A DNA stretch of 64,000 nucleotides from a bacterium (GTDB lineage Bacteria; Cyanobacteriota; Vampirovibrionia; Gastranaerophilales; Gastranaerophilaceae). A program made the translations under genes and the position numbers. The notes under the pieces were generated by a model. It made no database searches. It was not told the DNA's origin and saw only the letters and a list, made by a program, of their open reading frames with translations. The stretch is from positions 1-64,000 of the forward strand of contig JAFYQF010000002.1 in assembly GCA_017559905.1 (NCBI GenBank), in the 5' to 3' direction. Positions 1 to 64,000 of the stretch are shown here, one piece after another (the stretch's first letter is position 1; the number at the start of each line of letters is the position of its first letter).

Positions 1-460
1 CGTTTAATCACTACTAAACTCAACCCAAGCGAATTAACTCACTTCGTTCAAACAAAATTCGCTTTGCTGTTGTTTCGTTAAGTAGTGATTAAAATAATAA
101 AATATATAAAAAGTGGCGATAGTGAAGTGAGCAATAATTGTTGGCGAAACAAATAACAAAGGCTGATTTTGTTTGAGCGTTCTTTTTTTTTGCGATTCTT
201 CACTTCGTTCAGAATGACACACAAGCGAGTTAATCAGCCTCAAGTTGAGCCGTACAAATTATTAGCGAACGTAACGTGCCACTGGTTTTGGATACTTTTG
301 CCACCAAAAGTATCCCCGTCTGGAAGACCCGCCGGAGGCAATAATAAAAAAATTCTCCGTTACTGTGTGACACATCCTTTATTAAAGGATGCTTTTATAA
401 AACTCTCTCCCGACACTTCGTGTCACCATCTTCCCTTGGAGAGGGTATAAATAATATTTA
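1..460. repeat. non-coding repeat-rich region upstream of the Y-family polymerase
   Basis: No convincing gene is seen here. The stretch holds a copy of the dispersed TTC-ACTTCGTTC-AGAATGACA repeat (about 196-220), whose reverse strand translates to the well-known spurious CHSERSEES peptide. It also holds a perfect 11-bp inverted repeat, 290-300 against 305-315 (GGATACTTTTG, loop CCAC), and a block of CTCTCTCCC...GGGAGAGGG-like arms at about 402-445. These look like intergenic repeat families. Short open frames across the region are repeat translations. Confidence 0.6.
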
Positions 461-462
461 TT

Positions 463-1722
463 ATGTATAATCAGAATATGGAATACGAATTGGAAATTTT
501 TAATAACGCAATTGATAATGTTGACATGGCTAAAAACATTATTGCTCTTGTTGACTGCGATTCATTTTTCGTATCCTGCGAACAGAAAGTTAACCCTGAA
601 CTTAAAGGGAAACCGGTTTGCGTGCTTTCCGGACACGGTCAATGCGTTATTTCACGCTCTAGAGAAGCTAAAGCGTTAGGAATCCCCATGGGCATACCAA
701 CATTCAAAATGACCAAAGAAATGAAAAAAGCGACCCTTATAACGGCTTCTCACGACTTGTACTATGAAATTTCTGAAGAAGTTATGGATGTTTTGAAAAA
801 CATAAGCCCTAAAGTTGAAGTTTATTCTATTGACGAAGCGTTTGTTGAATTAACGGGGCTTTCAAGGCTCTATAAAAGAAATTATTATGAACTTGCACAA
901 ATGATTAGGCAAGAAATTTTAGAAAAAGTAGATATCCCTGTTTCAATCGGAGTAAGTACATCAAAAACTCTAGCCAAATTGGCTTCAGATAAAGCAAAAA
1001 ACATCGAAGGCGGAGTGTTTATGGTAGGGACAAAAAAAACAATCCCTGTATTAAAAAAAACATCGGTAGATGAAATTTGGGGTATTGGGAAAAACTTATC
1101 CCTGAAATGTCGTCAAAATGCAATCCTGACAGCCTATGAGCTTGTGCAAAAGGACGACAAATGGCTAGATAAACAATTTGGAATTAGAGGTATTGAGATG
1201 AAACATGAACTTTTAGGAGAACAAATTTCTCCTATTGACGATACTTTCAAACCGCCAAAATCAATTCAAAAAACAAGTGCATTTGGAATTTTCACTTCTG
1301 ATTTAGACTTCATAAAAAATCAACTGAATTATCACATTCATTCAGCTTGCAAAAAACTTCGTAAACTAAACCTAAAATGCCAAGTAATCGGTGTTATGTT
1401 AAGAACAAAGGTCGATTTTCACGTATACTATGAAAAAATCAAAATTCCTCATTCAACTTGCTATGAATGGGAAATTTCAGATATTGTCTTCAAACTTTTA
1501 GAAAAAATTTACAACCCTAACATCATCTACAAGAGTTCTGGTGTTGTATTAGAAGATTTTATGTCTACAGAAGAAGAACAAATGTTCTTATTTAGCAACA
1601 ACGAAGAAAATGAAAAATCTGACAAACTTGCAAAATGTTTAGACAAACTAGAAAGCAAATTTGGTAAAAATATAGTCAAAACAGGTTTTGTTGACAATCT
1701 AAAAAACGAAAAAGAGCAATAA
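463..1722 (+). CDS. umuC: Y-family DNA polymerase, UmuC-like
   Basis: Translesion DNA polymerase acting in the cytoplasm on damaged template. The catalytic signatures are clear: LVDCDSFFVSCE near residues 29-40, then YSIDEAFVEL about 100 residues later with the DE metal-binding pair. The C-terminal tail (KLAKCLDKLESKFGKNIVK) resembles the DUF4113-type end of UmuC proteins, so UmuC rather than DinB is preferred. Length (419 aa) fits UmuC. The start is uncertain: ATG 463 has a GGAGAGGG about 17 nt upstream, but family proteins usually begin just before the LVDCDSF motif, making ATG 526 (MAKNIIALVD) an alternative. No umuD lies next to it in this window. A bidirectional hairpin terminator follows immediately. 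Confidence 0.9.
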   Translation: MYNQNMEYELEIFNNAIDNVDMAKNIIALVDCDSFFVSCEQKVNPELKGKPVCVLSGHGQCVISRSREAKALGIPMGIPTFKMTKEMKKATLITASHDLYYEISEEVMDVLKNISPKVEVYSIDEAFVELTGLSRLYKRNYYELAQMIRQEILEKVDIPVSIGVSTSKTLAKLASDKAKNIEGGVFMVGTKKTIPVLKKTSVDEIWGIGKNLSLKCRQNAILTAYELVQKDDKWLDKQFGIRGIEMKHELLGEQISPIDDTFKPPKSIQKTSAFGIFTSDLDFIKNQLNYHIHSACKKLRKLNLKCQVIGVMLRTKVDFHVYYEKIKIPHSTCYEWEISDIVFKLLEKIYNPNIIYKSSGVVLEDFMSTEEEQMFLFSNNEENEKSDKLAKCLDKLESKFGKNIVKTGFVDNLKNEKEQ

Positions 1723-1750
1723 AAAACGCCACCCAATTGGTGACGTTTTT
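1722..1750. terminator. bidirectional Rho-independent terminator
   Basis: The inverted repeat AAAACGCCACC / GGTGACGTTTT (one mismatch) has A and T runs on the two sides. It lies between the convergent polymerase and SLH genes and can serve both. Confidence 0.8.
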
Positions 1751-1766
1751 CTATTTTTTATATTTG

Positions 1767-2909
1767 TTATTCAATAATCCAACCGTTAGTTAAATCAACT
1801 TTTATTGGTTTTAAAAGTTTTACATCCACTAAATTTTCTGGAAGATTTTCTAACTTTTCACCTTTCAACAAGGCTCTAACTATTTTCATAAACCAGTTTC
1901 TATCTTTTGTGATTTCACCTTCAGCATGGAATTTTGCAACTTGGTCGTTTGGAGTAACAATAAGCGTGTTGTCTAGAACCAAAACCCCATTTCTAACAAA
2001 CCATTTACCTTTTCTTACATCCAAAAGTTGTCCTCTTAAATTAGAACCTTTGTAAACTAAAATATAACCTTCATTTGTTACATAGTGTTCAGGAACAACA
2101 GCATTAAAAATATCACCAGATTCATTTATTTGTGAACTGATAGCTTTTGTTAATCTAATAGGAAGAATTGTACCAGCAGGGATAGTCCCAATTGAACCTT
2201 GAACAGTTGCACCTTGAATTACAAACCCTTCACCAGTTTTTTTACGCATTACTTCTGCCAACTTTGCGTTAGGATTAAGTCTTGCTTCTTCAATCATTCT
2301 GTAAATAATTGCAGAAATTTCTGCCCTTGTTGCAGGACGAGTTGCTTCAATCATTTTGCCATCAGCTGTTGGGGCTGTAACTAACAAATTGATAATAGAC
2401 GCTTTACCTGCAGGAATTAAAAATGATTGAGGAATATAAGCTGCATCTTTATAAGATTTTAAAGCTTCCAACGCTTTTTCTTCAGAAATTTCTTGAGTAG
2501 TCAAAGCATTAACTGCCATTGTGATAGATTCAGCTCTTGATACAGAATCATCTGGTCTGAATGTACCTGTAGCATCTTCATAAGTTAACAAATCAAAATA
2601 CAATGCCTTTTGAATAACATCGTATGCCCAAAAATCTTCGGTTATATCAGTAAAAGCAACAGGTTGCGCAACACTAATATCTTGTTGACCTAAAGCTTTT
2701 ATTACCATACTTGCATATTCAGCTCTTGTTACATTATCATCTGGTTGAAAAGTTCCATCAGGATAACCTACAACAATACCTCTCTCGTGTAATTCTTGGA
2801 TTTGTTTTGCTGCCCAATGATCTTCTGCTACATCAGGGAACGCAAAAACGCTACCAGCAAATGCAACTACTGCACAAACAGATAACATTAGTTTAAGTAT
2901 ATTTTTCAT
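1767..2909 (-). CDS. SLH-domain envelope protein
   Basis: Exported protein of 380 aa with a Sec signal peptide (residues 1-23, cleavage after SVFA). Two clear S-layer-homology domains follow: about 24-72 (FPDVAEDHWAAKQIQEL, GYPDGTFQPDDNVTRAEYA) and about 85-132 (FTDITEDFWAYDVI, GTFRPDDSVSRAE). A degenerate third lies near 150-205 (ATRAEISAIIYRM). The C-terminal 150 residues form an unrecognised beta-rich domain. SLH domains bind peptidoglycan-linked polymers and in cyanobacteria and relatives anchor outer-membrane proteins. No porin barrel is evident, so a periplasmic or outer-membrane-anchoring role is inferred. GGAGAC precedes the ATG, so the start is secure. It ends at a terminator shared with the convergent polymerase gene. 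Confidence 0.85.
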   Translation of the reverse strand: MKNILKLMLSVCAVVAFAGSVFAFPDVAEDHWAAKQIQELHERGIVVGYPDGTFQPDDNVTRAEYASMVIKALGQQDISVAQPVAFTDITEDFWAYDVIQKALYFDLLTYEDATGTFRPDDSVSRAESITMAVNALTTQEISEEKALEALKSYKDAAYIPQSFLIPAGKASIINLLVTAPTADGKMIEATRPATRAEISAIIYRMIEEARLNPNAKLAEVMRKKTGEGFVIQGATVQGSIGTIPAGTILPIRLTKAISSQINESGDIFNAVVPEHYVTNEGYILVYKGSNLRGQLLDVRKGKWFVRNGVLVLDNTLIVTPNDQVAKFHAEGEITKDRNWFMKIVRALLKGEKLENLPENLVDVKLLKPIKVDLTNGWIIE

Positions 2910-2994
2910 ACTTGTCTCCTATAATAACTTTTTCACACTTAAATAATACACTTATTCTCACGCTACTTCAAGATTTTTAAGTTATGTAAATATA

Positions 2995-3023
2995 AAGCAA
3001 AATTTGTCATGTTTGTATTTAAT
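2995..3023 (+). promoter_or_regulatory. TAGCAAA/TGTTTTWAT-class promoter motif
   Basis: AAGCAAA at 2995-3001, 13-nt spacer, GTATTTAAT at 3015-3023. It lies 20 nt upstream of the ATG at 3043, with the Shine-Dalgarno AAGGAG in between. It is one of ten related motifs in the window (see findings). Confidence 0.5.
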
Positions 3024-3042
3024 ATTTACAAAGGAGTTTTTA

Positions 3043-5202
3043 ATGAAAATCTATAACAAATTCGCCTCTACAATATACTGCACATCAAAACCAAAAAATG
3101 AAATTAAGAATAAAAAAGCTCAAGAAGCCAAAACTAACAAATACAATCTAACACCGGCTAAAGTGTCTGCAGCAATTGTGACAAGTGCTATAGCTGGAAT
3201 TGCAATAGGCGGAGCAATTGTATCAAGAAGACCTGAAGTCCCTAACAGGGCTATTGAAGACCTTGTATCTATAAAAACGGAATTATCAAATAGATTAACT
3301 TCAACAATACAGGAACTAAATTCCTTACGAAAAAATCTAACCTCAATTAAATCAGAAAACGAAGCTTTAAAAATCCAATGCGACGAATACTCAAAAAATA
3401 TTAACGCAATATTATTAAGCGAAGACAAGCCTGACAAAGCTATCGCTAAAAACATATTAGAAAACATTCAAACTGACAACATAGATTATTACAATATCAA
3501 AATGCCAGAGGAGCGTAAAATAATAAATCCATATTGGATACACAAAGAATTACCCGAAACAGTATCAACTACAAACAGAGCTGATATGAAGCCTTTAGTC
3601 ATACCAGAAATAACACCTTTCGGAAGCTTTCATTTCGCAATGCCATACTCTGACGAAATAAAAATTTCTAAAGTTTCAGAAAGTAAAATAATCCCAATTC
3701 CACTAAAAACAACAACTATTTCTGCATCATACGCAGATTCTATCAAATGGAATAATGACAAAATTGCTAGAGATTTATTACAAAACTTCTTTGATGGTCA
3801 CGGACAAACTTTAGATGGTGTAAAGCTTACATTCTCACCAGTTCTCAACAAATACAGAGTTAGAATTGAAGGACTCTCAACTTATGATGCAGAGAACGCA
3901 ATTTATTTAGGAGAAAGCTCAAAAAGAGCTGACAAAAACGCTGCAGGAAACTTTGGAGAAGGTCTAAAAGTCTCAACTCTAAAACTTCTACAATCACCAG
4001 ACACAGAATCTGTCAGAATCGGTTCAAGCAATTGGAAAATCACATATACAATCGCAAACGATTCAATTACTAATAATCAATCTAAAAAAGTGTTAGCATT
4101 TTCTCTAGAAAACGCAGAAAAATTTGACGGAAATTACATCGAATTCGAGACAAGCAACCTTGAATTATTAGAATCCTTAAGACTTACTCTCAATCGTTTT
4201 TATCATTCATCAAACCCTGATTTCAAATGCCCAGAATTCGAAAACAATGTCATTGGCATTAAACGGTTAGAGAATGATGCCAAAGGAGGTGTTTATATTG
4301 CAGGTCAGCGTTTCGAGGTAAACGGAGATTTTGACGGCTTAAACGGAGTTTCAATTTTCATTAAAGAAAAACCACCAATCAACGTGTTAGACCCCTCAAG
4401 AGATAGAACATCACTTAACAGTGATCATTTCAAAGCTTTAGGGGAATGGATAGGAAACGATGAAAAATTAGTAAGCAATGATGACTTTCCAAAACTAATA
4501 AAAGCGTTAGAACCATACTGGGATTTTAGACATCAATACAATTCTCCTGAAGCGAAATTTGCACGTGCATTAGCTTCAGAAGGTGGTATGATTAGATTTC
4601 TACAACTAAACTTCCCATCAAATTATATAGCCTATTCAAATGCTTCAACTGAATTAGTCCAAGATCTTATAGAAAAAGGTTTTACTATATGCGATGACAA
4701 ATTTCATTATTTGGGAATGCAGGAGCTTAATGAAGTAGTAAAAAAAGGTAGAGCACATAAATTATTACAACCAACAGAAGAACAAAAACAAAAAATTCTC
4801 ATCATGCGCGAAGCCCTAAATACATTAGCTCCAGTTTTATCAAAAAAATATTTCAAACCTAACGAACTAAAAGCTAGAATTTATATTTTTGACAAGAGTG
4901 ATGCGACTGAAAAAGAACTAAACAGCAATACTCTTGCTGAAGCCATAATAAAAAACAATCATTCAAAAGGTTTTTGGATTGACAAAGAATATCTTGATAA
5001 CACAGATTTTAGCAATGCATTAGAAACAGCATTACACGAACTTTGTCACAAGTTCGGTGGCGATGAAACTTCTATATTTTCATACGCACTAACAGATGTA
5101 AACGCAATAGTTCAAAATGAACTTGTTAACAACAACTTGTTAAGAACAAAAATAAAAATCCTATCTGATATGTGGAATTCTTTGAATATAAAAACAAACT
5201 AA
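3043..5202 (+). CDS. membrane-anchored GHKL-ATPase-like protein with C-terminal HELCH metalloprotease motif
   Basis: Unrecognised 719-aa protein. The ATG at 3043 is chosen because AAGGAG lies 6 nt upstream; an in-frame TTG at 3004 is rejected. In order: one hydrophobic segment (about 41-61), a coiled coil (about 75-125), then a region resembling a GHKL/Hsp90-type ATP-binding fold. That region has an N-box-like DLLQNFFDGH (about 245-253) and a glycine motif AGNFGEGLK (about 301-309). Near the C-terminus is HELCHKFGGDE, a HExxH zinc-protease signature with H at about 665. ATPase and protease activities are predicted from motifs only. No ordinary two-component partner is adjacent. The next gene starts 20 nt downstream and is probably co-transcribed. 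Confidence 0.6.
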   Translation: MKIYNKFASTIYCTSKPKNEIKNKKAQEAKTNKYNLTPAKVSAAIVTSAIAGIAIGGAIVSRRPEVPNRAIEDLVSIKTELSNRLTSTIQELNSLRKNLTSIKSENEALKIQCDEYSKNINAILLSEDKPDKAIAKNILENIQTDNIDYYNIKMPEERKIINPYWIHKELPETVSTTNRADMKPLVIPEITPFGSFHFAMPYSDEIKISKVSESKIIPIPLKTTTISASYADSIKWNNDKIARDLLQNFFDGHGQTLDGVKLTFSPVLNKYRVRIEGLSTYDAENAIYLGESSKRADKNAAGNFGEGLKVSTLKLLQSPDTESVRIGSSNWKITYTIANDSITNNQSKKVLAFSLENAEKFDGNYIEFETSNLELLESLRLTLNRFYHSSNPDFKCPEFENNVIGIKRLENDAKGGVYIAGQRFEVNGDFDGLNGVSIFIKEKPPINVLDPSRDRTSLNSDHFKALGEWIGNDEKLVSNDDFPKLIKALEPYWDFRHQYNSPEAKFARALASEGGMIRFLQLNFPSNYIAYSNASTELVQDLIEKGFTICDDKFHYLGMQELNEVVKKGRAHKLLQPTEEQKQKILIMREALNTLAPVLSKKYFKPNELKARIYIFDKSDATEKELNSNTLAEAIIKNNHSKGFWIDKEYLDNTDFSNALETALHELCHKFGGDETSIFSYALTDVNAIVQNELVNNNLLRTKIKILSDMWNSLNIKTN

Positions 5203-5222
5203 TAAATAACCCGAGAGGAATC

Positions 5223-5948
5223 ATGCAAATTCAAAAAAATAATAACATACATTTTGGACAAGTATTTGTTAAATCAAGAAACGCCGAAAAGCTTTTGAGA
5301 AAAGCTGACAAGGCGATTAAAGCGTCAACTGCGACCTTTCTCGATACAAACATTCCTGAAGGCCACAAAAAACCTCTTTGGTCAGTTCTCTCTAACCTCA
5401 TAACAAAAAGACAAGCCTCAAATCCAAACCACATACTCATTGATATTTCTGAAAAATCCAATCAAATGTTGTGTGTAAAAACACTCGACAATAAAGGTTT
5501 CGTGACCACGAAAATTGACGTTTCACCTATGCCAGAATACGGAACTAAAAATGATTTTTTCCCAACAAAAGACTTGCTGAAAATTCACAGACAAAGCATG
5601 GACACAACGCAATACGGTCGTTCAAACTTTTTTAACGTAATTGATAACGCTGAATTTGAAGCCGACACACTTTTAGAAGAACAAATCCGAACACGCCCAG
5701 AAGCAAAAACTCACCTGCGCTTGCTTCCAAAACAAACAAAAGAAAAACATGCCCCCACTACAATACTGAACCCAAAACGACTTGAAAAAGCTAAATTAAA
5801 AATAATAGAACACGTACAAAAACCTTTCGAAGACTACAAAAAACTTCTATACTCTGCTATTGAAAAAGAGCAAAATAAATTAACTACATCTGAAAAGACA
5901 CGAATTCCTAGAAGCATGAAGAAAAAAATGAAGAAAAAATATTTATAG
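5223..5948 (+). CDS. hypothetical protein with FxG-type N-terminus
   Basis: Unrecognised 241-aa protein. The ATG at 5223 is preceded by GAGAGGA 5 nt upstream, so it is preferred over an upstream in-frame start inside the previous gene. The N-terminus (MQIQKNNNIHFGQ) is short, Asn-rich and ends in the F-G motif shared with several proteins in this window. The rest is soluble and lysine-rich, especially the last 60 residues (very basic end), with no membrane segment or known motif. It follows the GHKL/HELCH gene by 20 nt and is probably in its operon. Confidence 0.55.
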   Translation: MQIQKNNNIHFGQVFVKSRNAEKLLRKADKAIKASTATFLDTNIPEGHKKPLWSVLSNLITKRQASNPNHILIDISEKSNQMLCVKTLDNKGFVTTKIDVSPMPEYGTKNDFFPTKDLLKIHRQSMDTTQYGRSNFFNVIDNAEFEADTLLEEQIRTRPEAKTHLRLLPKQTKEKHAPTTILNPKRLEKAKLKIIEHVQKPFEDYKKLLYSAIEKEQNKLTTSEKTRIPRSMKKKMKKKYL

Positions 5949-5968
5949 CATGCTAAAACCTAACCGAA

Positions 5969-6310
5969 CTACCATTTTTTAAAGATAAAAAACACAGCTA
6001 AAATTATGAAAAGGAAACCAACAAGGTAGTTCCAACGGAATTCTTCCTTCAAATAGGTGATTGAAAAAACACTAAAAACAACAAGAGTAATAACTTCTTG
6101 AATAGTTTTTAATTGAGCTGCATTATAAAACTCATGCCCAATACGGTTTGCTGGGACTTGGAAGCAGTATTCAAACAACGCAATACCCCAACTGACAAGG
6201 ATTACAAGCAATAATGGCGCAGCTTTAAACTTCAAATGACCATACCAAGCAAACGTCATAAAAATATTAGAAATTAAAAGCAATAAAATTGGTGCAATCT
6301 GTCTAATCAT
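5969..6310 (-). CDS. DMT-superfamily membrane protein, DUF486
   Basis: Small inner-membrane protein of 113 aa with four predicted transmembrane helices. The sequence SNIFMTFAWYGHLKF near the N-terminus and the C-terminal pattern are characteristic of the DUF486 (COG3169) family, whose substrate is not known to me. The start at 6310 is chosen because GGAGGTG lies 7 nt upstream; this gives the usual family N-terminus, whereas an upstream in-frame start would add nine residues including the ribosome-binding site. It is convergent with the preceding gene. Confidence 0.85.
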   Translation of the reverse strand: MIRQIAPILLLLISNIFMTFAWYGHLKFKAAPLLLVILVSWGIALFEYCFQVPANRIGHEFYNAAQLKTIQEVITLVVFSVFSITYLKEEFRWNYLVGFLFIILAVFFIFKKW

Positions 6311-6364
6311 AAGGGTTTCACCTCCATATCTCAACAAATTAATTATACAACAAAGAAAAAATAC

Positions 6365-6393
6365 TTGACATTAAAATATTTTCTTAATACAAT
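6365..6393 (+). promoter_or_regulatory. sigma-70-type promoter of the tRNA cluster
   Basis: TTGACA at 6365-6370, 17-nt spacer, TACAAT at 6388-6393, 14 nt before the first tRNA. It is a near-consensus housekeeping promoter and a useful contrast to the unusual motif seen before accessory genes. Confidence 0.75.
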
Positions 6394-6407
6394 AATTCAT
6401 GTGACTT

Positions 6408-6479
6408 GCCGACTTGGCTCAATGGTAGAGCAACGGTTTTGTAAACCGTAGGTTGTAGGTTCGATTCCTATAGTCGGCA
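6408..6479 (+). tRNA. tRNA-Thr (TGT)
   Basis: Full cloverleaf: the acceptor stem GCCGACT pairs with AGTCGGC, the anticodon loop TTTGTAA gives anticodon TGT, and the T-loop is TTCGATT. The 3' CCA is not encoded. First gene of a three-tRNA transcript. Confidence 0.95.
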
Positions 6480-6518
6480 TTTTTTCTGAAAATAAATATA
6501 GTTTTTGATAAAATTTGA

Positions 6519-6590
6519 GCCTTTGTGGCGCAGGGGTAGCGCACTCCCTTGGTAAGGGAGAGGCCACGGGTTCAAATCCCGTCAAAGGCA
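6519..6590 (+). tRNA. tRNA-Thr (GGT)
   Basis: The acceptor stem GCCTTTG pairs with CAAAGGC. The anticodon stem CTCCC/GGGAG holds loop TTGGTAA, anticodon GGT. Second gene of the cluster; CCA not encoded. Confidence 0.95.
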
Positions 6591-6620
6591 TTTTAAGTTC
6601 AGAAAATGAAAATAGAATAT

Positions 6621-6707
<87 letters not shown>

Positions 6708-6711
6708 TAAT

Positions 6712-6742
6712 AAAAATCCCTCATAGCCAGAGGGATTTTTTT
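6712..6742 (+). terminator. Rho-independent terminator of the tRNA cluster
   Basis: Inverted repeat AAAATCCCTC / GAGGGATTTT followed by a T run. Confidence 0.85.
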
Positions 6743-6823
6743 CTTGGGGGTAAACGTTTTGTCGTTTTTATTTAGGTAGGTGGATTTACCACAGTTGTAT
6801 TTTATTGTCCGTTTTGGACGGAA

Positions 6824-6850
6824 GCCCGTAGGTTAGGTGAAACCCAACAA
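6824..6850 (+). repeat. GTAGGTTAGGTGAAACCCAAC-type hairpin repeat
   Basis: Between the tRNA terminator and the metalloprotease gene lies a hairpin-like stretch, GGTTAGGT-GAAA-CCCAAC (GNRA-like loop). It resembles the GTTGGGT...ACCCAAC dispersed repeats common in cyanobacteria and other bacteria. Only one copy is seen in this window, so repeat status is by resemblance only. Confidence 0.35.
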
Positions 6851-6864
6851 AATGACATTAAAAT

Positions 6865-6893
6865 AAGCAAAAAATTTTCTTTACTGTTTTTTT
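6865..6893 (+). promoter_or_regulatory. TAGCAAA/TGTTTTWAT-class promoter motif (leaderless)
   Basis: AAGCAAA at 6865-6871, 13-nt spacer, TGTTTTTTT at 6885-6893. The ATG at 6901 is only 7 nt beyond, about where transcription should begin, and no Shine-Dalgarno is present. A leaderless mRNA is inferred. Confidence 0.5.
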
Positions 6894-6900
6894 GAACAAT

Positions 6901-7590
6901 ATGAGTAATCTATCAATACCCTATTTAATAAAAAAATATATTTTTAACATCCCCACAAAAAACACAAAACTAAAGCTCAAGTCTGATTTTTTACCACTTG
7001 AATTTAAAAAAGCTAATTCAGTTGATTATGCAAAAAACTATGCGTGGGAAAACTTTGGTATAAAAAACTTCTCCGCTAATAAACTTGCAGACCTAAATAC
7101 CATAAATCAAATTTGCACAAAAATATTCAATATAACAGAAGGTGAAGTTCAATTCCCTCCTACTGTCATCCTGAAAAAACAAAAAAATCACGGTCGCACA
7201 GTCGGCACATACAGTGATAATTCTATCGAATTAATCGAAGATAACAAATTTATCTCTACACTTATCCACGAAATTGCACACTACAACCACGAATTATTTA
7301 GCAAAAATTATATTAAAATGGGCAAAATATCAGAAATTAAAGAAGATATGTTATACCCAGACTATTCGATTTTTGAAAAATTTTCTAAACATTCAGACCA
7401 AAAGCTAATTCGTTCCCATCTTGGTGGTTATGCAACATCATCTCCTTGCGAGTTTATAGCTGAAATGTTTATGAATATAGTTAATGAGAAGAAATTACCA
7501 CGCCAACTATTTGAACTCTACAAAGAATTTGAAGGACCTTTTTACGAAAAATTCCTCAAACACTACACGTCGAATAATTTATTTATATAA
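6901..7590 (+). CDS. putative zinc metalloprotease, HExxH/ATLF-like
   Basis: Protein of 229 aa with a HEIAH zinc-binding motif (residues 123-127) and a downstream SPCEFIAEMFMNI segment (about 181-193). The glutamate of EFIAE is in the position of the third zinc ligand in gluzincin and anthrax-lethal-factor-like (ATLF) domains. No signal peptide or membrane helix is visible. The second half of the gene at 23255 carries the same HExxH plus SPxEF arrangement, so the two are probably distant paralogues. ATG 6901 is chosen over a TTG three codons upstream. No ribosome-binding site is visible, which fits the close promoter motif. The substrate is unknown. Confidence 0.65.
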   Translation: MSNLSIPYLIKKYIFNIPTKNTKLKLKSDFLPLEFKKANSVDYAKNYAWENFGIKNFSANKLADLNTINQICTKIFNITEGEVQFPPTVILKKQKNHGRTVGTYSDNSIELIEDNKFISTLIHEIAHYNHELFSKNYIKMGKISEIKEDMLYPDYSIFEKFSKHSDQKLIRSHLGGYATSSPCEFIAEMFMNIVNEKKLPRQLFELYKEFEGPFYEKFLKHYTSNNLFI

Positions 7591-7606
7591 AAACTCATTT
7601 ATTTTA

Positions 7607-8329
7607 TTATTTTAATTTTCTATACAAAAATGGAATATCAGTAAGCTTGAATCCTCTTTCTTCAAGCATTCTATCCATACCACAAGCTCTGTCAAATGAA
7701 CCAATCGCTAACAAACAAGTCTTGTCTAATAATTTCGCCAATTTATCTGCTAGCATAACTTGTTCTTGCCCTGACAAATATCCCCAAAAATTACGACACA
7801 AAAGCACGGTATTTTTAGTTGGAATAGTGTCGATATCTTGACAAATATCTGCTTTAGAAAAATTTATATCCCTTTTCAAGAAGTCTTTCACAAATGCATA
7901 CTTTTCCAACCCATCATCAACAATATCAATATATCTATATAAATTCTTACCCCCCAAAGAATCTAGTCGAAGAGCTTCTTGATTTGAAATCTTATACCTT
8001 CCTCGTTTTGCCTTTAATACACAATTAGAATCTATATCTTTTGCAATTATAGGCAACAATTTATTTGAGTTTTCTCTCATCTGTGTTTTGAACGCTAATG
8101 CTAAAGAATAAGTTTCTTTCCCAGTAGAACATGCATAAGAAACAACATTAACCTTTGCTTCATCCTTATAGATATTATTTATTTTATTAACAAAACCCAT
8201 CCAATCAAAATCCTCACGCAAAAATTCTGTAGTATCTAAATACGCAACTTTCGCAGATGTAAATTGCGGTTGAGAACATCTTTTTGCCAATTGATTATGT
8301 GAATATACGTAAGAAGGATAAACTTTCAT
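7607..8329 (-). CDS. CheR-like SAM-dependent methyltransferase with FxS leader
   Basis: Protein of 240 aa resembling the catalytic domain of chemotaxis receptor methyltransferase CheR: TEFLRE (CheR TxFFR), SYACSTGKETYSLA (SAM-binding CASGEEPYSLA), AKDIDSNCVLKAKRGRY and LLCRNFWGYLS (CheR CRNVLIY). The all-alpha N-terminal CheR domain is missing. In its place is a short leader ending PQFTSAK (F at about 23), very like PTFKA in the 10559 gene, and both share KRC before it. The glycine of CASGEE is replaced (CSTGKE), so activity is uncertain. No chemotaxis gene is nearby; it is probably co-transcribed with the upstream gene (6 nt apart). Confidence 0.65.
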   Translation of the reverse strand: MKVYPSYVYSHNQLAKRCSQPQFTSAKVAYLDTTEFLREDFDWMGFVNKINNIYKDEAKVNVVSYACSTGKETYSLALAFKTQMRENSNKLLPIIAKDIDSNCVLKAKRGRYKISNQEALRLDSLGGKNLYRYIDIVDDGLEKYAFVKDFLKRDINFSKADICQDIDTIPTKNTVLLCRNFWGYLSGQEQVMLADKLAKLLDKTCLLAIGSFDRACGMDRMLEERGFKLTDIPFLYRKLK

Positions 8330-8335
8330 CTATAT

Positions 8336-8866
8336 CTATTGTTCAGCTTTTTTAAAGATTTCTTTGTAAATCATTTCAAGAGCTTTTTTCAAGTCTTTAT
8401 CTTGAGTTTCAGATAACTCACTTGATTTTAAAACTTCTACTGGTGGCATAGCTTCAAGTTCACCAGAAGCTTTAGTGTTAAATAAAATTTCAAACTTTTT
8501 GATTACTGTATCAATACTATTTTGGCATTCATCAGCTAGATTTTTATTGTTTAATTCTTGCAACTTAAACATCGCCTGAAGTCTTATTTGAGGCTTTTTA
8601 TTGTCGATTTTCACAGTTGGCTCGTATCTAACACCTTTACCAGAAGATTTCAACGCACCGTCAAATTCATACGATCTTTCAGTACCATCATTCAAAATCG
8701 CAAGCAAATTGTTAAACAATTTTTTTATTTTTATATGGTCATTAGTCTTAATTGTATATTCAATGCAGTTTTCAAGATACTTGTTCGGCACAATTTGTCC
8801 TGAAAAAGCTTGTTTATTATTTTTATTATAATTACTATTTCTATAATAAACTGGGGTTATGTTCAT
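8336..8866 (-). CDS. hypothetical protein with FSG leader
   Basis: Unrecognised 176-aa soluble protein. The first 23 residues are Asn/Tyr-rich and end QAFSG, the N-terminal signature shared with several other proteins here. The remainder is predicted mostly helical with no known motif. GAGGT lies 7 nt before the ATG. It is the first gene of a two-gene operon with the CheR-like methyltransferase, so a functional link, such as substrate and modifier, is possible but unproven. Its promoter motif is divergent from that of the YkgJ-family gene. Confidence 0.55.
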   Translation of the reverse strand: MNITPVYYRNSNYNKNNKQAFSGQIVPNKYLENCIEYTIKTNDHIKIKKLFNNLLAILNDGTERSYEFDGALKSSGKGVRYEPTVKIDNKKPQIRLQAMFKLQELNNKNLADECQNSIDTVIKKFEILFNTKASGELEAMPPVEVLKSSELSETQDKDLKKALEMIYKEIFKKAEQ

Positions 8867-8895
8867 ATTTACCTCATATTTTAGGGCTTGTGAGT

Positions 8896-8926
8896 ATTAA
8901 AAATCCGTAAAAATTTTTTTTTGCTA
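8896..8926 (-). promoter_or_regulatory. TAGCAAA/TGTTTTWAT-class promoter motif (reverse)
   Basis: On the reverse strand: TAGCAAA (8926-8920), 14-nt spacer, GATTTTTAAT (8905-8896). It drives the 8866 gene. Over 36 nt it is almost identical to the motif before the 10559 gene, including the ACGG inside the spacer. Confidence 0.55.
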
Positions 8927-8940
8927 GTTTTTTTAAATTG

Positions 8941-8969
8941 TAGCAAAAATTTTTTTTAGATGTTTTAAA
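8941..8969 (+). promoter_or_regulatory. TAGCAAA/TGTTTTWAT-class promoter motif (leaderless)
   Basis: TAGCAAA at 8941-8947, 13-nt spacer, TGTTTTAAA at 8961-8969, ATG at 8975. The five-nucleotide gap and absence of a ribosome-binding site predict a leaderless mRNA. It is divergent from the preceding motif. Confidence 0.55.
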
Positions 8970-8974
8970 CCAAT

Positions 8975-9553
8975 ATGAAAATTTTACCAAAAATAAAAAA
9001 TTACATAAACGCACCAACACAATGCTTCATACCAAAATGTAAAGCAATATGTTGTGCAAACGCACCACTCCCTGAAGATTTTTTACCAAAATACAAAGAT
9101 AAAATTGTAAGAGATATTTACGGTGGTATAAATATTGGACAAAACGACATTCACGATACATACAATTCAATCCTTTACAAGACAACCCCAGACCCAATCC
9201 AAATGATAGGATTTGACGAAAATGGAAACAAATTAATGGGAATTTCACGAGAAATGATTGAAAGATTTGAGCTAAAGAGTATGGAAGAAGTAATGGCTTT
9301 ATCTGATAAATACAAAGATTACCCAAACTATTGCGCATTCTTAACAGATAGAGGCAAATGTAATGTTTACAAAAAACGTCCGCCAATATGCAAAGAATTC
9401 GGAACAAAAATAGAAAACCCACAAAACATCTGTCCTGACAAAACTTCACGAAAAGATATCTTAAAATACTTCGTAAAAGATTTTATTGGATTTTATGCAG
9501 GACTATACAATAAAAGTGTAAACTGGCTGACAGGATTCTTCAAAAAGAAATAA
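8975..9553 (+). CDS. YkgJ-family cysteine-cluster protein
   Basis: Protein of 192 aa carrying the CxxxCxxxCC-type cluster near the N-terminus (CFIPKCKAICC, residues 18-28). A second set follows at about residue 116 (NYCAFLTDRGKCNVYKKRPPIC) with the family's RPxxCxxF signature. YkgJ-type proteins are thought to chelate zinc or iron; their biological role is not established. The second cluster includes a fourth cysteine, CPDK. No signal peptide. The gene stands alone between divergent and convergent neighbours and uses the unusual promoter motif. Confidence 0.8.
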   Translation: MKILPKIKNYINAPTQCFIPKCKAICCANAPLPEDFLPKYKDKIVRDIYGGINIGQNDIHDTYNSILYKTTPDPIQMIGFDENGNKLMGISREMIERFELKSMEEVMALSDKYKDYPNYCAFLTDRGKCNVYKKRPPICKEFGTKIENPQNICPDKTSRKDILKYFVKDFIGFYAGLYNKSVNWLTGFFKKK

Positions 9554-9558
9554 ACATT

Positions 9559-9840
9559 TTACACATTTGCGCCCTGTCTAGACTGTTTATATAGCAACAA
9601 ACCTTGTGCCAACTGATCTGGACAACTTGTTGATTTGTCGCCACATTTAATCCCTTGTAATTTTTCAACCACGGCGTCAATAGTCATCCCTTCAACAAGC
9701 TTTGAAATTCCTTGCAAATTTCCGTGACAACCGCCCATAAACTGCACTGACAAAATTTTTTCATCTTGAATAACGACTTGCATCAAACGGCAACAAGTCC
9801 CTTGAGTTCTAAATTGAATAGTTTCGGCTTCCATACTCAT
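9559..9840 (-). CDS. TSCPD-domain protein (TIGR03905-like)
   Basis: Small protein of 93 aa with the TSCPD signature near the C-terminus (GDKSTSCPDQLAQGL) and the family's N-terminal GTCCRLMQV and MGGCHGNLQGI patterns. It is related to the C-terminal TSCPD domain of class II ribonucleotide reductases, but stand-alone members have no assigned function known to me. Conserved cysteines suggest a metal or redox role. The start at 9840 is chosen because AGGAG lies 9 nt upstream; an in-frame upstream start would include that site. Confidence 0.85.
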   Translation of the reverse strand: MSMEAETIQFRTQGTCCRLMQVVIQDEKILSVQFMGGCHGNLQGISKLVEGMTIDAVVEKLQGIKCGDKSTSCPDQLAQGLLLYKQSRQGANV

Positions 9841-9878
9841 AATTAATCTCCTCATGTTTTACAACTAATTATAGTACA

Positions 9879-10559
9879 CTAAAATCTTTGTGGCAAAAAT
9901 TTTGCATCAAGGAGCTTGTAACCTTTTATTTCTCCAATTGAATTTCTTATAACCTGAAAATGAGTATGTAATACACAAGGTTTACCATTGCTATCATAAA
10001 TTCTTCGTTGAGGTGACAAGACAAAATTCAAACCGTTTTTGCAATATTTGTCGATTGCAGCTTTTGCTTTTTCAGAATAAGGAGTGCCTAAAGTTTGGCG
10101 AGCTTCACTTTTTTCTATGCCAATTTTTTTAGCAAGTGTATTTTCAAAAGTTTGGATATCAATCCCAGTTATTGCATAAGCTCTAGGACGGTTTGTATCC
10201 TGATTATGCGAACTTCTATCATAAAACGAACGAACTTTTTGACATCTACGAAAATCCATATCTAGTTTTTTCAAAAGATTATGCACCTTAACTTCGGGTG
10301 GAACAAGCATTTCTTCCGCAGGAGATAAAGGTAATTGAGGTTGAATTTTTGCATTTTTTTGAGATTTGCTAATTTTATTAATCAAACGAACCAACTTGCC
10401 CTGCAAAGTTCTAACGACATCCAAATTAGTTTCTCTAGCGGCACTACCGTTAGTTTCGGAAACCCAATGAACAACAGGATAAGTCGCCTTAAACGTAGGA
10501 TTGCAACATCTTTTATTCAAACTATTATTATGCTGAAAACTTATATTTTTGATTTCCAT
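9879..10559 (-). CDS. hypothetical protein with FKA leader
   Basis: Unrecognised protein of 226 aa. The start at 10559 gives an N-terminus KRCCNPTFKATYP (F at about 23), closely matching KRCSQPQFTSAKV of the CheR-like gene product; the longer frame upstream would absorb the promoter motif and is rejected. The remainder is soluble and basic, with no motif I recognise; it ends GEIKGYKLLDAKFLPQRF. No ribosome-binding site is seen and the promoter motif is 4 nt away, so translation is probably leaderless. Confidence 0.55.
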   Translation of the reverse strand: MEIKNISFQHNNSLNKRCCNPTFKATYPVVHWVSETNGSAARETNLDVVRTLQGKLVRLINKISKSQKNAKIQPQLPLSPAEEMLVPPEVKVHNLLKKLDMDFRRCQKVRSFYDRSSHNQDTNRPRAYAITGIDIQTFENTLAKKIGIEKSEARQTLGTPYSEKAKAAIDKYCKNGLNFVLSPQRRIYDSNGKPCVLHTHFQVIRNSIGEIKGYKLLDAKFLPQRF

Positions 10560-10563
10560 ACCA

Positions 10564-10593
10564 ATTAAAAACCCGTAAAAATATTTTTTGCTA
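10564..10593 (-). promoter_or_regulatory. TAGCAAA/TGTTTTWAT-class promoter motif (reverse, leaderless)
   Basis: Reverse strand TAGCAAA (10593-10587), 13-nt spacer, GGTTTTTAAT (10573-10564), ATG at 10559. It shares the ACTAGCAAAAAA and TTTTTACGG context with the 8866 motif. Confidence 0.55.
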
Positions 10594-10748
10594 GTCTTGA
10601 AAAGATAAAAATATAGCCAAACGGCTAATTGACTAAAAGTATAAACAAGTTTATTATCAATATACAAATCAGGGAGCATCACTTTTTAAATACAAATTTC
10701 AGAGCATAATTTTTGGAAATACAGGGCAATTTAGCACATCAATTTCTA

Positions 10749-10776
10749 TTGACTAAAACAGTTGAAGATATAGAAT
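10749..10776 (+). promoter_or_regulatory. sigma-70-like promoter of the kelch-like array
   Basis: TTGACT at 10749-10754, 16-nt spacer, TAGAAT at 10771-10776, then GGAGG at 10795-10799 before the ATG at 10810. This is housekeeping-like and not the TAGCAAA class. Confidence 0.5.
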
Positions 10777-10809
10777 TGACTTAATACCTTTTATGGAGGC
10801 TATGAAAAA

Positions 10810-12057
10810 ATGAAAAATATTCTTATATTATGCACCATATTATTTCTTGGAATATTAATACTTGCTTACTACCATATTACAGCTAGAGGAATATATACAA
10901 ACGCCTCAAACTTAACTACACCTAGAGCTTATCACTCTTCAATATTAACTTCTGATGGCAATGTTTTTATTACGGGTGGGGTCAACACCCAAAGTTCCTC
11001 TAATTACGAACTAAACTCTTCAGAAATTTTTGATGTTGAAAACAACTCATTCAAAAAATTAGCAAACTCAAATCTAACACATGTTTATCACAAAACTTTT
11101 TTAATGTCTGATGGAAACATCGTTATCGCAGATATTAATGGAATAGAAATTTTTAACCCCAAAACCAATTCGTATAAATTACTAACTTCTAAATTTCTAG
11201 ACAGACACCCAGAATTTGGGAATTATGATTTTGCACTACTTCCAAATGATTTATTGGCAATATTTGGAGGCAGAAAATTCAACAAAACAACAAAAAAACT
11301 TGAAAACATAAATTCCTTTGAAATTATAAATTTAAAAAATGATACAGTAGTTAAAAAATCATCATTTAACAGTAGCGGGATAAGCTTAATTTTAATTAAT
11401 GACAAACTTTTTTTAATAGGTGGAAAAACCATTGACAAAAACAACGAAATTTTGTCTTCAGAAATAAATGTTATGGACACAAAAACTTTCAAAATTTCTA
11501 AATGGGGTAATTTAGCTTTGCCACAAATTAAACCATTTGTTTTTGTTGACAAAAAATCAAACAATTTGGTTGTATTAGGTGGAAAAATTCAAAATGGTTC
11601 ATCAATAATCAATAAAACAAATTATGCAAAATTGACAGGTGCGAACACTTTAGAAATCATTAATTTAGACACAAAAGAAAGTAAAACAAAAAATATACAA
11701 CCAATTTTGACAACAGAAAAAGTCATTGATAACATTATATTAGATTGCACACAGTATTCGGATAATTTATATTGGCTGCAACTAAAATCAACCAACAAAA
11801 ATAATTCTATTCTCTTGAACATCGATACACTAACAAAAGAAAATCTATTTTACAGATTTGAACCAACAACAAGATACAGGTCTAGTAACATAAAAACTAA
11901 AAATGGAATTTTCGTTAGCGGAGGGAAACTCTCTTATGAAGAACCCACTGAATACACAATCTATTCGGAAATAATTCCAGATGCAACGGAAGCTTTTCAA
12001 TATTCTAAAAATGGATTTATTACTAACAAAAATTTTATAATAAAAATCAAAAACTAA
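10810..12057 (+). CDS. membrane-anchored kelch-like beta-propeller protein 1
   Basis: Protein of 415 aa with an N-terminal hydrophobic anchor (about residues 4-21) followed by kelch-like repeats: RAYHSSILTSDGNVFITGG, ALLPNDLLAIFGGRKF, LFLIGGKTIDKNNE and FVDKKSNNLVVLGGK, with regularly spaced GG pairs. A seven-bladed propeller outside the cytoplasmic membrane is likely; the ligand is unknown. ATG 10810 is used because an upstream ATG (10802) stops after three codons. It is the first and most typical member of a five-gene array. The composition is very rich in Asn and Lys. Confidence 0.7.
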   Translation: MKNILILCTILFLGILILAYYHITARGIYTNASNLTTPRAYHSSILTSDGNVFITGGVNTQSSSNYELNSSEIFDVENNSFKKLANSNLTHVYHKTFLMSDGNIVIADINGIEIFNPKTNSYKLLTSKFLDRHPEFGNYDFALLPNDLLAIFGGRKFNKTTKKLENINSFEIINLKNDTVVKKSSFNSSGISLILINDKLFLIGGKTIDKNNEILSSEINVMDTKTFKISKWGNLALPQIKPFVFVDKKSNNLVVLGGKIQNGSSIINKTNYAKLTGANTLEIINLDTKESKTKNIQPILTTEKVIDNIILDCTQYSDNLYWLQLKSTNKNNSILLNIDTLTKENLFYRFEPTTRYRSSNIKTKNGIFVSGGKLSYEEPTEYTIYSEIIPDATEAFQYSKNGFITNKNFIIKIKN

Positions 12058-12102
12058 ATCTTTATAAAAAATTATTGAACACATAAGCCATTAAACAACA
12101 AA

Positions 12103-12159
12103 ATGATATATAGAGATATTGAACACGAAGCTGTATTTAATAACATTATTTTAGATTAA
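12103..12159 (+). pseudogene. 3' remnant of a kelch-like paralogue
   Basis: The frame reads YRDIEHEAVFNNIILD and a stop, matching the C-terminus of the 13372 gene (YGDIEHETVFNNILIDL, stop). It lies just before a copy of the boundary element. It is the tail of a lost paralogue, showing that the array gains and loses members by recombination. Confidence 0.65.
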
Positions 12160-12160
12160 A

Positions 12161-12180
12161 AAAAAGGAGCAAGCTATAAG
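12161..12180 (+). repeat. kelch-array boundary element, copy 1
   Basis: AAAAAGGAGCAAGCTATAAG, related to the copies at about 13353, 14412, 15635 and 17327. The start codon present in the others (CTATGA) is changed to CTATAA here. Confidence 0.7.
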
Positions 12181-12279
12181 ATTTTTATGATAAAATTTGT
12201 ATATAAAGGAGCATTTTATTTTGTTTAAATTTTAAAATATTATAAGGAGAGAATATGACTGGATTAAATGTATTGAAAA
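12163..12279 (+). repeat. 117-bp direct repeat, copy 1 (partner 15636-15752)
   Basis: It matches 15636-15752 over 117 bp with two differences seen (12176 and 12272). It contains the boundary element, a spacer, the AAGGAGAGA ribosome-binding site and the first codons (MTGLNVLK) of two paralogous genes. Near-identity between otherwise diverged genes indicates recent duplication or gene conversion. Confidence 0.9.
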
Positions 12280-13341
12280 GATTTTCATTATTGGCTATTC
12301 TTATTATTTTAGTGTTGGGCTGTGCATATTATTTTACATTCCAATATAAAAAAAAATAATCCTTTAGCATACCAAATCTTTAAAGGTCCTGACTTAAATT
12401 ATCGTCAAGATACAACTCATTCAATAACATTGAACAATGGCAATATTCTATTATTAAATTTACGGTCTTTACACTTACCAACTCAAGCCGAATTATATCA
12501 ACATAAAAACAATCAATTTGTGCAATTACCTGACACTCATTATGACCATAATCAACGTGCACCCCAAAGAACTCTATTTATACAAAACAAAAACAAAGTA
12601 TACCTTATTGACCAAAACCCTCTAGAATACTTTGACACAGAAACAAATTCTTTTATCAAACTAGACATATGTATAGCACACGCTAACTGCAACAACAAAG
12701 AAATTAACAACAATAAAGAATTTGCGATAAAGGCATATAATTACAACAATAAAGTTTTATATAGTTTCCCTTTTAGCGACACGAAAAGTCAACAATTATT
12801 CCTTTATGATTTAGATACAAACACAACACAAAAGCTTCCACCGTTGACAGAAAACTTACAAGCTTATGATATTCTAATAACCAACGATGATAAAATCATT
12901 GTTTTTAACGGGAAATTAAATGGTGCAACAACAATGACTGCAGAAATTTATGATCCTAAACTTAATAAATTTTTGAAATACAACGATTGGATTTATATAC
13001 CATTCAGGGATATTCAATTTAAGTTGAATAATAGTATTATAACCAAGCTTAACAAATATGAATACAATAAATCCACAGGCAAAATAGATAAAAAAACACG
13101 AAAATCATTTGATAAATTTCCAAATGAATTGATATTAAACAATAGATATTCATTATTTTTCAACAACAAAAAAACGCTTCTATATGACTATGAATTAGAA
13201 AAAACACTCGAAGGAGCAAACTTACTACATCCTATAGATATATATTCAGGAGTGTTGGAATTAGATAAAAATACATTTTTAATATCAAATTCTAGATATC
13301 ATAACTACTCATCAAGAAAAACACAAATATTAAAATTTTAA
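12255..13341 (+). CDS. kelch-like protein 2, frameshifted at an A9 tract
   Basis: Two frames together make one expected protein. ATG 12255 (AAGGAGAGA 5 nt upstream) encodes MTGLNVLKRF, then a hydrophobic anchor ending LVLGCAYYF (lipobox-like), and stops at 12357 straight after nine A (12348-12356). The frame beginning in the same tract continues KNNPLAYQIFKG for about 330 residues of kelch-like sequence (TLNNGNILLLNL, EYFDTETNSFIKL, NDDKIIVFNG). Losing one A would restore a single 363-residue protein with the anchor plus propeller layout of its neighbours. It may be phase variation, transcriptional slippage, a pseudogene or a sequence error. A GTG at 12322 is an unattractive alternative start. 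Confidence 0.6.
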
Positions 13342-13371
13342 CAAAACAAACAAAAAAGGAGCAAAGCATAT

Positions 13372-14406
13372 ATGTTAGAAACACTTTTAATTTGTATTTT
13401 AAGTTTTTTTCAATTTATTTTTGAAACTATAGACAACAATACTCCAGCTACAAAGAACTTTCTTAAAACAGTTCAACCACAAATAGAATATTCACAACTC
13501 GCTGAATTAAAAATTCCGAGAACAAATTTTTCAGTAATACAAAATCAAAATAACAATTTACTTTTTATTGGTAATACAAATTCTTTTGAATTCTATGACG
13601 CAAATAAAAACCAAATGACAATCCTTAATACAAATTGCCCATTTGATTTATACAACAACGAACCCTATTTAACAGATAACAATAACATCTTAATTTTTTC
13701 CCAAAATGGAATCGTAGAATTCAACCAAGAAACATCTGACTGTAACTTAAAAACAAAAATTGATAACACTCATACATTAAAAACAATCAAAATTGATAAT
13801 AATAACTATTTACTAGTAAAAACAAAATCCCTAAAAAATGAAAATATTCAAAGCTTAAGTTTATACAATTCAAAGTCTAATAATGTAAAAAATATCAAAG
13901 AAATCAAACAGAATGATTTACTCTGGTCTGGAGTTTTGACTAAAATTGGTGATGACCAAATTTTTATTCACAACAACAATCAAACAGAAACTCTTGGTGA
14001 AATCTACAATCTAAAAACACACAAGCTAACCTCTGTAACACCTCAAAATATCAAAATTTTTGACATAAACTCTCCAATACTATTTGAACGAAAATTATAT
14101 AACAATAATTCTAAAACATTCATAAATTTTGACGAATTAATAAACAACAAATGGAAACCAATAATTGTAAAAGACAACTTTGTTTATTTTAGCAGACTAA
14201 AATCTAGCACAAACAAAACCGTAACAGAATTTGGAAAATTAAACATTGAAACTGAAAATTTTGAAAGACTCGGATACATACCGTATATGATAAATCCAAA
14301 ATATACTTATTATTTGAATAAGAATAAGCTTTTGTTTGTAACAAGAGGCAAATATGGAGATATTGAACACGAAACAGTATTTAATAACATTCTTATAGAT
14401 TTATAA
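13372..14406 (+). CDS. kelch-like beta-propeller protein 3
   Basis: Protein of 344 aa with a hydrophobic N-terminus (residues 2-20) and degenerate propeller repeats (NNLLFIGNTNSFEFYD, NNILIFSQNGIVEFN, NNYLLVKTKS, IHNNNQTETLGEIYNLKTHKL). The GG pairs typical of kelch are mostly lost. The start lies directly at a diverged boundary element (AAAAAAGGAGCAAAGCATATATG). Its C-terminal residues are duplicated as the remnant at 12103. It is Asn-rich (about one residue in six), like the other members. Function unknown. Confidence 0.65.
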   Translation: MLETLLICILSFFQFIFETIDNNTPATKNFLKTVQPQIEYSQLAELKIPRTNFSVIQNQNNNLLFIGNTNSFEFYDANKNQMTILNTNCPFDLYNNEPYLTDNNNILIFSQNGIVEFNQETSDCNLKTKIDNTHTLKTIKIDNNNYLLVKTKSLKNENIQSLSLYNSKSNNVKNIKEIKQNDLLWSGVLTKIGDDQIFIHNNNQTETLGEIYNLKTHKLTSVTPQNIKIFDINSPILFERKLYNNNSKTFINFDELINNKWKPIIVKDNFVYFSRLKSSTNKTVTEFGKLNIETENFERLGYIPYMINPKYTYYLNKNKLLFVTRGKYGDIEHETVFNNILIDL

Positions 14407-14411
14407 AAACA

Positions 14412-14430
14412 AAAAAGGAGCAAGCTATGA
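14412..14430 (+). repeat. kelch-array boundary element, copy 3
   Basis: AAAAAGGAGCAAGCTATGA at the head of the 15-codon mini-ORF. A diverged copy 2 precedes the 13372 gene. Confidence 0.75.
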
Positions 14431-14474
14431 AAAACATTATCACAATATTGGGTATCAAGAGGATTAAACTATGA
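14427..14474 (+). CDS. 15-codon mini-ORF coupled to the next kelch-like gene
   Basis: ATG inside the boundary element opens MKNIITILGIKRIKL, whose TGA overlaps the ATG of the next gene (ATGA at 14471-14474). It resembles the start of the 10810 gene (MKNILIL) and may be a leftover 5' end. The overlap would allow translational coupling. Confidence 0.4.
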   Translation: MKNIITILGIKRIKL

Positions 14475-15652
14475 ATATTAAAAAGATTTTATTATTAATT
14501 ATTGTTGGCATTATAGTTTTGACACTATTTTTATTTGGTGCATATACTTACACTCAAGGACATTTCAAAAAAATATCATTTGATAACAAAAATATTTTTA
14601 GAATTAACAAAATTTATAAATTTAATGATAAGCTAGTATTACTTGATTATCAAAACAACATATACTACTTATTAATCAAACAAAATAAAGCTTTTGTTGA
14701 AAAATATCCATACCCTACTGCTGAATTAATGGTAGAAGAACCTATCAGAAAAAAATTTTCAACAAAAAATCCTCTAACCCAAAATATAAAAATAGACAAT
14801 GATAAAATATTTTTCTCAAATTTAGATGCTGAACGCAATGCTAATGCAAAATTTTATTTATTAAACATAAACGATGGAAAAATTAAACAATATCCATCTC
14901 CAAATGAATTAAAAAAAGCTTTTAATCAACCAAAAATTTTTAATTTTAACAACAGTACCTTACTTATATATATTAGCTCTTCAAATCCTTCTGATAAAAA
15001 AATCCACCTTTTAGATTTGAAAAATGATAAATTAACGACTCCAAACAGTGCTGAACCAGATATTTTAGCCAATTTTAATAGAGATTCCATTGCCATCAAT
15101 TTAACAAATAATCAATTTTTATTACTACAACAACACAAAGACGAAAAATCTTATTTATTTGATAACAATAACTATTATTTAAAAGAAATCAAATTACCTA
15201 TCACAGTAGCTGATTCTTCAATGTGGAGTAAATATTTTAAAATTATTCCTACTGGTGTTGCTAAATTTTTACTCATTGAATATTCAAAAAGTGATGATAT
15301 TAACTATATTACAACTTCAACTTATAAAAATGATAAAATTACTCACATTACAACCCATAAATTCCCAAATCTAAAATTTCCATTACATACTGCAACATTT
15401 GCTAAACTAAATGATAATGAATATCTAATCATCGGTGGATTAAGAGGGATTCCTGGTCTTACTTTAAGATACATTAACAACGCCTACATCCTAAATACAC
15501 AAACAATGAAACTGAAAAGAATAATGAACTTAAGGCAGGTATTTAGTAACCCTGAAATTATAGTAATTAATGAAAACAAAGCACTAATATTAGAACAAAA
15601 AACAGATGGCTATGAGCACACAATAGGAATTTTTGAAAGGAGCAAGCTATGA
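14471..15652 (+). CDS. membrane-anchored kelch-like protein 4
   Basis: Protein of 393 aa: an N-terminal transmembrane anchor (about residues 5-27), then propeller-like repeats (FNDKLVLLDYQNNIYYL, KIHLLDLKNDKLTT, NNQFLLLQQHKDE, KLNDNEYLIIGGLRG). Only the last retains a GG pair. The gene ends inside a boundary element: the final codons GAAAGGAGCAAGCTATGA translate as ERSKL stop. Its original 3' end was therefore probably replaced by recombination at the element. Confidence 0.65.
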   Translation: MNIKKILLLIIVGIIVLTLFLFGAYTYTQGHFKKISFDNKNIFRINKIYKFNDKLVLLDYQNNIYYLLIKQNKAFVEKYPYPTAELMVEEPIRKKFSTKNPLTQNIKIDNDKIFFSNLDAERNANAKFYLLNINDGKIKQYPSPNELKKAFNQPKIFNFNNSTLLIYISSSNPSDKKIHLLDLKNDKLTTPNSAEPDILANFNRDSIAINLTNNQFLLLQQHKDEKSYLFDNNNYYLKEIKLPITVADSSMWSKYFKIIPTGVAKFLLIEYSKSDDINYITTSTYKNDKITHITTHKFPNLKFPLHTATFAKLNDNEYLIIGGLRGIPGLTLRYINNAYILNTQTMKLKRIMNLRQVFSNPEIIVINENKALILEQKTDGYEHTIGIFERSKL

Positions 15653-15752
15653 GATTTTTATGATAAAATTTGTATATAAAGGAGCATTTTATTTTGTTTA
15701 AATTTTAAAATATTATAAGGAGAGAATATGACTGGATTAAATGTCTTGAAAA
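15636..15752 (+). repeat. 117-bp direct repeat, copy 2 (partner 12163-12279)
   Basis: Second copy of the repeat joining boundary element, spacer, ribosome-binding site and first codons. Here it joins the end of kelch-like gene 4 to the start of gene 5. Confidence 0.9.
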
Positions 15753-17317
15753 AGATTTGGGTTAAAATTTGGGGTGAAGATATTCCGCCTCAACAAGAGA
15801 TTTTCGAAAACAAAAATGCCAATCTCTTTAAATCTTTCTATACCAAAATTAGAAATAAATTAGTTTTTAGAAGACTTGCTATCGTTCTTTTTTTACTAAT
15901 TGCAACTTGTTTGACTTTCAACTATTTAAAATATACCAAATTCTTTGCTTGTCTTGGCAAAGATGTTTGTATTTATAGAGGTCCTAAATTGGCATCTCCT
16001 AAAAATCCTATATCTTTAATTACAGATACCACTGGATACATAAAACTAAAAGATGGAAATATTATTTGTTTAGTAATTAGACCTACAGACCCTTATAATT
16101 ACAATTATCACAAATTCATATCTTTATTCTCTATTTTAATACCATCAAAACCTATGTACTACTCTAGTAGCATAGCAGAGAAAAAGCATTACATACTAAA
16201 TCTTCTATTTGAGAATTTCTTGACTTTTTCAGATAAAAATTTATATAAATTTTTTGGAGATAATCATAAAGCCGAATCCGAATACTTTGACACAAAAACA
16301 AATAGTTTCTATAAAATAACTAATCCAGTGTTACCAGAACGGACAATCAATCTTGAATATACAACCAATTCTAATAGTGAAATTATTCTTTACAATATTG
16401 ACCTACTGGTTAAAAATAAAGAAATTAAACTTAACGAAAAAATAATATATAATTACAAAACTCAAACTCAAAGAACTGAGCCCGAAACTATTTTTAACAA
16501 GATTAACGGGGAAATAATTGCAAGCAAAAGAATTAATCATAATACCAATTTGTATACTATTAAAGGCAAAGATTCTAGCATAAAACTTTATCGCCACGAC
16601 ACTGACAAATGGACTCTAACTGAAGTCCCTAACAATTTAGATTTAGTTTTAGACTTGCAAAAATCAATTATGTTGTTTAATGGAAACGTTGCAATTGCAT
16701 CTAAACACAACTCCAAACCTTGTAGCAAAACTAAAATTTGTGAACCTGTTGTTTTGTATGATGTTAAAAGCAACAAATTAATTGCAAACAATGTTGAATA
16801 CAAAGATTTTGAAGATAATTTATTACACTTGGCTAAACCAGATGGTACAGAACAATTTTTTGTAAGACATATGCATTGGGGCATGATTTACAATGATAAT
16901 ATAGGATATGCACACGTTGATATGAGTGATATAGATGCCTTATTAAGAAAATATACAAATTCTAGCATCCATGACAAACCATTTGTATACGCAATAACAC
17001 CTACAAAATATTTAATATGGCCTTCTATAATAGATATTCATTCTACACTACACTTCGGAGAAGTAAAGCATCCTAAAGAATACAAACGAACAATCTTCTA
17101 TGATGCAGAAAACGGTATTGCCAAAAGAGGTCCAGATTTCATATATCTACCAAAACTAGGTTATGATTTCGAAAAACTTTCTTCACAAATTTCATTAGAT
17201 GAGAATAAAGCTATATCTATTGGGGAAGTAAATTACCTTTATCATGAGAACCACGAATCAATCTACGCATACAGCATACCACACGAATACACACAAATTA
17301 TAGAAGTTAAAAAGTAA
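15728..17317 (+). CDS. membrane-anchored kelch-like protein 5, long form
   Basis: At 529 aa this is the longest array member. It has a cytoplasmic N-terminus (1-46), one transmembrane helix (about 47-66, LAIVLFLLIATCLTFNYL), then an external domain with weak propeller repeats (GYIKLKDGNIICLVI, SEYFDTKTNSFYKI, LFNGNVAIASK). It has several cysteines (FFACLGKDVCIY, KPCSKTKICEP) absent from the other members. It shares its upstream region and first eight residues with kelch-like gene 2 through the 117-bp repeat. AAGGAGAGA lies 5 nt before the ATG. Confidence 0.65.
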   Translation: MTGLNVLKKIWVKIWGEDIPPQQEIFENKNANLFKSFYTKIRNKLVFRRLAIVLFLLIATCLTFNYLKYTKFFACLGKDVCIYRGPKLASPKNPISLITDTTGYIKLKDGNIICLVIRPTDPYNYNYHKFISLFSILIPSKPMYYSSSIAEKKHYILNLLFENFLTFSDKNLYKFFGDNHKAESEYFDTKTNSFYKITNPVLPERTINLEYTTNSNSEIILYNIDLLVKNKEIKLNEKIIYNYKTQTQRTEPETIFNKINGEIIASKRINHNTNLYTIKGKDSSIKLYRHDTDKWTLTEVPNNLDLVLDLQKSIMLFNGNVAIASKHNSKPCSKTKICEPVVLYDVKSNKLIANNVEYKDFEDNLLHLAKPDGTEQFFVRHMHWGMIYNDNIGYAHVDMSDIDALLRKYTNSSIHDKPFVYAITPTKYLIWPSIIDIHSTLHFGEVKHPKEYKRTIFYDAENGIAKRGPDFIYLPKLGYDFEKLSSQISLDENKAISIGEVNYLYHENHESIYAYSIPHEYTQIIEVKK

Positions 17318-17326
17318 TAAAAAAAC

Positions 17327-17345
17327 AAAAAAGGAGCAAGCTATG
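17327..17345 (+). repeat. kelch-array boundary element, copy 5 (orphan)
   Basis: AAAAAAGGAGCAAGCTATGA-like element after the last full array gene, followed only by short frames. It marks the right edge of the array. Confidence 0.7.
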
Positions 17346-17423
17346 AGTATATTAACAAACATTAAAGGGAAATTAACAATCAAAAATGCAAGAGCTCAAA
17401 TTGCAAAAAGAATTTGGCTATAG
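17343..17423 (+). CDS. 26-aa ORF behind the last boundary element
   Basis: ATG in the element opens MSILTNIKGKLTIKNARAQ and stops at 17423. An overlapping frame, 17386-17484, encodes 32 residues ending INMTLIANSWSDVA. Both may be remnants of a deleted gene rather than functional peptides. Confidence 0.3.
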   Translation: MSILTNIKGKLTIKNARAQIAKRIWL

Positions 17424-17515
17424 TGATTACAATTCACTAATAAATATGACTCTTATCGCTAATTCTTGGTCGGATGTCGCTTAAATATTAATTGTATGAA
17501 TATTTTATACAACTT

Positions 17516-17546
17516 AAAACCCACCAATTTATAATCGGTGGGTTTT
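17516..17546. terminator. terminator, tRNA-Ser side
   Basis: AAAACCCACC / GGTGGGTTTT inverted repeat with A and T tracts on both sides, directly downstream of the reverse-strand tRNA-Ser. It could also end transcription from the kelch-like array. Confidence 0.8.
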
Positions 17547-17550
17547 AATT

Positions 17551-17640
17551 CGGAGTAATAGGGATTTGAACCCTAGATGCAGGTTAGACCCACATAACAC
17601 CTTAGCAGGGTGCCGCCTTCAGCCACTCGGCCATTACTCC
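17551..17640 (-). tRNA. tRNA-Ser (GCT)
   Basis: Class II cloverleaf on the reverse strand: acceptor GGAGTAA/TTACTCC, anticodon loop CTGCTAA giving GCT, a long variable arm and T-loop TTCAAAT. CCA not encoded. Confidence 0.95.
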
Positions 17641-17777
17641 ATATTCTTTTGTCATGCGAAAACTTCCGCATACCTAAAGTATATCATAAAAAGTTTTTTT
17701 TCATAGTGGTTTTAAAAAAATATTTTTCGGATTATAATACTGGTATCGTTTTACTTTGAATTGAAAGGGTTTTATAT

Positions 17778-18293
17778 ATGATTGAAATGAAAGTTATGGG
17801 TATTGCACTCGACACAAGAACGGGCTCGCCTATCGTTGTTCTTCACGATAAAGATAACAGAAAGGCACTTCCTATTTGGATTGGTTCAGCAGAAGCTAGT
17901 GCTATTATTAGAAAAATTGAAAATCTTACAGTTTCTCGTCCTATGACTCATGATTTGATTATTAATATGATTGAAAAATTAGGCTACACTCTAGACAAAA
18001 TCGAAATCAACGACGTTGAAAAAGAAACTTACTATGCAACTATGTTTATTAGAGATAAAGAAGGTAACTTAACTGAAATTGACTCTAGACCATCTGATGC
18101 TATTGCAGTTGCAATTAGAGTAGAAGCACCTATCTTCGTTACTGCTAACGTTATATCTAACGGCTCTGTGTCTACTGATAGCGCTAAAGACGAAGAAGAA
18201 GCTCAAGAATTTAAAAAGTTCGTTCAAAGCATCAAGCCTTCAGACTTTGAAAAACTTATGAAAGACAACGATCACCACGAAAGCGATCAGTAA
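17778..18293 (+). CDS. bifunctional nuclease family protein (BFN/DUF151)
   Basis: Cytoplasmic protein of 171 aa with the DUF151 signature throughout: MIEMKVMGIALD, SPIVVLHD, ALPIWIGSAEASAI, RPMTHDLI and SRPSDAIAVAIR. Family members have reported DNase/RNase activity, but their physiological role is unclear. The acidic tail is common in the family. GAAAGGG lies about 9 nt before the ATG, with a TATAAT at 17733-17738. The family is widespread in cyanobacteria. A terminator follows. Confidence 0.9.
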   Translation: MIEMKVMGIALDTRTGSPIVVLHDKDNRKALPIWIGSAEASAIIRKIENLTVSRPMTHDLIINMIEKLGYTLDKIEINDVEKETYYATMFIRDKEGNLTEIDSRPSDAIAVAIRVEAPIFVTANVISNGSVSTDSAKDEEEAQEFKKFVQSIKPSDFEKLMKDNDHHESDQ

Positions 18294-18319
18294 TTTCATC
18301 TAAACTTTTCTTTTTATTT

Positions 18320-18352
18320 AAACGGAGTGAATATACTACACTCCGTTTTTTC
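18320..18352 (+). terminator. Rho-independent terminator
   Basis: AAACGGAGTG / CACTCCGTTT stem followed by TTTTTT, 27 nt after the DUF151 gene. Confidence 0.85.
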
Positions 18353-18440
18353 AATCATTTATTATTAAAAATGTAACAAATTCTCCATTTCCTGAAATAA
18401 CTAATTTGATTTTTCGTTTATATCTTTGGAGAGCTTAAAT

Positions 18441-18647
18441 ATGAACATAGACAAAATTCAACCAAATTACATTTTCAAAGTTGACCCTGTCAATTTCTTC
18501 GAAGCAGGCAAACAACGCCAAACCGAGAGAAATAACAGTTTCAACTCCGGTTTGTTCTCCCAACAAACCAACGAAAGCTACAATCTTAACCATCCTAGAG
18601 TTCGTGGCAGCGAAACTCAAGCCAAAAGTTTAGATTTGTTAGCTTAA
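18441..18647 (+). CDS. small hypothetical protein ending LDLLA
   Basis: Unrecognised 68-aa protein. ATG 18441 has GGAG 10 nt upstream; an in-frame TTG at 18426 is rejected because it precedes that site. It is hydrophilic and low in complexity (NNSFNSGLFSQQTNES), with no membrane segment. The layout (short, polar, an HP pair, C-terminal LDLLA) resembles the next gene (90 aa, ending LDVLG), so they are probably distant paralogues. Confidence 0.5.
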   Translation: MNIDKIQPNYIFKVDPVNFFEAGKQRQTERNNSFNSGLFSQQTNESYNLNHPRVRGSETQAKSLDLLA

Positions 18648-18672
18648 CATTCCTTAATAAAGACCAGAATTT

Positions 18673-18702
18673 TAGCAATTCTCTGTATATATATGTTTTA
18701 AT
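18673..18702 (+). promoter_or_regulatory. TAGCAAA/TGTTTTWAT-class promoter motif
   Basis: TAGCAAT at 18673-18679, 14-nt spacer, TGTTTTAAT at 18694-18702, then a TATATA/GGGAAATTTTGAGG leader before the ATG at 18733. Confidence 0.55.
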
Positions 18703-18732
18703 ATATATATAGGGAAATTTTGAGGTCTTTTA

Positions 18733-19005
18733 ATGGGAACTTTTATCAGCAAAAATCCAACATTAGCACCAATCGGCAGAGTTGACGCATACAACGGCAA
18801 CAATACAAATGCGTCTGCTATTACCGAACAGGTTCGTGTTGATAGATTAAAAGCTGGTTATCAAACTTTTCAAGGTGGAAATTTTATCAAAAATTCTTTT
18901 GCTGTAAAAGGCAATCTTTACCACCCAACTGCAAAAAGCGACTTCACTCAAGATGAGCTTTGCGGTGCTCCTGTTAGAGCTATGCACTTGGACGTGTTAG
19001 GTTAA
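18733..19005 (+). CDS. small hypothetical protein ending LDVLG
   Basis: Unrecognised 90-aa polar protein. TGAGG lies 7 nt upstream of the ATG. It contains LAPIGRVDAYNGNN near the N-terminus, similar to IAPINRVNLGDDA in the 97-aa protein at 51021-51314, and QTFQGG further on. The C-terminal LDVLG recalls LDLLA of its upstream neighbour. No signal peptide or membrane helix. These features suggest a small family of lineage-specific proteins under the shared promoter class. Confidence 0.5.
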   Translation: MGTFISKNPTLAPIGRVDAYNGNNTNASAITEQVRVDRLKAGYQTFQGGNFIKNSFAVKGNLYHPTAKSDFTQDELCGAPVRAMHLDVLG

Positions 19006-19012
19006 TCTGACC

Positions 19013-19177
19013 TTATAATAAGAAAAAGTTATTCTTTGTATTTGTATTATACAAAGGACTTTGTGCATTGAATTGCGGTACATAGGTAGAATTTATTTTC
19101 ACAAATTCTTTGCTAAATGCGCACAACCCAATAACTTTGTCATCTTCTAAACCAAATAATTTTTTCAAAAATTTCAT
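19013..19177 (-). CDS. 54-aa hypothetical protein
   Basis: Short frame beginning MKFLKKLFGLEDDKV with GAAGG about 9 nt before the ATG at 19177. A longer in-frame start is rejected because it includes that site. The N-terminus is basic and amphipathic, the rest polar, ending NTKNNFFLL. No family recognised. Support is the ribosome-binding site and placement only. Confidence 0.4.
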   Translation of the reverse strand: MKFLKKLFGLEDDKVIGLCAFSKEFVKINSTYVPQFNAQSPLYNTNTKNNFFLL

Positions 19178-19248
19178 TTTGCCATACCTTCTTTTTTTGA
19201 TGTATAATGTTTTTAAGGATTTTATCTTAAATGTCAAGGAGGTATATT

Positions 19249-19449
19249 ATGGCAAAAATTAGTAAAGAGATGAATATTTTGGAAATCGTTCAAAACTGCC
19301 CTGAAAGCGTTGCAGTATTCCAAAAATATGGTTTGGGATGTTTAGGTTGTGCAGCAGCAAGATTTGAAAACCTTGAAGCTGGTGCTAGAGTACATGGTTT
19401 TGATCCTGACGAAATGGTTGCAGAAATCAACGCTCTTATCGAAGAATAA
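19249..19449 (+). CDS. DUF1858 domain protein (CxxC redox-type)
   Basis: A 66-aa protein matching the DUF1858 fold: MNILEIVQNCPESVAVFQKYGLGCLGCAAA, where GLGCLGC holds the CxxC that defines the hybrid-cluster-protein-associated redox-disulfide type. It is likely a small cytoplasmic helical protein; the partner is unknown. AAGGAGG lies 6 nt before the ATG at 19249, which excludes the upstream in-frame start. A strong terminator follows. Confidence 0.9.
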   Translation: MAKISKEMNILEIVQNCPESVAVFQKYGLGCLGCAAARFENLEAGARVHGFDPDEMVAEINALIEE

Positions 19450-19470
19450 CAGTTTTCAACAACATATTTG

Positions 19471-19497
19471 AAAAGCTCCTCAATTGAGGAGCTTTTT
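19471..19497 (+). terminator. Rho-independent terminator
   Basis: AAAAGCTCCTCAA / TTGAGGAGCTTTTT perfect palindrome with a T run, after the DUF1858 gene. Confidence 0.9.
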
Positions 19498-19550
19498 GTG
19501 TGTAACTGTGTAACTATTTATATTTTGGAGTTGTGTTTTATTATTAAAAA

Positions 19551-21587
19551 TTATTTTGCAAAACCTGCCATTGATGGTTTACTTCCTACGGTTTGAGACA
19601 ACTTAATAGCCTGAATTTGTTCTTGAGCCTTTTGTTGAGCTTCTTTAGTTTGGGTTAATTGAACAGTATCTTGTGCCATCATTGCACGTTCTTTAGCTTT
19701 ATTTTCTTTTGTCATTCTTTCGCAATATCTAGCCAACCAAATCATAAATGCTGGTACTAACAAGATAATTGATGCGAATGAGAATGCACTATTCATTGTT
19801 TTTGCCTGTCTTACAAATTTGTTATTTGTATCTGCAAATACTTTATATATTTTCTTCAAAGGTTCAGCTTCTTGTTCTCTTGCAACTTTAAATGCTTTTT
19901 CAATTTCTTCTAAAGTTGAATCTTTCAATGTTTTACCAAGAATTTTTTCTGCTTCTTCTTTAACAGTTTTATCCATTCCAAGAACTTTCTTTGGATCTCC
20001 ACCGTTAGCTTTCAAGAATTCAAAGAATCCATTGATACCATCTTTGTAACCATCAATATTACTATATTTAGTAACGATTTCTGCACTACTTAAAACATTT
20101 ACACCGCTACCAGCAGTAACATAGTTTTTAACCTTGTACAAGAATCCTTTGCTATGGTCATCAGGTTTTGTATTCAAAGCCAAGCCTGACATTCTTGCAA
20201 ATCCATCAGAGAAACCTCTTGAAAGAGCTTTTGCACCAAACAAAATAGCAGTGAATGAAGACATATCTCTTACAACGATTTCACGTCTATCGTGATGGTC
20301 TTTTGCATCTCTATAACGTGGAGGCAAACAGAAGCCAAACAACAATGTTAACATTGCAGGTACTGACATTGACGCTCCGTTAAATTCGAATGTATCTGAC
20401 AATTTTTTGAACATTCCGCCTTTTAACACTTTTTTACCAACAGCCTCGTTTACAGAAGCCATGCCACCTTTAAACGCAACATCTTTTGCTTTTTTATCAT
20501 CATCTTTTTTAGCAGCTGAGTTTTCATCAGAAACGGATGGCATTTCATCTACGTTAGCTTTGATACCAATGTTATAAAGCTTTGGAATAATATCATAGAA
20601 TCCAACAACTGCAAAGAACATACCGAAGTTAGACAACAATCTTGAACCTGAACGACGAAGATTAAATGATTTTAAGAAACCAGTAAAGTCTTCACCATTA
20701 TTTTTCAAATATATATTAGCAGATTTAATAACGTCATCCGTATAATTTGTCATATTATCTAGCAATTTACTAAATGAAGTTACAACATCTTTATCACGCC
20801 ATTTTACATTGAAAGTAGCTTCAATTTCATTAGATGTTGGCGCACCATGTTTTTTGCGTAAATCCATGAATTCTTGAATCAATTCACCTGTCAAATCTTC
20901 TTTTTTACCAGGGGTAGCTTTACCAATAAAATGTTTAAAGAAGCCTTTAGATTCAGCTTGTTCAATGTTGATAAGTTTATTTGCCATATCAGCAGAAACA
21001 GTTTCTAACTCTTCGCCTTTTAGTGCATTTTTTAAAGAAGCAGATAAAGTCTCTCCAAACATTTGTTTGTAGAACGCAAATTTTACATTTTTTACTTGTG
21101 CTGGATCTTTAACATCAGTTATAACCTTGATTGCTTCTTTGTTATTGTCAGCAATCTTAACGAAATTTTCACTCAAAGTGTTAATCATGTTAATAGAAAC
21201 ATCATTAGCTTTGCCTGAATATTTTTTAATCACAGCAAGAATACCCGCTGGAATTAAGAAAGCACTAGGACCTGAAAGTATTTCACGAATACCTTCACGT
21301 CTAGCAAAAGCCCAGTTGTAAGGTCCTGTTTTTTTGCCAGTTTCTTCATCACGAGGTCTACCACGGTTCAAACCTTCCCAAATACGAGGAGCAACCATGC
21401 CAATACCATCTTGCGCAATAAATTCAGCCGCAAAACCACCACGTGCAATTGCATCAGTGACTGTGACGACAGGGTTAAATGAACCTGTAAATTGTGGATT
21501 TACACTAGTATAAGGCTTATTTTGTTGATTTACCCCTAATCGTTTTTGACGATTATTTTCTACTGAATTGATTGATTTTACTGCCAT
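19551..21587 (-). CDS. large multi-pass membrane protein with FTG leader
   Basis: Unrecognised 678-aa protein. The first 35 residues form an Asn/Gln-rich leader ending VNPQFTGSF (F at 33). Hydrophobic segments follow at about 112-126 (FLIPAGILAVI), 322-340 (FGMFFAVVGFYDII), 405-420 and 618-635 (SFASIILLVPAFMIWLA). Long charged, helical stretches separate them. The segment ARREGIREILSGPSAFLIPAGI resembles AIREGLTEVIAIPVYWGL in the 26283 gene, suggesting a shared domain. The C-terminus is Gln-rich and helical. It is transcribed alone from the TAGCAAA-class motif (spacer 15). Confidence 0.6.
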   Translation of the reverse strand: MAVKSINSVENNRQKRLGVNQQNKPYTSVNPQFTGSFNPVVTVTDAIARGGFAAEFIAQDGIGMVAPRIWEGLNRGRPRDEETGKKTGPYNWAFARREGIREILSGPSAFLIPAGILAVIKKYSGKANDVSINMINTLSENFVKIADNNKEAIKVITDVKDPAQVKNVKFAFYKQMFGETLSASLKNALKGEELETVSADMANKLINIEQAESKGFFKHFIGKATPGKKEDLTGELIQEFMDLRKKHGAPTSNEIEATFNVKWRDKDVVTSFSKLLDNMTNYTDDVIKSANIYLKNNGEDFTGFLKSFNLRRSGSRLLSNFGMFFAVVGFYDIIPKLYNIGIKANVDEMPSVSDENSAAKKDDDKKAKDVAFKGGMASVNEAVGKKVLKGGMFKKLSDTFEFNGASMSVPAMLTLLFGFCLPPRYRDAKDHHDRREIVVRDMSSFTAILFGAKALSRGFSDGFARMSGLALNTKPDDHSKGFLYKVKNYVTAGSGVNVLSSAEIVTKYSNIDGYKDGINGFFEFLKANGGDPKKVLGMDKTVKEEAEKILGKTLKDSTLEEIEKAFKVAREQEAEPLKKIYKVFADTNNKFVRQAKTMNSAFSFASIILLVPAFMIWLARYCERMTKENKAKERAMMAQDTVQLTQTKEAQQKAQEQIQAIKLSQTVGSKPSMAGFAK

Positions 21588-21629
21588 GTCCCTACTTTAA
21601 ACTTTTCATAACTGTTCTACACACATACT

Positions 21630-21662
21630 ATTTAAAAAACTTCTGCATCACATTTATTGCCC
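21630..21662 (-). promoter_or_regulatory. TAGCAAA/TGTTTTWAT-class promoter motif (reverse, weaker)
   Basis: Reverse strand GGGCAAT (21662-21656), 15-nt spacer, GTTTTTTAAAT (21640-21630), upstream of the 21587 gene. The spacer is longer by one or two nucleotides than in the other copies. Confidence 0.4.
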
Positions 21663-21865
21663 TTTTTGTTCCTTATAATTAAAAAAAATTAACAAAAGAT
21701 AAATGTAATTTAAAAGATTAAGTGTACCAATTATACTTAATTTTTACAAATTTTGCAAGTATTGCACTACAGACGTAATAATATTTTCACAATTCTTAAC
21801 ATTTTACTATTAATTAAGCCCTAATGGAGTTTGACAGTACTCTGTTTTCATAATACGATTCGAGT

Positions 21866-23176
21866 ATGGAAGTAAATATTATTGGAGCAGGTTTAGCAGG
21901 TTCAGAAGCTGCGTTACAACTTGCGAAACGAGGAATAAAAGTTAATTTATACGAAATGCGTCCTGTAAAAACTACAGGCGCGCATACGACTGAAAAATGC
22001 GCAGAATTTGTTTGCTCAAACAGTTTAGGCTCATTTGACGTAACTAACGCAAGCGGTTTACTCAAAAAAGAAATGGAATTACTTGATGGAGAGTTAATAA
22101 AAATTGCTTATGACTCTAGAGTTCCAGCAGGAGCAGCACTTGCGATTGATAGAGAAGGTTTTTCAAAAAAAGTTACTGAAGCAATTGAAAACAATCCAAA
22201 CATAACATTAATAAGGGAAGAAATAAAAGAAATTCCTCAAGGCGCAACAATAATGGCATCAGGTCCACTAACCAGTCCCGAATTAGCTGAAGAAATAAAG
22301 AAATTCACAAAAAATGACCATTTATATTTCTTTGATGCGATTGCTCCGATAGTTGAGGCTGACAGTATAAATTTTGATATTGCGTTCTGGCAAAACCGTT
22401 ACGACAAAGGCGATGCGGCTTACATAAATTGTCCAATGAACAAAGAACAATATGAAAAATTTTATGAGATACTAACCAACGCACCAAGAATTGAATTAAA
22501 AGAATTTGAAAAGAACGCAAAGTTTTTCGAAAGTTGTCTACCTGTTGAAGTTTTGGCATCACGTGGAGTTGACACTTTAAGATTTGGACCAATGAAACCT
22601 ATTGGTTTGGTTGACCCAAGAACAGAAGAAGAAAATTACGCTGTAGTTCAACTTCGCCAAGATGATTCTGCAAAAACCTTATTTAACCTAGTAGGATTTC
22701 AAACTAACCTAAAATGGGGTGCACAAAAAGAAATGATTCATTCAATACCAGGGTTAGAAGAAGCAAATATAGTAAGATATGGAGTTATGCACAGAAATAC
22801 ATTTATAAATTCTCCAAAAGTACTCAATCCAACACTCCAAACTAGAGAAAGAAAGGATTTATTCTTTGCGGGTCAACTGACTGGTACCGAAGGTTACACA
22901 GAATCAATTGCATCAGGACTTTTAGCTGGTATAAATATGGCACGATTTGTCAACGGAGAAGACCTTTTAACATTACCTAAAACAACTATGCTAGGTGCAT
23001 TAACCCAATACATCACAGATCCAGCGCACGAAAAATTCCAACCAATAAATTCAAACTGGGGCATTGTTGAAAAAATAGAATTACCTAAAAAAGAACGTAA
23101 AAATAAAAAACTAAAAGCAGAACTTTTATCAGCCCGTTCAATTGAGACATTAAGTACAATTTACAAAAATCAATAA
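21866..23176 (+). CDS. trmFO: tRNA m5U54 methyltransferase, folate/FAD-dependent
   Basis: Methylenetetrahydrofolate--tRNA-(uracil-5-)-methyltransferase, forming m5U54 in the T-loop with FADH2 and 5,10-methylene-THF. Near the N-terminus is the FAD dinucleotide motif GAGLAGSEAA (about residues 7-16). The family blocks YEMRPVKTTGAH, EFVCSNSLGS, FFDAIAPIVE and RFGPMKPIGL are present, along with a C-terminal GTEGYTESIASG. At 436 aa it matches full-length TrmFO. It is a single gene with no clear ribosome-binding site; ATG 21866 fits the expected start at the FAD motif. Confidence 0.97.
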   Translation: MEVNIIGAGLAGSEAALQLAKRGIKVNLYEMRPVKTTGAHTTEKCAEFVCSNSLGSFDVTNASGLLKKEMELLDGELIKIAYDSRVPAGAALAIDREGFSKKVTEAIENNPNITLIREEIKEIPQGATIMASGPLTSPELAEEIKKFTKNDHLYFFDAIAPIVEADSINFDIAFWQNRYDKGDAAYINCPMNKEQYEKFYEILTNAPRIELKEFEKNAKFFESCLPVEVLASRGVDTLRFGPMKPIGLVDPRTEEENYAVVQLRQDDSAKTLFNLVGFQTNLKWGAQKEMIHSIPGLEEANIVRYGVMHRNTFINSPKVLNPTLQTRERKDLFFAGQLTGTEGYTESIASGLLAGINMARFVNGEDLLTLPKTTMLGALTQYITDPAHEKFQPINSNWGIVEKIELPKKERKNKKLKAELLSARSIETLSTIYKNQ

Positions 23177-23254
23177 ACAGCTTAAATAAAGCAATTTACT
23201 CCTTAAAAAATCCTTTATATAAATATATATGGGGAAATTAAAGGGGAATTTTTA

Positions 23255-24619
23255 ATGAGCATTTTAACAATTGGTATGAAACATGCAGGGAAAGGAGTAA
23301 GTTTACTTCGAAAAAGCGTTTTGTGTACAAAACCGCAAAACATTACTAGTATTAACATAAATAAATTAAAATACGTACAAAATACCGGCGAAGATGTCTT
23401 TGAGCTAAAAAACACTGCAACAAAAATCAATCTACAATTAAAAAATGTTTATAACATTGAATCAGAAATAAGCAACCCCGAAATCTCAAAAAGGGTATTA
23501 TCAACAGTAGAAGATTACTGCAACGTAAACAAAAACAATAATTTATTCAAAGGTGCAAAATTAAAGCAAGATTTTCTGGATAATATTGATAACCCATCAA
23601 CAACATCTTGGGACTATAATACAAAAGATATTTCAATTACATTTAATGAAAATTTTGATTGGAAAAATTTAAAACAAATTTCGCAGGAATTATATGATAA
23701 TTGTGAAATACCAAATAACAATCCTAATTTTTATATTTATAGAGATTGCGCAAATATCTTAAACTTCAAACATAATCCATACGCATTTCACTTTAACAAT
23801 TCCAGACATTTTGTAAACGGAAGTGAACTTGATGCTTATAGATTATCCGACACCTCAAACATTCTTAAATTTAATTCCAGTTATGTAGCCGCAAGAATGT
23901 CAGGTAAAAAATATCCTAAAGCCCTACTAACAATGTTTGAAGAAAATGGGGGGAACACAAATCTAAAATTTCCAAAACCAACACCAAACAGAATTATTCA
24001 AGGTTCAATTCATCATTTCAAAAATCAAAAGGATGCAATAAATTACTTAAGTAAACATTATGGCATAGATGGCAACTTTATAGACACAAAACAGGCAAAT
24101 CTATTCGCTGGCGCTGTTGATGACTTGTCTAAAGCGTTAGGTAGTAATGAATATTTTAGAGGTCTAAAAGTTAGTGTTGATCCAACACCTTTTGAAAACA
24201 CATTGACCAAAATGACATTATCATGGAATTATGCAACAGGAAAAGCTGAATTATTTATAAATCCAGCGTATAATTGGAAGAATGCTAAAAAATTAAATGT
24301 ATCAGATTACGATGAACTATTCCACCCAACAATAAATCCCAAAGATACATATATACATGAATTGGTGCATTGGCTTGATTTCAAAGGGAACCCAACGCGC
24401 TTCGGAGAAACTGAAATAGCCTTTTCTTCGGGAAAAACTTACTATAACCAAAAGGGGAAAATAATAACAGCTAAAGTTTCATCGTACGCCCCAAAATCTC
24501 CTGGAGAATTTCATTCAGAATACATAAGCGCAAGAATGAATGGAATAAAATTTCCTAAAGCAGTTGATAAGGAATTTGAAGCAGGTTGGAACGGACCAGT
24601 TTTAAACTTTCCAGATTGA
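23255..24619 (+). CDS. duplicated ATLF-like metalloprotease with one degenerate copy
   Basis: Protein of 454 aa built from two similar halves. Both halves contain a SWxYxT(K/G) strand and F/Y-x-WKN before the active site. Copy 2 has the intact zinc motif YIHELVHWLDFKGNP (HELVH at 368-372) and SPGEFHSEYISARMNG (E at 418). In copy 1 the equivalents are YRDCANILNFKHNP (163-167) and KFNSSYVAARMSG, so histidines and glutamates are lost. Copy 1 looks like a pseudo-protease, perhaps regulatory or substrate-binding. Related to the 6901 product. GGGG lies about 10 nt before the ATG. No classical signal peptide. A terminator follows. Confidence 0.65.
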   Translation: MSILTIGMKHAGKGVSLLRKSVLCTKPQNITSININKLKYVQNTGEDVFELKNTATKINLQLKNVYNIESEISNPEISKRVLSTVEDYCNVNKNNNLFKGAKLKQDFLDNIDNPSTTSWDYNTKDISITFNENFDWKNLKQISQELYDNCEIPNNNPNFYIYRDCANILNFKHNPYAFHFNNSRHFVNGSELDAYRLSDTSNILKFNSSYVAARMSGKKYPKALLTMFEENGGNTNLKFPKPTPNRIIQGSIHHFKNQKDAINYLSKHYGIDGNFIDTKQANLFAGAVDDLSKALGSNEYFRGLKVSVDPTPFENTLTKMTLSWNYATGKAELFINPAYNWKNAKKLNVSDYDELFHPTINPKDTYIHELVHWLDFKGNPTRFGETEIAFSSGKTYYNQKGKIITAKVSSYAPKSPGEFHSEYISARMNGIKFPKAVDKEFEAGWNGPVLNFPD

Positions 24620-24630
24620 CAAATAAATTA

Positions 24631-24658
24631 AAAGTCGGGCTTTTTAGCCCGACTTATT
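24631..24658. terminator. bidirectional terminator
   Basis: AAGTCGGGCT / AGCCCGACTT stem between the convergent 23255 and 24654 genes. Confidence 0.8.
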
Positions 24659-25052
24659 TAGTTATAATATTTTTTATTCCTTGAACTAATTTTCCCAAAA
24701 AAGATTGTGAAGATCCCATTGTTCTTCTCGCTTCATAAGCTTTTAATTCCGATAATCTTTGCGACTCTAGCATTTCTTTAGCAGTCTTTGTATAAGTCTT
24801 CACAGCACTTGTAAGTGGTAACTTCCGAGTTTGAAAAACTTGATATCCTTCTCTTGCACCATAAGACAAGCCTAAAAGCTTCATCTCAACAATATTTTTT
24901 GAATAATCTTGTTTCAAACTCATATTAAATTTGCTCTGATTATTAACAATAGCCTCTACTTTTTCAATAGCTTTTGCAGGCTTCTTACTTAAATTATTTT
25001 CAACAAATAGTTGACCTCGTATACAGCCATAAAAATTTGTTATTTTTAACAT
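24654..25052 (-). CDS. hypothetical protein, third gene of a membrane-protein operon
   Basis: Unrecognised 132-aa protein, basic and helical, ending GKLVQGIKNIITK, which could be an amphipathic helix. An AAGGAGAAAGGA ribosome-binding site precedes it. It is 35 nt downstream of the 25735 gene on the same strand and is probably co-transcribed. It begins MLKITNFYGC but lacks a clear F-x-G leader. Confidence 0.5.
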   Translation of the reverse strand: MLKITNFYGCIRGQLFVENNLSKKPAKAIEKVEAIVNNQSKFNMSLKQDYSKNIVEMKLLGLSYGAREGYQVFQTRKLPLTSAVKTYTKTAKEMLESQRLSELKAYEARRTMGSSQSFLGKLVQGIKNIITK

Positions 25053-25087
25053 TTTTAAAATTCCTTTCTCCTTATAAATTCAAACTC

Positions 25088-25735
25088 TTAAACAGTCTTG
25101 TCCAAAGTTTTTACAGAAGATTTTTTATTACCATTTTCGTCTTCCAAACCTAAAAATTTCATCGCAGGGTGAATAAATGCATGCGAAACTTGTGGTGCAA
25201 AAATTGCAAGCCCAAACACTGAACCAATAATATTACCAAGTTCAACAGCTCCTTTCAAAACGGGGAATTGATTAGGTTTTTCTTTTTTCAATTCATCTAA
25301 AATTGTTTGGTCATATTTTTCACTAACAACAGTTCTTGTACCTTGACTATTGGCAGTACCTTTAATTTCTTTATCAAGAGTTAAAGTTCTGTTTTTAGGG
25401 GTTGTTTCACAAAGTTTTAGATAATGACCATATTGCTTATTCGATTTAAACTTTCCAACATCAGCAGAGTCAAACATTTTTTGAGCTAATTTAAACGCAC
25501 CATTTTTAAACAAAGGTACTATTAATAGGGCATAAACAGCCAAACAAGTCGCTTGATACAAAAACTCTTTTGTTGCTGCATAACGCTTTGTATCATGGTC
25601 AATATCATTATCTATTAAAATAAACCCAGGTCTACCAATTGCCTTAAGAGTAGTTTCAACAACAACTTGAGAGTTTGTATTTTGAGTCACATTTGTTAAT
25701 GATGAACTAGTAAGCATTCTTCCCAATATGTTCAT
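25088..25735 (-). CDS. membrane protein paralogous to its upstream neighbour
   Basis: Unrecognised 215-aa protein with hydrophobic segments at about 67-82 (ATCLAVYALLIVPLF) and 167-185 (GNIIGSVFGLAIFAPQV). It shares with the upstream 26283 gene the order TTLKAIGRPGFILID / DTKRYAATKEFLYQ (there TVKGICRPTFTMMD / ETKKYTAIREGLTE), so they are tandem paralogues. The start overlaps the upstream stop (TAATG), implying translational coupling. Function unknown. Confidence 0.6.
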   Translation of the reverse strand: MNILGRMLTSSSLTNVTQNTNSQVVVETTLKAIGRPGFILIDNDIDHDTKRYAATKEFLYQATCLAVYALLIVPLFKNGAFKLAQKMFDSADVGKFKSNKQYGHYLKLCETTPKNRTLTLDKEIKGTANSQGTRTVVSEKYDQTILDELKKEKPNQFPVLKGAVELGNIIGSVFGLAIFAPQVSHAFIHPAMKFLGLEDENGNKKSSVKTLDKTV

Positions 25736-26283
25736 TATACACCTCCCACTCTCATACCTGATTGCGGACGGCTAAAAAACGTTTGCAAAGTAGGCTTTTG
25801 ATTGATATTTAATTTTAAATCGCTAACAACCGCAACTGACTGAAGTTGAGGTGCAGAAGAAGTAACATCTAAATTTTTATCAACTTTTTTCTCATCTTTT
25901 TTTGTAGGAAAAAATTTATCCATAATTGGCTTTATTGTAGCCGAACAAAGACCTGGAATAATCAAAAGAGCTGCCACACAAACCCCAAGAAACATAGCAT
26001 TTTTCTTACCCTGTTTTTGAAGCTCTTCAGGCAAGAATTTCGCACACTTACCAGAAAGTTCTCCTAAACCCCAATATACAGGAATAGCAATAACTTCAGT
26101 CAAACCTTCTCTTATTGCAGTATATTTTTTAGTTTCATAATCTTCATGCTTATCCATCATTGTGAAAGTAGGACGACAAATACCTTTTACTGTTGCAATA
26201 GCCATTACAACATATGTCGGCTTACAATTTTCACCGAGGTTTTTACACAAACTCTTTAATTTTCCTGATATATTCGATGCCAT
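25735..26283 (-). CDS. membrane protein, first gene of a three-gene operon
   Basis: Unrecognised 182-aa protein. A motif (IATVKGICRPTFTMMDKH, about 28-45) is followed by two hydrophobic segments (VIAIPVYWGLGE at about 63-74; MFLGVCVAALLIIPGLC at about 96-112) and a long polar tail. It is paralogous to the next gene and shares a segment with the 21587 product. It carries a TAGCAAA-class promoter and a GTAGGGAAA leader similar to those of 31255 and 18733. Confidence 0.6.
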   Translation of the reverse strand: MASNISGKLKSLCKNLGENCKPTYVVMAIATVKGICRPTFTMMDKHEDYETKKYTAIREGLTEVIAIPVYWGLGELSGKCAKFLPEELQKQGKKNAMFLGVCVAALLIIPGLCSATIKPIMDKFFPTKKDEKKVDKNLDVTSSAPQLQSVAVVSDLKLNINQKPTLQTFFSRPQSGMRVGGV

Positions 26284-26306
26284 GTTTAAATTTCCCTACG
26301 TCTCAT

Positions 26307-26336
26307 GCTAAAACAGGTGAATTTATTTTTTTGCTA
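26307..26336 (-). promoter_or_regulatory. TAGCAAA/TGTTTTWAT-class promoter motif (reverse)
   Basis: Reverse strand TAGCAAA (26336-26330), 14-nt spacer, TGTTTTAGC (26315-26307), upstream of the 26283 operon. Confidence 0.5.
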
Positions 26337-26359
26337 GTAAGTAAAAAAATATTAAAAAT

Positions 26360-26388
26360 GAACTTTTTAAAATTCATTTCGTTATAAT
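26360..26388 (+). promoter_or_regulatory. possible ECF-sigma-type promoter (autoregulation)
   Basis: GAACTT at 26360-26365 and CGTTATAAT at 26380-26388 precede the anti-sigma/sigma operon. GAACTT is the usual -35 of ECF promoters, which would allow autoregulation. The TATAAT alone would also suit the housekeeping sigma. Confidence 0.35.
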
Positions 26389-26406
26389 AGTACAGAGGTT
26401 ACAACA

Positions 26407-26751
26407 ATGAAAGATAAATGCACAAAATACGAAGCTTTATTTACATTTGCTGACGAAAAAACGCTTTCGGCACACCTTGAGGAATGCGAAGATTGCAGAA
26501 ATGAACAAGCAAAAATGGATAGAGTTTCAGAGTTATTAGAAGAAGTTAAACCTTTATACAAACAAAGAAAGAATTCATTTAACCAATTAAAAGTTGCTTG
26601 TGTTCTTTTCGCATTGATATTTGGTGGAGCTTCAATAGGTGTGGTAGGTAATAATCAAGATTTTATGGATTACGTAAAATACGGAGAAACTTTAAGTGCT
26701 GAAGATTTAGGATTTCCGGTTGATTCATACGGCCTACTGCTGGTGGAATAA
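26407..26751 (+). CDS. anti-sigma factor, zinc-finger (ZAS) type
   Basis: Protein of 114 aa. The N-terminal domain carries a HxxxCxxC anti-sigma motif (AHLEECEDC, residues 22-30), followed by one transmembrane helix (about 58-76, VACVLFALIFGGASIGVV) and a short external tail. It predicts a membrane-bound factor that holds its cognate sigma until an envelope signal arrives. Unusually, it precedes the sigma gene, and its stop overlaps the sigma ATG (TAATGG), coupling their translation. Confidence 0.75.
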   Translation: MKDKCTKYEALFTFADEKTLSAHLEECEDCRNEQAKMDRVSELLEEVKPLYKQRKNSFNQLKVACVLFALIFGGASIGVVGNNQDFMDYVKYGETLSAEDLGFPVDSYGLLLVE

Positions 26752-27251
26752 TGGATTTAAAGGAATTAATTAAACAAAACAAACAAAACGTAAAAAGCAT
26801 AATCAGGCTGATTACAAAAGAAGAAAACAACGAAGACCTTGAACAAGAAGTCTATGTTAAAGTGTGGAAAAACGCAGACAAATACAAAGAACAAGGCTCT
26901 TTTTCAAGCTGGATAAAAACTATTGCAAAAAATGTATCGAAAGATTATCTAAAATCTTCATACAGAAAACACCAAGACCTAACATCATCAGAAGACGAAG
27001 TTCTAGTTTTAGTAAAAGACCAAAAAGCAACACCAGAAAATAAACTATTAAAAACAGAACGGCAAGAACAAATTTTAAAAGCCATAAATGAACTTAAACC
27101 TAAATTTAAAGAAGTTATTCTTCTTTGCGAAATAGAGGGATTTAGTTATGAAGAATGCGCGCAAAAACTAAAATGCCCTTTAGGAACAATCAAATCAAGA
27201 TTGTACAATGCAAAAAAAGAATTGGCAGAGAAATTACAAGATCTAATGTAA
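26751..27251 (+). CDS. ECF-family RNA polymerase sigma factor
   Basis: Sigma-70 factor of 166 aa. Region 2 is visible (DLEQEVYVKVWKNADKY, then FSSWIKTIAKNVSKDYL), as is region 4 with its helix-turn-helix (YEECAQKLKCPLGTIKSRLYNAKKEL). Region 3 is absent, which defines the ECF class. It directs transcription of an envelope-stress regulon, probably including its own operon. The overlap with the anti-sigma gene and the Spy-like gene 17 nt downstream support that. Confidence 0.9.
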   Translation: MDLKELIKQNKQNVKSIIRLITKEENNEDLEQEVYVKVWKNADKYKEQGSFSSWIKTIAKNVSKDYLKSSYRKHQDLTSSEDEVLVLVKDQKATPENKLLKTERQEQILKAINELKPKFKEVILLCEIEGFSYEECAQKLKCPLGTIKSRLYNAKKELAEKLQDLM

Positions 27252-27268
27252 ATAAGAAAGGACATAAC

Positions 27269-27847
27269 ATGAAAAAATCATTAATTTTAGCACTAATGGT
27301 AGCATTGACTGCAGGTTGCGCATTTGCTACAACAGAACCTCTTACAACTCCAACTAAACAAGCTCCTATTGTAGCACCTGAACCTGACAAAAACCTTCAA
27401 GGTCCAAAAGGTGATAGAATGCACAAACCTCACCACAAAGGAAAAGTCAATTTTGAAAAAAGATTAAACCTAACTGAAGAACAAAAAATAAAAGCAAAAG
27501 AATTGCGTCAAAAAGGTCACGAAGAAATGAAACCTCTTATGGAACAAATCAAAGACCTTAAACAGAAAAAAGAAGCAGTTAAATTATCAAGAATAGCCGT
27601 TGAAGAACAAGAAAAAAGAATTGCGGAAATAGATAAACAACTACAAGTTCTAAAAAAACAAGCTCACGAAATGAGAACTAAAAACTTCAAAGAATTCGAA
27701 GCTATTTTAACTGACAAACAGAAAAAAGAACTTAAACAAATGAAAAAAGAAGGTAGAAAAAACTTCGAAAAAAACAAGAAAAAATGCAAGAAAGAAACAA
27801 AATGTGAGTGCCCTATGATGCCTCCAAAACCCCCAGTAAAGAAATAA
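27269..27847 (+). CDS. Spy/CpxP-like periplasmic protein
   Basis: Protein of 192 aa with a signal peptide (residues 1-19) containing ALTAGC, which could also be read as a lipobox. Two LTxxQ motifs follow (LNLTEEQKIKAKEL and ILTDKQKKELKQM), the signature of Spy/CpxP/ZraP-like periplasmic chaperones and metal sensors. The helical body is very Lys-rich, and the tail has a cysteine cluster (KKCKKETKCECPMM) that may bind metal. The ATG at 27269 with AGAAAGGA upstream is preferred over the longer frame overlapping the sigma gene. In the operon it is the likely sensor or effector of the ECF system, comparable in layout to CnrX-type systems. Confidence 0.75.
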   Translation: MKKSLILALMVALTAGCAFATTEPLTTPTKQAPIVAPEPDKNLQGPKGDRMHKPHHKGKVNFEKRLNLTEEQKIKAKELRQKGHEEMKPLMEQIKDLKQKKEAVKLSRIAVEEQEKRIAEIDKQLQVLKKQAHEMRTKNFKEFEAILTDKQKKELKQMKKEGRKNFEKNKKKCKKETKCECPMMPPKPPVKK

Positions 27848-27859
27848 GTTATATTGAAT

Positions 27860-27890
27860 AAACGGAAGCTTTTAACAAGCTTCCGTTTTA
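27860..27890. terminator. bidirectional terminator
   Basis: AAACGGAAGCTT / AAGCTTCCGTTT stem between convergent genes. Confidence 0.85.
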
Positions 27891-27898
27891 GATTTCAA

Positions 27899-30800
27899 TT
27901 ATTTTTTGTATTTGTTTAATAAATTACCTTTATCTTCAATCTTATTATCTGCAACAATTTTTGATTGAGCTTGAACCACTTGTTTTTTAGCTGGCTCAAT
28001 GTCAGCGTAATAAGCAGGGTCATCCAATGATTCCATAGCTTTCATAACACCCAATCTTCCAGCTTTCAACTGCATGTCCGCCAACCAAGACTGGATTGCC
28101 CAAGTTAGTAAAACGTTCAATGCAAACCAAGATACACCCAAAGCCGCTGCTGTATTCACCAAACCTTTTGTCATAAATATTTGTGCAACTTTTCCTGAAG
28201 AAACCAACTTAATAACTTCATCTGGATTTTTTTGGAACTCTTTCCACAATGAACCAAGAATTTTTTCTAACTGTTCTTTAGGGATATTATCAATAATTTT
28301 TTCCACATTTGGCAATATCTTAAGCATAGTTGCTTTGTCCATACTAGAAAATTGTCTGCTATCAGCCCAGTCTTGGAACTCACTATCAGTCATTTTTTCA
28401 ACTTTTTCTTTGAATTTAGAAATTTGTTCTTTTGGACTAAACATTTTATCAATGCTTTCTTGTAATTTAGATTTTGGCGGAGGAACGGATGTGTCAACAT
28501 TTCCAGTCAAAGAATTTGCTTTATTTTGAGCTTTACCCATTATTGCATTGTAGCGGTCAACAAAAGCATCAACTGCGCTAGGAACCTCTTTCAACGTATA
28601 AGGGAAGTTCTCTTTTGAAAAAGCCTTACTAAAGAATTTATCAATATCATCTGATTTTTCAACAAAAGTTTTCTTATCAATTAGTTCTGCAAAAGCCTTT
28701 TTGAACGCATTCGGATCAAATACAGCAACATCACCATAAGTATATTTTCCATATCTATTCATTAATGCATAAATAAAATCTTCCATTTCTGGATGAGTTT
28801 TTGAAATTCTTTCGCAAGACGCAAGAAGATTTTTAATATTATCTTCCCCAAGTGCATCGTAAGCAATATCTACATATTTTCGAACAGCTCTATCAAAACG
28901 AGCATCTGGCATTCTTTGCAAAGCACCTGTATTTTTAACCAAGATATTAAGCATATCAGCACGCAACTTTGGATCAAACTCGTTTGTTTGCAAACGTTTC
29001 AATAGGTTTAAAGTGAATTTCCATTCATTATCACCCAAATCCAACCTATTTTTCATATCAATAATAGAACTTTCAATCTTTTTAATTATCCTAATTTGTT
29101 CAAAATTAGGCATCATACCAAATTCTTCAGAATTTATTCTTATATTCTTAACAAGTTTTGTACCTAATTCACCAATAGTATCGTTTTTGAAATCCATTCC
29201 GTTGATAAGTGCGGCAATTGGCTTGTCTTTAAGTTCAACGTTACCAACCTTGTGCGAAACGTTTTCAGATACAGCATTCAAATAATTTGTAAAAGTTTTG
29301 CTTTTTAAGAAATTGCTTGCTTTTGCCAATTTATCAACAACTTTTTCTAATACAGATGCGGCTGATAATTTACCATTTTTCACCTGAACCGCAGTGTAAA
29401 TAAATGGTGAAAGCATTGCAAAAAATCCAGCATACAACGCAAATGGTTGTGCAATTTCAACAGCAGCTTCCATTGATTCTGAATAAATTTGCGAATTGTC
29501 ATCTACTTTTTCAAAAGTATTGAATAATTTTCTCTGTAGATTTTTTGCTTCTCGAAGTTGTTCATCACTGATATCTTCTGATTTTTGCAACTGATCCAGC
29601 AACAATTGATGGTCTTTAAACTCATTTCGTTTATATTTATCGTAAGCATAATACTGTTTCAATACAGTAGGAACAAATAATGCAACCTCTTTTGTTTTTT
29701 GTGCAAATGTTTGTTTTTTACCTTTTGTATCTTTTACTTCTTTATAATCTTCTTCAGCATAACCAATAAAGTTAGTTGGGTCTTTTTCCAATTCACGTTT
29801 TGCTGTATAACGACCAGCACGAGCAGCAGATTTTTGTAGTTTCAAAGCTATTAATGCGGCAGGAATAGCTGACACAACAGCGCCTATTAAACCAATTATT
29901 TTAGCGTTACCCCAACGGTGAGAAAGCCCTGCGGCAAAAAGTTTTTTAGTATTTTTAAAAATTTCATCAAAATCGTATTTTTTAGAAGATTTTGACAATC
30001 CATTTCTTGCCATTTTATGGTCAGCACTGTCATCAAGCAACTCTCCAACAAATTTTTTCCATCTTGTTGTATAACCTGGAGCACCTGGCTTAAGTTCTTT
30101 AAATCTTGCAAATGCCACTTTAGCTTCGTCAGTACCATATTTTTCAACTGTATTATTTATAATTTTATCAGTTAGACCTGTTTTGTTCATAACAAGCCCT
30201 GTTAACCAGCCAAAGAAGCCACCAACAATTGGAGTTGACCCCATAATTACACCAGCTGCAACTTCCATATTTTCAGAATATTTTTCAGCTTCATTGTTGA
30301 TAATTCTAACAGAACGTTGAATAACTTCTTTATCTTTTTGCGCTTGTTTTAATTCTTCAGGAGATAGCTGACGTGAAACTTTTTTAGAAGCATCAGAATC
30401 AGCTAATTTTGATTGTTTATAAGCTTTTCTATCCTTAATTATTCCAATAATACTTTTGAATAAACCACCTTTAAGTTTATCCTTTTTCTTTTCTTTTTTA
30501 AGTTCAGGATGTTCTTCAATATATTTTTTAGCTTGTGCAATTTGTTCAGGAGTGTATTTTACAAAAGCTTTTGGATCTTCTAATATTTTTCGTGCTTGAT
30601 AACGAGCAATTTTAGAACTGCTAACTTGTAATGATGAAGCATAAATATTAGCTCCAATAAATGAAGCTACTGTTAACCCTAGAATCCCCAAATAACCACC
30701 TTTAGTTTTTCGAAGATATTTTTTAGCTTCTTTCATATAGTTATTATGAATTTCTAGCGCTTGTTTTTTTAATTCAGGGTTTCTAATAGCATCAACTTTT

Positions 30801-31255
30801 TTCTTTGATGAAAAATGCCATTCATAAAAACCGCTTTTGTTAGGTCGAGTTTTATGAATATCATCAGTAATTGCTTGAGCAAGCTTCCTTGCATTCTCAT
30901 CGTCCCAGAAAAGCTTTTCTTCCAAATCCCATAGAGCTTTGTTAGCAGGAATAATAACTTTTTTACCAATAGCCCCGCCTGAAGCAAACATCGTCAAAAA
31001 TGGTGCTATCGCAACAATTGGTTGAGTAGCAGTTTCAACGTTTTCTGCGACATTTTCAGAATGGTTATCCATAATGTCAACAACGTCGATAATAGTTTCG
31101 CCAAGTTGTTTTGCAGCATCTAATTCAGCTTTGGAATACTGTCTTCTTTTAGCTAATTCTTCTCTTTGGGCATTGTTATTAGCTTGTTCTTCTTCCCAAG
31201 TTTTAAAATTCTTTTGGTTTTTAGCTACTTGAGCTAACGAATTAAAAAAATCCAT
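27899..31255 (-). CDS. giant repeat-built multi-pass membrane protein
   Basis: Unrecognised 1118-aa protein made of at least two to three repeats of one module. Each has a helix of the form SENxExA...P followed by a hydrophobic segment: NHSENVAENVETATQPIVAI (about 62-81), KYSENMEVAAGVIMGSTPIV (about 320) and IYSESMEAAVEIAQPFALY (about 600). Each is paired with a second hydrophobic segment and a basic motif: SKIARYQARKILEDPKAFV, ARAGRYTAKRELEKDPTNF and LKAGRLGVMKAMESLDDPA. Long charged helical linkers separate them. There is no signal peptide. The repeats and orientation suggest a large membrane scaffold, but function is unknown. A lone ribosome-binding site (GGGAAAC) precedes the ATG. Confidence 0.65.
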   Translation of the reverse strand: MDFFNSLAQVAKNQKNFKTWEEEQANNNAQREELAKRRQYSKAELDAAKQLGETIIDVVDIMDNHSENVAENVETATQPIVAIAPFLTMFASGGAIGKKVIIPANKALWDLEEKLFWDDENARKLAQAITDDIHKTRPNKSGFYEWHFSSKKKVDAIRNPELKKQALEIHNNYMKEAKKYLRKTKGGYLGILGLTVASFIGANIYASSLQVSSSKIARYQARKILEDPKAFVKYTPEQIAQAKKYIEEHPELKKEKKKDKLKGGLFKSIIGIIKDRKAYKQSKLADSDASKKVSRQLSPEELKQAQKDKEVIQRSVRIINNEAEKYSENMEVAAGVIMGSTPIVGGFFGWLTGLVMNKTGLTDKIINNTVEKYGTDEAKVAFARFKELKPGAPGYTTRWKKFVGELLDDSADHKMARNGLSKSSKKYDFDEIFKNTKKLFAAGLSHRWGNAKIIGLIGAVVSAIPAALIALKLQKSAARAGRYTAKRELEKDPTNFIGYAEEDYKEVKDTKGKKQTFAQKTKEVALFVPTVLKQYYAYDKYKRNEFKDHQLLLDQLQKSEDISDEQLREAKNLQRKLFNTFEKVDDNSQIYSESMEAAVEIAQPFALYAGFFAMLSPFIYTAVQVKNGKLSAASVLEKVVDKLAKASNFLKSKTFTNYLNAVSENVSHKVGNVELKDKPIAALINGMDFKNDTIGELGTKLVKNIRINSEEFGMMPNFEQIRIIKKIESSIIDMKNRLDLGDNEWKFTLNLLKRLQTNEFDPKLRADMLNILVKNTGALQRMPDARFDRAVRKYVDIAYDALGEDNIKNLLASCERISKTHPEMEDFIYALMNRYGKYTYGDVAVFDPNAFKKAFAELIDKKTFVEKSDDIDKFFSKAFSKENFPYTLKEVPSAVDAFVDRYNAIMGKAQNKANSLTGNVDTSVPPPKSKLQESIDKMFSPKEQISKFKEKVEKMTDSEFQDWADSRQFSSMDKATMLKILPNVEKIIDNIPKEQLEKILGSLWKEFQKNPDEVIKLVSSGKVAQIFMTKGLVNTAAALGVSWFALNVLLTWAIQSWLADMQLKAGRLGVMKAMESLDDPAYYADIEPAKKQVVQAQSKIVADNKIEDKGNLLNKYKK

Positions 31256-31287
31256 TTTGTTTCCCGTTAATTTTCCCTATATTATTA

Positions 31288-31316
31288 TAAAAAACAGGAA
31301 CACAAAATATTTGCTA
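31288..31316 (-). promoter_or_regulatory. TAGCAAA/TGTTTTWAT-class promoter motif (reverse)
   Basis: Reverse strand TAGCAAA (31316-31310), 13-nt spacer, TGTTTTTTA (31296-31288) followed by TAATAATATAGGGAAAATT before the giant membrane-protein gene. Confidence 0.55.
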
Positions 31317-31333
31317 TTTATATACTCTAAATA

Positions 31334-32002
31334 TTAATATTTGTTTACAGACAACGAAATTACAAACTCTGTGCCCTCGTCATCAGATTTTAATAAAGAC
31401 AAATCTCCACCCATTAAACGCAAATTATTTTTACAAATATATAATCCTAGCCCACTACCATAGGATTTAGAAGTTTTGCCAAAATCAAAAATTTTAGCAA
31501 CAAATTCTTCAGGAATTTTTTCACCATTATTAAAAATTTTTACAAACACAACATCTTTTTCTAACTCTATTTTTAAAGATATTAACCCCTCATGCTCGAT
31601 TGCTTCTATAGCATTTTTAATCAAATTCAAAAGAATAGCCAGAAACTTATTTTCATCTACACAAACACAAATTGCGCCAGATGCTTCAAATTCTAATTCA
31701 ATTTTTTTATCCAAAATATAAACTTTTGCCATCTCGACAGCGTGAGTAACTAACAAGTTCAAATCATAAGACTTTACTTCATAATTATTGATAGCCTTTA
31801 AATCTAACAGAGAATTGCTTATCATTTGAGAAGATTTTTTTATGCAATTAAGCGCATTGTCAATCGAAGGGATTGTAATATTATTTTTTTCAAGGTGTTT
31901 TTTTATAATTTCACAATAAACATCAGTAACAGATAACTGATTACGAATTTCATGAGAAACACATCTTACCTGATTTTTAATTAAGTCTTCATTATTTTGC
32001 AT
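31334..32002 (-). CDS. sensor histidine kinase, soluble
   Basis: Protein of 222 aa with a HisKA-type phosphoacceptor motif (SHEIRNQLS, H17) and a HATPase_c domain: N-box LLNLIKNAIEAIE, G1-like FNNGEKIP, F-box IFDFGKTSK and G2 GSGLGLYI. There is no sensing domain or membrane helix, so it must respond through partners or intracellular signals. It lies downstream of the LuxR-type response regulator on the same strand, with a terminator between them, suggesting partly separate expression. Confidence 0.9.
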   Translation of the reverse strand: MQNNEDLIKNQVRCVSHEIRNQLSVTDVYCEIIKKHLEKNNITIPSIDNALNCIKKSSQMISNSLLDLKAINNYEVKSYDLNLLVTHAVEMAKVYILDKKIELEFEASGAICVCVDENKFLAILLNLIKNAIEAIEHEGLISLKIELEKDVVFVKIFNNGEKIPEEFVAKIFDFGKTSKSYGSGLGLYICKNNLRLMGGDLSLLKSDDEGTEFVISLSVNKY

Positions 32003-32030
32003 AAAAATTATCTCCTAGAAAGTTTGACTA

Positions 32031-32066
32031 AAAAAAGGCTTGACCCTGTTATAAGCCAAGCCTTTT
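32031..32066 (-). terminator. intra-operon terminator between regulator and kinase
   Basis: AAAAGGCTTG / CAAGCCTTTT inverted repeat. On the reverse strand a T run follows, so it would reduce transcription from the regulator into the kinase gene. Confidence 0.8.
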
Positions 32067-32086
32067 GCCTTTAAGTTTCAGAACAC

Positions 32087-32788
32087 TTAAACTGATGCTT
32101 TAACACGTCTTTTGCTAGCAAATCCGTTATTCAAAGCATATAAAACTGCTTGAGTTCTATCATTAACTTGTAATTTTTGGAAAATATTATTTACGTGAGT
32201 CTTAACAGTAGTTTCAGAGATAAATAATTTTGCCGCAATACCCTTGTAGTTATTACCTTGAGTAAGTAAATCAAGAACTTCTTCTTCACGACCAGTAAGG
32301 TAAGAAAGTAGATTTTCTTCTTGAACTGCAGAAGATTCGTTTTTGAAAGAACGTTGAAAATATTCAAAGAATCTTGAAGATAGAGCAGAAGGCAAGTAAA
32401 CTTTTCCTGCAGCAACTTCATCAATAGCATAAATCAATTGAGCAGACGCCATAGTTTTTAGAACATAACCTTTAGCACCTAATTTCATAGCTCTAAAGAT
32501 TAAATCAGCATCATCATAACCACTCAAAGCAATCACTTTTGTATCTAATTCTAATTTTTCAATTTCTTGAATAGCTTGCAAACCATCTTTTTCTGGCATA
32601 TTAATATCCATCAAAACAATATCGGGGCAATATTTTTTAATCAAGTTAATTGCTACATTAGCGCTTGTAGTAGCTCCAACAACATCATAGCTTGTTTCAA
32701 GACTGATTAATTCTTTCACACCTCTCAAGTGATCAGCATTATCATCTACTAACAAAATTCTTGATTTTCTTTTAAACTCTCTCATCAT
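32087..32788 (-). CDS. NarL/LuxR-family response regulator
   Basis: Protein of 233 aa. The N-terminal receiver domain has the acidic pair LLVDDN (about 13-18), phospho-aspartate LMDINMP (about D60) and K in YVLKTM (about 110). The C-terminal LuxR-type helix-turn-helix reads LTGREEEVLDLLTQGNNYKGIAAKL, followed by TVKTHVNNIFQKL. It is a DNA-binding regulator, presumably phosphorylated by the downstream kinase. Its targets are unknown; the nearby structured leader upstream of rmuC is not obviously one. AAGGGGAAAG lies directly before two consecutive ATGs. Confidence 0.92.
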   Translation of the reverse strand: MMREFKRKSRILLVDDNADHLRGVKELISLETSYDVVGATTSANVAINLIKKYCPDIVLMDINMPEKDGLQAIQEIEKLELDTKVIALSGYDDADLIFRAMKLGAKGYVLKTMASAQLIYAIDEVAAGKVYLPSALSSRFFEYFQRSFKNESSAVQEENLLSYLTGREEEVLDLLTQGNNYKGIAAKLFISETTVKTHVNNIFQKLQVNDRTQAVLYALNNGFASKRRVKASV

Positions 32789-32846
32789 CTTTCCCCTTTA
32801 TTTAAATTAAGTAATTAAGTTCTCTCTACATTGTTTATACTACTAC

Positions 32847-32982
32847 TTTTGAGGGGGTGAATTCATCCATGCACCGATTGATATTGAAGTCATGGGAGTC
32901 TGAGAAAACAGTCTAAACCTTTGGATTGACAAAACCCCTCAATCCATGTCTACATCATGCTTTGCAGCATGGTTGATTTTTT
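32847..32982 (+). ncRNA. candidate structured RNA or leader with terminator
   Basis: A 270-nt gene-free gap. TTGAGGGG (32849-32856) can pair with CCCCTCAA (32935-32942), while GGATTG (32923-32928) can alternatively pair with CAATCC (32940-32945), so the two helices exclude each other. A hairpin CATGCT/AGCATG (32956-32971) followed by a T run (32976-32982) looks like a Rho-independent terminator. The arrangement is that of a small RNA or a riboswitch-like leader. No known family is recognised. Confidence 0.35.
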
Positions 32983-33011
32983 AGAGTTGCAAAAATTAAT
33001 ATAATCTTTTT

Positions 33012-33035
33012 AGACTAAACCACATGTGGTATAAT
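33012..33035 (+). promoter_or_regulatory. promoter and palindrome upstream of rmuC
   Basis: TGTGGTATAAT gives an extended -10 (TATAAT 33030-33035). It overlaps a perfect 10-bp palindrome, CCACATGTGG (33020-33029), which could be an operator. Confidence 0.45.
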
Positions 33036-33060
33036 TCATAAAAAAGAGGGAGATTTTTCA

Positions 33061-34101
33061 ATGGAAATTCTAATTTTCATATCAGGATTTATACTTGGCG
33101 CAATAGGAGTTTCAATTCCTTTATATCTAAACAAAAAGACTATGTTAGAACAGCTAAATCTTCATTTTGAAAACACCGCCAACAAGGTACTAAAAGACAA
33201 TTCAACAACGCTAACAGAGCAAAATAGCGAAAAGTTAGAAGAATTCTTCAAAAGATTTAGAGATAAAATAGAAGACTTTGAAAAGCGAGCAGAAGAAAAC
33301 CTAAAAACAGAAAATGAAAATTTCACCAAATTCGACCTTAATATCAAGCATTTTATAGAAGCTGGCAACAAAATATCTCAAGACACACTCAATCTGACAA
33401 ATGTAATGAAAGCTGATAACAAAACATCAGGCAGATGGGGCGAAATCGTTTTAGAAAAAGTCCTAGAGCTTTCTGGCTTACGAAAAGATGAAGAATACTC
33501 AATCCAAAAAGGCGTAAATTCAGGCATTGCAGATGCAAAAATCAACCTGCCTAACAATAGAACAATCTACATAGACAGCAAAAACTCTTTCAATTCTTGG
33601 TACAATTACACCAATGCAGAAAATGAAGACGAAAAGGCTCTACACCTAAAAGAATTCTATAAATCAACAAAAGCCCATATCACAGGGCTTTCCAACCGTG
33701 ATTACGCAGACGACATAACCTCTCCCGATTATATTTTAATGTTCATACCAATAGAAGGTTGTTACTCAATGTTATTCTGCAACGATTGTGAATTATGGGA
33801 TTTTGCGTGTCAGAAAAACATACTACCGGTATCACCATCAACACTTTTAGCGGCACTAAAAATAATAAACACGTTCCACCAAACAAATCGACAAAACAAA
33901 AACATATTAGAAATGGCAAAACTTTGCGCAGAAATTCACGACAAATTTGCAGACTTACTAAACGACCTAAACAACATTAATAAGCATCTAAACAACTCCC
34001 TTACAAAACTTGACGGCAAAGGTAATATCATAAGCAAAATTGAAAAACTCGAATCGCTAGGCGCTAAAGTAGAAAAACAACTACCAGAACTTAAACTCTA
34101 A
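33061..34101 (+). CDS. rmuC: DNA recombination protein RmuC
   Basis: RmuC family protein of 346 aa, thought to limit inversion and recombination at repeats, probably as a membrane-anchored nuclease-like factor. There is an N-terminal transmembrane helix (about 2-22), then a coiled coil. The RmuC core follows with SGRWGEIVLEKVLELSGL, DAKINLPNNRTIYIDSKNSF and MFIPIEGCY, then a C-terminal helical region. Family-typical length. GAGGGAG lies 8 nt before the ATG. Its end overlaps that of convergent pyrF by 4 nt. Confidence 0.93.
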   Translation: MEILIFISGFILGAIGVSIPLYLNKKTMLEQLNLHFENTANKVLKDNSTTLTEQNSEKLEEFFKRFRDKIEDFEKRAEENLKTENENFTKFDLNIKHFIEAGNKISQDTLNLTNVMKADNKTSGRWGEIVLEKVLELSGLRKDEEYSIQKGVNSGIADAKINLPNNRTIYIDSKNSFNSWYNYTNAENEDEKALHLKEFYKSTKAHITGLSNRDYADDITSPDYILMFIPIEGCYSMLFCNDCELWDFACQKNILPVSPSTLLAALKIINTFHQTNRQNKNILEMAKLCAEIHDKFADLLNDLNNINKHLNNSLTKLDGKGNIISKIEKLESLGAKVEKQLPELKL

Positions 34102-34859
34102 AACTCAAGAGCTGCTTCTTTGTCCATCAATGCTGTTTCAATTTCATCAATAATCAACTGCGCTGCCATCACACGATTTTCTGATTTTGTAATAGGACGA
34201 CCAATAACCATAAAATCAACACCAGCCAGAATTGCTTTTCTTGGAGTATCAACCCTAACTTGATCATCAACACCTGCCCAAGTAGGACGCGTTGCAGGAC
34301 ATACAATTATAAAATCATCACCTATTTGCTTTCTAATACGCTTCGCCTCATCAGCGCTCGCTACAACGCCGTCCAATCCAGATTCTTTTGCAACTTGAGC
34401 AAGCCGAAGAACATAGTCTTCAATATTTTTATCAACACAAAGCTCTGTAGTTAAAGTTCTTTGACCAAAACTAGAGAGTAAAGTAACACCTAATATAACA
34501 GGAGGCTCTTTTTCTAACCTTTTAGCAGCAGCATTTACAGCCTTTACAACAGAAGTCGTCATTTTAGAACCACCCTGAATATGTATATTGAAAAAGTGAA
34601 TATTATTTTTTACAAGATTAATACACGCTTTTTGAACAGTGTTAGGAATATCGTGAAATTTACCATCATAGTAACATTTTGCACCTAATTCTTCAATTAA
34701 ACGCACAGCCTCAAAACCATAATTTATAATTAAAGGCAACCCTATCTTGAAATACCCCACATAATCCTTTAACTCAAGAACTAATTCTCTAACTTCTTCT
34801 AAAGTATCAACATCTAAAGCTAAAATAATTCTTTCTCTAGCAGATAACGGTTTAATCAT
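34098..34859 (-). CDS. pyrF: orotidine 5'-phosphate decarboxylase
   Basis: Converts OMP to UMP in pyrimidine synthesis. The N-terminal strand LALDVDTLEEV carries the first aspartate, and FKIGLPLI carries the lysine. The catalytic D-x-K-x-x-D is YYDGKFHDIPNT, and GVTLLSS plus the C-terminal phosphate-binding GRPITKSENR are present. At 253 aa it is of the bacterial PyrF type. GAGGTG lies about 8 nt before the ATG. Stand-alone gene converging on rmuC. Confidence 0.95.
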   Translation of the reverse strand: MIKPLSARERIILALDVDTLEEVRELVLELKDYVGYFKIGLPLIINYGFEAVRLIEELGAKCYYDGKFHDIPNTVQKACINLVKNNIHFFNIHIQGGSKMTTSVVKAVNAAAKRLEKEPPVILGVTLLSSFGQRTLTTELCVDKNIEDYVLRLAQVAKESGLDGVVASADEAKRIRKQIGDDFIIVCPATRPTWAGVDDQVRVDTPRKAILAGVDFMVIGRPITKSENRVMAAQLIIDEIETALMDKEAALEF

Positions 34860-34954
34860 AAATAATACACCTCATAATACAGATGAATCTTAACATACAC
34901 ATACTCTAAAATCAATAAACAATTTACCTATAACACACCCTCTATAGGATAAGC

Positions 34955-35165
34955 GAAATAAGTTCAGGATGACAAATATTAACTTATTTTTATTTCCCTC
35001 TGTCATTCTGATGAGCAGAGCGAAGAAGAATCTCTAATTACGTCATTCTGAAGCTCAAAGTGCTGAAGAATCTCTTTTGAGATCCTTCACTGCGTTCAGG
35101 ATGACAGGTAAAAGTTCAGGATGACAGACGTTGGTTCAGGATGACAGGTGTTTATTCAGGACAGA
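34955..35165. repeat. cluster of dispersed GTCATTCTGA / TTCAGGATGACA repeats
   Basis: Between pyrF and the pilin gene lie about six partial copies of one repeat: TGTCATTCTGA...GAAGAATCTC at 35002-35034 and 35042-35074, and the reverse form TTCAGGATGACA at about 34963, 35095, 35114, 35134 and 35154. An inverted pair GAGATCCTTC against GAAGAATCTC forms a hairpin at 35065-35089. It is related to the repeat at 196-220. No gene is present. Confidence 0.75.
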
Positions 35166-35176
35166 TAAACACAACA

Positions 35177-35212
35177 AAAAGCCTCCTATGGGGAAGCATA
35201 GAAGGCTTTTTG
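35177..35212. terminator. Rho-independent terminator of the pilin gene
   Basis: AAAAAGCCTCCTATG / CATAGAAGGCTTTTT stem-loop (one bulge), with T runs on both strands. Confidence 0.85.
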
Positions 35213-35233
35213 CAAAAATTCTAGACTACTTTA

Positions 35234-36022
35234 CTATTTAGAGTAAAGAACCGCTCTAGCTGCACCTGATGCAGGGATAACTGATTGGTTGTAGAATGCG
35301 ATTGGGTAGATGTCAGTTGGGTTAGTAACTGTACATGCATAACCATCTTCACCTACAGCACCGTTAGCTGTATCACCTGAACCGTTGTCACATTTTACGA
35401 TACGGTTTGGACCTTTTTGACCGTTAACGTCGATGAAACCATAACACCATTCATCAGAAAGGTTGTTAGTAGTTGTACCATCGATACAGTTAAATTGAGT
35501 ATTGTCAAAAATCAATGTAATACCATCGTTCATGAATAACAATGTAGCGTCAGCATTCCAAGTACCAGCATCAGCGATTGGTGGGAATGAGTGATCAGTT
35601 GCAGTAACGTGATTTTCAGCAAATGCTGTATAGTCAGCAGTATCACCAGCTGTTACGATTAAGTATTGGTTAACATCACCAGCTGTAGTAACGAAGTCAG
35701 CACCGTTTCTAACTTTAACAACGTTCATTCTGTTTCTAAAAATAGAATATAGTGATTGCGCTTCAGTGTCCATAGTTGCTTCTGTACCGTTAGTACCAGT
35801 AGCTGCTGTTTCTGACAAGTCATAGTCGTTCAATGCAATGTTCATTGCAACAGCTTGTGACATTACTGATAATGCTTTTTTGTAAGCAGTTTTATATTGT
35901 GCACCGTTTGTTGAGTTGATCAAAGTAGGCATAGTCATTGCTGCTACAACACCGATAATACCCAAAGTAATCAATACTTCAGCAAGCGTAAAACCGCTCA
36001 TTCCATTAGTTCTCTTTAACAT
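35234..36022 (-). CDS. type IV pilin-like protein
   Basis: Protein of 262 aa with a class III prepilin signal: a short basic leader MLKRTNGMSG before the methylated phenylalanine in GFTLAEVLITLGIIGVVAAM, cut by a prepilin peptidase. The remaining 230 residues are a polar, Thr/Asp/Asn-rich globular domain with cysteine pairs that may form disulfides (NCIDG...EWCYG; VKCDN...YACTV). It could be a major or minor pilin or pseudopilin for motility, adhesion or DNA uptake. comEC lies just upstream on the same strand, but no pilus assembly genes are in the window. The GC content is higher than in its neighbours. Confidence 0.88.
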   Translation of the reverse strand: MLKRTNGMSGFTLAEVLITLGIIGVVAAMTMPTLINSTNGAQYKTAYKKALSVMSQAVAMNIALNDYDLSETAATGTNGTEATMDTEAQSLYSIFRNRMNVVKVRNGADFVTTAGDVNQYLIVTAGDTADYTAFAENHVTATDHSFPPIADAGTWNADATLLFMNDGITLIFDNTQFNCIDGTTTNNLSDEWCYGFIDVNGQKGPNRIVKCDNGSGDTANGAVGEDGYACTVTNPTDIYPIAFYNQSVIPASGAARAVLYSK

Positions 36023-36053
36023 TTTATACCTCCATAATATAAGTTACTCTTTC

Positions 36054-36083
36054 ATATTAACACATGAGGATTATTTTGTCAAC
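36054..36083 (-). promoter_or_regulatory. sigma-70-type promoter of the pilin gene
   Basis: Reverse strand TTGACA (36083-36078), 17-nt spacer, TTAATAT (36060-36054), then GGAGG before the ATG at 36022. The remaining 280 nt up to comEC hold only an imperfect AAAGGAT-ATCTA / TAGATAATCCTTT inverted repeat (about 36125-36197). Confidence 0.7.
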
Positions 36084-36361
36084 AATTATTTAAAAATTAA
36101 ATACTATTTATCTATATTATAACCAAAGGATATCTAATACACCAAAACACCTGCCACATAAGCAATACGACTACATTACCGTCATAGATAATCCTTTAGT
36201 ATACTAATAAAATGTTATCTTTACACTAATTGTTACATTTTCAAAACCCTCTCATATCAAGAGTTTAACACCTTGTAAAAATTTTTAAATTAATATTAAA
36301 TATATTAACATTTGGAATTAATTCTTAAGAATTACAAATAAAAATATCTAATACTTTAGTA

Positions 36362-38752
36362 TTACTTTAGGAATTTTTCTGTTACATAATCAAATTTTCT
36401 ATCTTCTGAAATAAAACGATAAACACTATATTTTTGACTATCTACAACAATTTTTACCGTACCAACTTCATCTGTCCTGAATATATCTGTCGAAGACAAA
36501 GCCTCAAGAGTTTTTATATTTGGATGCCCATAATTATTTTTACCAACAGAAACCAATGCAACTTCTGGGTTTAAGGATTTTACATAAGATTTATTTACAG
36601 CACCTCTCGCACCATGATGACCGACCTTAAGCACTTCGACTTTATTTGGCATTTCACCCTTGATACGATCAAGCGCAACTACACCAGCATCACCCGTAAA
36701 CAAAACATCAAAATCACCATAACTTAACAATAGAACAACAGAACTTTCATTTTCTATATCATAATCATGCTGAAAAGCTCTCAAAACTAGTTTATTTTCC
36801 TGATAAACAACTTCATTATCCACAGGTTTAGTAATTTTTGTATTAACCTTGTCCGCAATATCATATATATTTTGTGCCATTTTAGAGGTGTCCGCAAGCG
36901 AATTCACCAAGACATTCTTCACGTCCATATTTTTTATAATATCGTAAGCCCCACCGGCGTGATCGCTGTCAAAATGTGTAACAGTCAACAATTCAAGAGA
37001 TTTGACACCTTTATCTTTCAAATATTTTCTAATTATCATTTCAGCTTGAGATTTACCTTTTTGATAAGGCATTTTACCAGTATCTACCAAAATATATTTA
37101 TCTTTTGGAGTTTTAATAAGAAAAGCATCCGCATTTCCAACATCAAACATAATAACTTCGAGCTTATTATTCGGTAAATGCACAGAACTCACAAACAGAA
37201 CCGCGATCAAAGCACCTAAAATGCACCAGTGACGTTTTTCACACCCCTCTTTGATAAACAATGTAACCAAAAGAACAATAGAATAATACAATATGACCTG
37301 AAAAACAGTAGGATGGAAGGTTTCTAGCAGAGAAAAAGGTATAGAAGAAAAGAATTGAGAAATAGCAACTACAATATTTAAAAAGAAATTCAAGACCAAA
37401 TCAACAAACTTACAGATAAACTCACCTACATAAGGGATTGGCGCAACTACAGAAGACAAGAACCCTCCAAAACTCACTACAGATAAAAATGGGACAACAG
37501 TTATATTCGCAAAGAATGAATACAAACTTATTGTATTAAAATAAAACATCTGAATAGGAACAACCCAAATTTGTGCAACAACAGGCACTAAAACCGCACC
37601 AACAACAGTTTCTCTAAACTTATTACCTTTAAACTTTTCAACAACTATTTCCACACTACATAAAAGCCCAAATGTAACCACAAAAGAAAGCTGAAACCCT
37701 ACATCATTAAGATAAGACGGATTATACAAAAGCATCAGGAACGCAACAAAAGAAAGTAATGCAATCCCGTGAGAATCTCTGTCCAACAACTTGCCAAAAA
37801 GAACAAACAACAACATTAAAGAAGCTCTAATCACAGAAGCTCCTAACCCTGTCATCAACGTATACAAAACAATTATGCCCATACCGCTTATCACTCTAGG
37901 CTTATAAGGTACTTTTAATAATGACAACAAATAAAACCAAAACCCAAAGATAAACGCAACATTCATGCCAGAAGCCGCAAGAATATGTAGCAAACCCGAA
38001 TTAACGAATGTATTTTTAATATAATCTGGCGGAGCAACAGCATCATCACCAAAAACTATCCCACCAAGAATTTCTAAATTTGGACTTTTAAGATATTTGG
38101 CATGAACATCAATTATTTTATTCCTAAAAGAGTTTAACCCACCAACAAAACGCCATTTAGCAGACAAATCTTCATCTATAACCAAACAATCAGCTTTTTC
38201 AGCATACAAAATAGTAAAAACATCAAAATTTCTTAAATATCTACCATAATCAAACTGCGATGGGTTTGTTGCCTTAAAAGGAGTCCTTAACTTACCTGAA
38301 ATTTTGTAAGAACGTCCAACTTCAAAATCCGAAAAATCATCGTCATAGTTGACTATATTTATATAAGTTTTTGCATTTAAGGGTTTGCTATTAACAGATT
38401 TCACTTCAAAGAAAAATTTTGTCTTATTAGTTATATTACTGTTTGGGATTGAAGTAATTCGACCTATGAGTTCAACATTTGCGGGCGCAAGTGGCACTAA
38501 CTCATCAGTATTTTTAACTCTAAAATACGCATTGAAAAACCCTAAATAAAAAATTACAATCCAAATCAGTATAGTTTTGAACGGTATAACACGCCTTACA
38601 ACAAGAATACACAAGACTAATGTATATACTGACGCAACCTGCATTTCTGCATTAACAAAGAACGACATAATCCCAAAAACAAAAGACAATGACGTAATAA
38701 ACATAAGCGTATTCTTTTTATCGAGCGCAGATTTAGCAAATTCCCTAATCAT
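36362..38752 (-). CDS. comEC: DNA internalization protein ComEC/Rec2
   Basis: Polytopic membrane channel for uptake of transforming DNA, 796 aa. In order: N-terminal membrane helices, the DUF4131-type beta domain (ELIGRITSIPNS, KISGKLRTPFKATNPSQFDYGRYL) and the competence domain of about ten helices (HILAASGMNVAFIFGFWFYL, GLGASVIRASLMLLFVLF). The C-terminal metallo-beta-lactamase-like domain contains FDVGNADAFL, THFDSDHAGG (HxDxDH) and KVGHHGARG. Full length and intact, so natural competence is plausible. Together with the pilin gene it points to pilus-mediated DNA uptake, although other com genes are not in view. Confidence 0.95.
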   Translation of the reverse strand: MIREFAKSALDKKNTLMFITSLSFVFGIMSFFVNAEMQVASVYTLVLCILVVRRVIPFKTILIWIVIFYLGFFNAYFRVKNTDELVPLAPANVELIGRITSIPNSNITNKTKFFFEVKSVNSKPLNAKTYINIVNYDDDFSDFEVGRSYKISGKLRTPFKATNPSQFDYGRYLRNFDVFTILYAEKADCLVIDEDLSAKWRFVGGLNSFRNKIIDVHAKYLKSPNLEILGGIVFGDDAVAPPDYIKNTFVNSGLLHILAASGMNVAFIFGFWFYLLSLLKVPYKPRVISGMGIIVLYTLMTGLGASVIRASLMLLFVLFGKLLDRDSHGIALLSFVAFLMLLYNPSYLNDVGFQLSFVVTFGLLCSVEIVVEKFKGNKFRETVVGAVLVPVVAQIWVVPIQMFYFNTISLYSFFANITVVPFLSVVSFGGFLSSVVAPIPYVGEFICKFVDLVLNFFLNIVVAISQFFSSIPFSLLETFHPTVFQVILYYSIVLLVTLFIKEGCEKRHWCILGALIAVLFVSSVHLPNNKLEVIMFDVGNADAFLIKTPKDKYILVDTGKMPYQKGKSQAEMIIRKYLKDKGVKSLELLTVTHFDSDHAGGAYDIIKNMDVKNVLVNSLADTSKMAQNIYDIADKVNTKITKPVDNEVVYQENKLVLRAFQHDYDIENESSVVLLLSYGDFDVLFTGDAGVVALDRIKGEMPNKVEVLKVGHHGARGAVNKSYVKSLNPEVALVSVGKNNYGHPNIKTLEALSSTDIFRTDEVGTVKIVVDSQKYSVYRFISEDRKFDYVTEKFLK

Positions 38753-38777
38753 AAAAACATTCTAACAGAAAAAGAAC

Positions 38778-40694
38778 TTATCTTTGCCAAAAACGTTTCT
38801 TCTTTTTGTCTGTTTTTTGTTTTTTAGTAGGATTTGAAGCTACAGATTGGCCTGAACCATCAATTCGTTTCAATCTAACAGTTTCAGAAGGAACATTTGC
38901 ATTTTTGTCATTACGTTCACTGAAAACTCTTGTAGCTAGAGCATTCACGTAACGATTATCCAAATGTGCAAAATCAAAGAGAATAACTCCACTAATATTC
39001 ATTTTTCTTGTTTCATGAATTTCTCTAATCAAATCTTCTTCACTACCACCCATAAATGTCACAAACAATCCCGCATACAAGTCTGTACCAGGAGCTTTTG
39101 CCTTTATAACATTTGTGACTAAAGTATTTAACGTTTTGGCATTACAGGTTAAAAATAGCGGTGTAAATCCATTTACATAACCTCTGGCACTCCAAGTTTT
39201 CCAATCCTGTTGCTTTGTAGTGAGAGCTGATAACCTGTCAGGGAAGATTACTGCAGACAAATATACACCTTTTTCTCTGGTCAAAGCACCAACTTTTGCA
39301 ACAAAATTTGTAATTTTTTCACGTCTGTACTCACACCATTTCAACCACAAAGGATCTGCCATCGTAATTACAGCAGGGTCTTTGCCGTAAACAGCTTTGA
39401 ATTCTTTTCTTGCAAAATCAGTATACCCCCAAGAATTCATATCACTAACAGCAACCGATTGAGGATATCTAATATAATCTAAATTTATACCTTCAACCTT
39501 GTAGTTATCCAAAATTTCTTCCATTAATTCTAGCAAGAAAGTTTGCACCTCTGGATTTGCTGGGTCAATAAAAAAACCATTATGTTCTGACGCAGATGGA
39601 GTCGCTGTATCTAATTTATAATTTTTTTTAGTTTTATTACCCCATTCAGGTTTAATAGCCAATATGTTTCCAGGATGAGTTTCTGGACGTTTTATACCAA
39701 CATAAAAAGTTTCAAACCAAATATGAACTTTTATATCGTGCTTACGCGCATATTTAACCCATAATTTTAGCGGGTCAATACCTTCAAACTTTTCATTCTG
39801 CTCAACAAAGCCGTATTTTACCATTGTTTTGCTTGGAAAAATAGTACGTCCATGATAAAAAGTTTCAATGAAAATATTATCTATACCAGCCGCTTTTATA
39901 CGTTTTACCGATTTTTCAATATCATCATCATTAGTTTCGACTGGTCTTACCCAAACACCTTTAAATTCATTGTTCTTATAAGGAATTACGCTCTTTAAGG
40001 CAGTATTAGCTGATTCTATTGCCAATTGAGAATATTTTTTAATTTGTTGAGGGTCTTTTTCCGCTCTTTTTAGCAAATCTTGAGCATCCCTTATATAATA
40101 ATTTGGAACTCTGAAATCATAACTTGCATTACCTGCTTTGTAATATTCAACCATTGATTTGGCTTCATCAATTTTTTTACCAGCTTCAAATAAATAACTT
40201 TCTGAAGTTGTATAAACATACAGCATCTTATTTTCAGAATCAAAATAAACCTTTGTACCAACCTTTAAATTTTGGTTAATCCAAGTTTTTGCAACACCAT
40301 GTCCACTTATTACAATACCATTTTGTGGGATGTAAGAATCTGCTCCACTCATCTCTATAACAGTATTGCCATCTACAATTGCCTCTGCACCAAATTCATT
40401 AGTCCCTGTGCGTGGGTTAAAATCACTTGTATACACTATCAACTGATTTGCGCCTCTCGCTCCAGGCAAATGACTTGCAACTTTATTTGATTTAGCTGTA
40501 GGGTTTATAGCGTCTATTTTTCTTGAAGCTTCATGAAAAACAATCTCATTTTTTCTAGGTTCGTATTTTGAATAAACAGGCGGAACATAAGGACTTAATG
40601 AATCATAATCATTAACAAAAGTATCATACGCAAATGCACTACCAAATGTTAGCGAAATTACAAATATTGAAACTATTATCTTTTTTATTAACAC
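38778..40694 (-). CDS. exported family-10-like glycosyl hydrolase (GHL10/DUF187)
   Basis: Protein of 638 aa with a signal peptide (about 1-22) and an N-terminal beta domain (LIVYTSDFNPRTGTNEFGAEA). A TIM-barrel of the GHL10/DUF187 family (YngK-like) begins near residue 245: FKGVWVRPVETN, DNIFIETFYHGRTIFPS, VHIWFETFYVG, GINLDYIRYPQS and GVILFDFAHLD. The tail is Lys-rich. Family members are predicted to hydrolyse cell-envelope glycans; activity is not established here. A GTG start is used, with AGGGAG about 7 nt upstream, 3 nt after the upstream TPR gene. The genes 41667, 41354 and 40694 form an operon. Confidence 0.85.
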   Translation of the reverse strand: MLIKKIIVSIFVISLTFGSAFAYDTFVNDYDSLSPYVPPVYSKYEPRKNEIVFHEASRKIDAINPTAKSNKVASHLPGARGANQLIVYTSDFNPRTGTNEFGAEAIVDGNTVIEMSGADSYIPQNGIVISGHGVAKTWINQNLKVGTKVYFDSENKMLYVYTTSESYLFEAGKKIDEAKSMVEYYKAGNASYDFRVPNYYIRDAQDLLKRAEKDPQQIKKYSQLAIESANTALKSVIPYKNNEFKGVWVRPVETNDDDIEKSVKRIKAAGIDNIFIETFYHGRTIFPSKTMVKYGFVEQNEKFEGIDPLKLWVKYARKHDIKVHIWFETFYVGIKRPETHPGNILAIKPEWGNKTKKNYKLDTATPSASEHNGFFIDPANPEVQTFLLELMEEILDNYKVEGINLDYIRYPQSVAVSDMNSWGYTDFARKEFKAVYGKDPAVITMADPLWLKWCEYRREKITNFVAKVGALTREKGVYLSAVIFPDRLSALTTKQQDWKTWSARGYVNGFTPLFLTCNAKTLNTLVTNVIKAKAPGTDLYAGLFVTFMGGSEEDLIREIHETRKMNISGVILFDFAHLDNRYVNALATRVFSERNDKNANVPSETVRLKRIDGSGQSVASNPTKKQKTDKKKKRFWQR

Positions 40695-40697
40695 TAC

Positions 40698-41354
40698 CTA
40701 CTCCCTAATCAATTGGTAATATCCTGTACTTTCGTAATTTTCAGCATCAAGTGACCTTATTTTAGGTCCAAGCTCATCTGAATACGGATTTATTTTATAA
40801 GATTTTTCGTACATTTCTTTTGATTTTTTCAAATCCCCTAATTTTTCGTATAACCATGCCAACTTCATTATTGTTACATAGTTTTCCCCATAGCCATTAT
40901 TATACGCAGTCAAATAATATTTTAAAGCCTTCTGATACCTTGCCCGCTTGGTGAAAAATTCTCCGTAATAAAAATTTGTATAAGGATTTAATTTATCTAA
41001 ATTATACGCAAACGCAAAATCCATTCTTGCTAAAGAATCCTCTTTTCTTATATCATGAATTCTTGCCATTTGTACATATCCATAGTAATCACCTGGTTGC
41101 AACAATGTCAAAATATAATATTTTTGCATTGCATATACAAAATTCTTTTCTTGTAACTTCTGTGTTGTAGCCTCGTAAGCCTTTACAAAATATTCATCGG
41201 CCTCTTTTCTAACAGTATCAAAGTCCAAAGTCGATAAATAAATCTTCTTTTCTTCAGCACTCAAATATCCGCTGTCTGCATACGACGGCGGATATTGAAC
41301 AAAAATCATTAATAATACCAGAGATAGAACCGCTAATAACTTATTATAAATCAT
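40698..41354 (-). CDS. exported TPR-repeat protein
   Basis: Protein of 218 aa with a signal peptide (about 1-26, ending YADS) followed by helical TPR-like repeats (VYAMQKYYILTLLQPGDYYGY, YQKALKYYLTAYNNGY, LAWLYEKLGDLKKSKEMYEKS). A periplasmic protein-interaction role is inferred. It overlaps the upstream gene by 11 nt and precedes the glycosidase-like gene by 3 nt, so the three probably work in one envelope process. Confidence 0.8.
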   Translation of the reverse strand: MIYNKLLAVLSLVLLMIFVQYPPSYADSGYLSAEEKKIYLSTLDFDTVRKEADEYFVKAYEATTQKLQEKNFVYAMQKYYILTLLQPGDYYGYVQMARIHDIRKEDSLARMDFAFAYNLDKLNPYTNFYYGEFFTKRARYQKALKYYLTAYNNGYGENYVTIMKLAWLYEKLGDLKKSKEMYEKSYKINPYSDELGPKIRSLDAENYESTGYYQLIRE

Positions 41355-41667
41355 TAAAGTTTGGTGAAAATTTAGTATCTTCTCTTAAATATTTACCATT
41401 ATCCATACCTGAATCAAGGTATGCATGACCGCGTTCCAACCATCTCAAGAACTTACATTTTTCATCTCTTTTTGCATCGCTAGGCAAATAAACTTTTTCA
41501 CCGTTTACTCCGCCTTTTTTAAGTTCAAGGATATCAATAGTTGCATGAGAATAGCCATAATTTCTCAAATATTCACGAGAAGTTACGTCATCAACTGTCA
41601 ATTCAGCTCTAACTGGAATTGCCAATATTGAAAATAACGCAAACGCTAAAAATAATTTTGTTTTCAT
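41344..41667 (-). CDS. small exported protein
   Basis: Protein of 107 aa with a clear signal peptide (MKTKLFLAFALFSILAIPVRA, cleaved before ELTVD). The mature domain of about 86 residues starts VDDVTSREYLRNYGYSHATID and has a single cysteine. Start 41667 is preferred, with AGAGGTGG 6 nt upstream; a longer GTG frame would include that site. First gene of the TPR/glycosidase operon. No family recognised. Confidence 0.75.
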   Translation of the reverse strand: MKTKLFLAFALFSILAIPVRAELTVDDVTSREYLRNYGYSHATIDILELKKGGVNGEKVYLPSDAKRDEKCKFLRWLERGHAYLDSGMDNGKYLREDTKFSPNFNDL

Positions 41668-41755
41668 AAAGTCCACCTCTGTATTTATTTGATTATAATA
41701 CTTTTTTAGATAATGACAAAAGTATTATAATTTCTTTACAGAAAAAAAGAATGGA

Positions 41756-42811
41756 TTATTCGTATGATTTTTTTATAATTTCTTCTAACTTATTAATAAG
41801 CTCTGATTCAGGAACTTTTGCGACTATCTCACCTTTTTTAAAAACTAACCCTTCACCAATTCCACCAGCTATACCAAAATCAGCGTGACGAGCTTCACCA
41901 GGTCCATTTACAATACAACCCATTGTCGCAATAGTAATAGGATAAGGTAAATTCCTAAAACGTTCCTCAACTTTTTTAGCTAGCGAGATCAAATCAATTC
42001 TAGTTCTTCCACAAGTAGGGCAAGAAACAAAGTTTACGCCTCGTTCTCTTAAACCAAGGCCTTTTAAAATATCAAAACCAGCACTTACTTCCTCAACTGG
42101 ATCTTCAGTTAAAGAAACACGGATTGTATCTCCTATACCTTCGGCCAACAATGTCCCCAAACCAATTGAAGATTTTATCAATCCTTGTCGCATCGTACCA
42201 GCTTCAGTAACTCCCAAATGCAATGCGTAAGGAATTTTTTCCGCGATTAATCTGTATGCCTCAATTGTGGTTAACACGTCAGAAGATTTTAATGACACCT
42301 TTATTAAATCAAAATCTAAATCCTCTAATATTTGAATATGCTTCATCGCACTAACAACCATTTTTTCAGCTAACGACATGTCTGCATCTAGCAATTCTTT
42401 CTCTAAAGAACCTGCGTTAACACCTATTCTAATAGGCGTTTTGTTAATCTTTGCCAATTTCACAACAGCTTCAACATTTTCTCTTTTGCCAATATTACCA
42501 GGATTTAAGCGAAGTGCGTGAATACCATTATTCAAACATTCAACCGCTAATTTATAGTCAAAATGAATATCTGCAACTAACGGAACTGGAGATTTTTTGA
42601 CAATATTTTTAATTGCAGACGCCGCATCCTTATCTAATACCGCCAATCTAACTATCTCACAGCCTTGTTCTGCTAACATATCAATTTGCCTTAATGTCGA
42701 CTGAACATCCCTTGTGTCAGTATTACACATTGACTGAACACTGATTGAAGCATCACCGCCTACTTTAACATCACCTATTAATATTTGTTTAGAATTACGT
42801 CTTTTAATCAT
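41756..42811 (-). CDS. ispG: 4-hydroxy-3-methylbut-2-enyl diphosphate synthase
   Basis: Penultimate MEP-pathway enzyme, reducing MEcPP to HMBPP with a [4Fe-4S] cluster. At 351 aa it is the short bacterial form. The N-terminal barrel shows SVQSMCNTDTRDV, VADIHFDYKLA and LRLNPGNIG. The C-terminal cluster domain has SCPTCGRTRIDL and GCIVNGPGEARHADFGIAGG, with all three cysteine ligands. A MEP pathway fits cyanobacterial relatives. No clear ribosome-binding site. Confidence 0.96.
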   Translation of the reverse strand: MIKRRNSKQILIGDVKVGGDASISVQSMCNTDTRDVQSTLRQIDMLAEQGCEIVRLAVLDKDAASAIKNIVKKSPVPLVADIHFDYKLAVECLNNGIHALRLNPGNIGKRENVEAVVKLAKINKTPIRIGVNAGSLEKELLDADMSLAEKMVVSAMKHIQILEDLDFDLIKVSLKSSDVLTTIEAYRLIAEKIPYALHLGVTEAGTMRQGLIKSSIGLGTLLAEGIGDTIRVSLTEDPVEEVSAGFDILKGLGLRERGVNFVSCPTCGRTRIDLISLAKKVEERFRNLPYPITIATMGCIVNGPGEARHADFGIAGGIGEGLVFKKGEIVAKVPESELINKLEEIIKKSYE

Positions 42812-42855
42812 ATTTTTATGTTAGCATAAAGAAAAAATTTTAGAGGGAGAATTTT

Positions 42856-43590
42856 ATGAAAATTGCAGTTATTTCTGATATTCACGCAAATTTAATTGCG
42901 CTAGAAAAAGCTCTTGAGGATATTAAATCTCAAAATTGTGACAAGATTTTTTGCCTAGGTGATTTAGCTCTAGCTGGCGCACAACCAAACGAAACAATTG
43001 AGTTTGTAAAATCAAATACCGACTGGGAAATCATTCAAGGAAATACAGACAAAATGATAGCAGAATGCACTGATGAAATGATTGAAAACGTAAAAAAAGT
43101 TTTTCCTGTAATGGGCAACTCCCTTGAAGATGACAATAAAATTATAACACCCGAAAACAAAGAATACCTAAAACAGCTTCCTGCACAAAAAGAAATCACA
43201 ATAGCTGGAACTAAAATATTACTTGTACACGGGTCACCTAGAAGAAACAACGAAGATATTTTCCCTAATCTTCCAATAGAAACCGTAGAAGAAATGATTA
43301 GTGGAGTTGATGCAAATCTAATACTTTGCGGACACACCCACATGCCAGCAGGCTATCAAACTTCAACAAAACAAACCGTTGTAAACGTAGGCAGTGTTGG
43401 GCGTCCGATGACAGAGGATTTGAAACTTTGTTACGCTATTATAAACTTTAATAATGATACTTTTACGGTTGAGCACAGACTTCTTGATTATGATAGAGAA
43501 AAATCAGCACAAATCGTAAGAAATAGAGGTTTCAAAGACGCAGACAAACTAGCAGATATGTTAACAAAACCATCTCCTAGACACGGCTAG
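42856..43590 (+). CDS. metallophosphoesterase (YfcE/MJ0936-like)
   Basis: Calcineurin-like phosphoesterase of 244 aa with all metal motifs: D-x-H (ISDIHANL), GDLALAG, GNTD, a later histidine in LLVHGSPR and GHTHMP near residue 157. It probably acts on a phosphodiester or phosphomonoester in the cytoplasm; the substrate is unknown. GAGGGAG lies 6 nt before the ATG. Divergent from ispG, and 64 nt before the heptose kinase gene. Confidence 0.88.
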   Translation: MKIAVISDIHANLIALEKALEDIKSQNCDKIFCLGDLALAGAQPNETIEFVKSNTDWEIIQGNTDKMIAECTDEMIENVKKVFPVMGNSLEDDNKIITPENKEYLKQLPAQKEITIAGTKILLVHGSPRRNNEDIFPNLPIETVEEMISGVDANLILCGHTHMPAGYQTSTKQTVVNVGSVGRPMTEDLKLCYAIINFNNDTFTVEHRLLDYDREKSAQIVRNRGFKDADKLADMLTKPSPRHG

Positions 43591-43653
43591 AGATTAAAAT
43601 TTTACCGAAAACTTTGTTTGTGATAGGATAAAAGAAAAAATTTTGAAGAGATT

Positions 43654-44667
43654 ATGATTATGGATTTTGATAAAAAGAAACTTATATCTTATATAAAAAG
43701 ATTAAACGAACCAAAGATTTTAGTTGTTGGAGATTTAGCTATTGATGAAATGCTTTACGGTGATACCGAAAGAATTTCAAGAGAAGCTCCAGTTCTTATT
43801 CTTCAACATACTAAAACGGATATCATTCTAGGTGCAGCATCAAACGCAGCGCACAATGCTTCAACATTAAATGGCGGAAAAGTTTTTGTGGCGGGCGTTT
43901 GTGGAGAAGATTATCAGACAGGATTGCTAACTCAAGCTTTTGAAAAAGCAGGCGTTGATTACAAATACTTAATCAAAGATAAAACAAGAAAAACTACAAC
44001 AAAAACAAGAATTTCAGGTAGCATTTCAACGTCAATTACCCAACAAATCGTAAGAATTGACCGCCAAACAAAAGAAGAATTATCTAAAGAAACAGAAAAT
44101 CTTTTGATAGAAAACATTAAAAAAGCTATCCCTGAAGTTGATGCGGTTATCTTGTCAGATTATCATATCGGAACTTTAACTAAAAAAGTTATAGAAAAAA
44201 CAATTGAAATTGCAAACAAATACAAAAAAATCATTGTAGTTGATGCCCAAAAACATCTTGAATGCTACAAAAACATAACTTCAATGACACCAAACTTGCC
44301 TGATACACAACAAGCAGTAGGTTTCTTCGTTAATAATGACGAAGACTTAAAAAAAGCTGGCGACAAGCTTTTAAGAGAAACAAGGGCTAAATCAATACTT
44401 ATTACCTGCGGTGCTGACGGAATGTTTGTGACTGAACCTAACCGAAAATATACAAAAATCCCTGTATTCAACAAATCTGAAGTATTTGATGTAACAGGTG
44501 CAGGAGATACAGTTACTGCAGTTTACACTCTTGCTCTTGCCGCTGGTGCTGATAGCGTTTATGCAGCTTTAATCGGCAACATTGCAGCAAGCCTTGTTGT
44601 TAAACAATTTGGTTGTGCAACAACTACAATCAGCGAACTTCTTTGCGCTGTTGAAAATATTCTATAG
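43654..44667 (+). CDS. hldA: D-glycero-beta-D-manno-heptose-7-phosphate kinase (HldA/RfaE domain I)
   Basis: PfkB-family kinase of 337 aa, matching the N-terminal half of HldE: ILVVGDLAIDEMLYGDTERISREAPVLI, GAASNAAHNASTLNG, SDYHIGTLT and the C-terminal nucleotide and catalytic motif DVTGAGDTVTAVY. It makes ADP-heptose precursors for lipopolysaccharide core. The cytidylyl domain is missing here, so that step must be elsewhere. Lies just ahead of the DUF4330/ligase pair. Confidence 0.88.
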   Translation: MIMDFDKKKLISYIKRLNEPKILVVGDLAIDEMLYGDTERISREAPVLILQHTKTDIILGAASNAAHNASTLNGGKVFVAGVCGEDYQTGLLTQAFEKAGVDYKYLIKDKTRKTTTKTRISGSISTSITQQIVRIDRQTKEELSKETENLLIENIKKAIPEVDAVILSDYHIGTLTKKVIEKTIEIANKYKKIIVVDAQKHLECYKNITSMTPNLPDTQQAVGFFVNNDEDLKKAGDKLLRETRAKSILITCGADGMFVTEPNRKYTKIPVFNKSEVFDVTGAGDTVTAVYTLALAAGADSVYAALIGNIAASLVVKQFGCATTTISELLCAVENIL

Positions 44668-44676
44668 GAGAGTTTT

Positions 44677-45252
44677 ATGGAAAAATTTCTAAATATTTTT
44701 AAATCACTAAAAATTGTGGATTATGTTATCATTATCGGTTTGATTTTAGCAGTTGGTGTTGGTTATTTTACACTTAAAGGAACAAGGCAAACTGCAAACA
44801 GAAGTATTGAAGCAACCTCTAAAATCTCTTTTGATGTAGTAATCAGAGGAATCACATTCACTGGAGAAGAATTACCTCTAAAAAGTAACGAAAAAACTTT
44901 TATTAGTATAAGAAATGTACCATATTCTGACTTAATAATTACAGATGTAAAATCTGACAGAAGGAAAATAGTACTTCCAACATTTAATACTAAAGATACA
45001 AAAACTGTACTTGTAGTTGACGATGTAGCGTTACCTAATGTTTACGACGCTACCGTAACACTTTCTGACACTGCAAAAATTACAAAAGACGGTGCTGTAG
45101 TTGGTGGAAACAAAATAAAAATCGGGCTTCCTATCACTCTTGAAGGTAAAGATTACCGTTTAAACGGAACTGTTTCTAATATCAAGCTTATCAACGGAGC
45201 AGAAGAAGTAGCTAAAGACCAACAATTAAGTGCAGTGGAAAATGTTCAATAG
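44677..45252 (+). CDS. DUF4330 membrane protein
   Basis: Protein of 191 aa: a short cytoplasmic end, one transmembrane helix (about 15-33, YVIIIGLILAVGVGYFTL), then an extracytoplasmic beta-rich domain. The whole matches the DUF4330 family, which I know mainly from cyanobacteria. AGGAGAG precedes the ATG. The 3' end overlaps the next gene by 11 nt, implying joint translation with the ligase-like protein. Confidence 0.85.
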   Translation: MEKFLNIFKSLKIVDYVIIIGLILAVGVGYFTLKGTRQTANRSIEATSKISFDVVIRGITFTGEELPLKSNEKTFISIRNVPYSDLIITDVKSDRRKIVLPTFNTKDTKTVLVVDDVALPNVYDATVTLSDTAKITKDGAVVGGNKIKIGLPITLEGKDYRLNGTVSNIKLINGAEEVAKDQQLSAVENVQ

Positions 45253-46555
45253 ATTATTAAATTTTATTCAAAATCATACACAATTTATATACAATAATAG
45301 TTTATTAATACAAAGAATAGATAAATTTATTTATTTATCTATACTTGCAGTATTTGTATCCTCAACTGTAATGACTTCAGATTTGATAGGCTTAATAGCC
45401 CTAACAACAACAGCCCTAACAATTACAAAACTATTATTTACTAAAGGCGAAAAGCTTGAAGCTTCAAAATTTGAAATATGGTTGCTGGCATATTTTATGA
45501 TTGTAATAATCAGCCTTGCTGGTTCAACCTTGTTTGCATTAAGTTTGAAAGGTTTTCTAAAGACATTAACCTATCTAGGATTTTATGTTTCAGTTGCACA
45601 TTTCCTAAAAAGCAATAAAGACAAAATATTCCCAATTTGCGCAACAATAGGGCTTTGCATAAGCTTTGAAGGAATTATAGGAACTTTGCAGAACTTTAAC
45701 AAAGTGCAAGAAATTGCAACTTGGCAAGATGTTTCAAAACTTAACCCCGAACAAATCATGACAAGAGTTTACGGAACATTAAAGCCACTGAACCCAAATC
45801 TTTTGGGCGGATATTTTGTTGCAGGGCTTCCTGCACTTTACGCAACAGTTGCCACATTCCTTGCTGATAAAAAATACAAATGCGTTCTTATTGCAGGAAT
45901 ATTTGCACTAATTTCAACTGTAGCACTTGTTTTGACGGGTTGTAGAGGTTCATATCTTGGACTTTTAGCTATTATGGGCGGAACTTTCTTGGTATCTGCA
46001 AAATATTTGTGGCAAAATTACAAAGCAATATATATTTCAATAGTAGGTGGATGTATTGCACTAATAACCAGCGCAATACTATTATCTACCTCTTTGAGAG
46101 CTAGAGTATTATCAATATTTGCAATGCGACAAGATTCTTCAAACTCTTTTAGATTTAATGTTTACCAATCTTCATTCAATATGTTTAAAGAAAATTGGTT
46201 ATTAGGAATAGGTGTTGGCAACAAAAACTTTAGAGAAATCTACGGAATATATATGCGTACTGGTTTTGATGCTTTATCAGCGTATAATGTTTGTCTTGAA
46301 ATTGCAGTTGAAAGTGGAATTTTTGCACTTGTAGCTTTTTTAGGATTTTTAATAACAGCTTTAATCGACAGTATAAAAATCATTATCAAATCAACTGATA
46401 CTAAAAAAGTTATTTTCTTATCTGCAGCAACTATTTCTATTTGTGCAATGATGGTTCACGGGCTTGTTGACACTGTATTTTTCAGACCACAAATCCAATT
46501 TATTTTCTGGACAATGGTTGCTATTATTTCTGCGATATTAAAAGATGAAAAATAA
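45242..46555 (+). CDS. O-antigen ligase / IctB-like membrane protein
   Basis: Polytopic membrane protein of 437 aa (about ten helices). The Wzy_C/O-antigen-ligase signature is present: GTLKPLNPNLLGGYFVAGLPALYA, LVLTGCRGSYLG and the loop RFNVYQSSFNMFKENWLLGIGVGN. The latter resembles cyanobacterial IctB proteins and glycan ligases. It probably transfers or exports a glycan at the envelope. ATG 45242 is used, though a GTG four codons upstream is possible. Following the heptose kinase and DUF4330 genes, it fits an LPS-assembly role. Confidence 0.88.
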   Translation: MFNRLLNFIQNHTQFIYNNSLLIQRIDKFIYLSILAVFVSSTVMTSDLIGLIALTTTALTITKLLFTKGEKLEASKFEIWLLAYFMIVIISLAGSTLFALSLKGFLKTLTYLGFYVSVAHFLKSNKDKIFPICATIGLCISFEGIIGTLQNFNKVQEIATWQDVSKLNPEQIMTRVYGTLKPLNPNLLGGYFVAGLPALYATVATFLADKKYKCVLIAGIFALISTVALVLTGCRGSYLGLLAIMGGTFLVSAKYLWQNYKAIYISIVGGCIALITSAILLSTSLRARVLSIFAMRQDSSNSFRFNVYQSSFNMFKENWLLGIGVGNKNFREIYGIYMRTGFDALSAYNVCLEIAVESGIFALVAFLGFLITALIDSIKIIIKSTDTKKVIFLSAATISICAMMVHGLVDTVFFRPQIQFIFWTMVAIISAILKDEK

Positions 46556-46631
46556 TATAAAGTTTATGTAAAGACACACTATTACTGTGGTATCATATTG
46601 TTAAGGGTAGTAGTTAAGAAGGAGAAATTAT

Positions 46632-47756
46632 ATGATACCTATTTTAGATTCAAAACGTCAATATGCACAAATTGGCGCAGAAGTTGAAAAAGCAGTGTGC
46701 GAAGTTTTACGTTCTGGTTCTTACATCCTTGGACCTCACGCAAAAGCATTTGAACAAGAAATGGCTGATTTTTACGGTTGCAAATACACAATCGGCTTAA
46801 ACTCTGGTACTGATGCTCTTCATTTAGCGTTAAGAGCTTTAGATATTGGCGCAGGTGATGAAGTTATCACTGTTGCTTTCACATTTGTAGCTACAACAGA
46901 AGCTATCGGAATCGTTGGCGCAACTCCAGTGTTTGTTGACATCGACCCTGATACATTCAACATTGATGCATCTAAAATAGAAGCTGCTATTACACCAAGA
47001 ACTAAAGCTATCATCCCTGTTCACTTATACGGTCAACCTTGCGATATGGATGTAATTATGGATGTTGCAAAACGCCACAATTTACACGTTATCGAAGACT
47101 GTTGTCAAGCTGTTGGTGCTTTATATAAAGGCAAAATGGTTGGTACATTCGGCGAATTTGGTTGCTTAAGCTTCTACCCAACTAAAAACCTAGGCGGTAT
47201 GGGTGATGGCGGTTTATTAATGACTAACGACGAAGCTCTTAAAAATAGAGTTGTAGCATTAAGAAACCACGGTGGTGCTATTCGTTACTACCACGATGAA
47301 ATCGGTGTTAACAGCCGTCTTGACGAAATCCAAGCAGCAATCTTAAGAATTAAACTTAATTACATTAAACAATGGAACGAACAAAGACGTGAACACGCTT
47401 ACTACTACAATGAACTATTGAAGGATTGTAAAGATGTTCAAACTCCTGTTGAAATGGATGATACATACTGTGTTTACCACCAATACACAGTAAAAATCCC
47501 TAACAGAGATGCTGTTCACAAAATGCTTCAAGAAAATGGCGTTGGCGCAATGCTTTACTATCCAGTGCCACTTCACTTACAAAAAGTTCACGCTCACTTG
47601 GGCGTAGGCAAAGGCTCATTGCCTGTAACTGAAAAGAATACAGAACTTGTTGTTTCACTTCCTATGTTCCCAGAACTAACAAAAGAAGAACAACAAACAG
47701 TTGCAAAAACTCTTATCAACTGTATCGAAAAATCAAAAACTGCAGTTGGTGTATAG
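46632..47756 (+). CDS. DegT/DnrJ/EryC1/StrS-family sugar aminotransferase
   Basis: PLP-dependent aminotransferase of 374 aa that aminates keto-sugar nucleotides. GLNSGTDALHLALRAL, PVHLYGQPCDM and the aspartate of IEDCCQAVGA are present, and the PLP lysine is in SFYPTKNLGGMGDGG. LRNHGG and RLDEIQAAIL complete the signature. Likely used for an amino sugar of the LPS or capsule, next to the heptose kinase/ligase cluster. GAAGGAG lies 7 nt before the ATG. Confidence 0.93.
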   Translation: MIPILDSKRQYAQIGAEVEKAVCEVLRSGSYILGPHAKAFEQEMADFYGCKYTIGLNSGTDALHLALRALDIGAGDEVITVAFTFVATTEAIGIVGATPVFVDIDPDTFNIDASKIEAAITPRTKAIIPVHLYGQPCDMDVIMDVAKRHNLHVIEDCCQAVGALYKGKMVGTFGEFGCLSFYPTKNLGGMGDGGLLMTNDEALKNRVVALRNHGGAIRYYHDEIGVNSRLDEIQAAILRIKLNYIKQWNEQRREHAYYYNELLKDCKDVQTPVEMDDTYCVYHQYTVKIPNRDAVHKMLQENGVGAMLYYPVPLHLQKVHAHLGVGKGSLPVTEKNTELVVSLPMFPELTKEEQQTVAKTLINCIEKSKTAVGV

Positions 47757-47775
47757 TTAAAAATAAAAACATATC

Positions 47776-47807
47776 AAAAAAGGCGAATTTGAAAATTCGC
47801 CTTTTTT
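47776..47807. terminator. bidirectional terminator
   Basis: AAAAAAGGCGAATTT / AAATTCGCCTTTTTT stem between convergent genes. Confidence 0.9.
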
Positions 47808-47823
47808 ATTTATCATTTACTAC

Positions 47824-48972
47824 TTATTTATTAAATCTTTCATCCTGCCCTTCTCTTGGACCAAAGAATCTATTAAACACATAACTAACAGCACTCAAGC
47901 CAGCCACTGCGCCTACTGCTATCAATGCAATTCTAGAAATTGATGGAGCATGTGGCAACTCCTCTGTAACATTCAACCATTCTTTTTTGAAAAATAAATC
48001 ATCTGCGTTCTTATAAAATATTTTTTCAATCAAATCATCAGCATCTTTGCTAAAGTTTTCTTTGATAACTGTTTTTAAAGTCCCTACAGTTCTTTCGTAA
48101 GCTTGTTTTGGAGATAATCCTCCGGCAAGCTTTTCACCATAACAACCTAACGGAGCATCTGTACCAAACAAAACTCTGTCAGTCGCATCATTTTCTTGAA
48201 GCATTTTTATTAACTTAACAACACTTGGCTGTTCCGCTTTAGCTAAACCATCGTCGCCCCAATCAACCCAAGACAAATCCACATACAACTTCGCATCTTT
48301 ATTTTTCAAAGAAGTTTCTAATACCTCTATAGCCTCATCATGTGAAATAGGCGCTTTACCAGCTCCCATATGAGCCATAACTACTGGAACATCAGGGAAT
48401 TCTTTTGCCGCATTATATATAGACTTTGGTGAAGATATCACATCTTTTACAGAACCATCATCGTTTAAATTTACATCAGAATGAAACACACAAGGTAGTT
48501 TGTACCTTTCTGCAAGCCTTAAATATGTTCTATAAGCCTTGTTATCAGCTTGAAGATTAAAATCTCTAGGATGGAACTTCAAACCAACAAACTTGTCCGG
48601 ATTCTCTTTTAGTAATTTATTAATATTGGCAGAATTTCCACCTGTTTTGGAAGGCTGACAAACGGCTAAGGGATGGTACTTCGGATTTTGAGCACAGAAA
48701 TCAAGCATTTCCTTATTCCCATCAATTTCGTTCTTCATTCCATCCCTGATTAAACAATCCAAATTTGAAACAATTACTTTTTCAACATTATCTTGTTGTT
48801 GAACACCGCTAACAGACACATTCAATGGAGCTTTAACAAAAGAATCTAAATGATTTCCATCATACATAGCAAGCTCATTTGGATTATCTACTCTCTTAAA
48901 ATGACCATAATGAATGTGTGAATCAATTATCACTCCCTTAAAAGAAACCCCGTTCACTGCACCAATTATCAT
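47824..48972 (-). CDS. amidohydrolase-2-like protein with FKG leader and C-terminal membrane tail
   Basis: Protein of 382 aa. After the short leader MIIGAVNGVSFKG, the metal-dependent hydrolase core starts with IIDSHIHYG (HxH); LKFHPRD, CVFHSDV, VVMAHMG and FGTDAP complete an amidohydrolase_2 barrel. The last 45 residues contain a hydrophobic helix (RIALIAVGAVAGLSAVSYVF) and a short basic end, a possible tail anchor. That combination is unusual for this enzyme class. It overlaps the upstream gene by 4 nt. Confidence 0.7.
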   Translation of the reverse strand: MIIGAVNGVSFKGVIIDSHIHYGHFKRVDNPNELAMYDGNHLDSFVKAPLNVSVSGVQQQDNVEKVIVSNLDCLIRDGMKNEIDGNKEMLDFCAQNPKYHPLAVCQPSKTGGNSANINKLLKENPDKFVGLKFHPRDFNLQADNKAYRTYLRLAERYKLPCVFHSDVNLNDDGSVKDVISSPKSIYNAAKEFPDVPVVMAHMGAGKAPISHDEAIEVLETSLKNKDAKLYVDLSWVDWGDDGLAKAEQPSVVKLIKMLQENDATDRVLFGTDAPLGCYGEKLAGGLSPKQAYERTVGTLKTVIKENFSKDADDLIEKIFYKNADDLFFKKEWLNVTEELPHAPSISRIALIAVGAVAGLSAVSYVFNRFFGPREGQDERFNK

Positions 48973-50849
48973 CCAAATATATCTCCTATATTAACGTCAT
49001 TATCAGCACGACGTTCTAAAATTTTTAACCCTTTTGCAGAAAGATGTCTTACTTCTCCTGAAGCGTGCATACATTCAATTTCAGGATACATTTCACCTCG
49101 ACGTTTTGCTATTTCAGCCAACTGCACAAAACAGTCAGCGATTTTACCCCTAATTTCCTCAGTAGCTATGCGTCTGTCATCTTTGGCATAATCTTCTAGG
49201 AAATTTTTACTTAACGTATTAATGTATTTATTATAACACCAATTAGCTCCACCATAATCGCCTAAACCGAATTTCACATCACCCAAATGTTTGTATGTTA
49301 GTGTATGAATTTCTTTACGTCTATTAAAACCTTCCATCTCATTATATTCAATAGCCTCTTGGAACAAAGATTCAGCTTCTTTTAAATTATTATGAGATTT
49401 TTCCTTTAAAGCACTTTGGAACGTATTGAACGCTGCAGTACTGAAATTAACATTGATTTTTGCACTCAAATCATCTGCAAAACGTTGTCTTTCAACGTCA
49501 CGTTTGATTGCATTAAGCATTGAATATGAACTACCCCACATTCCTCTAACGCTAGGTTTTCCGTTGCTTTCACAATCAGCCTCTGGGTAAATTATTTCAT
49601 AATGAGAATTTCTTCTATAATAATTTTTCAAATTTGAATCTACAAAATCACCTTTATCGTAAATTTTGCCTTCAAACAAAGTACCTTCATCAAACAATTT
49701 CCATACAGGATATAATTTGTCAGAGAAAGCTGAAGTATCATCGCCATTTTCTAAAGCTGATTTGAAAGCATAAGTTTTATCGTCATCCGCCACAACTTCA
49801 TCAACATGTTTACCAACAAATCTAGCAACTTCACTCACTTCATCGTTGTAAGGGAAATCTTCAACAGGGATTTGATTTGTAACTGTGTCTTTGTAACTAT
49901 AACCTACAAGTCTACCGTTTTCTCTAACAGGAGATAAGTTATAAACACCTCTAGCGCCATCATTTACGGTTGTATCATACGCTGAATAAATATGGTCAGA
50001 ATATCCATCTCTCTTTTTCAAGTTCACAACTTCCGCTTTCGACAACGCTAACAAGTTAAAATCATACCAACCCTCATTTTGAATATAATCCAACATGTTA
50101 TGAACTCTACCTTCTTTGTCATATCCAGTAGCTAAATAATTTGTTAATTCAGGTTTTTCACCTCTTACATCCGCCATCCAAATTAAAGAGTTGTATTGTG
50201 GATGTTCTGCCGGTACATAAACCTTTTTACAATTCAATTTGTTTATCTCTTGAATAATACCATAGGCATACTCAATACCTTGATTATTTGGATCCATATA
50301 ACGAATATATTTTTTATACTTTTCAGGTTCTTCATAAAGAACTTTCAAGAAATCCATTATTTTCTTTTTGCAAGTTTGAGTTGTATGTGGACGCAAATGT
50401 AAATAGTAACCCATTACTTGCTTATATTGTTCCGCTAAATTTTGCAACGGAACACTAATTTTAACAGGAATTGCAACATAAGAGTTTTCATCAGTCAAAC
50501 CAAATTTATTAATTTCTTTTAATTGTTCCTCAATATTCTTCAGCGGTTTATTGAGACTCCAATCTTCAGTATCCTCCGCTCTGTGTAGTTTTACGTCAAT
50601 TCGTGGAGAATCTGCTTTTGTAAATTGCGCCATTTCAATAGCATGTTTTCCGCCATCAACAATATGTACGTCATATCCCATAAAAGAAATAGTTTTTGGT
50701 GGATTCAAAGGTTTTTCAACTGATTGTGAAACAGATTTCACAAAAGAATCACTGGTAACATTCAAATTATAAGCAGAAGTCTGCGCATAATTTTTTGAAT
50801 TATTAACCTTTTGATTTGACCAAAACATAGATATAGGCGCAATTTTCAT
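48969..50849 (-). CDS. large soluble hypothetical protein with FMG leader and C-terminal TPR-like repeats
   Basis: Protein of 626 aa. The N-terminal 55 residues are polar and Asn/Ser-rich, ending KTISFMGYDVHIVDGG (F at 56), a longer version of the shared F-x-G leader. The central 350 residues are unrecognised. The C-terminal part (about 490-610) has TPR-like repeats (AESLFQEAIEYNEMEGFNRRKE, LGDVKFGLGDYGGANWCYNKY). Co-transcribed and translationally coupled with the amidohydrolase, which may act on or with it. Promoter motif at 50891-50919. Confidence 0.6.
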   Translation of the reverse strand: MKIAPISMFWSNQKVNNSKNYAQTSAYNLNVTSDSFVKSVSQSVEKPLNPPKTISFMGYDVHIVDGGKHAIEMAQFTKADSPRIDVKLHRAEDTEDWSLNKPLKNIEEQLKEINKFGLTDENSYVAIPVKISVPLQNLAEQYKQVMGYYLHLRPHTTQTCKKKIMDFLKVLYEEPEKYKKYIRYMDPNNQGIEYAYGIIQEINKLNCKKVYVPAEHPQYNSLIWMADVRGEKPELTNYLATGYDKEGRVHNMLDYIQNEGWYDFNLLALSKAEVVNLKKRDGYSDHIYSAYDTTVNDGARGVYNLSPVRENGRLVGYSYKDTVTNQIPVEDFPYNDEVSEVARFVGKHVDEVVADDDKTYAFKSALENGDDTSAFSDKLYPVWKLFDEGTLFEGKIYDKGDFVDSNLKNYYRRNSHYEIIYPEADCESNGKPSVRGMWGSSYSMLNAIKRDVERQRFADDLSAKINVNFSTAAFNTFQSALKEKSHNNLKEAESLFQEAIEYNEMEGFNRRKEIHTLTYKHLGDVKFGLGDYGGANWCYNKYINTLSKNFLEDYAKDDRRIATEEIRGKIADCFVQLAEIAKRRGEMYPEIECMHASGEVRHLSAKGLKILERRADNDVNIGDIFG

Positions 50850-50890
50850 AATTATTCAGCTTTCATCACTATTTCATTAATACCCACTAT

Positions 50891-50919
50891 ATATAAACCC
50901 TACAATAAATTATTTGCTA
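50891..50919 (-). promoter_or_regulatory. TAGCAAA/TGTTTTWAT-class promoter motif (reverse)
   Basis: Reverse strand TAGCAAA (50919-50913), 13-nt spacer, GGTTTATAT (50899-50891), upstream of the 50849 operon. ACTAGCAAA context as in three other copies. Confidence 0.55.
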
Positions 50920-50961
50920 GTTAAAAGCCAATTTTTAATAAAAATTTTACAAAACATAACA

Positions 50962-50995
50962 AAAAACCCCGCAAAAACTTTCAGCGGGATTTTTA
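50962..50995 (-). terminator. Rho-independent terminator
   Basis: AAAACCCCGC / GCGGGATTTT inverted repeat (one wobble pair) with a T run on the reverse strand, 26 nt after the 51021 gene. Confidence 0.75.
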
Positions 50996-51020
50996 AAGTA
51001 AAGAGAGAGACTAAAACCTT

Positions 51021-51314
51021 TTAACCAATTCCTATTGTACGCCCAGTAAGAATTGTACCATCGTCACGATATGCCAATATTTGCTCCGTAAAATTATTTT
51101 GAAACGGATTCAAACCAGTAGCGAAAGGACTCGTTTTACTTAAAAAACTCATACTTGTCGGATCCATATTTTGTTGATATCGCATAGTATTGCTCACATC
51201 AGCTATTCTTGACGTGTCATAATAATTGGTTGGACTCAACCCAACTTGAGCATCATCACCAAGATTTACCCGATTTATAGGGGCAATACCGCCGTTGTTG
51301 TAACCGCTTGACAT
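51021..51314 (-). CDS. 97-aa hypothetical protein with APINRV motif
   Basis: Polar, Gly/Asn/Thr-rich protein without signal peptide or helix. GGIAPINRVNLGDDA near the N-terminus resembles LAPIGRVDAYNGNN of the 18733 product, and the tail TILTGRTIGIG is glycine-rich. Likely a member of the same small lineage-specific family. A GGAAAAGG-like ribosome-binding site lies before the ATG, and a weak TAGCAAA-like motif (51445-51439, reverse) lies about 125 nt upstream. Confidence 0.5.
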   Translation of the reverse strand: MSSGYNNGGIAPINRVNLGDDAQVGLSPTNYYDTSRIADVSNTMRYQQNMDPTSMSFLSKTSPFATGLNPFQNNFTEQILAYRDDGTILTGRTIGIG

Positions 51315-51592
51315 ATTTCGACCTTTTCCAATTAGTTAACCAAAATCCACTTTAATTCTATGTTGATAAAGCTCTCAATCGGTTGACTAATTTTTATTTT
51401 TATACTCTTATATATATAAAGTATATACTCTTATAAAAATTGCCTTTTTCTGTTTTGTGAACTTTACATTTATTTACATAAATTACATACCCAATTTTTA
51501 TTAAAAATAACATATTATTAAGTTTTGTAAAGTGTAAAATCTACACTATTATTGTGTTTTTGGATTTGCTAAAAATTTATTAAACCAATTTG

Positions 51593-51621
51593 TTGACATT
51601 TAAAAACTAGTATGCAATAAT
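51593..51621 (+). promoter_or_regulatory. sigma-70-type promoter of a candidate sRNA
   Basis: TTGACA at 51593-51598, 17-nt spacer, AATAAT at 51616-51621 with an upstream TG (extended -10). No coding start follows within 100 nt. Confidence 0.55.
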
Positions 51622-51627
51622 AGGTAC

Positions 51628-51768
51628 ATAAGATTTAAGTGTAGTCGAAACACTAAATATAAATAGATTCATTAACCCCAAAAACATATAAACTCCTAAA
51701 TAATAAACACTAAAAGAGACCATTAGGATGCAGAAAACGACCCACTCAGTAATGAGTGGTTTTTTTTA
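51628..51768 (+). ncRNA. candidate small RNA of about 140 nt
   Basis: Bounded by a near-consensus promoter (51593-51621) and a Rho-independent terminator (51740-51768), with no convincing open frame; a 21-codon ATG frame at 51729 has no ribosome-binding site and runs through the terminator. It sits in a 490-nt gene-free gap. No known sRNA family recognised. Confidence 0.4.
51740..51768 (+). terminator. Rho-independent terminator of the candidate sRNA
   Basis: CCACTCA-GTAA-TGAGTGG followed by eight T on the forward strand. Confidence 0.85.
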
Positions 51769-51802
51769 CGAACGAGCAGAGGCACGAGCATAGCAAAAGT
51801 CT

Positions 51803-52525
51803 TTAGATTTTATAATCAATCTCGTGTTTCTTAAATAACTTATTATAATAATCAGCATTAGCTTTAAGCATATTTTTATCCAACATTAATGGCACATTAT
51901 AAACAAAATTTTGATCATCCCAACGGTTACGATTTTGCACGACATAACGTGTCACCAAACCAGATAGAGAGGCTTGATACTGACTTTCATCTTTAGATGA
52001 ATAAAAATCAGCAAGCAGCTTTTTAGCCAACTTATTCAAATCTCCAGCTTCGTTTGTTCGAAGAATTATATTTTGCAAAAGATTCGACATAGTTTCTTGT
52101 TTATAATCTGGGAAATAGGGTTTAAATCTATATTTTATATGAAATGGGAGAGCTGTTGATAAGGACTCTAATTTAATACCATCAAGATTATTTTCTTTAC
52201 ACATCATAAGACTAGCAAGGCGGAGAAGTTCACCTAGTCCATTTCCTTGGTGTTTATAATCAACTTCCATATAATCACCATCTAAAACATTCTCACTAAT
52301 GTAGTATTCATGATGCCCTAATATATTGAAACTTTTATCAGTAACAAATGTACGCACACACTCTGAACTTTCATCATTTATAGAATTCAAATAAACAATA
52401 CCGTTATTAGCCCTAACTGGCATTCGATTAAGGTACTTAATTCCATCCTCTTCATAAAATCTAACTTTTGTAGGTAGTTGAATTGGCTTAGTTTTCGGTT
52501 TTATAAAATTAAAAACTTTAATCAC
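51803..52525 (-). CDS. GNAT-like hypothetical protein A
   Basis: Protein of 240 aa with an acetyl-CoA-binding-like motif YKHQGNGLGELLRLASLMM (Q-x-x-G-x-G pattern) and a following LPFHIKYRFKPYFPDY, common in GNAT folds where a phenylalanine/tyrosine block closes the domain. The 70-residue C-terminal helical extension ends YNKLFKKHEIDYKI. It is paralogous to the upstream gene (5 nt apart) over its whole length. The substrate is unknown; the GNAT call rests on one motif. Confidence 0.55.
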   Translation of the reverse strand: MIKVFNFIKPKTKPIQLPTKVRFYEEDGIKYLNRMPVRANNGIVYLNSINDESSECVRTFVTDKSFNILGHHEYYISENVLDGDYMEVDYKHQGNGLGELLRLASLMMCKENNLDGIKLESLSTALPFHIKYRFKPYFPDYKQETMSNLLQNIILRTNEAGDLNKLAKKLLADFYSSKDESQYQASLSGLVTRYVVQNRNRWDDQNFVYNVPLMLDKNMLKANADYYNKLFKKHEIDYKI

Positions 52526-52530
52526 TACAC

Positions 52531-53316
52531 CTAAACTCCATAATCAATAGAATGCTTTTCAAAAAGCTTGTTATAGAATGGTGCATTTTCTTGAACTTTG
52601 CTTATAGAAAGGCTCATTGGAATATCATCAATCATCAAGTCTTTATCCCAGTTATCAAGATGTTTTTCAATATATTCAATCATTAAAGAATCTAGCCTTG
52701 CCAAATCCTCTTTTGGCAAAGATTTATTCACAAACAACTTATCCAAAAGCAAATAAGCTTGTTCTACAGAATTTCTAGACAATCCTTTATTTTGCGTTAA
52801 ATACAACAAAGTTCCTCTAATAAAATTAAAAGGAGAATCCGCCCCTGAAGTATCTGCAAAACTTGTATTTTTAATAGCCTCAATATTAGCAAAATCTGGT
52901 CTAAATCCATATTTATAATGAAATGGTATTGCTTTTGATAGGGCTTCAATATTATTTTTAACAACGCCATTTTCTTTCATGTGAATAATACTCGCTAATC
53001 GCATTAATTCACCATATCCACGTGACTTGTAAAAATTATAAACATTCATAGATATTCCATCGAAGAATTTCTTCTGTTTATTAATAGTAAAAGAATGCGA
53101 CGCAAAGGGATATGAATTCCCAACTCCAGAAACAAAAGTTATACAAGGTGCAAACGCTGCATCCGGATTAAATGTTGATATTTCAACCAAATCACCTCGC
53201 AAACTGTCTTTTGCCAGCAATGAATGTATCAATTTAACCCCATTTTTTATATCAAAATCGGGAACGCTTAATTTATTGCAAGTTTGTATCTTGTTGAATA
53301 ATTCAATCTTCATCAC
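52531..53316 (-). CDS. GNAT-like hypothetical protein B
   Basis: Protein of 261 aa paralogous to its downstream neighbour: FYKSRGYGELMRLASIIHMKEN, IPFHYKYGFRPDF and the C-terminal YNKLFEKHSIDYGV match. The RGYGEL motif again suggests acetyl-CoA binding. It probably shares an operon with it. Tandem duplication with divergence is evident; partner or substrate unknown. Confidence 0.55.
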   Translation of the reverse strand: MMKIELFNKIQTCNKLSVPDFDIKNGVKLIHSLLAKDSLRGDLVEISTFNPDAAFAPCITFVSGVGNSYPFASHSFTINKQKKFFDGISMNVYNFYKSRGYGELMRLASIIHMKENGVVKNNIEALSKAIPFHYKYGFRPDFANIEAIKNTSFADTSGADSPFNFIRGTLLYLTQNKGLSRNSVEQAYLLLDKLFVNKSLPKEDLARLDSLMIEYIEKHLDNWDKDLMIDDIPMSLSISKVQENAPFYNKLFEKHSIDYGV

Positions 53317-53349
53317 GAGATATTCAAAAACTGTAAATCTGAAAATTTG

Positions 53350-53964
53350 CTACTTTTTCTTTATTACTATCAAAACTCTTGTATGATTTTCTTCCAAAGG
53401 TAGCTCATATTCAATCATATCCACAATTTCAAGCCCAAACTTTTTCAATATAGATTTAGCATCATCAATTTCTTCTTCTGCTCTTTTGGACTTGTAAGCA
53501 ATAAAAACACCATCTTTTTTCAACAAGGGAGCCGCATAAGCAGTAATAACCTTTAACGGAGCAACCGCACGTGAAGTTATAATATCAAATTTTTGCGTAA
53601 TATTTTCAGCTCTATCACAGATAGTGTAAAGATTTTCAAGCTGCAATTCTTGTTTAATATTTTCAATAGCATTAATTTTTTTTCTAATACTATCAAGTGC
53701 ATACACCTTAATATTCGGATAATTAATTGCGATAGGAACAGAAGGGAATCCTCCGCCTGTCCCAATATCTAATAGAGAGCCTCTTTCGTTAGTAATGTAT
53801 TTTTTCTCAAAGCAAGCTTCTATAGACAAACTATCAAACACATGTTTTTCCCAAAGATATTTTTCATCATTTTTTGAAATCAAATTCAACATCGAATTCT
53901 GTTTCAAAAAAGCATCCATATAATTCTTAAACTTATCTTTATCTAATTCCATTTGTAATTCCAT
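53350..53964 (-). CDS. rsmG: 16S rRNA (guanine-527-N7)-methyltransferase
   Basis: Protein of 204 aa making m7G527 in the 16S rRNA 530 loop. SAM-binding LDIGTGGGFPSVPIAI and VYALDSIRKKINAI are typical of RsmG/GidB, and ITSRAVAPL and the tail follow. It overlaps the upstream ATPase gene by 26 nt. In many bacteria rsmG lies near the origin, but no origin features are seen here. Confidence 0.95.
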   Translation of the reverse strand: MELQMELDKDKFKNYMDAFLKQNSMLNLISKNDEKYLWEKHVFDSLSIEACFEKKYITNERGSLLDIGTGGGFPSVPIAINYPNIKVYALDSIRKKINAIENIKQELQLENLYTICDRAENITQKFDIITSRAVAPLKVITAYAAPLLKKDGVFIAYKSKRAEEEIDDAKSILKKFGLEIVDMIEYELPLEENHTRVLIVIKKK

Positions 53965-56347
53965 TCATTATTTCATTAAATTGATTTTCGCCTGCCTGCA
54001 ACTTCAAATCCTCAATTCTTCTATTAATTTTTTGAAGATTTTTTTCACTCATTTTGCCTTGCGCATTTGTTTGAGCTAAAACGTATTTCTTAAGCGCATT
54101 TACAAAATCTCTATTCAATAAATAGAAATCTCCTAACGCCATTAAAGATGCCACTTTGTAATGTACTTCACCCAACTTATTTGCAGTTTGGTAAGCCTTT
54201 TCATAATATTTCAAAGCTTTTTCAGAATTAGCTTTGCGATTTAACCCTGCTAATTTCATAGAGCTTTGGTAAATACCGTTTAAGTTACCATCTTCTTCAT
54301 CTATTGCAAAACTCAACTCAAAAAACTTCTCTGCAGACTCTTTTGCATCAGCTTCTTGGTATATAACCGCCAAATTTGCATAAGCTCCAGACAAATATGG
54401 ATTATGTTTTCTATCAATCTCAACACAACTCTTATAAAAAATAACAGCCTGTTTAGTTTCACCAACTTCATCACTTACAATCGCATATTTGTAATACAAT
54501 TCAGCTAACAAATCTTCATCATTAACACTCTCAACATACTCAACTGCAGCTTTCAACAAACCATAAGCAATGTCGATGTCATTGTCATTTAGCTCCGCAA
54601 GCATTATGAAAGCTTTAACATAAGTTTCGGCAGGCAAATTCTTTAACGCAAGAACACCCTCTAAAGAAACTCTTGCCTCATCACGCTTATACATTTGAAA
54701 ATAAACATGAGCAATTTCCAGCTTTATTTCACCTTGTTTAAACACATCCCCTGCGGATTTGTATACACTCAAAGCTTCTTCAAAATATTTTAACGAATTA
54801 AACCAATCAGACAATTTACCATAAGCTGAAGCTAACTTCGAATATATTTTAGGCAAGAAGGTTTGATAATCCAAATTATCTTTCAACATCAATGCTCTAT
54901 GATAAATCATAATAACTCGTTTAAAATTAAACTTCAATTCTTCCTGTAACGCTAAATTCATCAAACCTAAAAGATTCATATTATTTTCACGTTCAATTTC
55001 TTCCAATTGCTCATCAGAAATCGTTATAAAATCGTTGATTGAATCAACAATCTTGCCCATAATATCGGCTTCTTCTTCTTCGCTGTCAAAAATAAATCTT
55101 ATACTGTTTATATCTTTAACTTCTGGTGTTTCAACAACTTCAGGAATAAATTCCTGCACCACAGGTTCTTCGATTGGAGCTTCTTCAACTTTAGGTTTAA
55201 CAACAGGCTTTTTAGGTAAAAACATTGTGTGATACTCAATTTCAGAACGCATTGTCGCACGAGAAATCAAAAGATTACGCTCCATTGGCTTCAGAGGCAA
55301 TTGAGTTTCATACAATTCCACACAACTTTTGTGCAATTTTATTGCAACATTGTCAGGAATAGAATTTTCAGCTATTTTTTTATAATAGTCTTTTAAATAT
55401 AAACTATTTCCCTCTCTAGACAAAACCAATGTTTCAATAAATACCTGCGCTTTGTACTCATCAAACAATCGCAAAGCATTCAACAAATCTATGCTAACAG
55501 GGTGTCTTATTATAGTTAAAAACCTAAACAAATGTCCGCTAACTGGATCTACTAACGCCAAACCCTCTCGCAATATAAAATCATTGTATGACAAAAAACT
55601 TTTGCTATATCCATCCAAAAACTCAATTAAACTCAAACCTCTGATTTGGATAATTTTTATCGCCAAAGCTACATAGAAAAAATAACCTCTTGTATGCTTA
55701 TACAACTCATCCGAAACAGGTCCAATAAGCTTTATACCATAGGATTTTAAAAATTTTTCATACAAAGACTTTTCTAACGCTCCGAAAAGAACCTTTTTAT
55801 AATCAAAAACACCATCTATATTTTCTGATTCAAAAGTCCTTGAAATAAGCACTACCTTTATCTTTCCTAAAGTAGATAAGTGTTTTAAAAATTCCAAAAT
55901 CTCAACCTTATTCACTTTCAAAACATCTTGAAATGAATCTATTACAATAACAATAGGAGCTGAAATCGAATAAAAATAAGAATTAATCTTTTGGACAAAA
56001 TTATCTGAACGCATTTTTGGCTCTTGGATAACATTTTCCGCAATCAATTCTTTGAAAGATTCAAAAAAAGTCAACAACATATCATCCAGAACAGTTGTTT
56101 CATAACAACTGTATCTTAAGACAATCGTTTCTTTTGTTAAAAAACTCAAAAAATAATCAACCAAAGCCGATTTCCCAACGCCGAGATACCCTGCAACACA
56201 CAACAAAAAAGACTCATCGCAAAAGAACTCTTTCATTGCCCAGAATTGATTTACACTATTCTCCGCCAAAATCGGATTGATATTCAAACTTTGATTATTT
56301 ATAAAAACTTTTTTATCAGTTATGTTGTCGATAAACTTGTATTGCAT
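53939..56347 (-). CDS. STAND-type ATPase with TPR repeats
   Basis: Protein of 802 aa. The N-terminal AAA/STAND NTPase domain has Walker A GYLGVGKS (53-60) and Walker B IVIVIDSFQD (about 132-141). A middle winged-helix-like region follows, then an acidic Pro/Glu linker (about 385-420, VEEAPIEEPVVQEF). The C-terminal TPR array is from about 500 (YHRALMLKDNLDYQTFLPKIY, YFEEALSVYKSAGDVFKQGE, FYKSCVEIDRKHNPYLSGAYANLA). It is a likely signal-integrating scaffold; defence and regulatory STANDs share this layout, but no nearby effector supports a defence role. No clear ribosome-binding site. Confidence 0.75.
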   Translation of the reverse strand: MQYKFIDNITDKKVFINNQSLNINPILAENSVNQFWAMKEFFCDESFLLCVAGYLGVGKSALVDYFLSFLTKETIVLRYSCYETTVLDDMLLTFFESFKELIAENVIQEPKMRSDNFVQKINSYFYSISAPIVIVIDSFQDVLKVNKVEILEFLKHLSTLGKIKVVLISRTFESENIDGVFDYKKVLFGALEKSLYEKFLKSYGIKLIGPVSDELYKHTRGYFFYVALAIKIIQIRGLSLIEFLDGYSKSFLSYNDFILREGLALVDPVSGHLFRFLTIIRHPVSIDLLNALRLFDEYKAQVFIETLVLSREGNSLYLKDYYKKIAENSIPDNVAIKLHKSCVELYETQLPLKPMERNLLISRATMRSEIEYHTMFLPKKPVVKPKVEEAPIEEPVVQEFIPEVVETPEVKDINSIRFIFDSEEEEADIMGKIVDSINDFITISDEQLEEIERENNMNLLGLMNLALQEELKFNFKRVIMIYHRALMLKDNLDYQTFLPKIYSKLASAYGKLSDWFNSLKYFEEALSVYKSAGDVFKQGEIKLEIAHVYFQMYKRDEARVSLEGVLALKNLPAETYVKAFIMLAELNDNDIDIAYGLLKAAVEYVESVNDEDLLAELYYKYAIVSDEVGETKQAVIFYKSCVEIDRKHNPYLSGAYANLAVIYQEADAKESAEKFFELSFAIDEEDGNLNGIYQSSMKLAGLNRKANSEKALKYYEKAYQTANKLGEVHYKVASLMALGDFYLLNRDFVNALKKYVLAQTNAQGKMSEKNLQKINRRIEDLKLQAGENQFNEIMNGITNGIR

Positions 56348-56452
56348 AAAATAATTTTAAACTATACGCAGATTTTTTGCAAATTTAATTTTACACAATT
56401 GCACAAAAACTTTTTTATAGTACAATGTTGATATTAGAATTAGGGGAAGAAG

Positions 56453-56557
56453 ATGGAATTTTTTAGACAACACCAAAAATTAATCGTCGGGATTATAGCT
56501 GTAACCTTTATTGCTTGGACAGTAGGGTTGATGTTATTACCGGTATTATTTAAATAA
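56453..56557 (+). CDS. 34-aa single-helix membrane protein
   Basis: Short gene with a strong ribosome-binding site (GGGGAAG) before the ATG. It encodes MEFFRQHQKLIVGIIAVTF then AWTVGLMLLPVLFK, one transmembrane helix. It ends 8 nt before the M23-peptidase gene and appears to head that operon. It resembles the N-terminal anchor of PpiD/SurA-type chaperones, but no catalytic part is present. Confidence 0.6.
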   Translation: MEFFRQHQKLIVGIIAVTFIAWTVGLMLLPVLFK

Positions 56558-56565
56558 GGGAACAG

Positions 56566-57687
56566 ATGATTTCAAACAAGCTAAAAAGAATTTTTATAGC
56601 TACATTTTCGGCGCTTATTTGTTTTACATTACTAGCACCGCAATCTGTGTTTGCAAATAACGTTGAGCAGAAAAAACAACAAACAAGAGAAAAAATCAAA
56701 AGAATACAACTCTTGGAAGGACTTGAGAGAAATAAATTATACAAAAACCAACAAAAATTAGAAAATACTCACTCAAGCCTCACTAGCTCAAGAAACAAAT
56801 ACAACAGCTTACAAGTTAAATTAACACAAATGGAAACTGATTTAGCAAAAGCTCAAACTGCATTCAATTCAGCAGATACTATTTTAAAAAGCAGAATCAG
56901 ACAAGTCTTTAAATCCCAAAGACTTGGTATGTTCGAACTAATTTTATCAGCTAAAGACTTGAATACTTTATTAGATGTAGTTTATTTTGAAAGAATCATC
57001 ATCAAACAAGACTACAACAAAATGGTTAAACTAAAAGAGCAGTCGGACAAACTTGCTAAACTAAAAAAAGATATTGAATTTCAAAAACAAGCTCTTGCAA
57101 AAACAATTGCTAATATGAATTGGCAACAAAAATCTATCAAACAAGCAATTGCACAAAACCAGAACATGATTAACAAACTAAAAACCGATAAAGCATACTA
57201 CCAAAGAGCTGAAAGAGAACTTGAACAACAATCAAAAAGTATCCAAAAGATGATTACAAAAGACCACAGTAATTCGTCTGTACAAACAGCCTCTGCTGGA
57301 TTTTTAAAACCAATCGCAGGAAGAATAACATCACCATTCGGTTGGAGAACACACCCAATATTTAACAGTAAAACATTCCACTCTGGAATAGATATTGGTG
57401 GTCCAAACGGCGGCAACATCAGAGCCTCTAATGGTGGAAAAGTTATATACGCAGGCTGGTACGGTGGATACGGGAAAGTTGTTATTATAGACCACGGGAG
57501 AGTAAACGGCAAACCGACCACAACACTTTATGCTCATATGTCAACAATAAAAGTTAACAATGGGCAAACCGTTACAAAAGGTCAGGTGATAGGGCTTGAA
57601 GGTACTACAGGGTATTCAACAGGACCTCACTGCCACTTTGAAGTCAGAATTGACGGAAAGCCAGACAATCCGATTAAATTTATTTAA
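56566..57687 (+). CDS. EnvC/NlpD-like M23 metallopeptidase (murein hydrolase activator)
   Basis: Protein of 373 aa: signal peptide (1-27, FSALICFTLLAPQSVFA), a long coiled coil (about 30-230, KKQQTREKIKRIQLLEGLER) and a LytM/M23 domain at the C-terminus. It has the metal ligands HSGID (HxxxD), a middle LYAHMS and HCHFEVR (HxH), all intact. It probably hydrolyses peptidoglycan itself or activates amidases during division or outer-membrane assembly. First large gene of the envelope operon, with LptD-like next (14 nt apart). Confidence 0.9.
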   Translation: MISNKLKRIFIATFSALICFTLLAPQSVFANNVEQKKQQTREKIKRIQLLEGLERNKLYKNQQKLENTHSSLTSSRNKYNSLQVKLTQMETDLAKAQTAFNSADTILKSRIRQVFKSQRLGMFELILSAKDLNTLLDVVYFERIIIKQDYNKMVKLKEQSDKLAKLKKDIEFQKQALAKTIANMNWQQKSIKQAIAQNQNMINKLKTDKAYYQRAERELEQQSKSIQKMITKDHSNSSVQTASAGFLKPIAGRITSPFGWRTHPIFNSKTFHSGIDIGGPNGGNIRASNGGKVIYAGWYGGYGKVVIIDHGRVNGKPTTTLYAHMSTIKVNNGQTVTKGQVIGLEGTTGYSTGPHCHFEVRIDGKPDNPIKFI

Positions 57688-57701
57688 TAAAGGAATTCAT
57701 T

Positions 57702-60017
57702 TTGAAAAAATTACTTATAACAGCTTTAATAACATTAATGCTACCTAGTAGTGCGCATGCTTTTGTCGATTTGTACGACGACTTGACAGTTGAGGATACT
57801 CCTGAACAAAAAGAGCTTGAGCAAATACAAGGTTTCTTTTATGAATCGCCAATTATCCACCAAGAAGTTACAAAAAAACCGACCGTAACAGAATTGGAAG
57901 ATGTTTATATTAAAGATTTTGGCGGGACTCCTTTATTCAAACAATTAAGAATTAAAGCAACAAATTACTTTAAAACGAAGGCTCACGACGAATATTTAGA
58001 AGAAAAAAGACTTCAAGCTGAAGAATTAAAAAAATTCGAAGAAGAATTAGAAAAAGAAGCTAGTTTAGAAGATATACAAACTGAAAATCTAAAAAACTTC
58101 TTTGATGTAAGCAACCGCTCTAAAGAAAAGAAAAAATTCACTTTCTTCAAAAAAGACAAACAAAAACAAGAAGAACAAAGAACTGAACCTAAAAAACAAA
58201 TTTCAGAGGAAATTAAACCTCAAGAACAAGAAGAAATCGTAGAAGAAGTTCAAAAAATTGAGGGTGGAGTAAGACAAATTGAAGCAGATAAAGATGTTAT
58301 TTTAGACTGCGAAATTGTCAATTACATTGACCAAACAAGCGAAGTTGAAGCTTTAGGTCGTCCTACACTAAAATTCCCAGCGCAAGATGTTTCTTTAGCA
58401 GCAGATAGAATTACATACAATACAGAAGCGAATATTATCAAAGCATTTGGCAACATCGAGATAGAAAAAGACGGTCAAAAAATGACTGGCGACTATCTTC
58501 AAATAAACATGAACGAAGAAAATTCATTCATTACAAACTTAACTTCACCACAACCAAACGTAACCATTTACGCAAAAAAAGCTAATGCTACAGACGATAT
58601 GGTAATCCTAGAAGATGGAAAACTTGCGTCTGAACATACTTATATTTTAAAATTAAAAACCCACAGCAACAGAGTTAAGTTTGAAAGAATGGTTATTCCT
58701 GAAGCTGGTCGTTCACATTTAGAAGAAATCGTTGGCAACACAAAAATAAAGATTGTTGCTGAAAATATAAAAGTATCAGCAAATGATGAAAGCGATATTT
58801 TCAGATTAGAAAATGCAACAGTTCAAGCTGATGATACAAAACTATTCAAATTTAAGAATTTAAGTTTCCATACAAACAAAAATCACAATTACGTAGAATC
58901 AGATATTTTTGAAATTGGAAGCCGTTCTAGAGTAGGTATTTACGCAGGTCCGGGATACGTATTTGATGCTCCGTGGGGTGCTGCCGTAAAAGTAATGCCA
59001 ATTGTAAACTTTAAAGACGAAGTTGGTATTGGTGGCGCATTACGATATTCAAGCGCAACAAATAGAACACAAATGGTATATGGTTCAGCTAACGATATTT
59101 TCGTTATGCGAGGTCGTCAAAACTTGGATGACAGATTATTCTTCCACTACGGTGTAAACTCCTATATGAACGATTGGTGGATGGGGCAACGTATGGCGAA
59201 ATATAACGCCGAACTTATCTATGCTGATGGACACAGAATAAACGATTTTCTTGGCGACAAGAAACACCTAACTTTTAGAGAAAGAGTTTCAGTAGGTTAT
59301 ATCCACGATTCTGACGTTAACAGACACAGTGAAGAAATTGCAGGCAACGATATCGGCACAATGCGTTTCAAATACATGTCACAAATTACGCAATCACTAT
59401 ATTCGTATCACAACCACCCAAAACGCTTGCACCTAAATGCTGGTGTAGCACTTCAAGGTAGTGCTGCTTTGTATGGAACTGGAGATACTCAATTTATTGG
59501 TAGAATTGGGCCGTATGTACGCACTCAATATAAATATTGGATGCAAGATATAGGATACTTCCAATCAACATTCACAGGCGAATCACCAATCCCTAGATTT
59601 GACCTTTATAGATACGGAAAATCAAATGTATATTTCAGAGAAGCAATCAGAGTTAATAAATACTTAATTCTAGCTTATGCAGGCTCTTTGAATTTGTCTA
59701 ACGATTCACCAAACAACAAAACATTCCAAGAAAATGCATTCATTGTAGCATTTGGACCAGATGATTTTAAAGTTAGTTTAGGCTACGATTTCGTTAGAAA
59801 AAACACTTATTTCAATATATCCTTGGCACTTGATACAAAAGGTTCTTCAGTAGAATACGACAAACTTGAAATAAGTCACCCAGAAAAACTTGGAAAATCT
59901 GACAAGAAATACGTTCAACCTGTAGAATTTCCAGAAGACAAACCTCTACAAAGACCTGCTAAACGTAAGTTTGCACAAGTTGTAGATATAGAAGATCCAA
60001 ACAGAGAACAAATATAA
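57702..60017 (+). CDS. lptD: LptD/OstA-like outer-membrane LPS assembly protein
   Basis: Protein of 771 aa starting at TTG with AAAGGA 6 nt upstream. It has a signal peptide (1-20, ending AHA), then a charged, Glu/Lys-rich linker of about 170 residues. An OstA/LptA-like periplasmic beta domain follows (about 190-290, LDCEIVNYIDQTSEVEALG, DRITYNTEANIIKAFGNIEI). The C-terminal region of about 450 residues fits a beta-barrel (alternating polar and hydrophobic strands, FRERVSVGYIHDSD). Sequence identity to classical LptD looks low, and the long linker is unusual. LpxI and LpxB downstream support an LPS-assembly role. Confidence 0.75.
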   Translation: MKKLLITALITLMLPSSAHAFVDLYDDLTVEDTPEQKELEQIQGFFYESPIIHQEVTKKPTVTELEDVYIKDFGGTPLFKQLRIKATNYFKTKAHDEYLEEKRLQAEELKKFEEELEKEASLEDIQTENLKNFFDVSNRSKEKKKFTFFKKDKQKQEEQRTEPKKQISEEIKPQEQEEIVEEVQKIEGGVRQIEADKDVILDCEIVNYIDQTSEVEALGRPTLKFPAQDVSLAADRITYNTEANIIKAFGNIEIEKDGQKMTGDYLQINMNEENSFITNLTSPQPNVTIYAKKANATDDMVILEDGKLASEHTYILKLKTHSNRVKFERMVIPEAGRSHLEEIVGNTKIKIVAENIKVSANDESDIFRLENATVQADDTKLFKFKNLSFHTNKNHNYVESDIFEIGSRSRVGIYAGPGYVFDAPWGAAVKVMPIVNFKDEVGIGGALRYSSATNRTQMVYGSANDIFVMRGRQNLDDRLFFHYGVNSYMNDWWMGQRMAKYNAELIYADGHRINDFLGDKKHLTFRERVSVGYIHDSDVNRHSEEIAGNDIGTMRFKYMSQITQSLYSYHNHPKRLHLNAGVALQGSAALYGTGDTQFIGRIGPYVRTQYKYWMQDIGYFQSTFTGESPIPRFDLYRYGKSNVYFREAIRVNKYLILAYAGSLNLSNDSPNNKTFQENAFIVAFGPDDFKVSLGYDFVRKNTYFNISLALDTKGSSVEYDKLEISHPEKLGKSDKKYVQPVEFPEDKPLQRPAKRKFAQVVDIEDPNREQI

Positions 60018-60020
60018 AAT

Positions 60021-60644
60021 ATGGAATTACACGAACTAAAACAAGAACTTATAAAATATGGTAAACTAGCTGGCGACAAAAATATGACACCAGGGATTTC
60101 TGGCAATATTTCTGCAAGATTTGAAGACAAAATTCTCATCACCACATCGGGTTCTGCAAATGGTTATCTGGAAGAAGATGAACTTGTTCTGATTGATTAC
60201 GATGGGAATTTAGTACAAGGAGAGAAAAAGCCCTCAAGTGAGAAAATGCTTCACGTAGAATATTACAAGCAAAGACCTGATATCAATTATATTTTACACA
60301 TGCACTCCCCATATTTAAGCACTTTTGCAGCTTGTAACAAAGCATTAGACGAGCCATTAATGCCTGAAAATATCTTTTATTTTGGGCAAATACCTCTGGC
60401 AGAATATGGATTACCAGGCTCATGGGATTTAGTTGAAAAGACTTCAAAATATTTCAAAGATTATAATGTAATCTTAATGGCAAATCACGGCATGATTTCG
60501 GCAGGAACAACCGCAAAAGATGCTTATATGAACTTGGAACTTGCTGAAAGCTATGCTCAAGTAGTTTTGCAAAGCCACATTTTAGGCGGAGCTAAACCAC
60601 TAAATGAAAAAGAAGTACAAGAAATTCTCTCACTTAAAAATTAA
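60021..60644 (+). CDS. class II aldolase/adducin-family protein
   Basis: Protein of 207 aa with the zinc-binding HMHSPYLSTFAA motif (HxH) near the middle, a third histidine in ANHGMI and the N-terminal TPGISGNISAR of the FucA/AraD family. It is probably a sugar-phosphate aldolase or epimerase, or a decarboxylase of similar fold. Location inside the LptD-LpxI operon suggests a link to envelope sugars, but the substrate is not evident. Confidence 0.88.
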   Translation: MELHELKQELIKYGKLAGDKNMTPGISGNISARFEDKILITTSGSANGYLEEDELVLIDYDGNLVQGEKKPSSEKMLHVEYYKQRPDINYILHMHSPYLSTFAACNKALDEPLMPENIFYFGQIPLAEYGLPGSWDLVEKTSKYFKDYNVILMANHGMISAGTTAKDAYMNLELAESYAQVVLQSHILGGAKPLNEKEVQEILSLKN

Positions 60645-60679
60645 TTGTGATAGAATAACAGTAAAAGAGGAAACCAGAC

Positions 60680-61501
60680 ATGTCTTTAATGTTAGAAAAT
60701 AAACAAGGATTAATCGCAGGAGATGGTATATTACCTGTAAAATTAGCGCAATATGCAAAAGAAAACGGATTTGAAGTGATCTGTATTTCGCTAGCTAAAG
60801 ATAACAGAGCGCAATTAAAAAAATTTTGTTCAAAAGTTTATGAATGCCACCCTGGTGAAATGAACAAAATTGAAAATATTTTAAAAACAGAAGAAATCAA
60901 ACAAGCTACATTTTTAGGAAAAGTACACAAAAGAGTACTTTTACAACTTCACAAGTTTGATAAAAAAGCTATTGAACTTTTAAAAAGTATAAAAAGACTT
61001 AACGATGATGAAGTTATGCTTCTTATCGTAAGAGAATTTGAAAAAGCAGGCATTACAGTACTTGACCAAACAATTTTCATCAAAAATTTAATGATTCCTG
61101 CAGGCGTTTTAGGCAAACACAAACCTACAGAAGCTCAATTAGAAGACGTTCACTACGGATTTTGGTTGGCAAAAGAAATGGGCAAAATTGACGTTGGTCA
61201 GTCAGTTGTAATAAAAGACAAAATGGCAATGGCAGTTGAAGCGATTGAAGGAACAGACGTTTGTATCAAACGTGGCGCTAAATTAGCAAAAAAAGGAGCT
61301 GCAGTAGTAAAAGTTGCAAAACCAGCTCAAGACAAACGTTTTGATATTCCAGCAGTTGGACTTCGCACATTAAAAACAATGAAAAAATATAACGCAACAC
61401 TTCTTGCAGTGGAAGCTAACGAAACAATTATTGTAAACCAAGAAGAAGTAATCAAATTTGCAGATGAAAATAACATTGTAATAATGGCAGTAAATTCATG
61501 A
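60680..61501 (+). CDS. lpxI: UDP-2,3-diacylglucosamine diphosphatase LpxI
   Basis: Protein of 273 aa of the DUF1009/LpxI family, the alternative to LpxH that hydrolyses UDP-2,3-diacylglucosamine to lipid X in lipid A synthesis. Family blocks seen: GLIAGDGILPVKLAQYA, the C-terminal DKMAMAVEAIEGTD, and FDIPAVGLRTL with the family's C-terminal pattern. The stop overlaps lpxB (ATGA), so translation is coupled. GAGGAA precedes the ATG. Confidence 0.93.
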   Translation: MSLMLENKQGLIAGDGILPVKLAQYAKENGFEVICISLAKDNRAQLKKFCSKVYECHPGEMNKIENILKTEEIKQATFLGKVHKRVLLQLHKFDKKAIELLKSIKRLNDDEVMLLIVREFEKAGITVLDQTIFIKNLMIPAGVLGKHKPTEAQLEDVHYGFWLAKEMGKIDVGQSVVIKDKMAMAVEAIEGTDVCIKRGAKLAKKGAAVVKVAKPAQDKRFDIPAVGLRTLKTMKKYNATLLAVEANETIIVNQEEVIKFADENNIVIMAVNS

Positions 61502-62619
61502 AAAAAATCTTTATTATAACAGGAGAGCATTCAGGAGATATTCACGCAGCCAAAGTTGCAGAGCATCTTTTTGCTTTAAATCCAAATATAATAATTGAAG
61601 GCATAGGCGGAGAAAACTTGAAATCTGCTGGTGTAAAGCTTTTTTCTGATCACAAAAAAATGGGCGTTGTAGGGATTTCACCCAAAATTATCATTGACCA
61701 CATTTCATTAGGCAAGAGAGTTGTAGACTATATTACAAAAGAATTCAAGCCTGATTTAGTTTTGCACATTGATTACGGTGCTTTCAACCTTAACGTTTCA
61801 AAATTTTTAAAAAGAGCTGGAATAAAATCATATTACTACATTCCACCACAAGTTTGGGCTAGTAGAAAATGGCGTATAAATGTTATCAAAAAGAATATAG
61901 AAGAAGTTTTGTGCATATTTCCTTTTGAAAAAGAATTGTACGAAAGCTACGGGATTAAAACTCACTATTGCGGGCACCCATTGGTATCTCAATTACCACC
62001 CAAGGCTGACCGTGACACATTCTTTGAGAAATACGGACTCGATAAAAACAAAAAACTTGTAGCGATATTTCCTGGTTCAAGAAAGTTTGAGCTTGCGCAG
62101 TTAATGAATATATTTGTAAAATCTGCAAATATTCTTAAAAACAAACATTCAGACATTCAGTTTGTAATTTCACACGCTCCAAACTTAAGCGATAGCGTTT
62201 TTGATAAATACCTAGACAACAAAGATTACAAAATTATAAAAGGTGATAACCAAGCTTTGTTAAGCGTTGCCGACGCCTTAATACTTGCATCAGGGACTGT
62301 TGCATTAGAAGCTTCATTATACGAAACACCTATGATTATTGCATATCGTGGACCTTGGATTTTGTATTTAATATATTTACTTGTAAGATGCATTAAAATG
62401 GTATCTTTACCAAACATAATTGCAAACAAATTTATCGTTCCAGAAATAATTCAAGGCAAAGTAAATGCAAATAATATTTCATACGAAATTGAAAAAATAT
62501 TATATGACAACGAATACAGAAACAATTATGTAAACGAACTTTCTAAAATAAAAGAACTTTTGTCAGAAAAAATTTCATCATTAGAAGTTGCGCAAGAACT
62601 AACAAACGCGCTAAATTAA
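61498..62619 (+). CDS. lpxB: lipid-A-disaccharide synthase
   Basis: Glycosyltransferase (GT19) of 373 aa that joins lipid X and UDP-2,3-diacylglucosamine. ITGEHSGDIHAAKVAEHL, GIGGENLKSAGVKLF, YYIPPQVWASRKWRI, the FPGSRKFEL motif and ASGTVALEASLYETPMI are all present. It directly follows lpxI with an ATGA overlap. With lpxI and the LptD-like gene it shows a complete-looking lipid A output in this organism. Confidence 0.97.
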   Translation: MKKIFIITGEHSGDIHAAKVAEHLFALNPNIIIEGIGGENLKSAGVKLFSDHKKMGVVGISPKIIIDHISLGKRVVDYITKEFKPDLVLHIDYGAFNLNVSKFLKRAGIKSYYYIPPQVWASRKWRINVIKKNIEEVLCIFPFEKELYESYGIKTHYCGHPLVSQLPPKADRDTFFEKYGLDKNKKLVAIFPGSRKFELAQLMNIFVKSANILKNKHSDIQFVISHAPNLSDSVFDKYLDNKDYKIIKGDNQALLSVADALILASGTVALEASLYETPMIIAYRGPWILYLIYLLVRCIKMVSLPNIIANKFIVPEIIQGKVNANNISYEIEKILYDNEYRNNYVNELSKIKELLSEKISSLEVAQELTNALN

Positions 62620-62698
62620 CATAAATTTACCAAACACTACCTAAATACGCAAATTTTAGATAAATTATACGTTTATTAAAACAGGTAGATGTTTTAAT

Positions 62699-64000
62699 AT
62701 GGTAGATTTAATTACGACAAAAGTTAATAGTGCGCAAAACCCGTTTGCTGACTTCAAACATAAACAAGCGAACTATTATTTTGCGACAACAAATCCATAC
62801 GGAGCAGATACCTTTGAATCAGAACAAACAAAAGAGAAGAAGCTAGGGAAGAAAATTGCATTATCCGCACTCGGCGTAGGTGTTGGGATATTATTTTTAA
62901 TGAGAGGTCTACCTAAAAACGCATACAAAACCATCGACAAATGGATTGAAAACCTTGAAAATAAGCTTTACAAAGCCAGAAAAGATGGCAACGTAGGAAA
63001 AATGGAAGAATTCTACACTTTCTCCGCAAACAAGTTAACTTCATTTATGGAAAAAGCAAAAAGTATCAACAACTTCGTATCCATAAAAGACGTTTCGTTT
63101 GAAAAACTTATGGCAAAAACAAAAGTTACTAAAAAAATCCACAACAAAATCACAGAAATTTACGAATATATAGGAAGAAGAACAGTAAACAAAACATACA
63201 ACAAAACCAAATCAAAAATCTACCACCTATTCCAACATTTCGAAGATTTGGACGACAAACTTTTATTCCAAACAGGAAACAAAAGCAAATCGGTTACAAT
63301 AAACGGAGTGACCAAAACTGTCGAAGAATGGCTAAACGAAGTTGAAGACAAAAAGACATTCATTAGAAGAACTTGGAACTCCGCTTTTGGTCAACACGCA
63401 AGAGATGCTAGATTTACGCAGATGCAAGATGCTGTAAAACACATTTCTGAAGATGTTTGGAATGCAACATTAGGCAATCTAGACAACCTAACCAAACGGG
63501 ATTTATATGAAACATTTATCGCAGAAGAAAAACTTGCAGGTAGCAAACTTAAAATTATGAACAGTGCAAAACAACACCAATTTGCTATCACTCGTGACAT
63601 TGACGATATTTACAACAGTTCGGCAGACATAATTAGAAACATAACTTCTTTCGTCAACCCAAAAGACAAAGCATCACGTGAAATTATAAAAGAATTACGT
63701 CTAAAACTTTCTGATTACAAAAAACTTGCAGGACCAGAAGAAAAGACAAAACGAATTGAGCTTCACGATGAAATTAACAAGCTACTTTCATCACTATCAA
63801 AAACAATTACCGAAAACAAAAAAATCTACAAATACGATGACAATACAATTGAACACATGGTTGTTAATATTAAAGATATTGGGAAAATCCTTGGTGAAGA
63901 CGGAAAAGGTGCAATCCAAGAGATTTTAACAATATACAAACATCTTCTTCCAAAAGAAGATTACCTGAAATTAAAAGAAGTAGCTATCAAAACAGCACAC
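62699..64000 (+). CDS. membrane protein with Asn-rich leader, partial at the window edge
   Basis: The open frame from 62699 runs off the window end (434 codons seen). The leader (MVDLITTKVNSAQNPFADF, then YYFATTNPYGADTF) is polar and precedes one transmembrane helix (about 59-76, LSALGVGVGILFLMRGL). The rest is long, charged and helical (repeats such as KITEIYEYIGRR, KLKIMNSAKQHQF). AGGTAG lies 12 nt upstream, and a weak TAGCAAA-like motif (ACGCAAA at 62647-62653; CGTTTATTA at 62670-62678, spacer 16). Its N-terminus and layout recall the leader proteins of this window. No family recognised. Confidence 0.5.
   Translation, partial: MVDLITTKVNSAQNPFADFKHKQANYYFATTNPYGADTFESEQTKEKKLGKKIALSALGVGVGILFLMRGLPKNAYKTIDKWIENLENKLYKARKDGNVGKMEEFYTFSANKLTSFMEKAKSINNFVSIKDVSFEKLMAKTKVTKKIHNKITEIYEYIGRRTVNKTYNKTKSKIYHLFQHFEDLDDKLLFQTGNKSKSVTINGVTKTVEEWLNEVEDKKTFIRRTWNSAFGQHARDARFTQMQDAVKHISEDVWNATLGNLDNLTKRDLYETFIAEEKLAGSKLKIMNSAKQHQFAITRDIDDIYNSSADIIRNITSFVNPKDKASREIIKELRLKLSDYKKLAGPEEKTKRIELHDEINKLLSSLSKTITENKKIYKYDDNTIEHMVVNIKDIGKILGEDGKGAIQEILTIYKHLLPKEDYLKLKEVAIKTAH

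Follow-up and report, generated by a model that had tools for sequence, protein, structure and literature searches.

In the silent-cassette antigenic variation of Neisseria (pilE/pilS), a single expression locus is served by 5'-truncated silent donors. The T7SS immunity arrays of EsaG in Staphylococcus aureus and of TipC in Streptococcus recombine between conserved blocks and change in copy number, with TipC genes being built of conserved 5' and 3' blocks around a variable middle (PMC9484751). In Bacteroidales, rAID arrays combine conserved intergenic motifs with orphan immunity genes and need a linked tyrosine recombinase (PMC12247911). The array described here lies within a window of 64,000 nucleotides (the whole stretch of DNA that was analysed), on contig 21 of a 1.84-Mb AT-rich draft genome (G000), and is probably a row of tandem, fast-diverging, membrane-anchored kelch paralogues, whose shared front ends would offer the patches of homology at which ordinary homologous recombination takes place.

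Positions 10810-17317 of the window are filled by five co-oriented kelch-type genes of 340-530 codons, named A to E, which lie on the + strand, as do all features given below, and are accompanied by near-identical boundary elements, in agreement with the original prediction of a five-gene array. GC content is low (26.7% vs 32.5% in the window), and no phage genes lie beside the array. Phage-integrase-type recombinases were absent from its contig, the six found in the genome being located on other contigs. The array adjoins a tRNA-Ser gene, and its reading as an island with a duplicated tRNA end was dropped, since no further copy of the tRNA 3' end was found elsewhere in the window.

Gene A (10810..12057) encodes a 415-aa kelch propeller with an N-terminal hydrophobic anchor, for which the Pfam call was strong (Kelch_6, 1.2e-11), and the call for the body of the frameshifted gene B (12255..13341) was marginal, just over the cut-off (Kelch_6, 8.7e-6). 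Against a family profile constructed from sequences outside the window, with about 400 shuffles each as controls (profile thresholds and ORF calls being mechanical), B scored 64 bits, C (13372..14406; 344 aa) 30 bits and D (14471..15652; 393 aa) 38 bits, the best shuffle for B being 2.5 or less, a ceiling shared by C and D, whose shuffles were all negative. An AlphaFold model of D (pLDDT 45) had the KLHL3 kelch as its best Foldseek match (2.3e-6), so that this low-confidence model resembles kelch propellers; the model of E was likewise of low confidence (pLDDT 33). Gene E (15728..17317; 529 aa), a divergent member with a cytosolic N-terminal segment followed by a TM segment, was the weakest of the five, with a profile score of 14 bits vs 10.5 for its best shuffle, and has a homologue (1.3e-17) in G184, a kelch-profile protein of 534 aa, with which it has in common the N-terminal segment and a CxGKDVCIYRGPK motif. 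Accordingly, the earlier description of all five genes as kelch-like stands firmly for A, marginally for B, through the family profile only for C and D, and through homology to a kelch-family protein only for E.

Gene B starts at 12255, the listed ORF start (12322) being only a late GTG. Its first 34 codons end at 12359 and the body continues in a different frame, broken at an A9 tract (12348..12356, read from the sequence), which in this one genome is a possible slippage or phase-variation site, B being otherwise a dead gene. A hydrophobic segment was present near each N-terminus, that of B on the out-of-frame 5' piece, which makes an anchored, extracytoplasmic propeller the likely topology, presumably facing the periplasm or the cell surface. 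As to the claim that the array diversifies an extracellular protein, these segments fit a membrane-anchored extracytoplasmic protein, and we infer, rather than observe, diversification as its selected purpose.

A short boundary element recurs along the array, with copies in each of the states claimed at first (intact, diverged, mutated in the start codon at 12161 and orphaned at 17327). Before A, a degenerate copy (GGAG-GCTATGA, 10795..10813, read from the sequence) has an ATG that opens MKK and a stop, the TGA of which overlaps A's ATG. The copy at 12160..12179, found by repeat and motif search, has one mismatch, the change of ATG to ATA, by which the element at B lost its ATG. A diverged copy (AAAAAAGGAGCAAAGCATATATG, 13352..13374), recognized by sequence and junction comparison, precedes C, and there alone does the element's ATG coincide with a kelch gene start. 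From the intact copy at 14411..14430 (exact match) a 15-codon leader ORF is opened (MKNIITILGIKRIKL and a stop; 14427..14474, read from the sequence), which is out of frame with D and whose TGA overlaps D's ATG (14471) as ATGA. The next copy (15633..15652; exact 17-nt core, 3 mismatches at the 5' end) overlaps the stop of D, its ATGA being D's own stop and opening MRFL and a stop, and E starts 76 nt later with its own ribosome-binding site. At the right edge, an intact orphan element (17327..17346, exact match) opens a 26-codon ORF, and the short overlapping ORFs found there (17343-17423 and 17386-17484, together 17343..17484), for which no homologue was found, are probably a gene remnant.

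In most copies, then, what begins at the element's ATG is a tiny leader ORF rather than the next kelch gene, and the proposal that the element holds the next gene's start codon is right only for the diverged copy at C, and wrong for A, B, D and E. A genome-wide search allowing 3 mismatches at most placed all four good copies within the array, and the only other matches were two, each with 3 mismatches, on other contigs; the 18-nt core, with 1 mismatch allowed, occurred 7 times across 145 other genomes of the family, always singly. The further copies expected elsewhere in the genome were thus not found. Since only unchanged gene content in related strains combined with a lack of further copies was to count against the original prediction, this confinement of the good copies to the array leaves it standing. 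A reading of the element as an integron attC site was also rejected, as it is a 20-nt translation start with no long palindrome and no integrase nearby, and the features of integron cassettes (attC sites, IntI) were not seen in the array.

Traces of exchange within the window lie around B. The 117-bp direct repeat described at first was recovered with a measured identity of 98%, its copies covering the leader and first codons of B (12163..12279) and of E (15636..15752). Rightward from the element, the region before B matches that before E over 117-123 nt at 98%, through MTGLNVLK, after which B and E diverge, so that leaders 98% identical precede proteins about 22% identical. On the left side of the element, what precedes B resembles instead the region before D, including a 58-nt C-like tail (12108..12165, 88% identical to 14352-14409), which is the leftover C-terminus of a C-like paralogue lost upstream of B. 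The D-like and E-like homologies meet inside the element, and the copy at 12160..12179 would be the crossover point of a chimeric B leader; such a junction would be expected after a crossover or conversion at the element, one event that we infer from one sequence. Furthermore, the array repeats are not due to chance, since 10700-17520 contains 89 distinct repeated 17-mers, whereas 200 dinucleotide shuffles gave 0.07 on average.

Related loci in the genus g57 provided the comparison between genomes, in a set made up of draft genomes, several of them MAGs, with one genome per species and family names given by similarity only. In tandem kelch paralogues of g57, about 200 nt upstream and the first 80-138 nt of coding sequence are 82-92% identical, and adjacent paralogues have no similarity beyond those first 80-138 coding nt; GC is 24.8% vs 31.2%. 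At a syntenic locus between a 332-aa gene and a 326-aa ComM-like gene, the upstream flank and leader have 85-98% DNA identity among G203, G306, G236 and G084, ending 96-120 nt inside the kelch ORF, and the four species carry four bodies behind that leader, with at most 38% aa identity. Moreover, the bodies of G203 and G306 (the latter copy being disrupted to a 200-aa ORF) are 99% and 97% identical, respectively, to two G236 bodies that lie on the ComM side behind other leaders, in a G236 locus split over two contigs. Elsewhere, a body common to G203 and G236 is 97% identical, with leaders 79% alike, and kelch copy numbers differ between g57 species at three loci. Because the same leader stands before unrelated bodies and the same bodies stand behind other leaders, it is the bodies of this gene family that move, the leaders remaining in place, with the caveat that some joins in drafts and MAGs could be assembly errors, against which it counts that the sequence at the breakpoints is only about 90% identical. 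The expectation of changed gene content at conserved front ends was thus realized for the gene family in g57.

Downstream of most g57 kelch genes there is a palindromic repeat of 85 bp, which was also seen elsewhere (L110 8768-8852, L112 1035-1118, L131 5987-6070 and others); no copy of it was found in the window. An integron attC site was considered and rejected for this repeat, given that the order of its GTTGGGT/ACCCAAC arms is wrong and that copies occur at a distance from kelch genes as well; we treat it as REP or terminator-like.

Under the mechanism we favor, each leader would act as a front end made up of the ribosome-binding site, the tiny leader ORFs and the first codons, and a crossover or gene conversion between leaders, presumably driven by RecA-type recombination, would delete, duplicate or replace the body behind. 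Signals for expression and targeting would thereby be kept at the locus as the extracytoplasmic propeller varied. Relatives in g57 present the body replacement behind a fixed leader at a syntenic locus and the change in gene number at three loci, and the window presents the D/E chimera in the leader of B, the lost-paralogue tail upstream of B and the orphan element at the right edge. The window array fits the g57 pattern and may have been made by the same process, with exchange read here from a single sequence and with shorter leader repeats (20-123 nt vs about 300 nt in g57). Exchange at the conserved front ends, as claimed at first, is supported by the chimeric B junction, placed exactly at the element, and by the leader/body breaks of g57.

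Plain tandem duplication and divergence, with the likeness of the leaders maintained by selection on translation signals and no exchange, would be the simplest alternative; the element indeed combines a ribosome-binding site and a start codon, the overlap of leader ORFs with gene starts suggests a translational coupling worth conserving, and tandem duplication occurs in the family (L101, L109). Nevertheless, we consider it unlikely, given that the 98% identity before such dissimilar proteins includes non-coding sequence, that the leader is conserved even before a frameshifted gene (B) and is chimeric there, and that leader and body histories disagree in g57, which selection on leaders cannot produce. 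A silent-cassette system, in which one expressed gene is fed by silent donors in the manner of pilin or VlsE variation, would account for conserved 5' ends, variable bodies and the body replacement behind a fixed leader in g57, yet appears very improbable, since none of the copies in the window and g57 arrays lacks a leader and start of its own, and no 5'-truncated donors were seen. No split into silent and expressed copies was found in the array, and its promoter scan did not exceed shuffles. The single expression site of the original prediction goes unsupported. Least probable of all is a site-specific recombinase array of the rAID or integron type with the element as its recombination site, for despite the co-oriented low-GC genes, conserved intergenic motifs and adjoining tRNA-Ser gene, as described for rAID (PMC12247911), and an integrase-like ORF and tRNA-like fragment close to the A relative in G003 (by our own reading, with no Pfam match), the array's contig lacks a phage-integrase-type recombinase, the tRNA 3' end is uncopied in the window, and the g57 breakpoints lie inside coding sequence, in a broad homology patch rather than at one site.

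The kelch family, which other Gastranaerophilales carry too, is patchy, being present in 66 of 288 family genomes and 19 of 41 genera. The window array was absent from 13 congeners, where only A matched among the proteins searched (A, D and E), through a relative in G003 that is 44% identical. Besides this relative, a DNA search with the whole locus in 59 relatives returned short AT-rich matches only; a genome contig collection searched with E, and viral contigs searched with A, D and a prophage kelch, gave no match. The close neighborhood of the A relative in G003 (L051 11560-12060) includes a tRNA-like fragment and the integrase-like ORF, the latter cut by the contig end. Six kelch copies lie inside a prophage of G076 (L101 5440-16365), between terminase, head-tail and portal genes, and include a 1.9-kb tandem duplication and mosaic N-termini. 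In G111 (L109 6993-10454), a perfect tandem duplication has left two identical 409-aa kelch genes about 2.2 kb apart. In the literature, we found no paper on kelch genes in Gastranaerophilales or Melainabacteria and none on phase variation in Gastranaerophilales.

Regarding function, in many genera the gene immediately downstream of a kelch gene, in the same orientation, encodes a class-3 lipase or an RTX-type secreted protein (L092, L096, L098, L099, L128, L133, L162, L163, L166, L167, L169 and others), and truncated lipase pieces adjoin some kelch genes (L099, L113, L117). At L169 (1-3532, in G184), a gap of 17 nt separates the E relative from an RTX-like gene downstream of it, and the relative has an N-terminal KIWG..PP motif in common with E. 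In the window genome, no RTX-lipase was found beside the array, and the lipase match was only a weak, genus-wide one, so that the partner is missing there. This linkage, together with divergence and body exchange, gives the family a likeness to orphan immunity genes, and the propellers may act against secreted RTX/class-3 lipases as orphan immunity proteins, or bind them as partners. An immunity-like role is a candidate that we put forward tentatively, a variable binding or adhesion protein being the alternative. More doubtful still is a dedicated, unreported diversification system of Gastranaerophilales, in which kelch proteins would give immunity against interbacterial RTX/class-3 lipases, modules of leader and N-terminus would exchange bodies, and orphan arrays would track the changing lipases of competitors. 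In this context, kelch propellers, little studied in bacteria, become tied to secreted lipases through a testable effector/immunity or binding hypothesis.

Among known systems, phage-borne kelch genes are comparable in that A and the G076 prophage protein both match PHROG 16216, with six copies at L101, and differ in that phage genes flank them there and not the window array. The Neisseria pilE/pilS system is similar in its fixed 5' end, variable body and homologous exchange, but no such arrangement of one expression locus and 5'-truncated silent donors was found here. The rAID arrays are closer in their co-oriented low-GC genes, conserved intergenic motifs, gut bacterial hosts and divergent orphan immunity genes, but have genes of about 100-300 codons and a linked tyrosine recombinase (PMC12247911), which the contig of the window array lacks. 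The best match in working is with the EsaG and TipC arrays, likewise strings of non-identical paralogues in which conserved blocks at the gene ends offer homology for loss, gain and reshuffling of copies (PMC9484751). Tandem non-identical paralogues with conserved blocks are present in the window array; exchange and copy-number change between genomes were seen in g57, the window species being represented by one genome. Here, unlike EsaG and TipC, the fold is a kelch propeller in another phylum, with bodies diverged to 20-25% identity, and any immunity role is putative. In brief, our data point, in a little-studied and largely uncultured gut lineage, to a gene family that swaps bodies, the exchange being seen at a site framed by conserved genes, and indicate that recombination junctions can be marked by a short repeated element of translation start.

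What the first reader, a model, noticed from the sequence alone, without database searches (positions are those of the whole stretch)
47824..50849. Amidohydrolase with leader and possible tail anchor coupled to a leader-bearing partner
An ordinary metal-dependent hydrolase core has gained both the F-x-G leader and a C-terminal hydrophobic helix. It is translationally coupled (4-nt overlap) to a 626-aa protein with a similar leader and TPR-like repeats. Re-purposing of an enzyme for a membrane-bound assembly is a reasonable inference.
Basis: partly seen in the sequence, partly recalled or inferred. Interest (0 to 1): 0.5.

Follow-up and report, generated by a model that had tools for sequence, protein, structure and literature searches.

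The report
Tagged, membrane-tethered enzyme with operon partner
In an uncultured group of gut bacteria related to cyanobacteria, an ordinary metal-dependent enzyme carries a short N-terminal tag and a C-terminal membrane-type helix and is made together with a previously unclassified partner protein bearing a similar tag, a tag seen on roughly one in twenty of the genes sampled from this bacterium and possibly a targeting or export signal.

Summary
The window belongs to the Gastranaerophilales. The 382-aa protein is an intact PF04909 TIM-barrel amidohydrolase; a 13-residue leader ending S-F-K-G precedes the fold and a hydrophobic C-terminal helix (345-370) follows it. Its start overlaps by 4 nt the stop of a 626-aa protein with a 58-residue disordered leader ending F-M-G, an alpha/beta domain without a detected relative, and TPR repeats. 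The pair is kept in 13 of 14 genus genomes and recurs in distant branches.

Among 76 relatives the F-x-G/A leader is nearly universal, with or without helix or partner. The partner lies directly upstream of 26 of 45 helix-bearing forms and of none of 31 short forms. So helix and partner go together, while the leader is a separate tag, found on 38 of 674 sampled genes, about four-fold over controls.

Most likely: a membrane-tethered enzyme-adaptor complex carrying a lineage-specific targeting tag. Interaction and location are untested. A bolder option is export by a second type III system that nearly all these genomes carry, also those without flagellin; leader genes are not enriched beside it.

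The parts
47824..48972 (-). 382-aa metal-dependent amidohydrolase (PF04909) with leader and C-terminal helix
48934..48972 (-). F-x-G leader of the amidohydrolase (residues 1-13, ends S-F-K-G)
   Evidence: residues 1-9 disordered; F at this place in 74 of 76 relatives
47971..48933 (-). TIM-barrel core (residues 14-334); H19, H21, K132, H164, H201, D272 invariant in 51 of 51
47863..47940 (-). C-terminal hydrophobic helix (residues 345-370)
   Evidence: AlphaFold2 helix; hydropathy 2.18 at 348-366; a hydrophobic C-terminal stretch is seen in the 14 genus rows of the alignment
48969..48972 (-). 4-nt overlap (ATGA) of partner stop and enzyme start; AGGAG at 48983-48987
   Evidence: 23 of 26 related pairs overlap
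48969..50849 (-). 626-aa partner protein; no Pfam or NCBIfam match at E up to 0.01
50676..50849 (-). leader of the partner (residues 1-58: M-K-I-x-P-I-S..., ends F-M-G)
   Evidence: pLDDT under 50 for residues 1-57; F56 invariant, G58 nearly so in 25 rows
49485..50675 (-). alpha/beta domain (residues 59-455) without a detected relative by sequence
49035..49454 (-). TPR-type helical repeats (residues 466-605)

Best explanation
A conserved two-gene operon of Gastranaerophilales makes a catalytically intact amidohydrolase that is tethered to a membrane by its C-terminal helix, and a TPR-bearing partner that docks on it and organises or regulates it. Shown: the operon, the added leader, the added helix, the conserved metal-site residues, the TPR repeats and the co-distribution of helix and partner. 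Inferred: that the helix sits in a membrane, that the two proteins bind each other, and that the F-x-G leader on both is a shared targeting tag (not part of either fold) used by about one in twenty sampled genes of this bacterium. Which membrane, which side and which substrate are open.
For: Pair in 13 of 14 genus genomes, with conserved flanks in the genus stretches examined, and again in distant branches of the family. 23 of 26 pairs overlap, one has a 3-nt gap, two have 220-239 nt. Partner directly upstream of 26 of 45 helix-bearing forms and of 0 of 31 short ones. Metal-site residues invariant in 51 of 51; fold matches 3cjp at Z 23.2, 2.6 A over 231 residues. Leaders disordered in both models, ending at or next to the F-x-G. 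Leader found genome-wide: 23 of 448 proteins of 200 aa or more, against 6 of 448 internal stretches, 5 of 448 C-terminal stretches and a mean of 5.6 in shuffled N-termini.
Against: No interaction or location was measured. Helix/partner co-occurrence is not significant once descent is allowed for (4 independent pairs). 19 of 45 helix-bearing forms lack an adjacent partner, the genus member G011 among them. The helix cut-off was lowered from hydropathy 1.6 to 1.5 with a length above 335 aa; at 1.6 one partner-bearing form (L151, 1.56) counts as helix-less. Topology is undecided: of 45, 22 have more K+R before the helix and 12 more after it. Two partners (L143, L151; 450 and 462 aa) end before the TPR region. 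The leader filter was set by hand after seeing examples, contains false hits and misses the window's own enzyme.
Confidence: 0.45

Rival explanations
1. Both proteins are exported. The F-x-G leader is the N-terminal export signal of a second, flagellum-like type III system, and the enzyme's helix inserts into a target membrane outside the cell.
For: Leaders are disordered, without a hydrophobic stretch and rich in N, Q, S, T (the composition is partly built into the filter). The genome has no flagellin match yet holds FlhA, FliP, FlhB and the export ATPase plus genes that I named FliF- and FliE-like and others from their sequence. 17 of 20 leader or leader-like proteins scanned have no Pfam match above the curated cut-off; one of the other three is a 5'-nucleotidase.
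Against: Leader genes are not enriched near this system: 12 of 223 and 6 of 158 against 39 of 700. The samples of one f7 and one f3 genome, which have the system, hold hardly any leader. The leader-like 5'-nucleotidase beside FlhB passes the filter in only one of five other genomes shown with it. A leader-like GH77 amylomaltase would be expected in the cytosol (expectation recalled). No chaperone or secretion evidence.
Confidence: 0.17
2. The enzyme is soluble and ordinary; leader and C-terminal helix are drifting extensions, and the operon only reflects co-regulation.
For: Short forms without the helix are common (31 of 76); the leader is variable apart from F-x-G; amidohydrolases of this fold are usually soluble (recalled).
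Against: F in 74 of 76 and Gly with all four codons; a hydrophobic C-terminal stretch in all 14 genus rows and in 45 of 76 relatives.
Confidence: 0.22
3. The leader is an artefact: the F-x-G is part of barrel strand 1 or lies upstream of the true start.
For: The motif directly precedes K-I-I-D-x-H-x-H, and two f7 relatives start just before it with no leader. Dihydropyrimidinase-type chains align from model residue 1.
Against: The closest family-2 chains begin at about model residue 10-14; the start overlaps the partner's stop with an AGGAG ahead; the same ending occurs in unrelated proteins.
Confidence: 0.06
4. A two-gene defence or toxin unit.
For: Enzyme plus repeat protein in one operon.
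Against: No PADLOC match for six genes of the region at E up to 0.01; the pair keeps its place between conserved flanks in the genus stretches examined.
Confidence: 0.03

Closest known systems
Amidohydrolase family 2 (PF04909); closest fold matches 3cjp, 4do7, 3irs
   Same: TIM barrel with HxH, Lys, two His and Asp; Z 22.4-23.2, rmsd 2.6-3.2 over 231-257 residues; residues invariant in 51 of 51
   Different: Adds an F-x-G leader and a C-terminal hydrophobic helix; 12-22% identical to these three chains
C-tail-anchored membrane proteins (general class, recalled)
   Same: No hydrophobic N-terminus, one hydrophobic stretch near the C-terminus with 16 residues after it
   Different: No clear charge asymmetry across the family; insertion untested
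TPR proteins of the kinesin-light-chain / LGN type
   Same: Partner residues about 466-605: LGN 5a7d Z 16.4, 2.1 A over 121 residues; KLC1 by sequence profile, E 2e-6
   Different: Joined to an alpha/beta domain with no detected relative and to a disordered leader; Z of this size is only a little above what helical repeats give in general (note)
N-terminal signals of type III secretion (general class, recalled)
   Same: Short, disordered, non-hydrophobic, polar N-terminus; type III genes are present in the genome
   Different: A fixed F-x-G at the border of the fold; no enrichment beside the apparatus genes; no secretion data

Membership tests
Amidohydrolase family 2 (PF04909) | Profile match above the curated cut-off | tested here: met
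   57.1 bits against 26.4
Amidohydrolase family 2 (PF04909) | TIM barrel with conserved metal-site residues | tested here: met
   (Z 23.2); residues 19, 21, 132, 164, 201, 272 invariant in 51 of 51; their role as ligands is recalled
Amidohydrolase family 2 (PF04909) | Metal-dependent hydrolase, hydratase or decarboxylase activity | not testable with these tools
   needs an assay
C-tail-anchored membrane protein | Single hydrophobic helix within about 50 residues of the C-terminus and no N-terminal signal peptide | tested here: met
   helix 345-370, hydropathy 2.18 at 348-366; leader without a hydrophobic stretch
C-tail-anchored membrane protein | Insertion into a membrane with the N-terminal domain in the cytosol | not testable with these tools
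   K+R: more before the helix in 22 of 45, more after in 12
TPR protein (partner) | Tandem helix pairs with TPR profile or fold match | tested here: met
   TPR_2 matches 8 of 25 members at E up to 0.1; PDB TPR matches. The window's own member has no Pfam TPR match
Type III secretion substrate | Type III export genes in the same genome | tested here: met
Type III secretion substrate | Gene clustered with the apparatus (frequent, not obligatory) | tested here: not met
   the pair lies on contig C21, the apparatus genes found on C6, C7 and C24; no enrichment of leader genes beside them
Type III secretion substrate | Secretion that depends on the N-terminal signal | not testable with these tools
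   needs a reporter assay
Known anti-phage defence system | Match to a PADLOC model | tested here: not met
   0 of 6 proteins at E up to 0.01

The most novel reading that the evidence does not exclude
The F-x-G leader is a lineage-specific export signal read by a second, filament-less type III system that nearly all Gastranaerophilales examined keep even without flagellin, so that these common gut bacteria release a large set of proteins, among them this membrane-inserting amidohydrolase and its TPR partner.
Probability: 0.14. Interest if true: 0.85.

Novelty: new variant of a known kind. Interest (0 to 1): 0.45.

Why it matters
The pair gives a concrete handle on a tag that marks about one in twenty sampled genes of an uncultured gut lineage, 17 of 20 checked without a confident Pfam family. 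If the tag is a targeting or export signal, many orphan proteins of the Gastranaerophilales get a location at once. The helix-partner rule is a simple, testable claim about how an everyday enzyme fold becomes part of a membrane assembly.

Tried and rejected
Defence system: no PADLOC match. Relative of the partner's alpha/beta domain: Pfam on the whole partner gave, besides TPR, only weak matches in one or two members; NCBIfam on the domain gave four families in one member each; the PDB profile search gave two designed helical proteins (E 0.007-0.009) and one match at E 0.19. Positive-inside rule for the helix: undecided. The Fisher test of helix against partner (p 7e-8) was set aside because of shared descent. 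Clustering of leader genes with type III genes: none. Literature: the rows listed (top rows only; searches matched 18,293 and 576 papers) showed no title on this leader, this pair or a second type III system in this order; of PMC4451040 and PMC5877343 I saw passages, which speak of flagella in some and partial flagellar gene sets or loss in other Melainabacteria; PMC3459982 held none of four terms.

Rows dropped: two identical copies, one 24-bit hit (L116_4, TatD-like by eye), one ORF with a cut start; locus L114 gave no complete ORF. The helix cut-off was 1.6 and 1.5 with length above 335 aa, which moved L151 into the helix group.

The leader filter was tuned by hand after reading examples and after a first filter (27 of 448 N-termini, 8 internal, 2 C-terminal); it includes evident false hits and misses the window's own enzyme. 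Widening the last letter to G/A/S gave 34 of 448 against 21, 17 and 17.6, i.e. less contrast. Of its 38 hits I sent 17 to Pfam, plus 3 leader-like proteins picked by eye.

Full report
What is there. On the minus strand the window holds a 626-aa gene (48969-50849) followed by a 382-aa gene (47824-48972) whose ATG overlaps the TGA before it by 4 nt, with an AGGAG 11-15 nt upstream of the ATG. The second is a PF04909 amidohydrolase. Most records that carry relatives are titled Candidatus Gastranaerophilales, Melainabacteria or Scatousia, or unnamed bacteria; one is labelled Brachyspira, probably a mislabelled assembly since it groups with the Scatousia record L130 on the tree.

The enzyme. An AlphaFold2 model (mean pLDDT 90.7, 51 aligned sequences) shows a barrel, residues 1-9 disordered, and a 26-residue helix at 345-370. 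VIA-align puts 3cjp at Z 23.2, rmsd 2.6 over 231 residues, 4do7 at Z 23.2, 3.0 over 257, and 3irs at Z 22.4, 3.2 over 255. The family-2 chains of that list align from model residue 10-14 on and end at about 329-333; larger dihydropyrimidinase-type chains align from residue 1. So leader and C-terminal part are additions to the family-2 core. H19, H21, K132, H164, H201 and D272 are invariant in 51 of 51, so activity is expected. The substrate is unknown.

The partner. Its model (mean pLDDT 84.7, 25 sequences) has residues 1-57 below pLDDT 50, an alpha/beta region 59-455 and helices from about 440 on. Residues 466-605 match TPR proteins (LGN 5a7d Z 16.4, rmsd 2.1 over 121; kinesin light chain by sequence profile, E 2e-6). 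TPR_2 matches 8 of 25 members but not the window's own. The alpha/beta part found no convincing relative. Columns of the partner leader are less conserved (0.43) than the F-x-G (0.80) and the alpha/beta domain (0.61).

Distribution. Of 59 genomes searched, 25 have the enzyme (all 14 of the genus, own included) and 18 the partner (13 of 14). Gene order around the pair is conserved in the genus stretches examined. G011 has kept the flanks, the small 97-aa gene and the enzyme and lacks the partner. In G019 a 347-aa open frame begins like the partner (about residues 1-219) and ends like the enzyme (from about 245 on), an in-frame chimera that keeps a leader and a hydrophobic C-terminal stretch; it may be a deletion remnant.

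Leader, helix and partner taken apart. In 79 loci I counted 76 distinct enzyme ORFs. Six residues before the D of DxHxH, F is present in 74; the residue two further on is Gly in 63 and Ala in 9. One of the two exceptions (L109) has the motif shifted by one residue, seen by eye; L163 lacks it. The Gly is encoded by GGT 30, GGA 14, GGC 13, GGG 6. A C-terminal hydrophobic stretch (hydropathy above 1.5, protein above 335 aa) is present in 45 of 76. The partner lies directly upstream in 26, all of them in this group (L151 only at 1.56); none of 31 others has it, 26 of these having at least 2.5 kb of upstream sequence. A tree of the core needs 4 changes for the helix and 10 for the partner; four independent pairs are too few for significance. 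Twenty-three of 26 pairs overlap, one has a 3-nt gap and two have 220-239 nt.

The leader as a genome-wide tag. In 745 kb of the own genome (window plus 40 stretches), a hand-set filter found the F-x-G leader in 38 of 674 ORFs of 90 aa or more; among 448 proteins of at least 200 aa it hit 23 N-termini, 6 internal stretches, 5 C-terminal stretches, and 5.6 on average in shuffled N-termini (Fisher p 0.002 against internal and 0.0008 against C-terminal). An earlier filter gave 27, 8 and 2. In 64-80 kb samples of one genome each of other families it hit 1 of 52 (f7), 0 of 57 (f3), 1 of 72 (f6), 4 of 59 (f4) and 3 of 68 (f8, same class only), most of them not leader-like by eye except in f4. Of 20 leader or leader-like proteins, five had a Pfam match at E up to 0.001, three of them above the cut-off: 5'-nucleotidase, helix-turn-helix, GH77. 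Leader proteins have a single C-terminal hydrophobic stretch in 4 of 35, others in 20 of 615 (p 0.035).

A possible route. The own genome has no flagellin match (29 of 59 genomes do) but has one FliP, one FlhB, one export ATPase match and a full-length FlhA. Genomes with flagellin mostly hold two FliP and two full FlhA. FliP and FlhA of the second set are 69-87% (four genomes) and 76-78% (three genomes) identical across genera and only 39-46% and 35-38% identical to the flagellar set of G041 and G045. By score band and hand count, 56 of 59 genomes hold the second-type FliP. In the own genome the second set includes FliF-, FliE-, FliJ- and rod-like genes named by me from sequence. Published passages read such gene sets as partial flagella (PMC5877343) or infer loss of flagella (PMC4451040). 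That the leader is the export signal of this set is an idea only: leader genes are not enriched in 20 stretches around FliP or FlhA (12 of 223 other ORFs) or in nine stretches around FlhB (6 of 158 ORFs) compared with 39 of 700 in the own sample. Two leader-like genes do lie between FlhB and the FliJ-like gene in the own genome, but the filter flags the 5'-nucleotidase-like one in only one of five other genomes that show it.

Verdict. Observation confirmed; interpretation partly supported. The best-supported account is a helix-tethered enzyme with a co-translated TPR adaptor, both carrying a lineage-specific tag that belongs to a far larger set of proteins.

Noticed in passing
G000 contigs C6:39912-46009, C24:90875-94610, C7:10799-19026 (L204, L197, L211, L076): A second, flagellum-like type III export gene set in a genome without a flagellin match; by score band a second-type FliP is in 56 of 59 genomes, mostly beside a true flagellar set where flagellin is present.
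   Followed up: partly
   Followed up: no
window 7607-8329, 8336-8866, 19551-21587: Further window genes with leader-like N-termini (Q-F-T-S, A-F-S-G, Q-F-T-G); the latter two have no Pfam match at E up to 0.001.
   Followed up: partly
window 51021-51314: A 97-aa gene upstream of the pair, found in the genus stretches except the short contig L096, and kept in G011, which lacks the partner.
   Followed up: no
L046 / L051 6144-7187 (G019:C11): In-frame chimera: N-terminal third of the partner joined to the C-terminal part of the enzyme, keeping leader and hydrophobic C-terminus.
   Followed up: partly
window 51803-52525 and 52531-53316: Two neighbouring genes without a confident family whose relatives hit the same places in other genomes; such genes are present in some genus stretches and absent from others.
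   Followed up: no
L206 5904-7922: A GH77 amylomaltase (PF02446) that starts with a leader-like N-terminus (M-R-I-T-N-I...L-S-F-Q-R), unexpected for an enzyme usually held to be cytosolic (expectation recalled).
   Followed up: no
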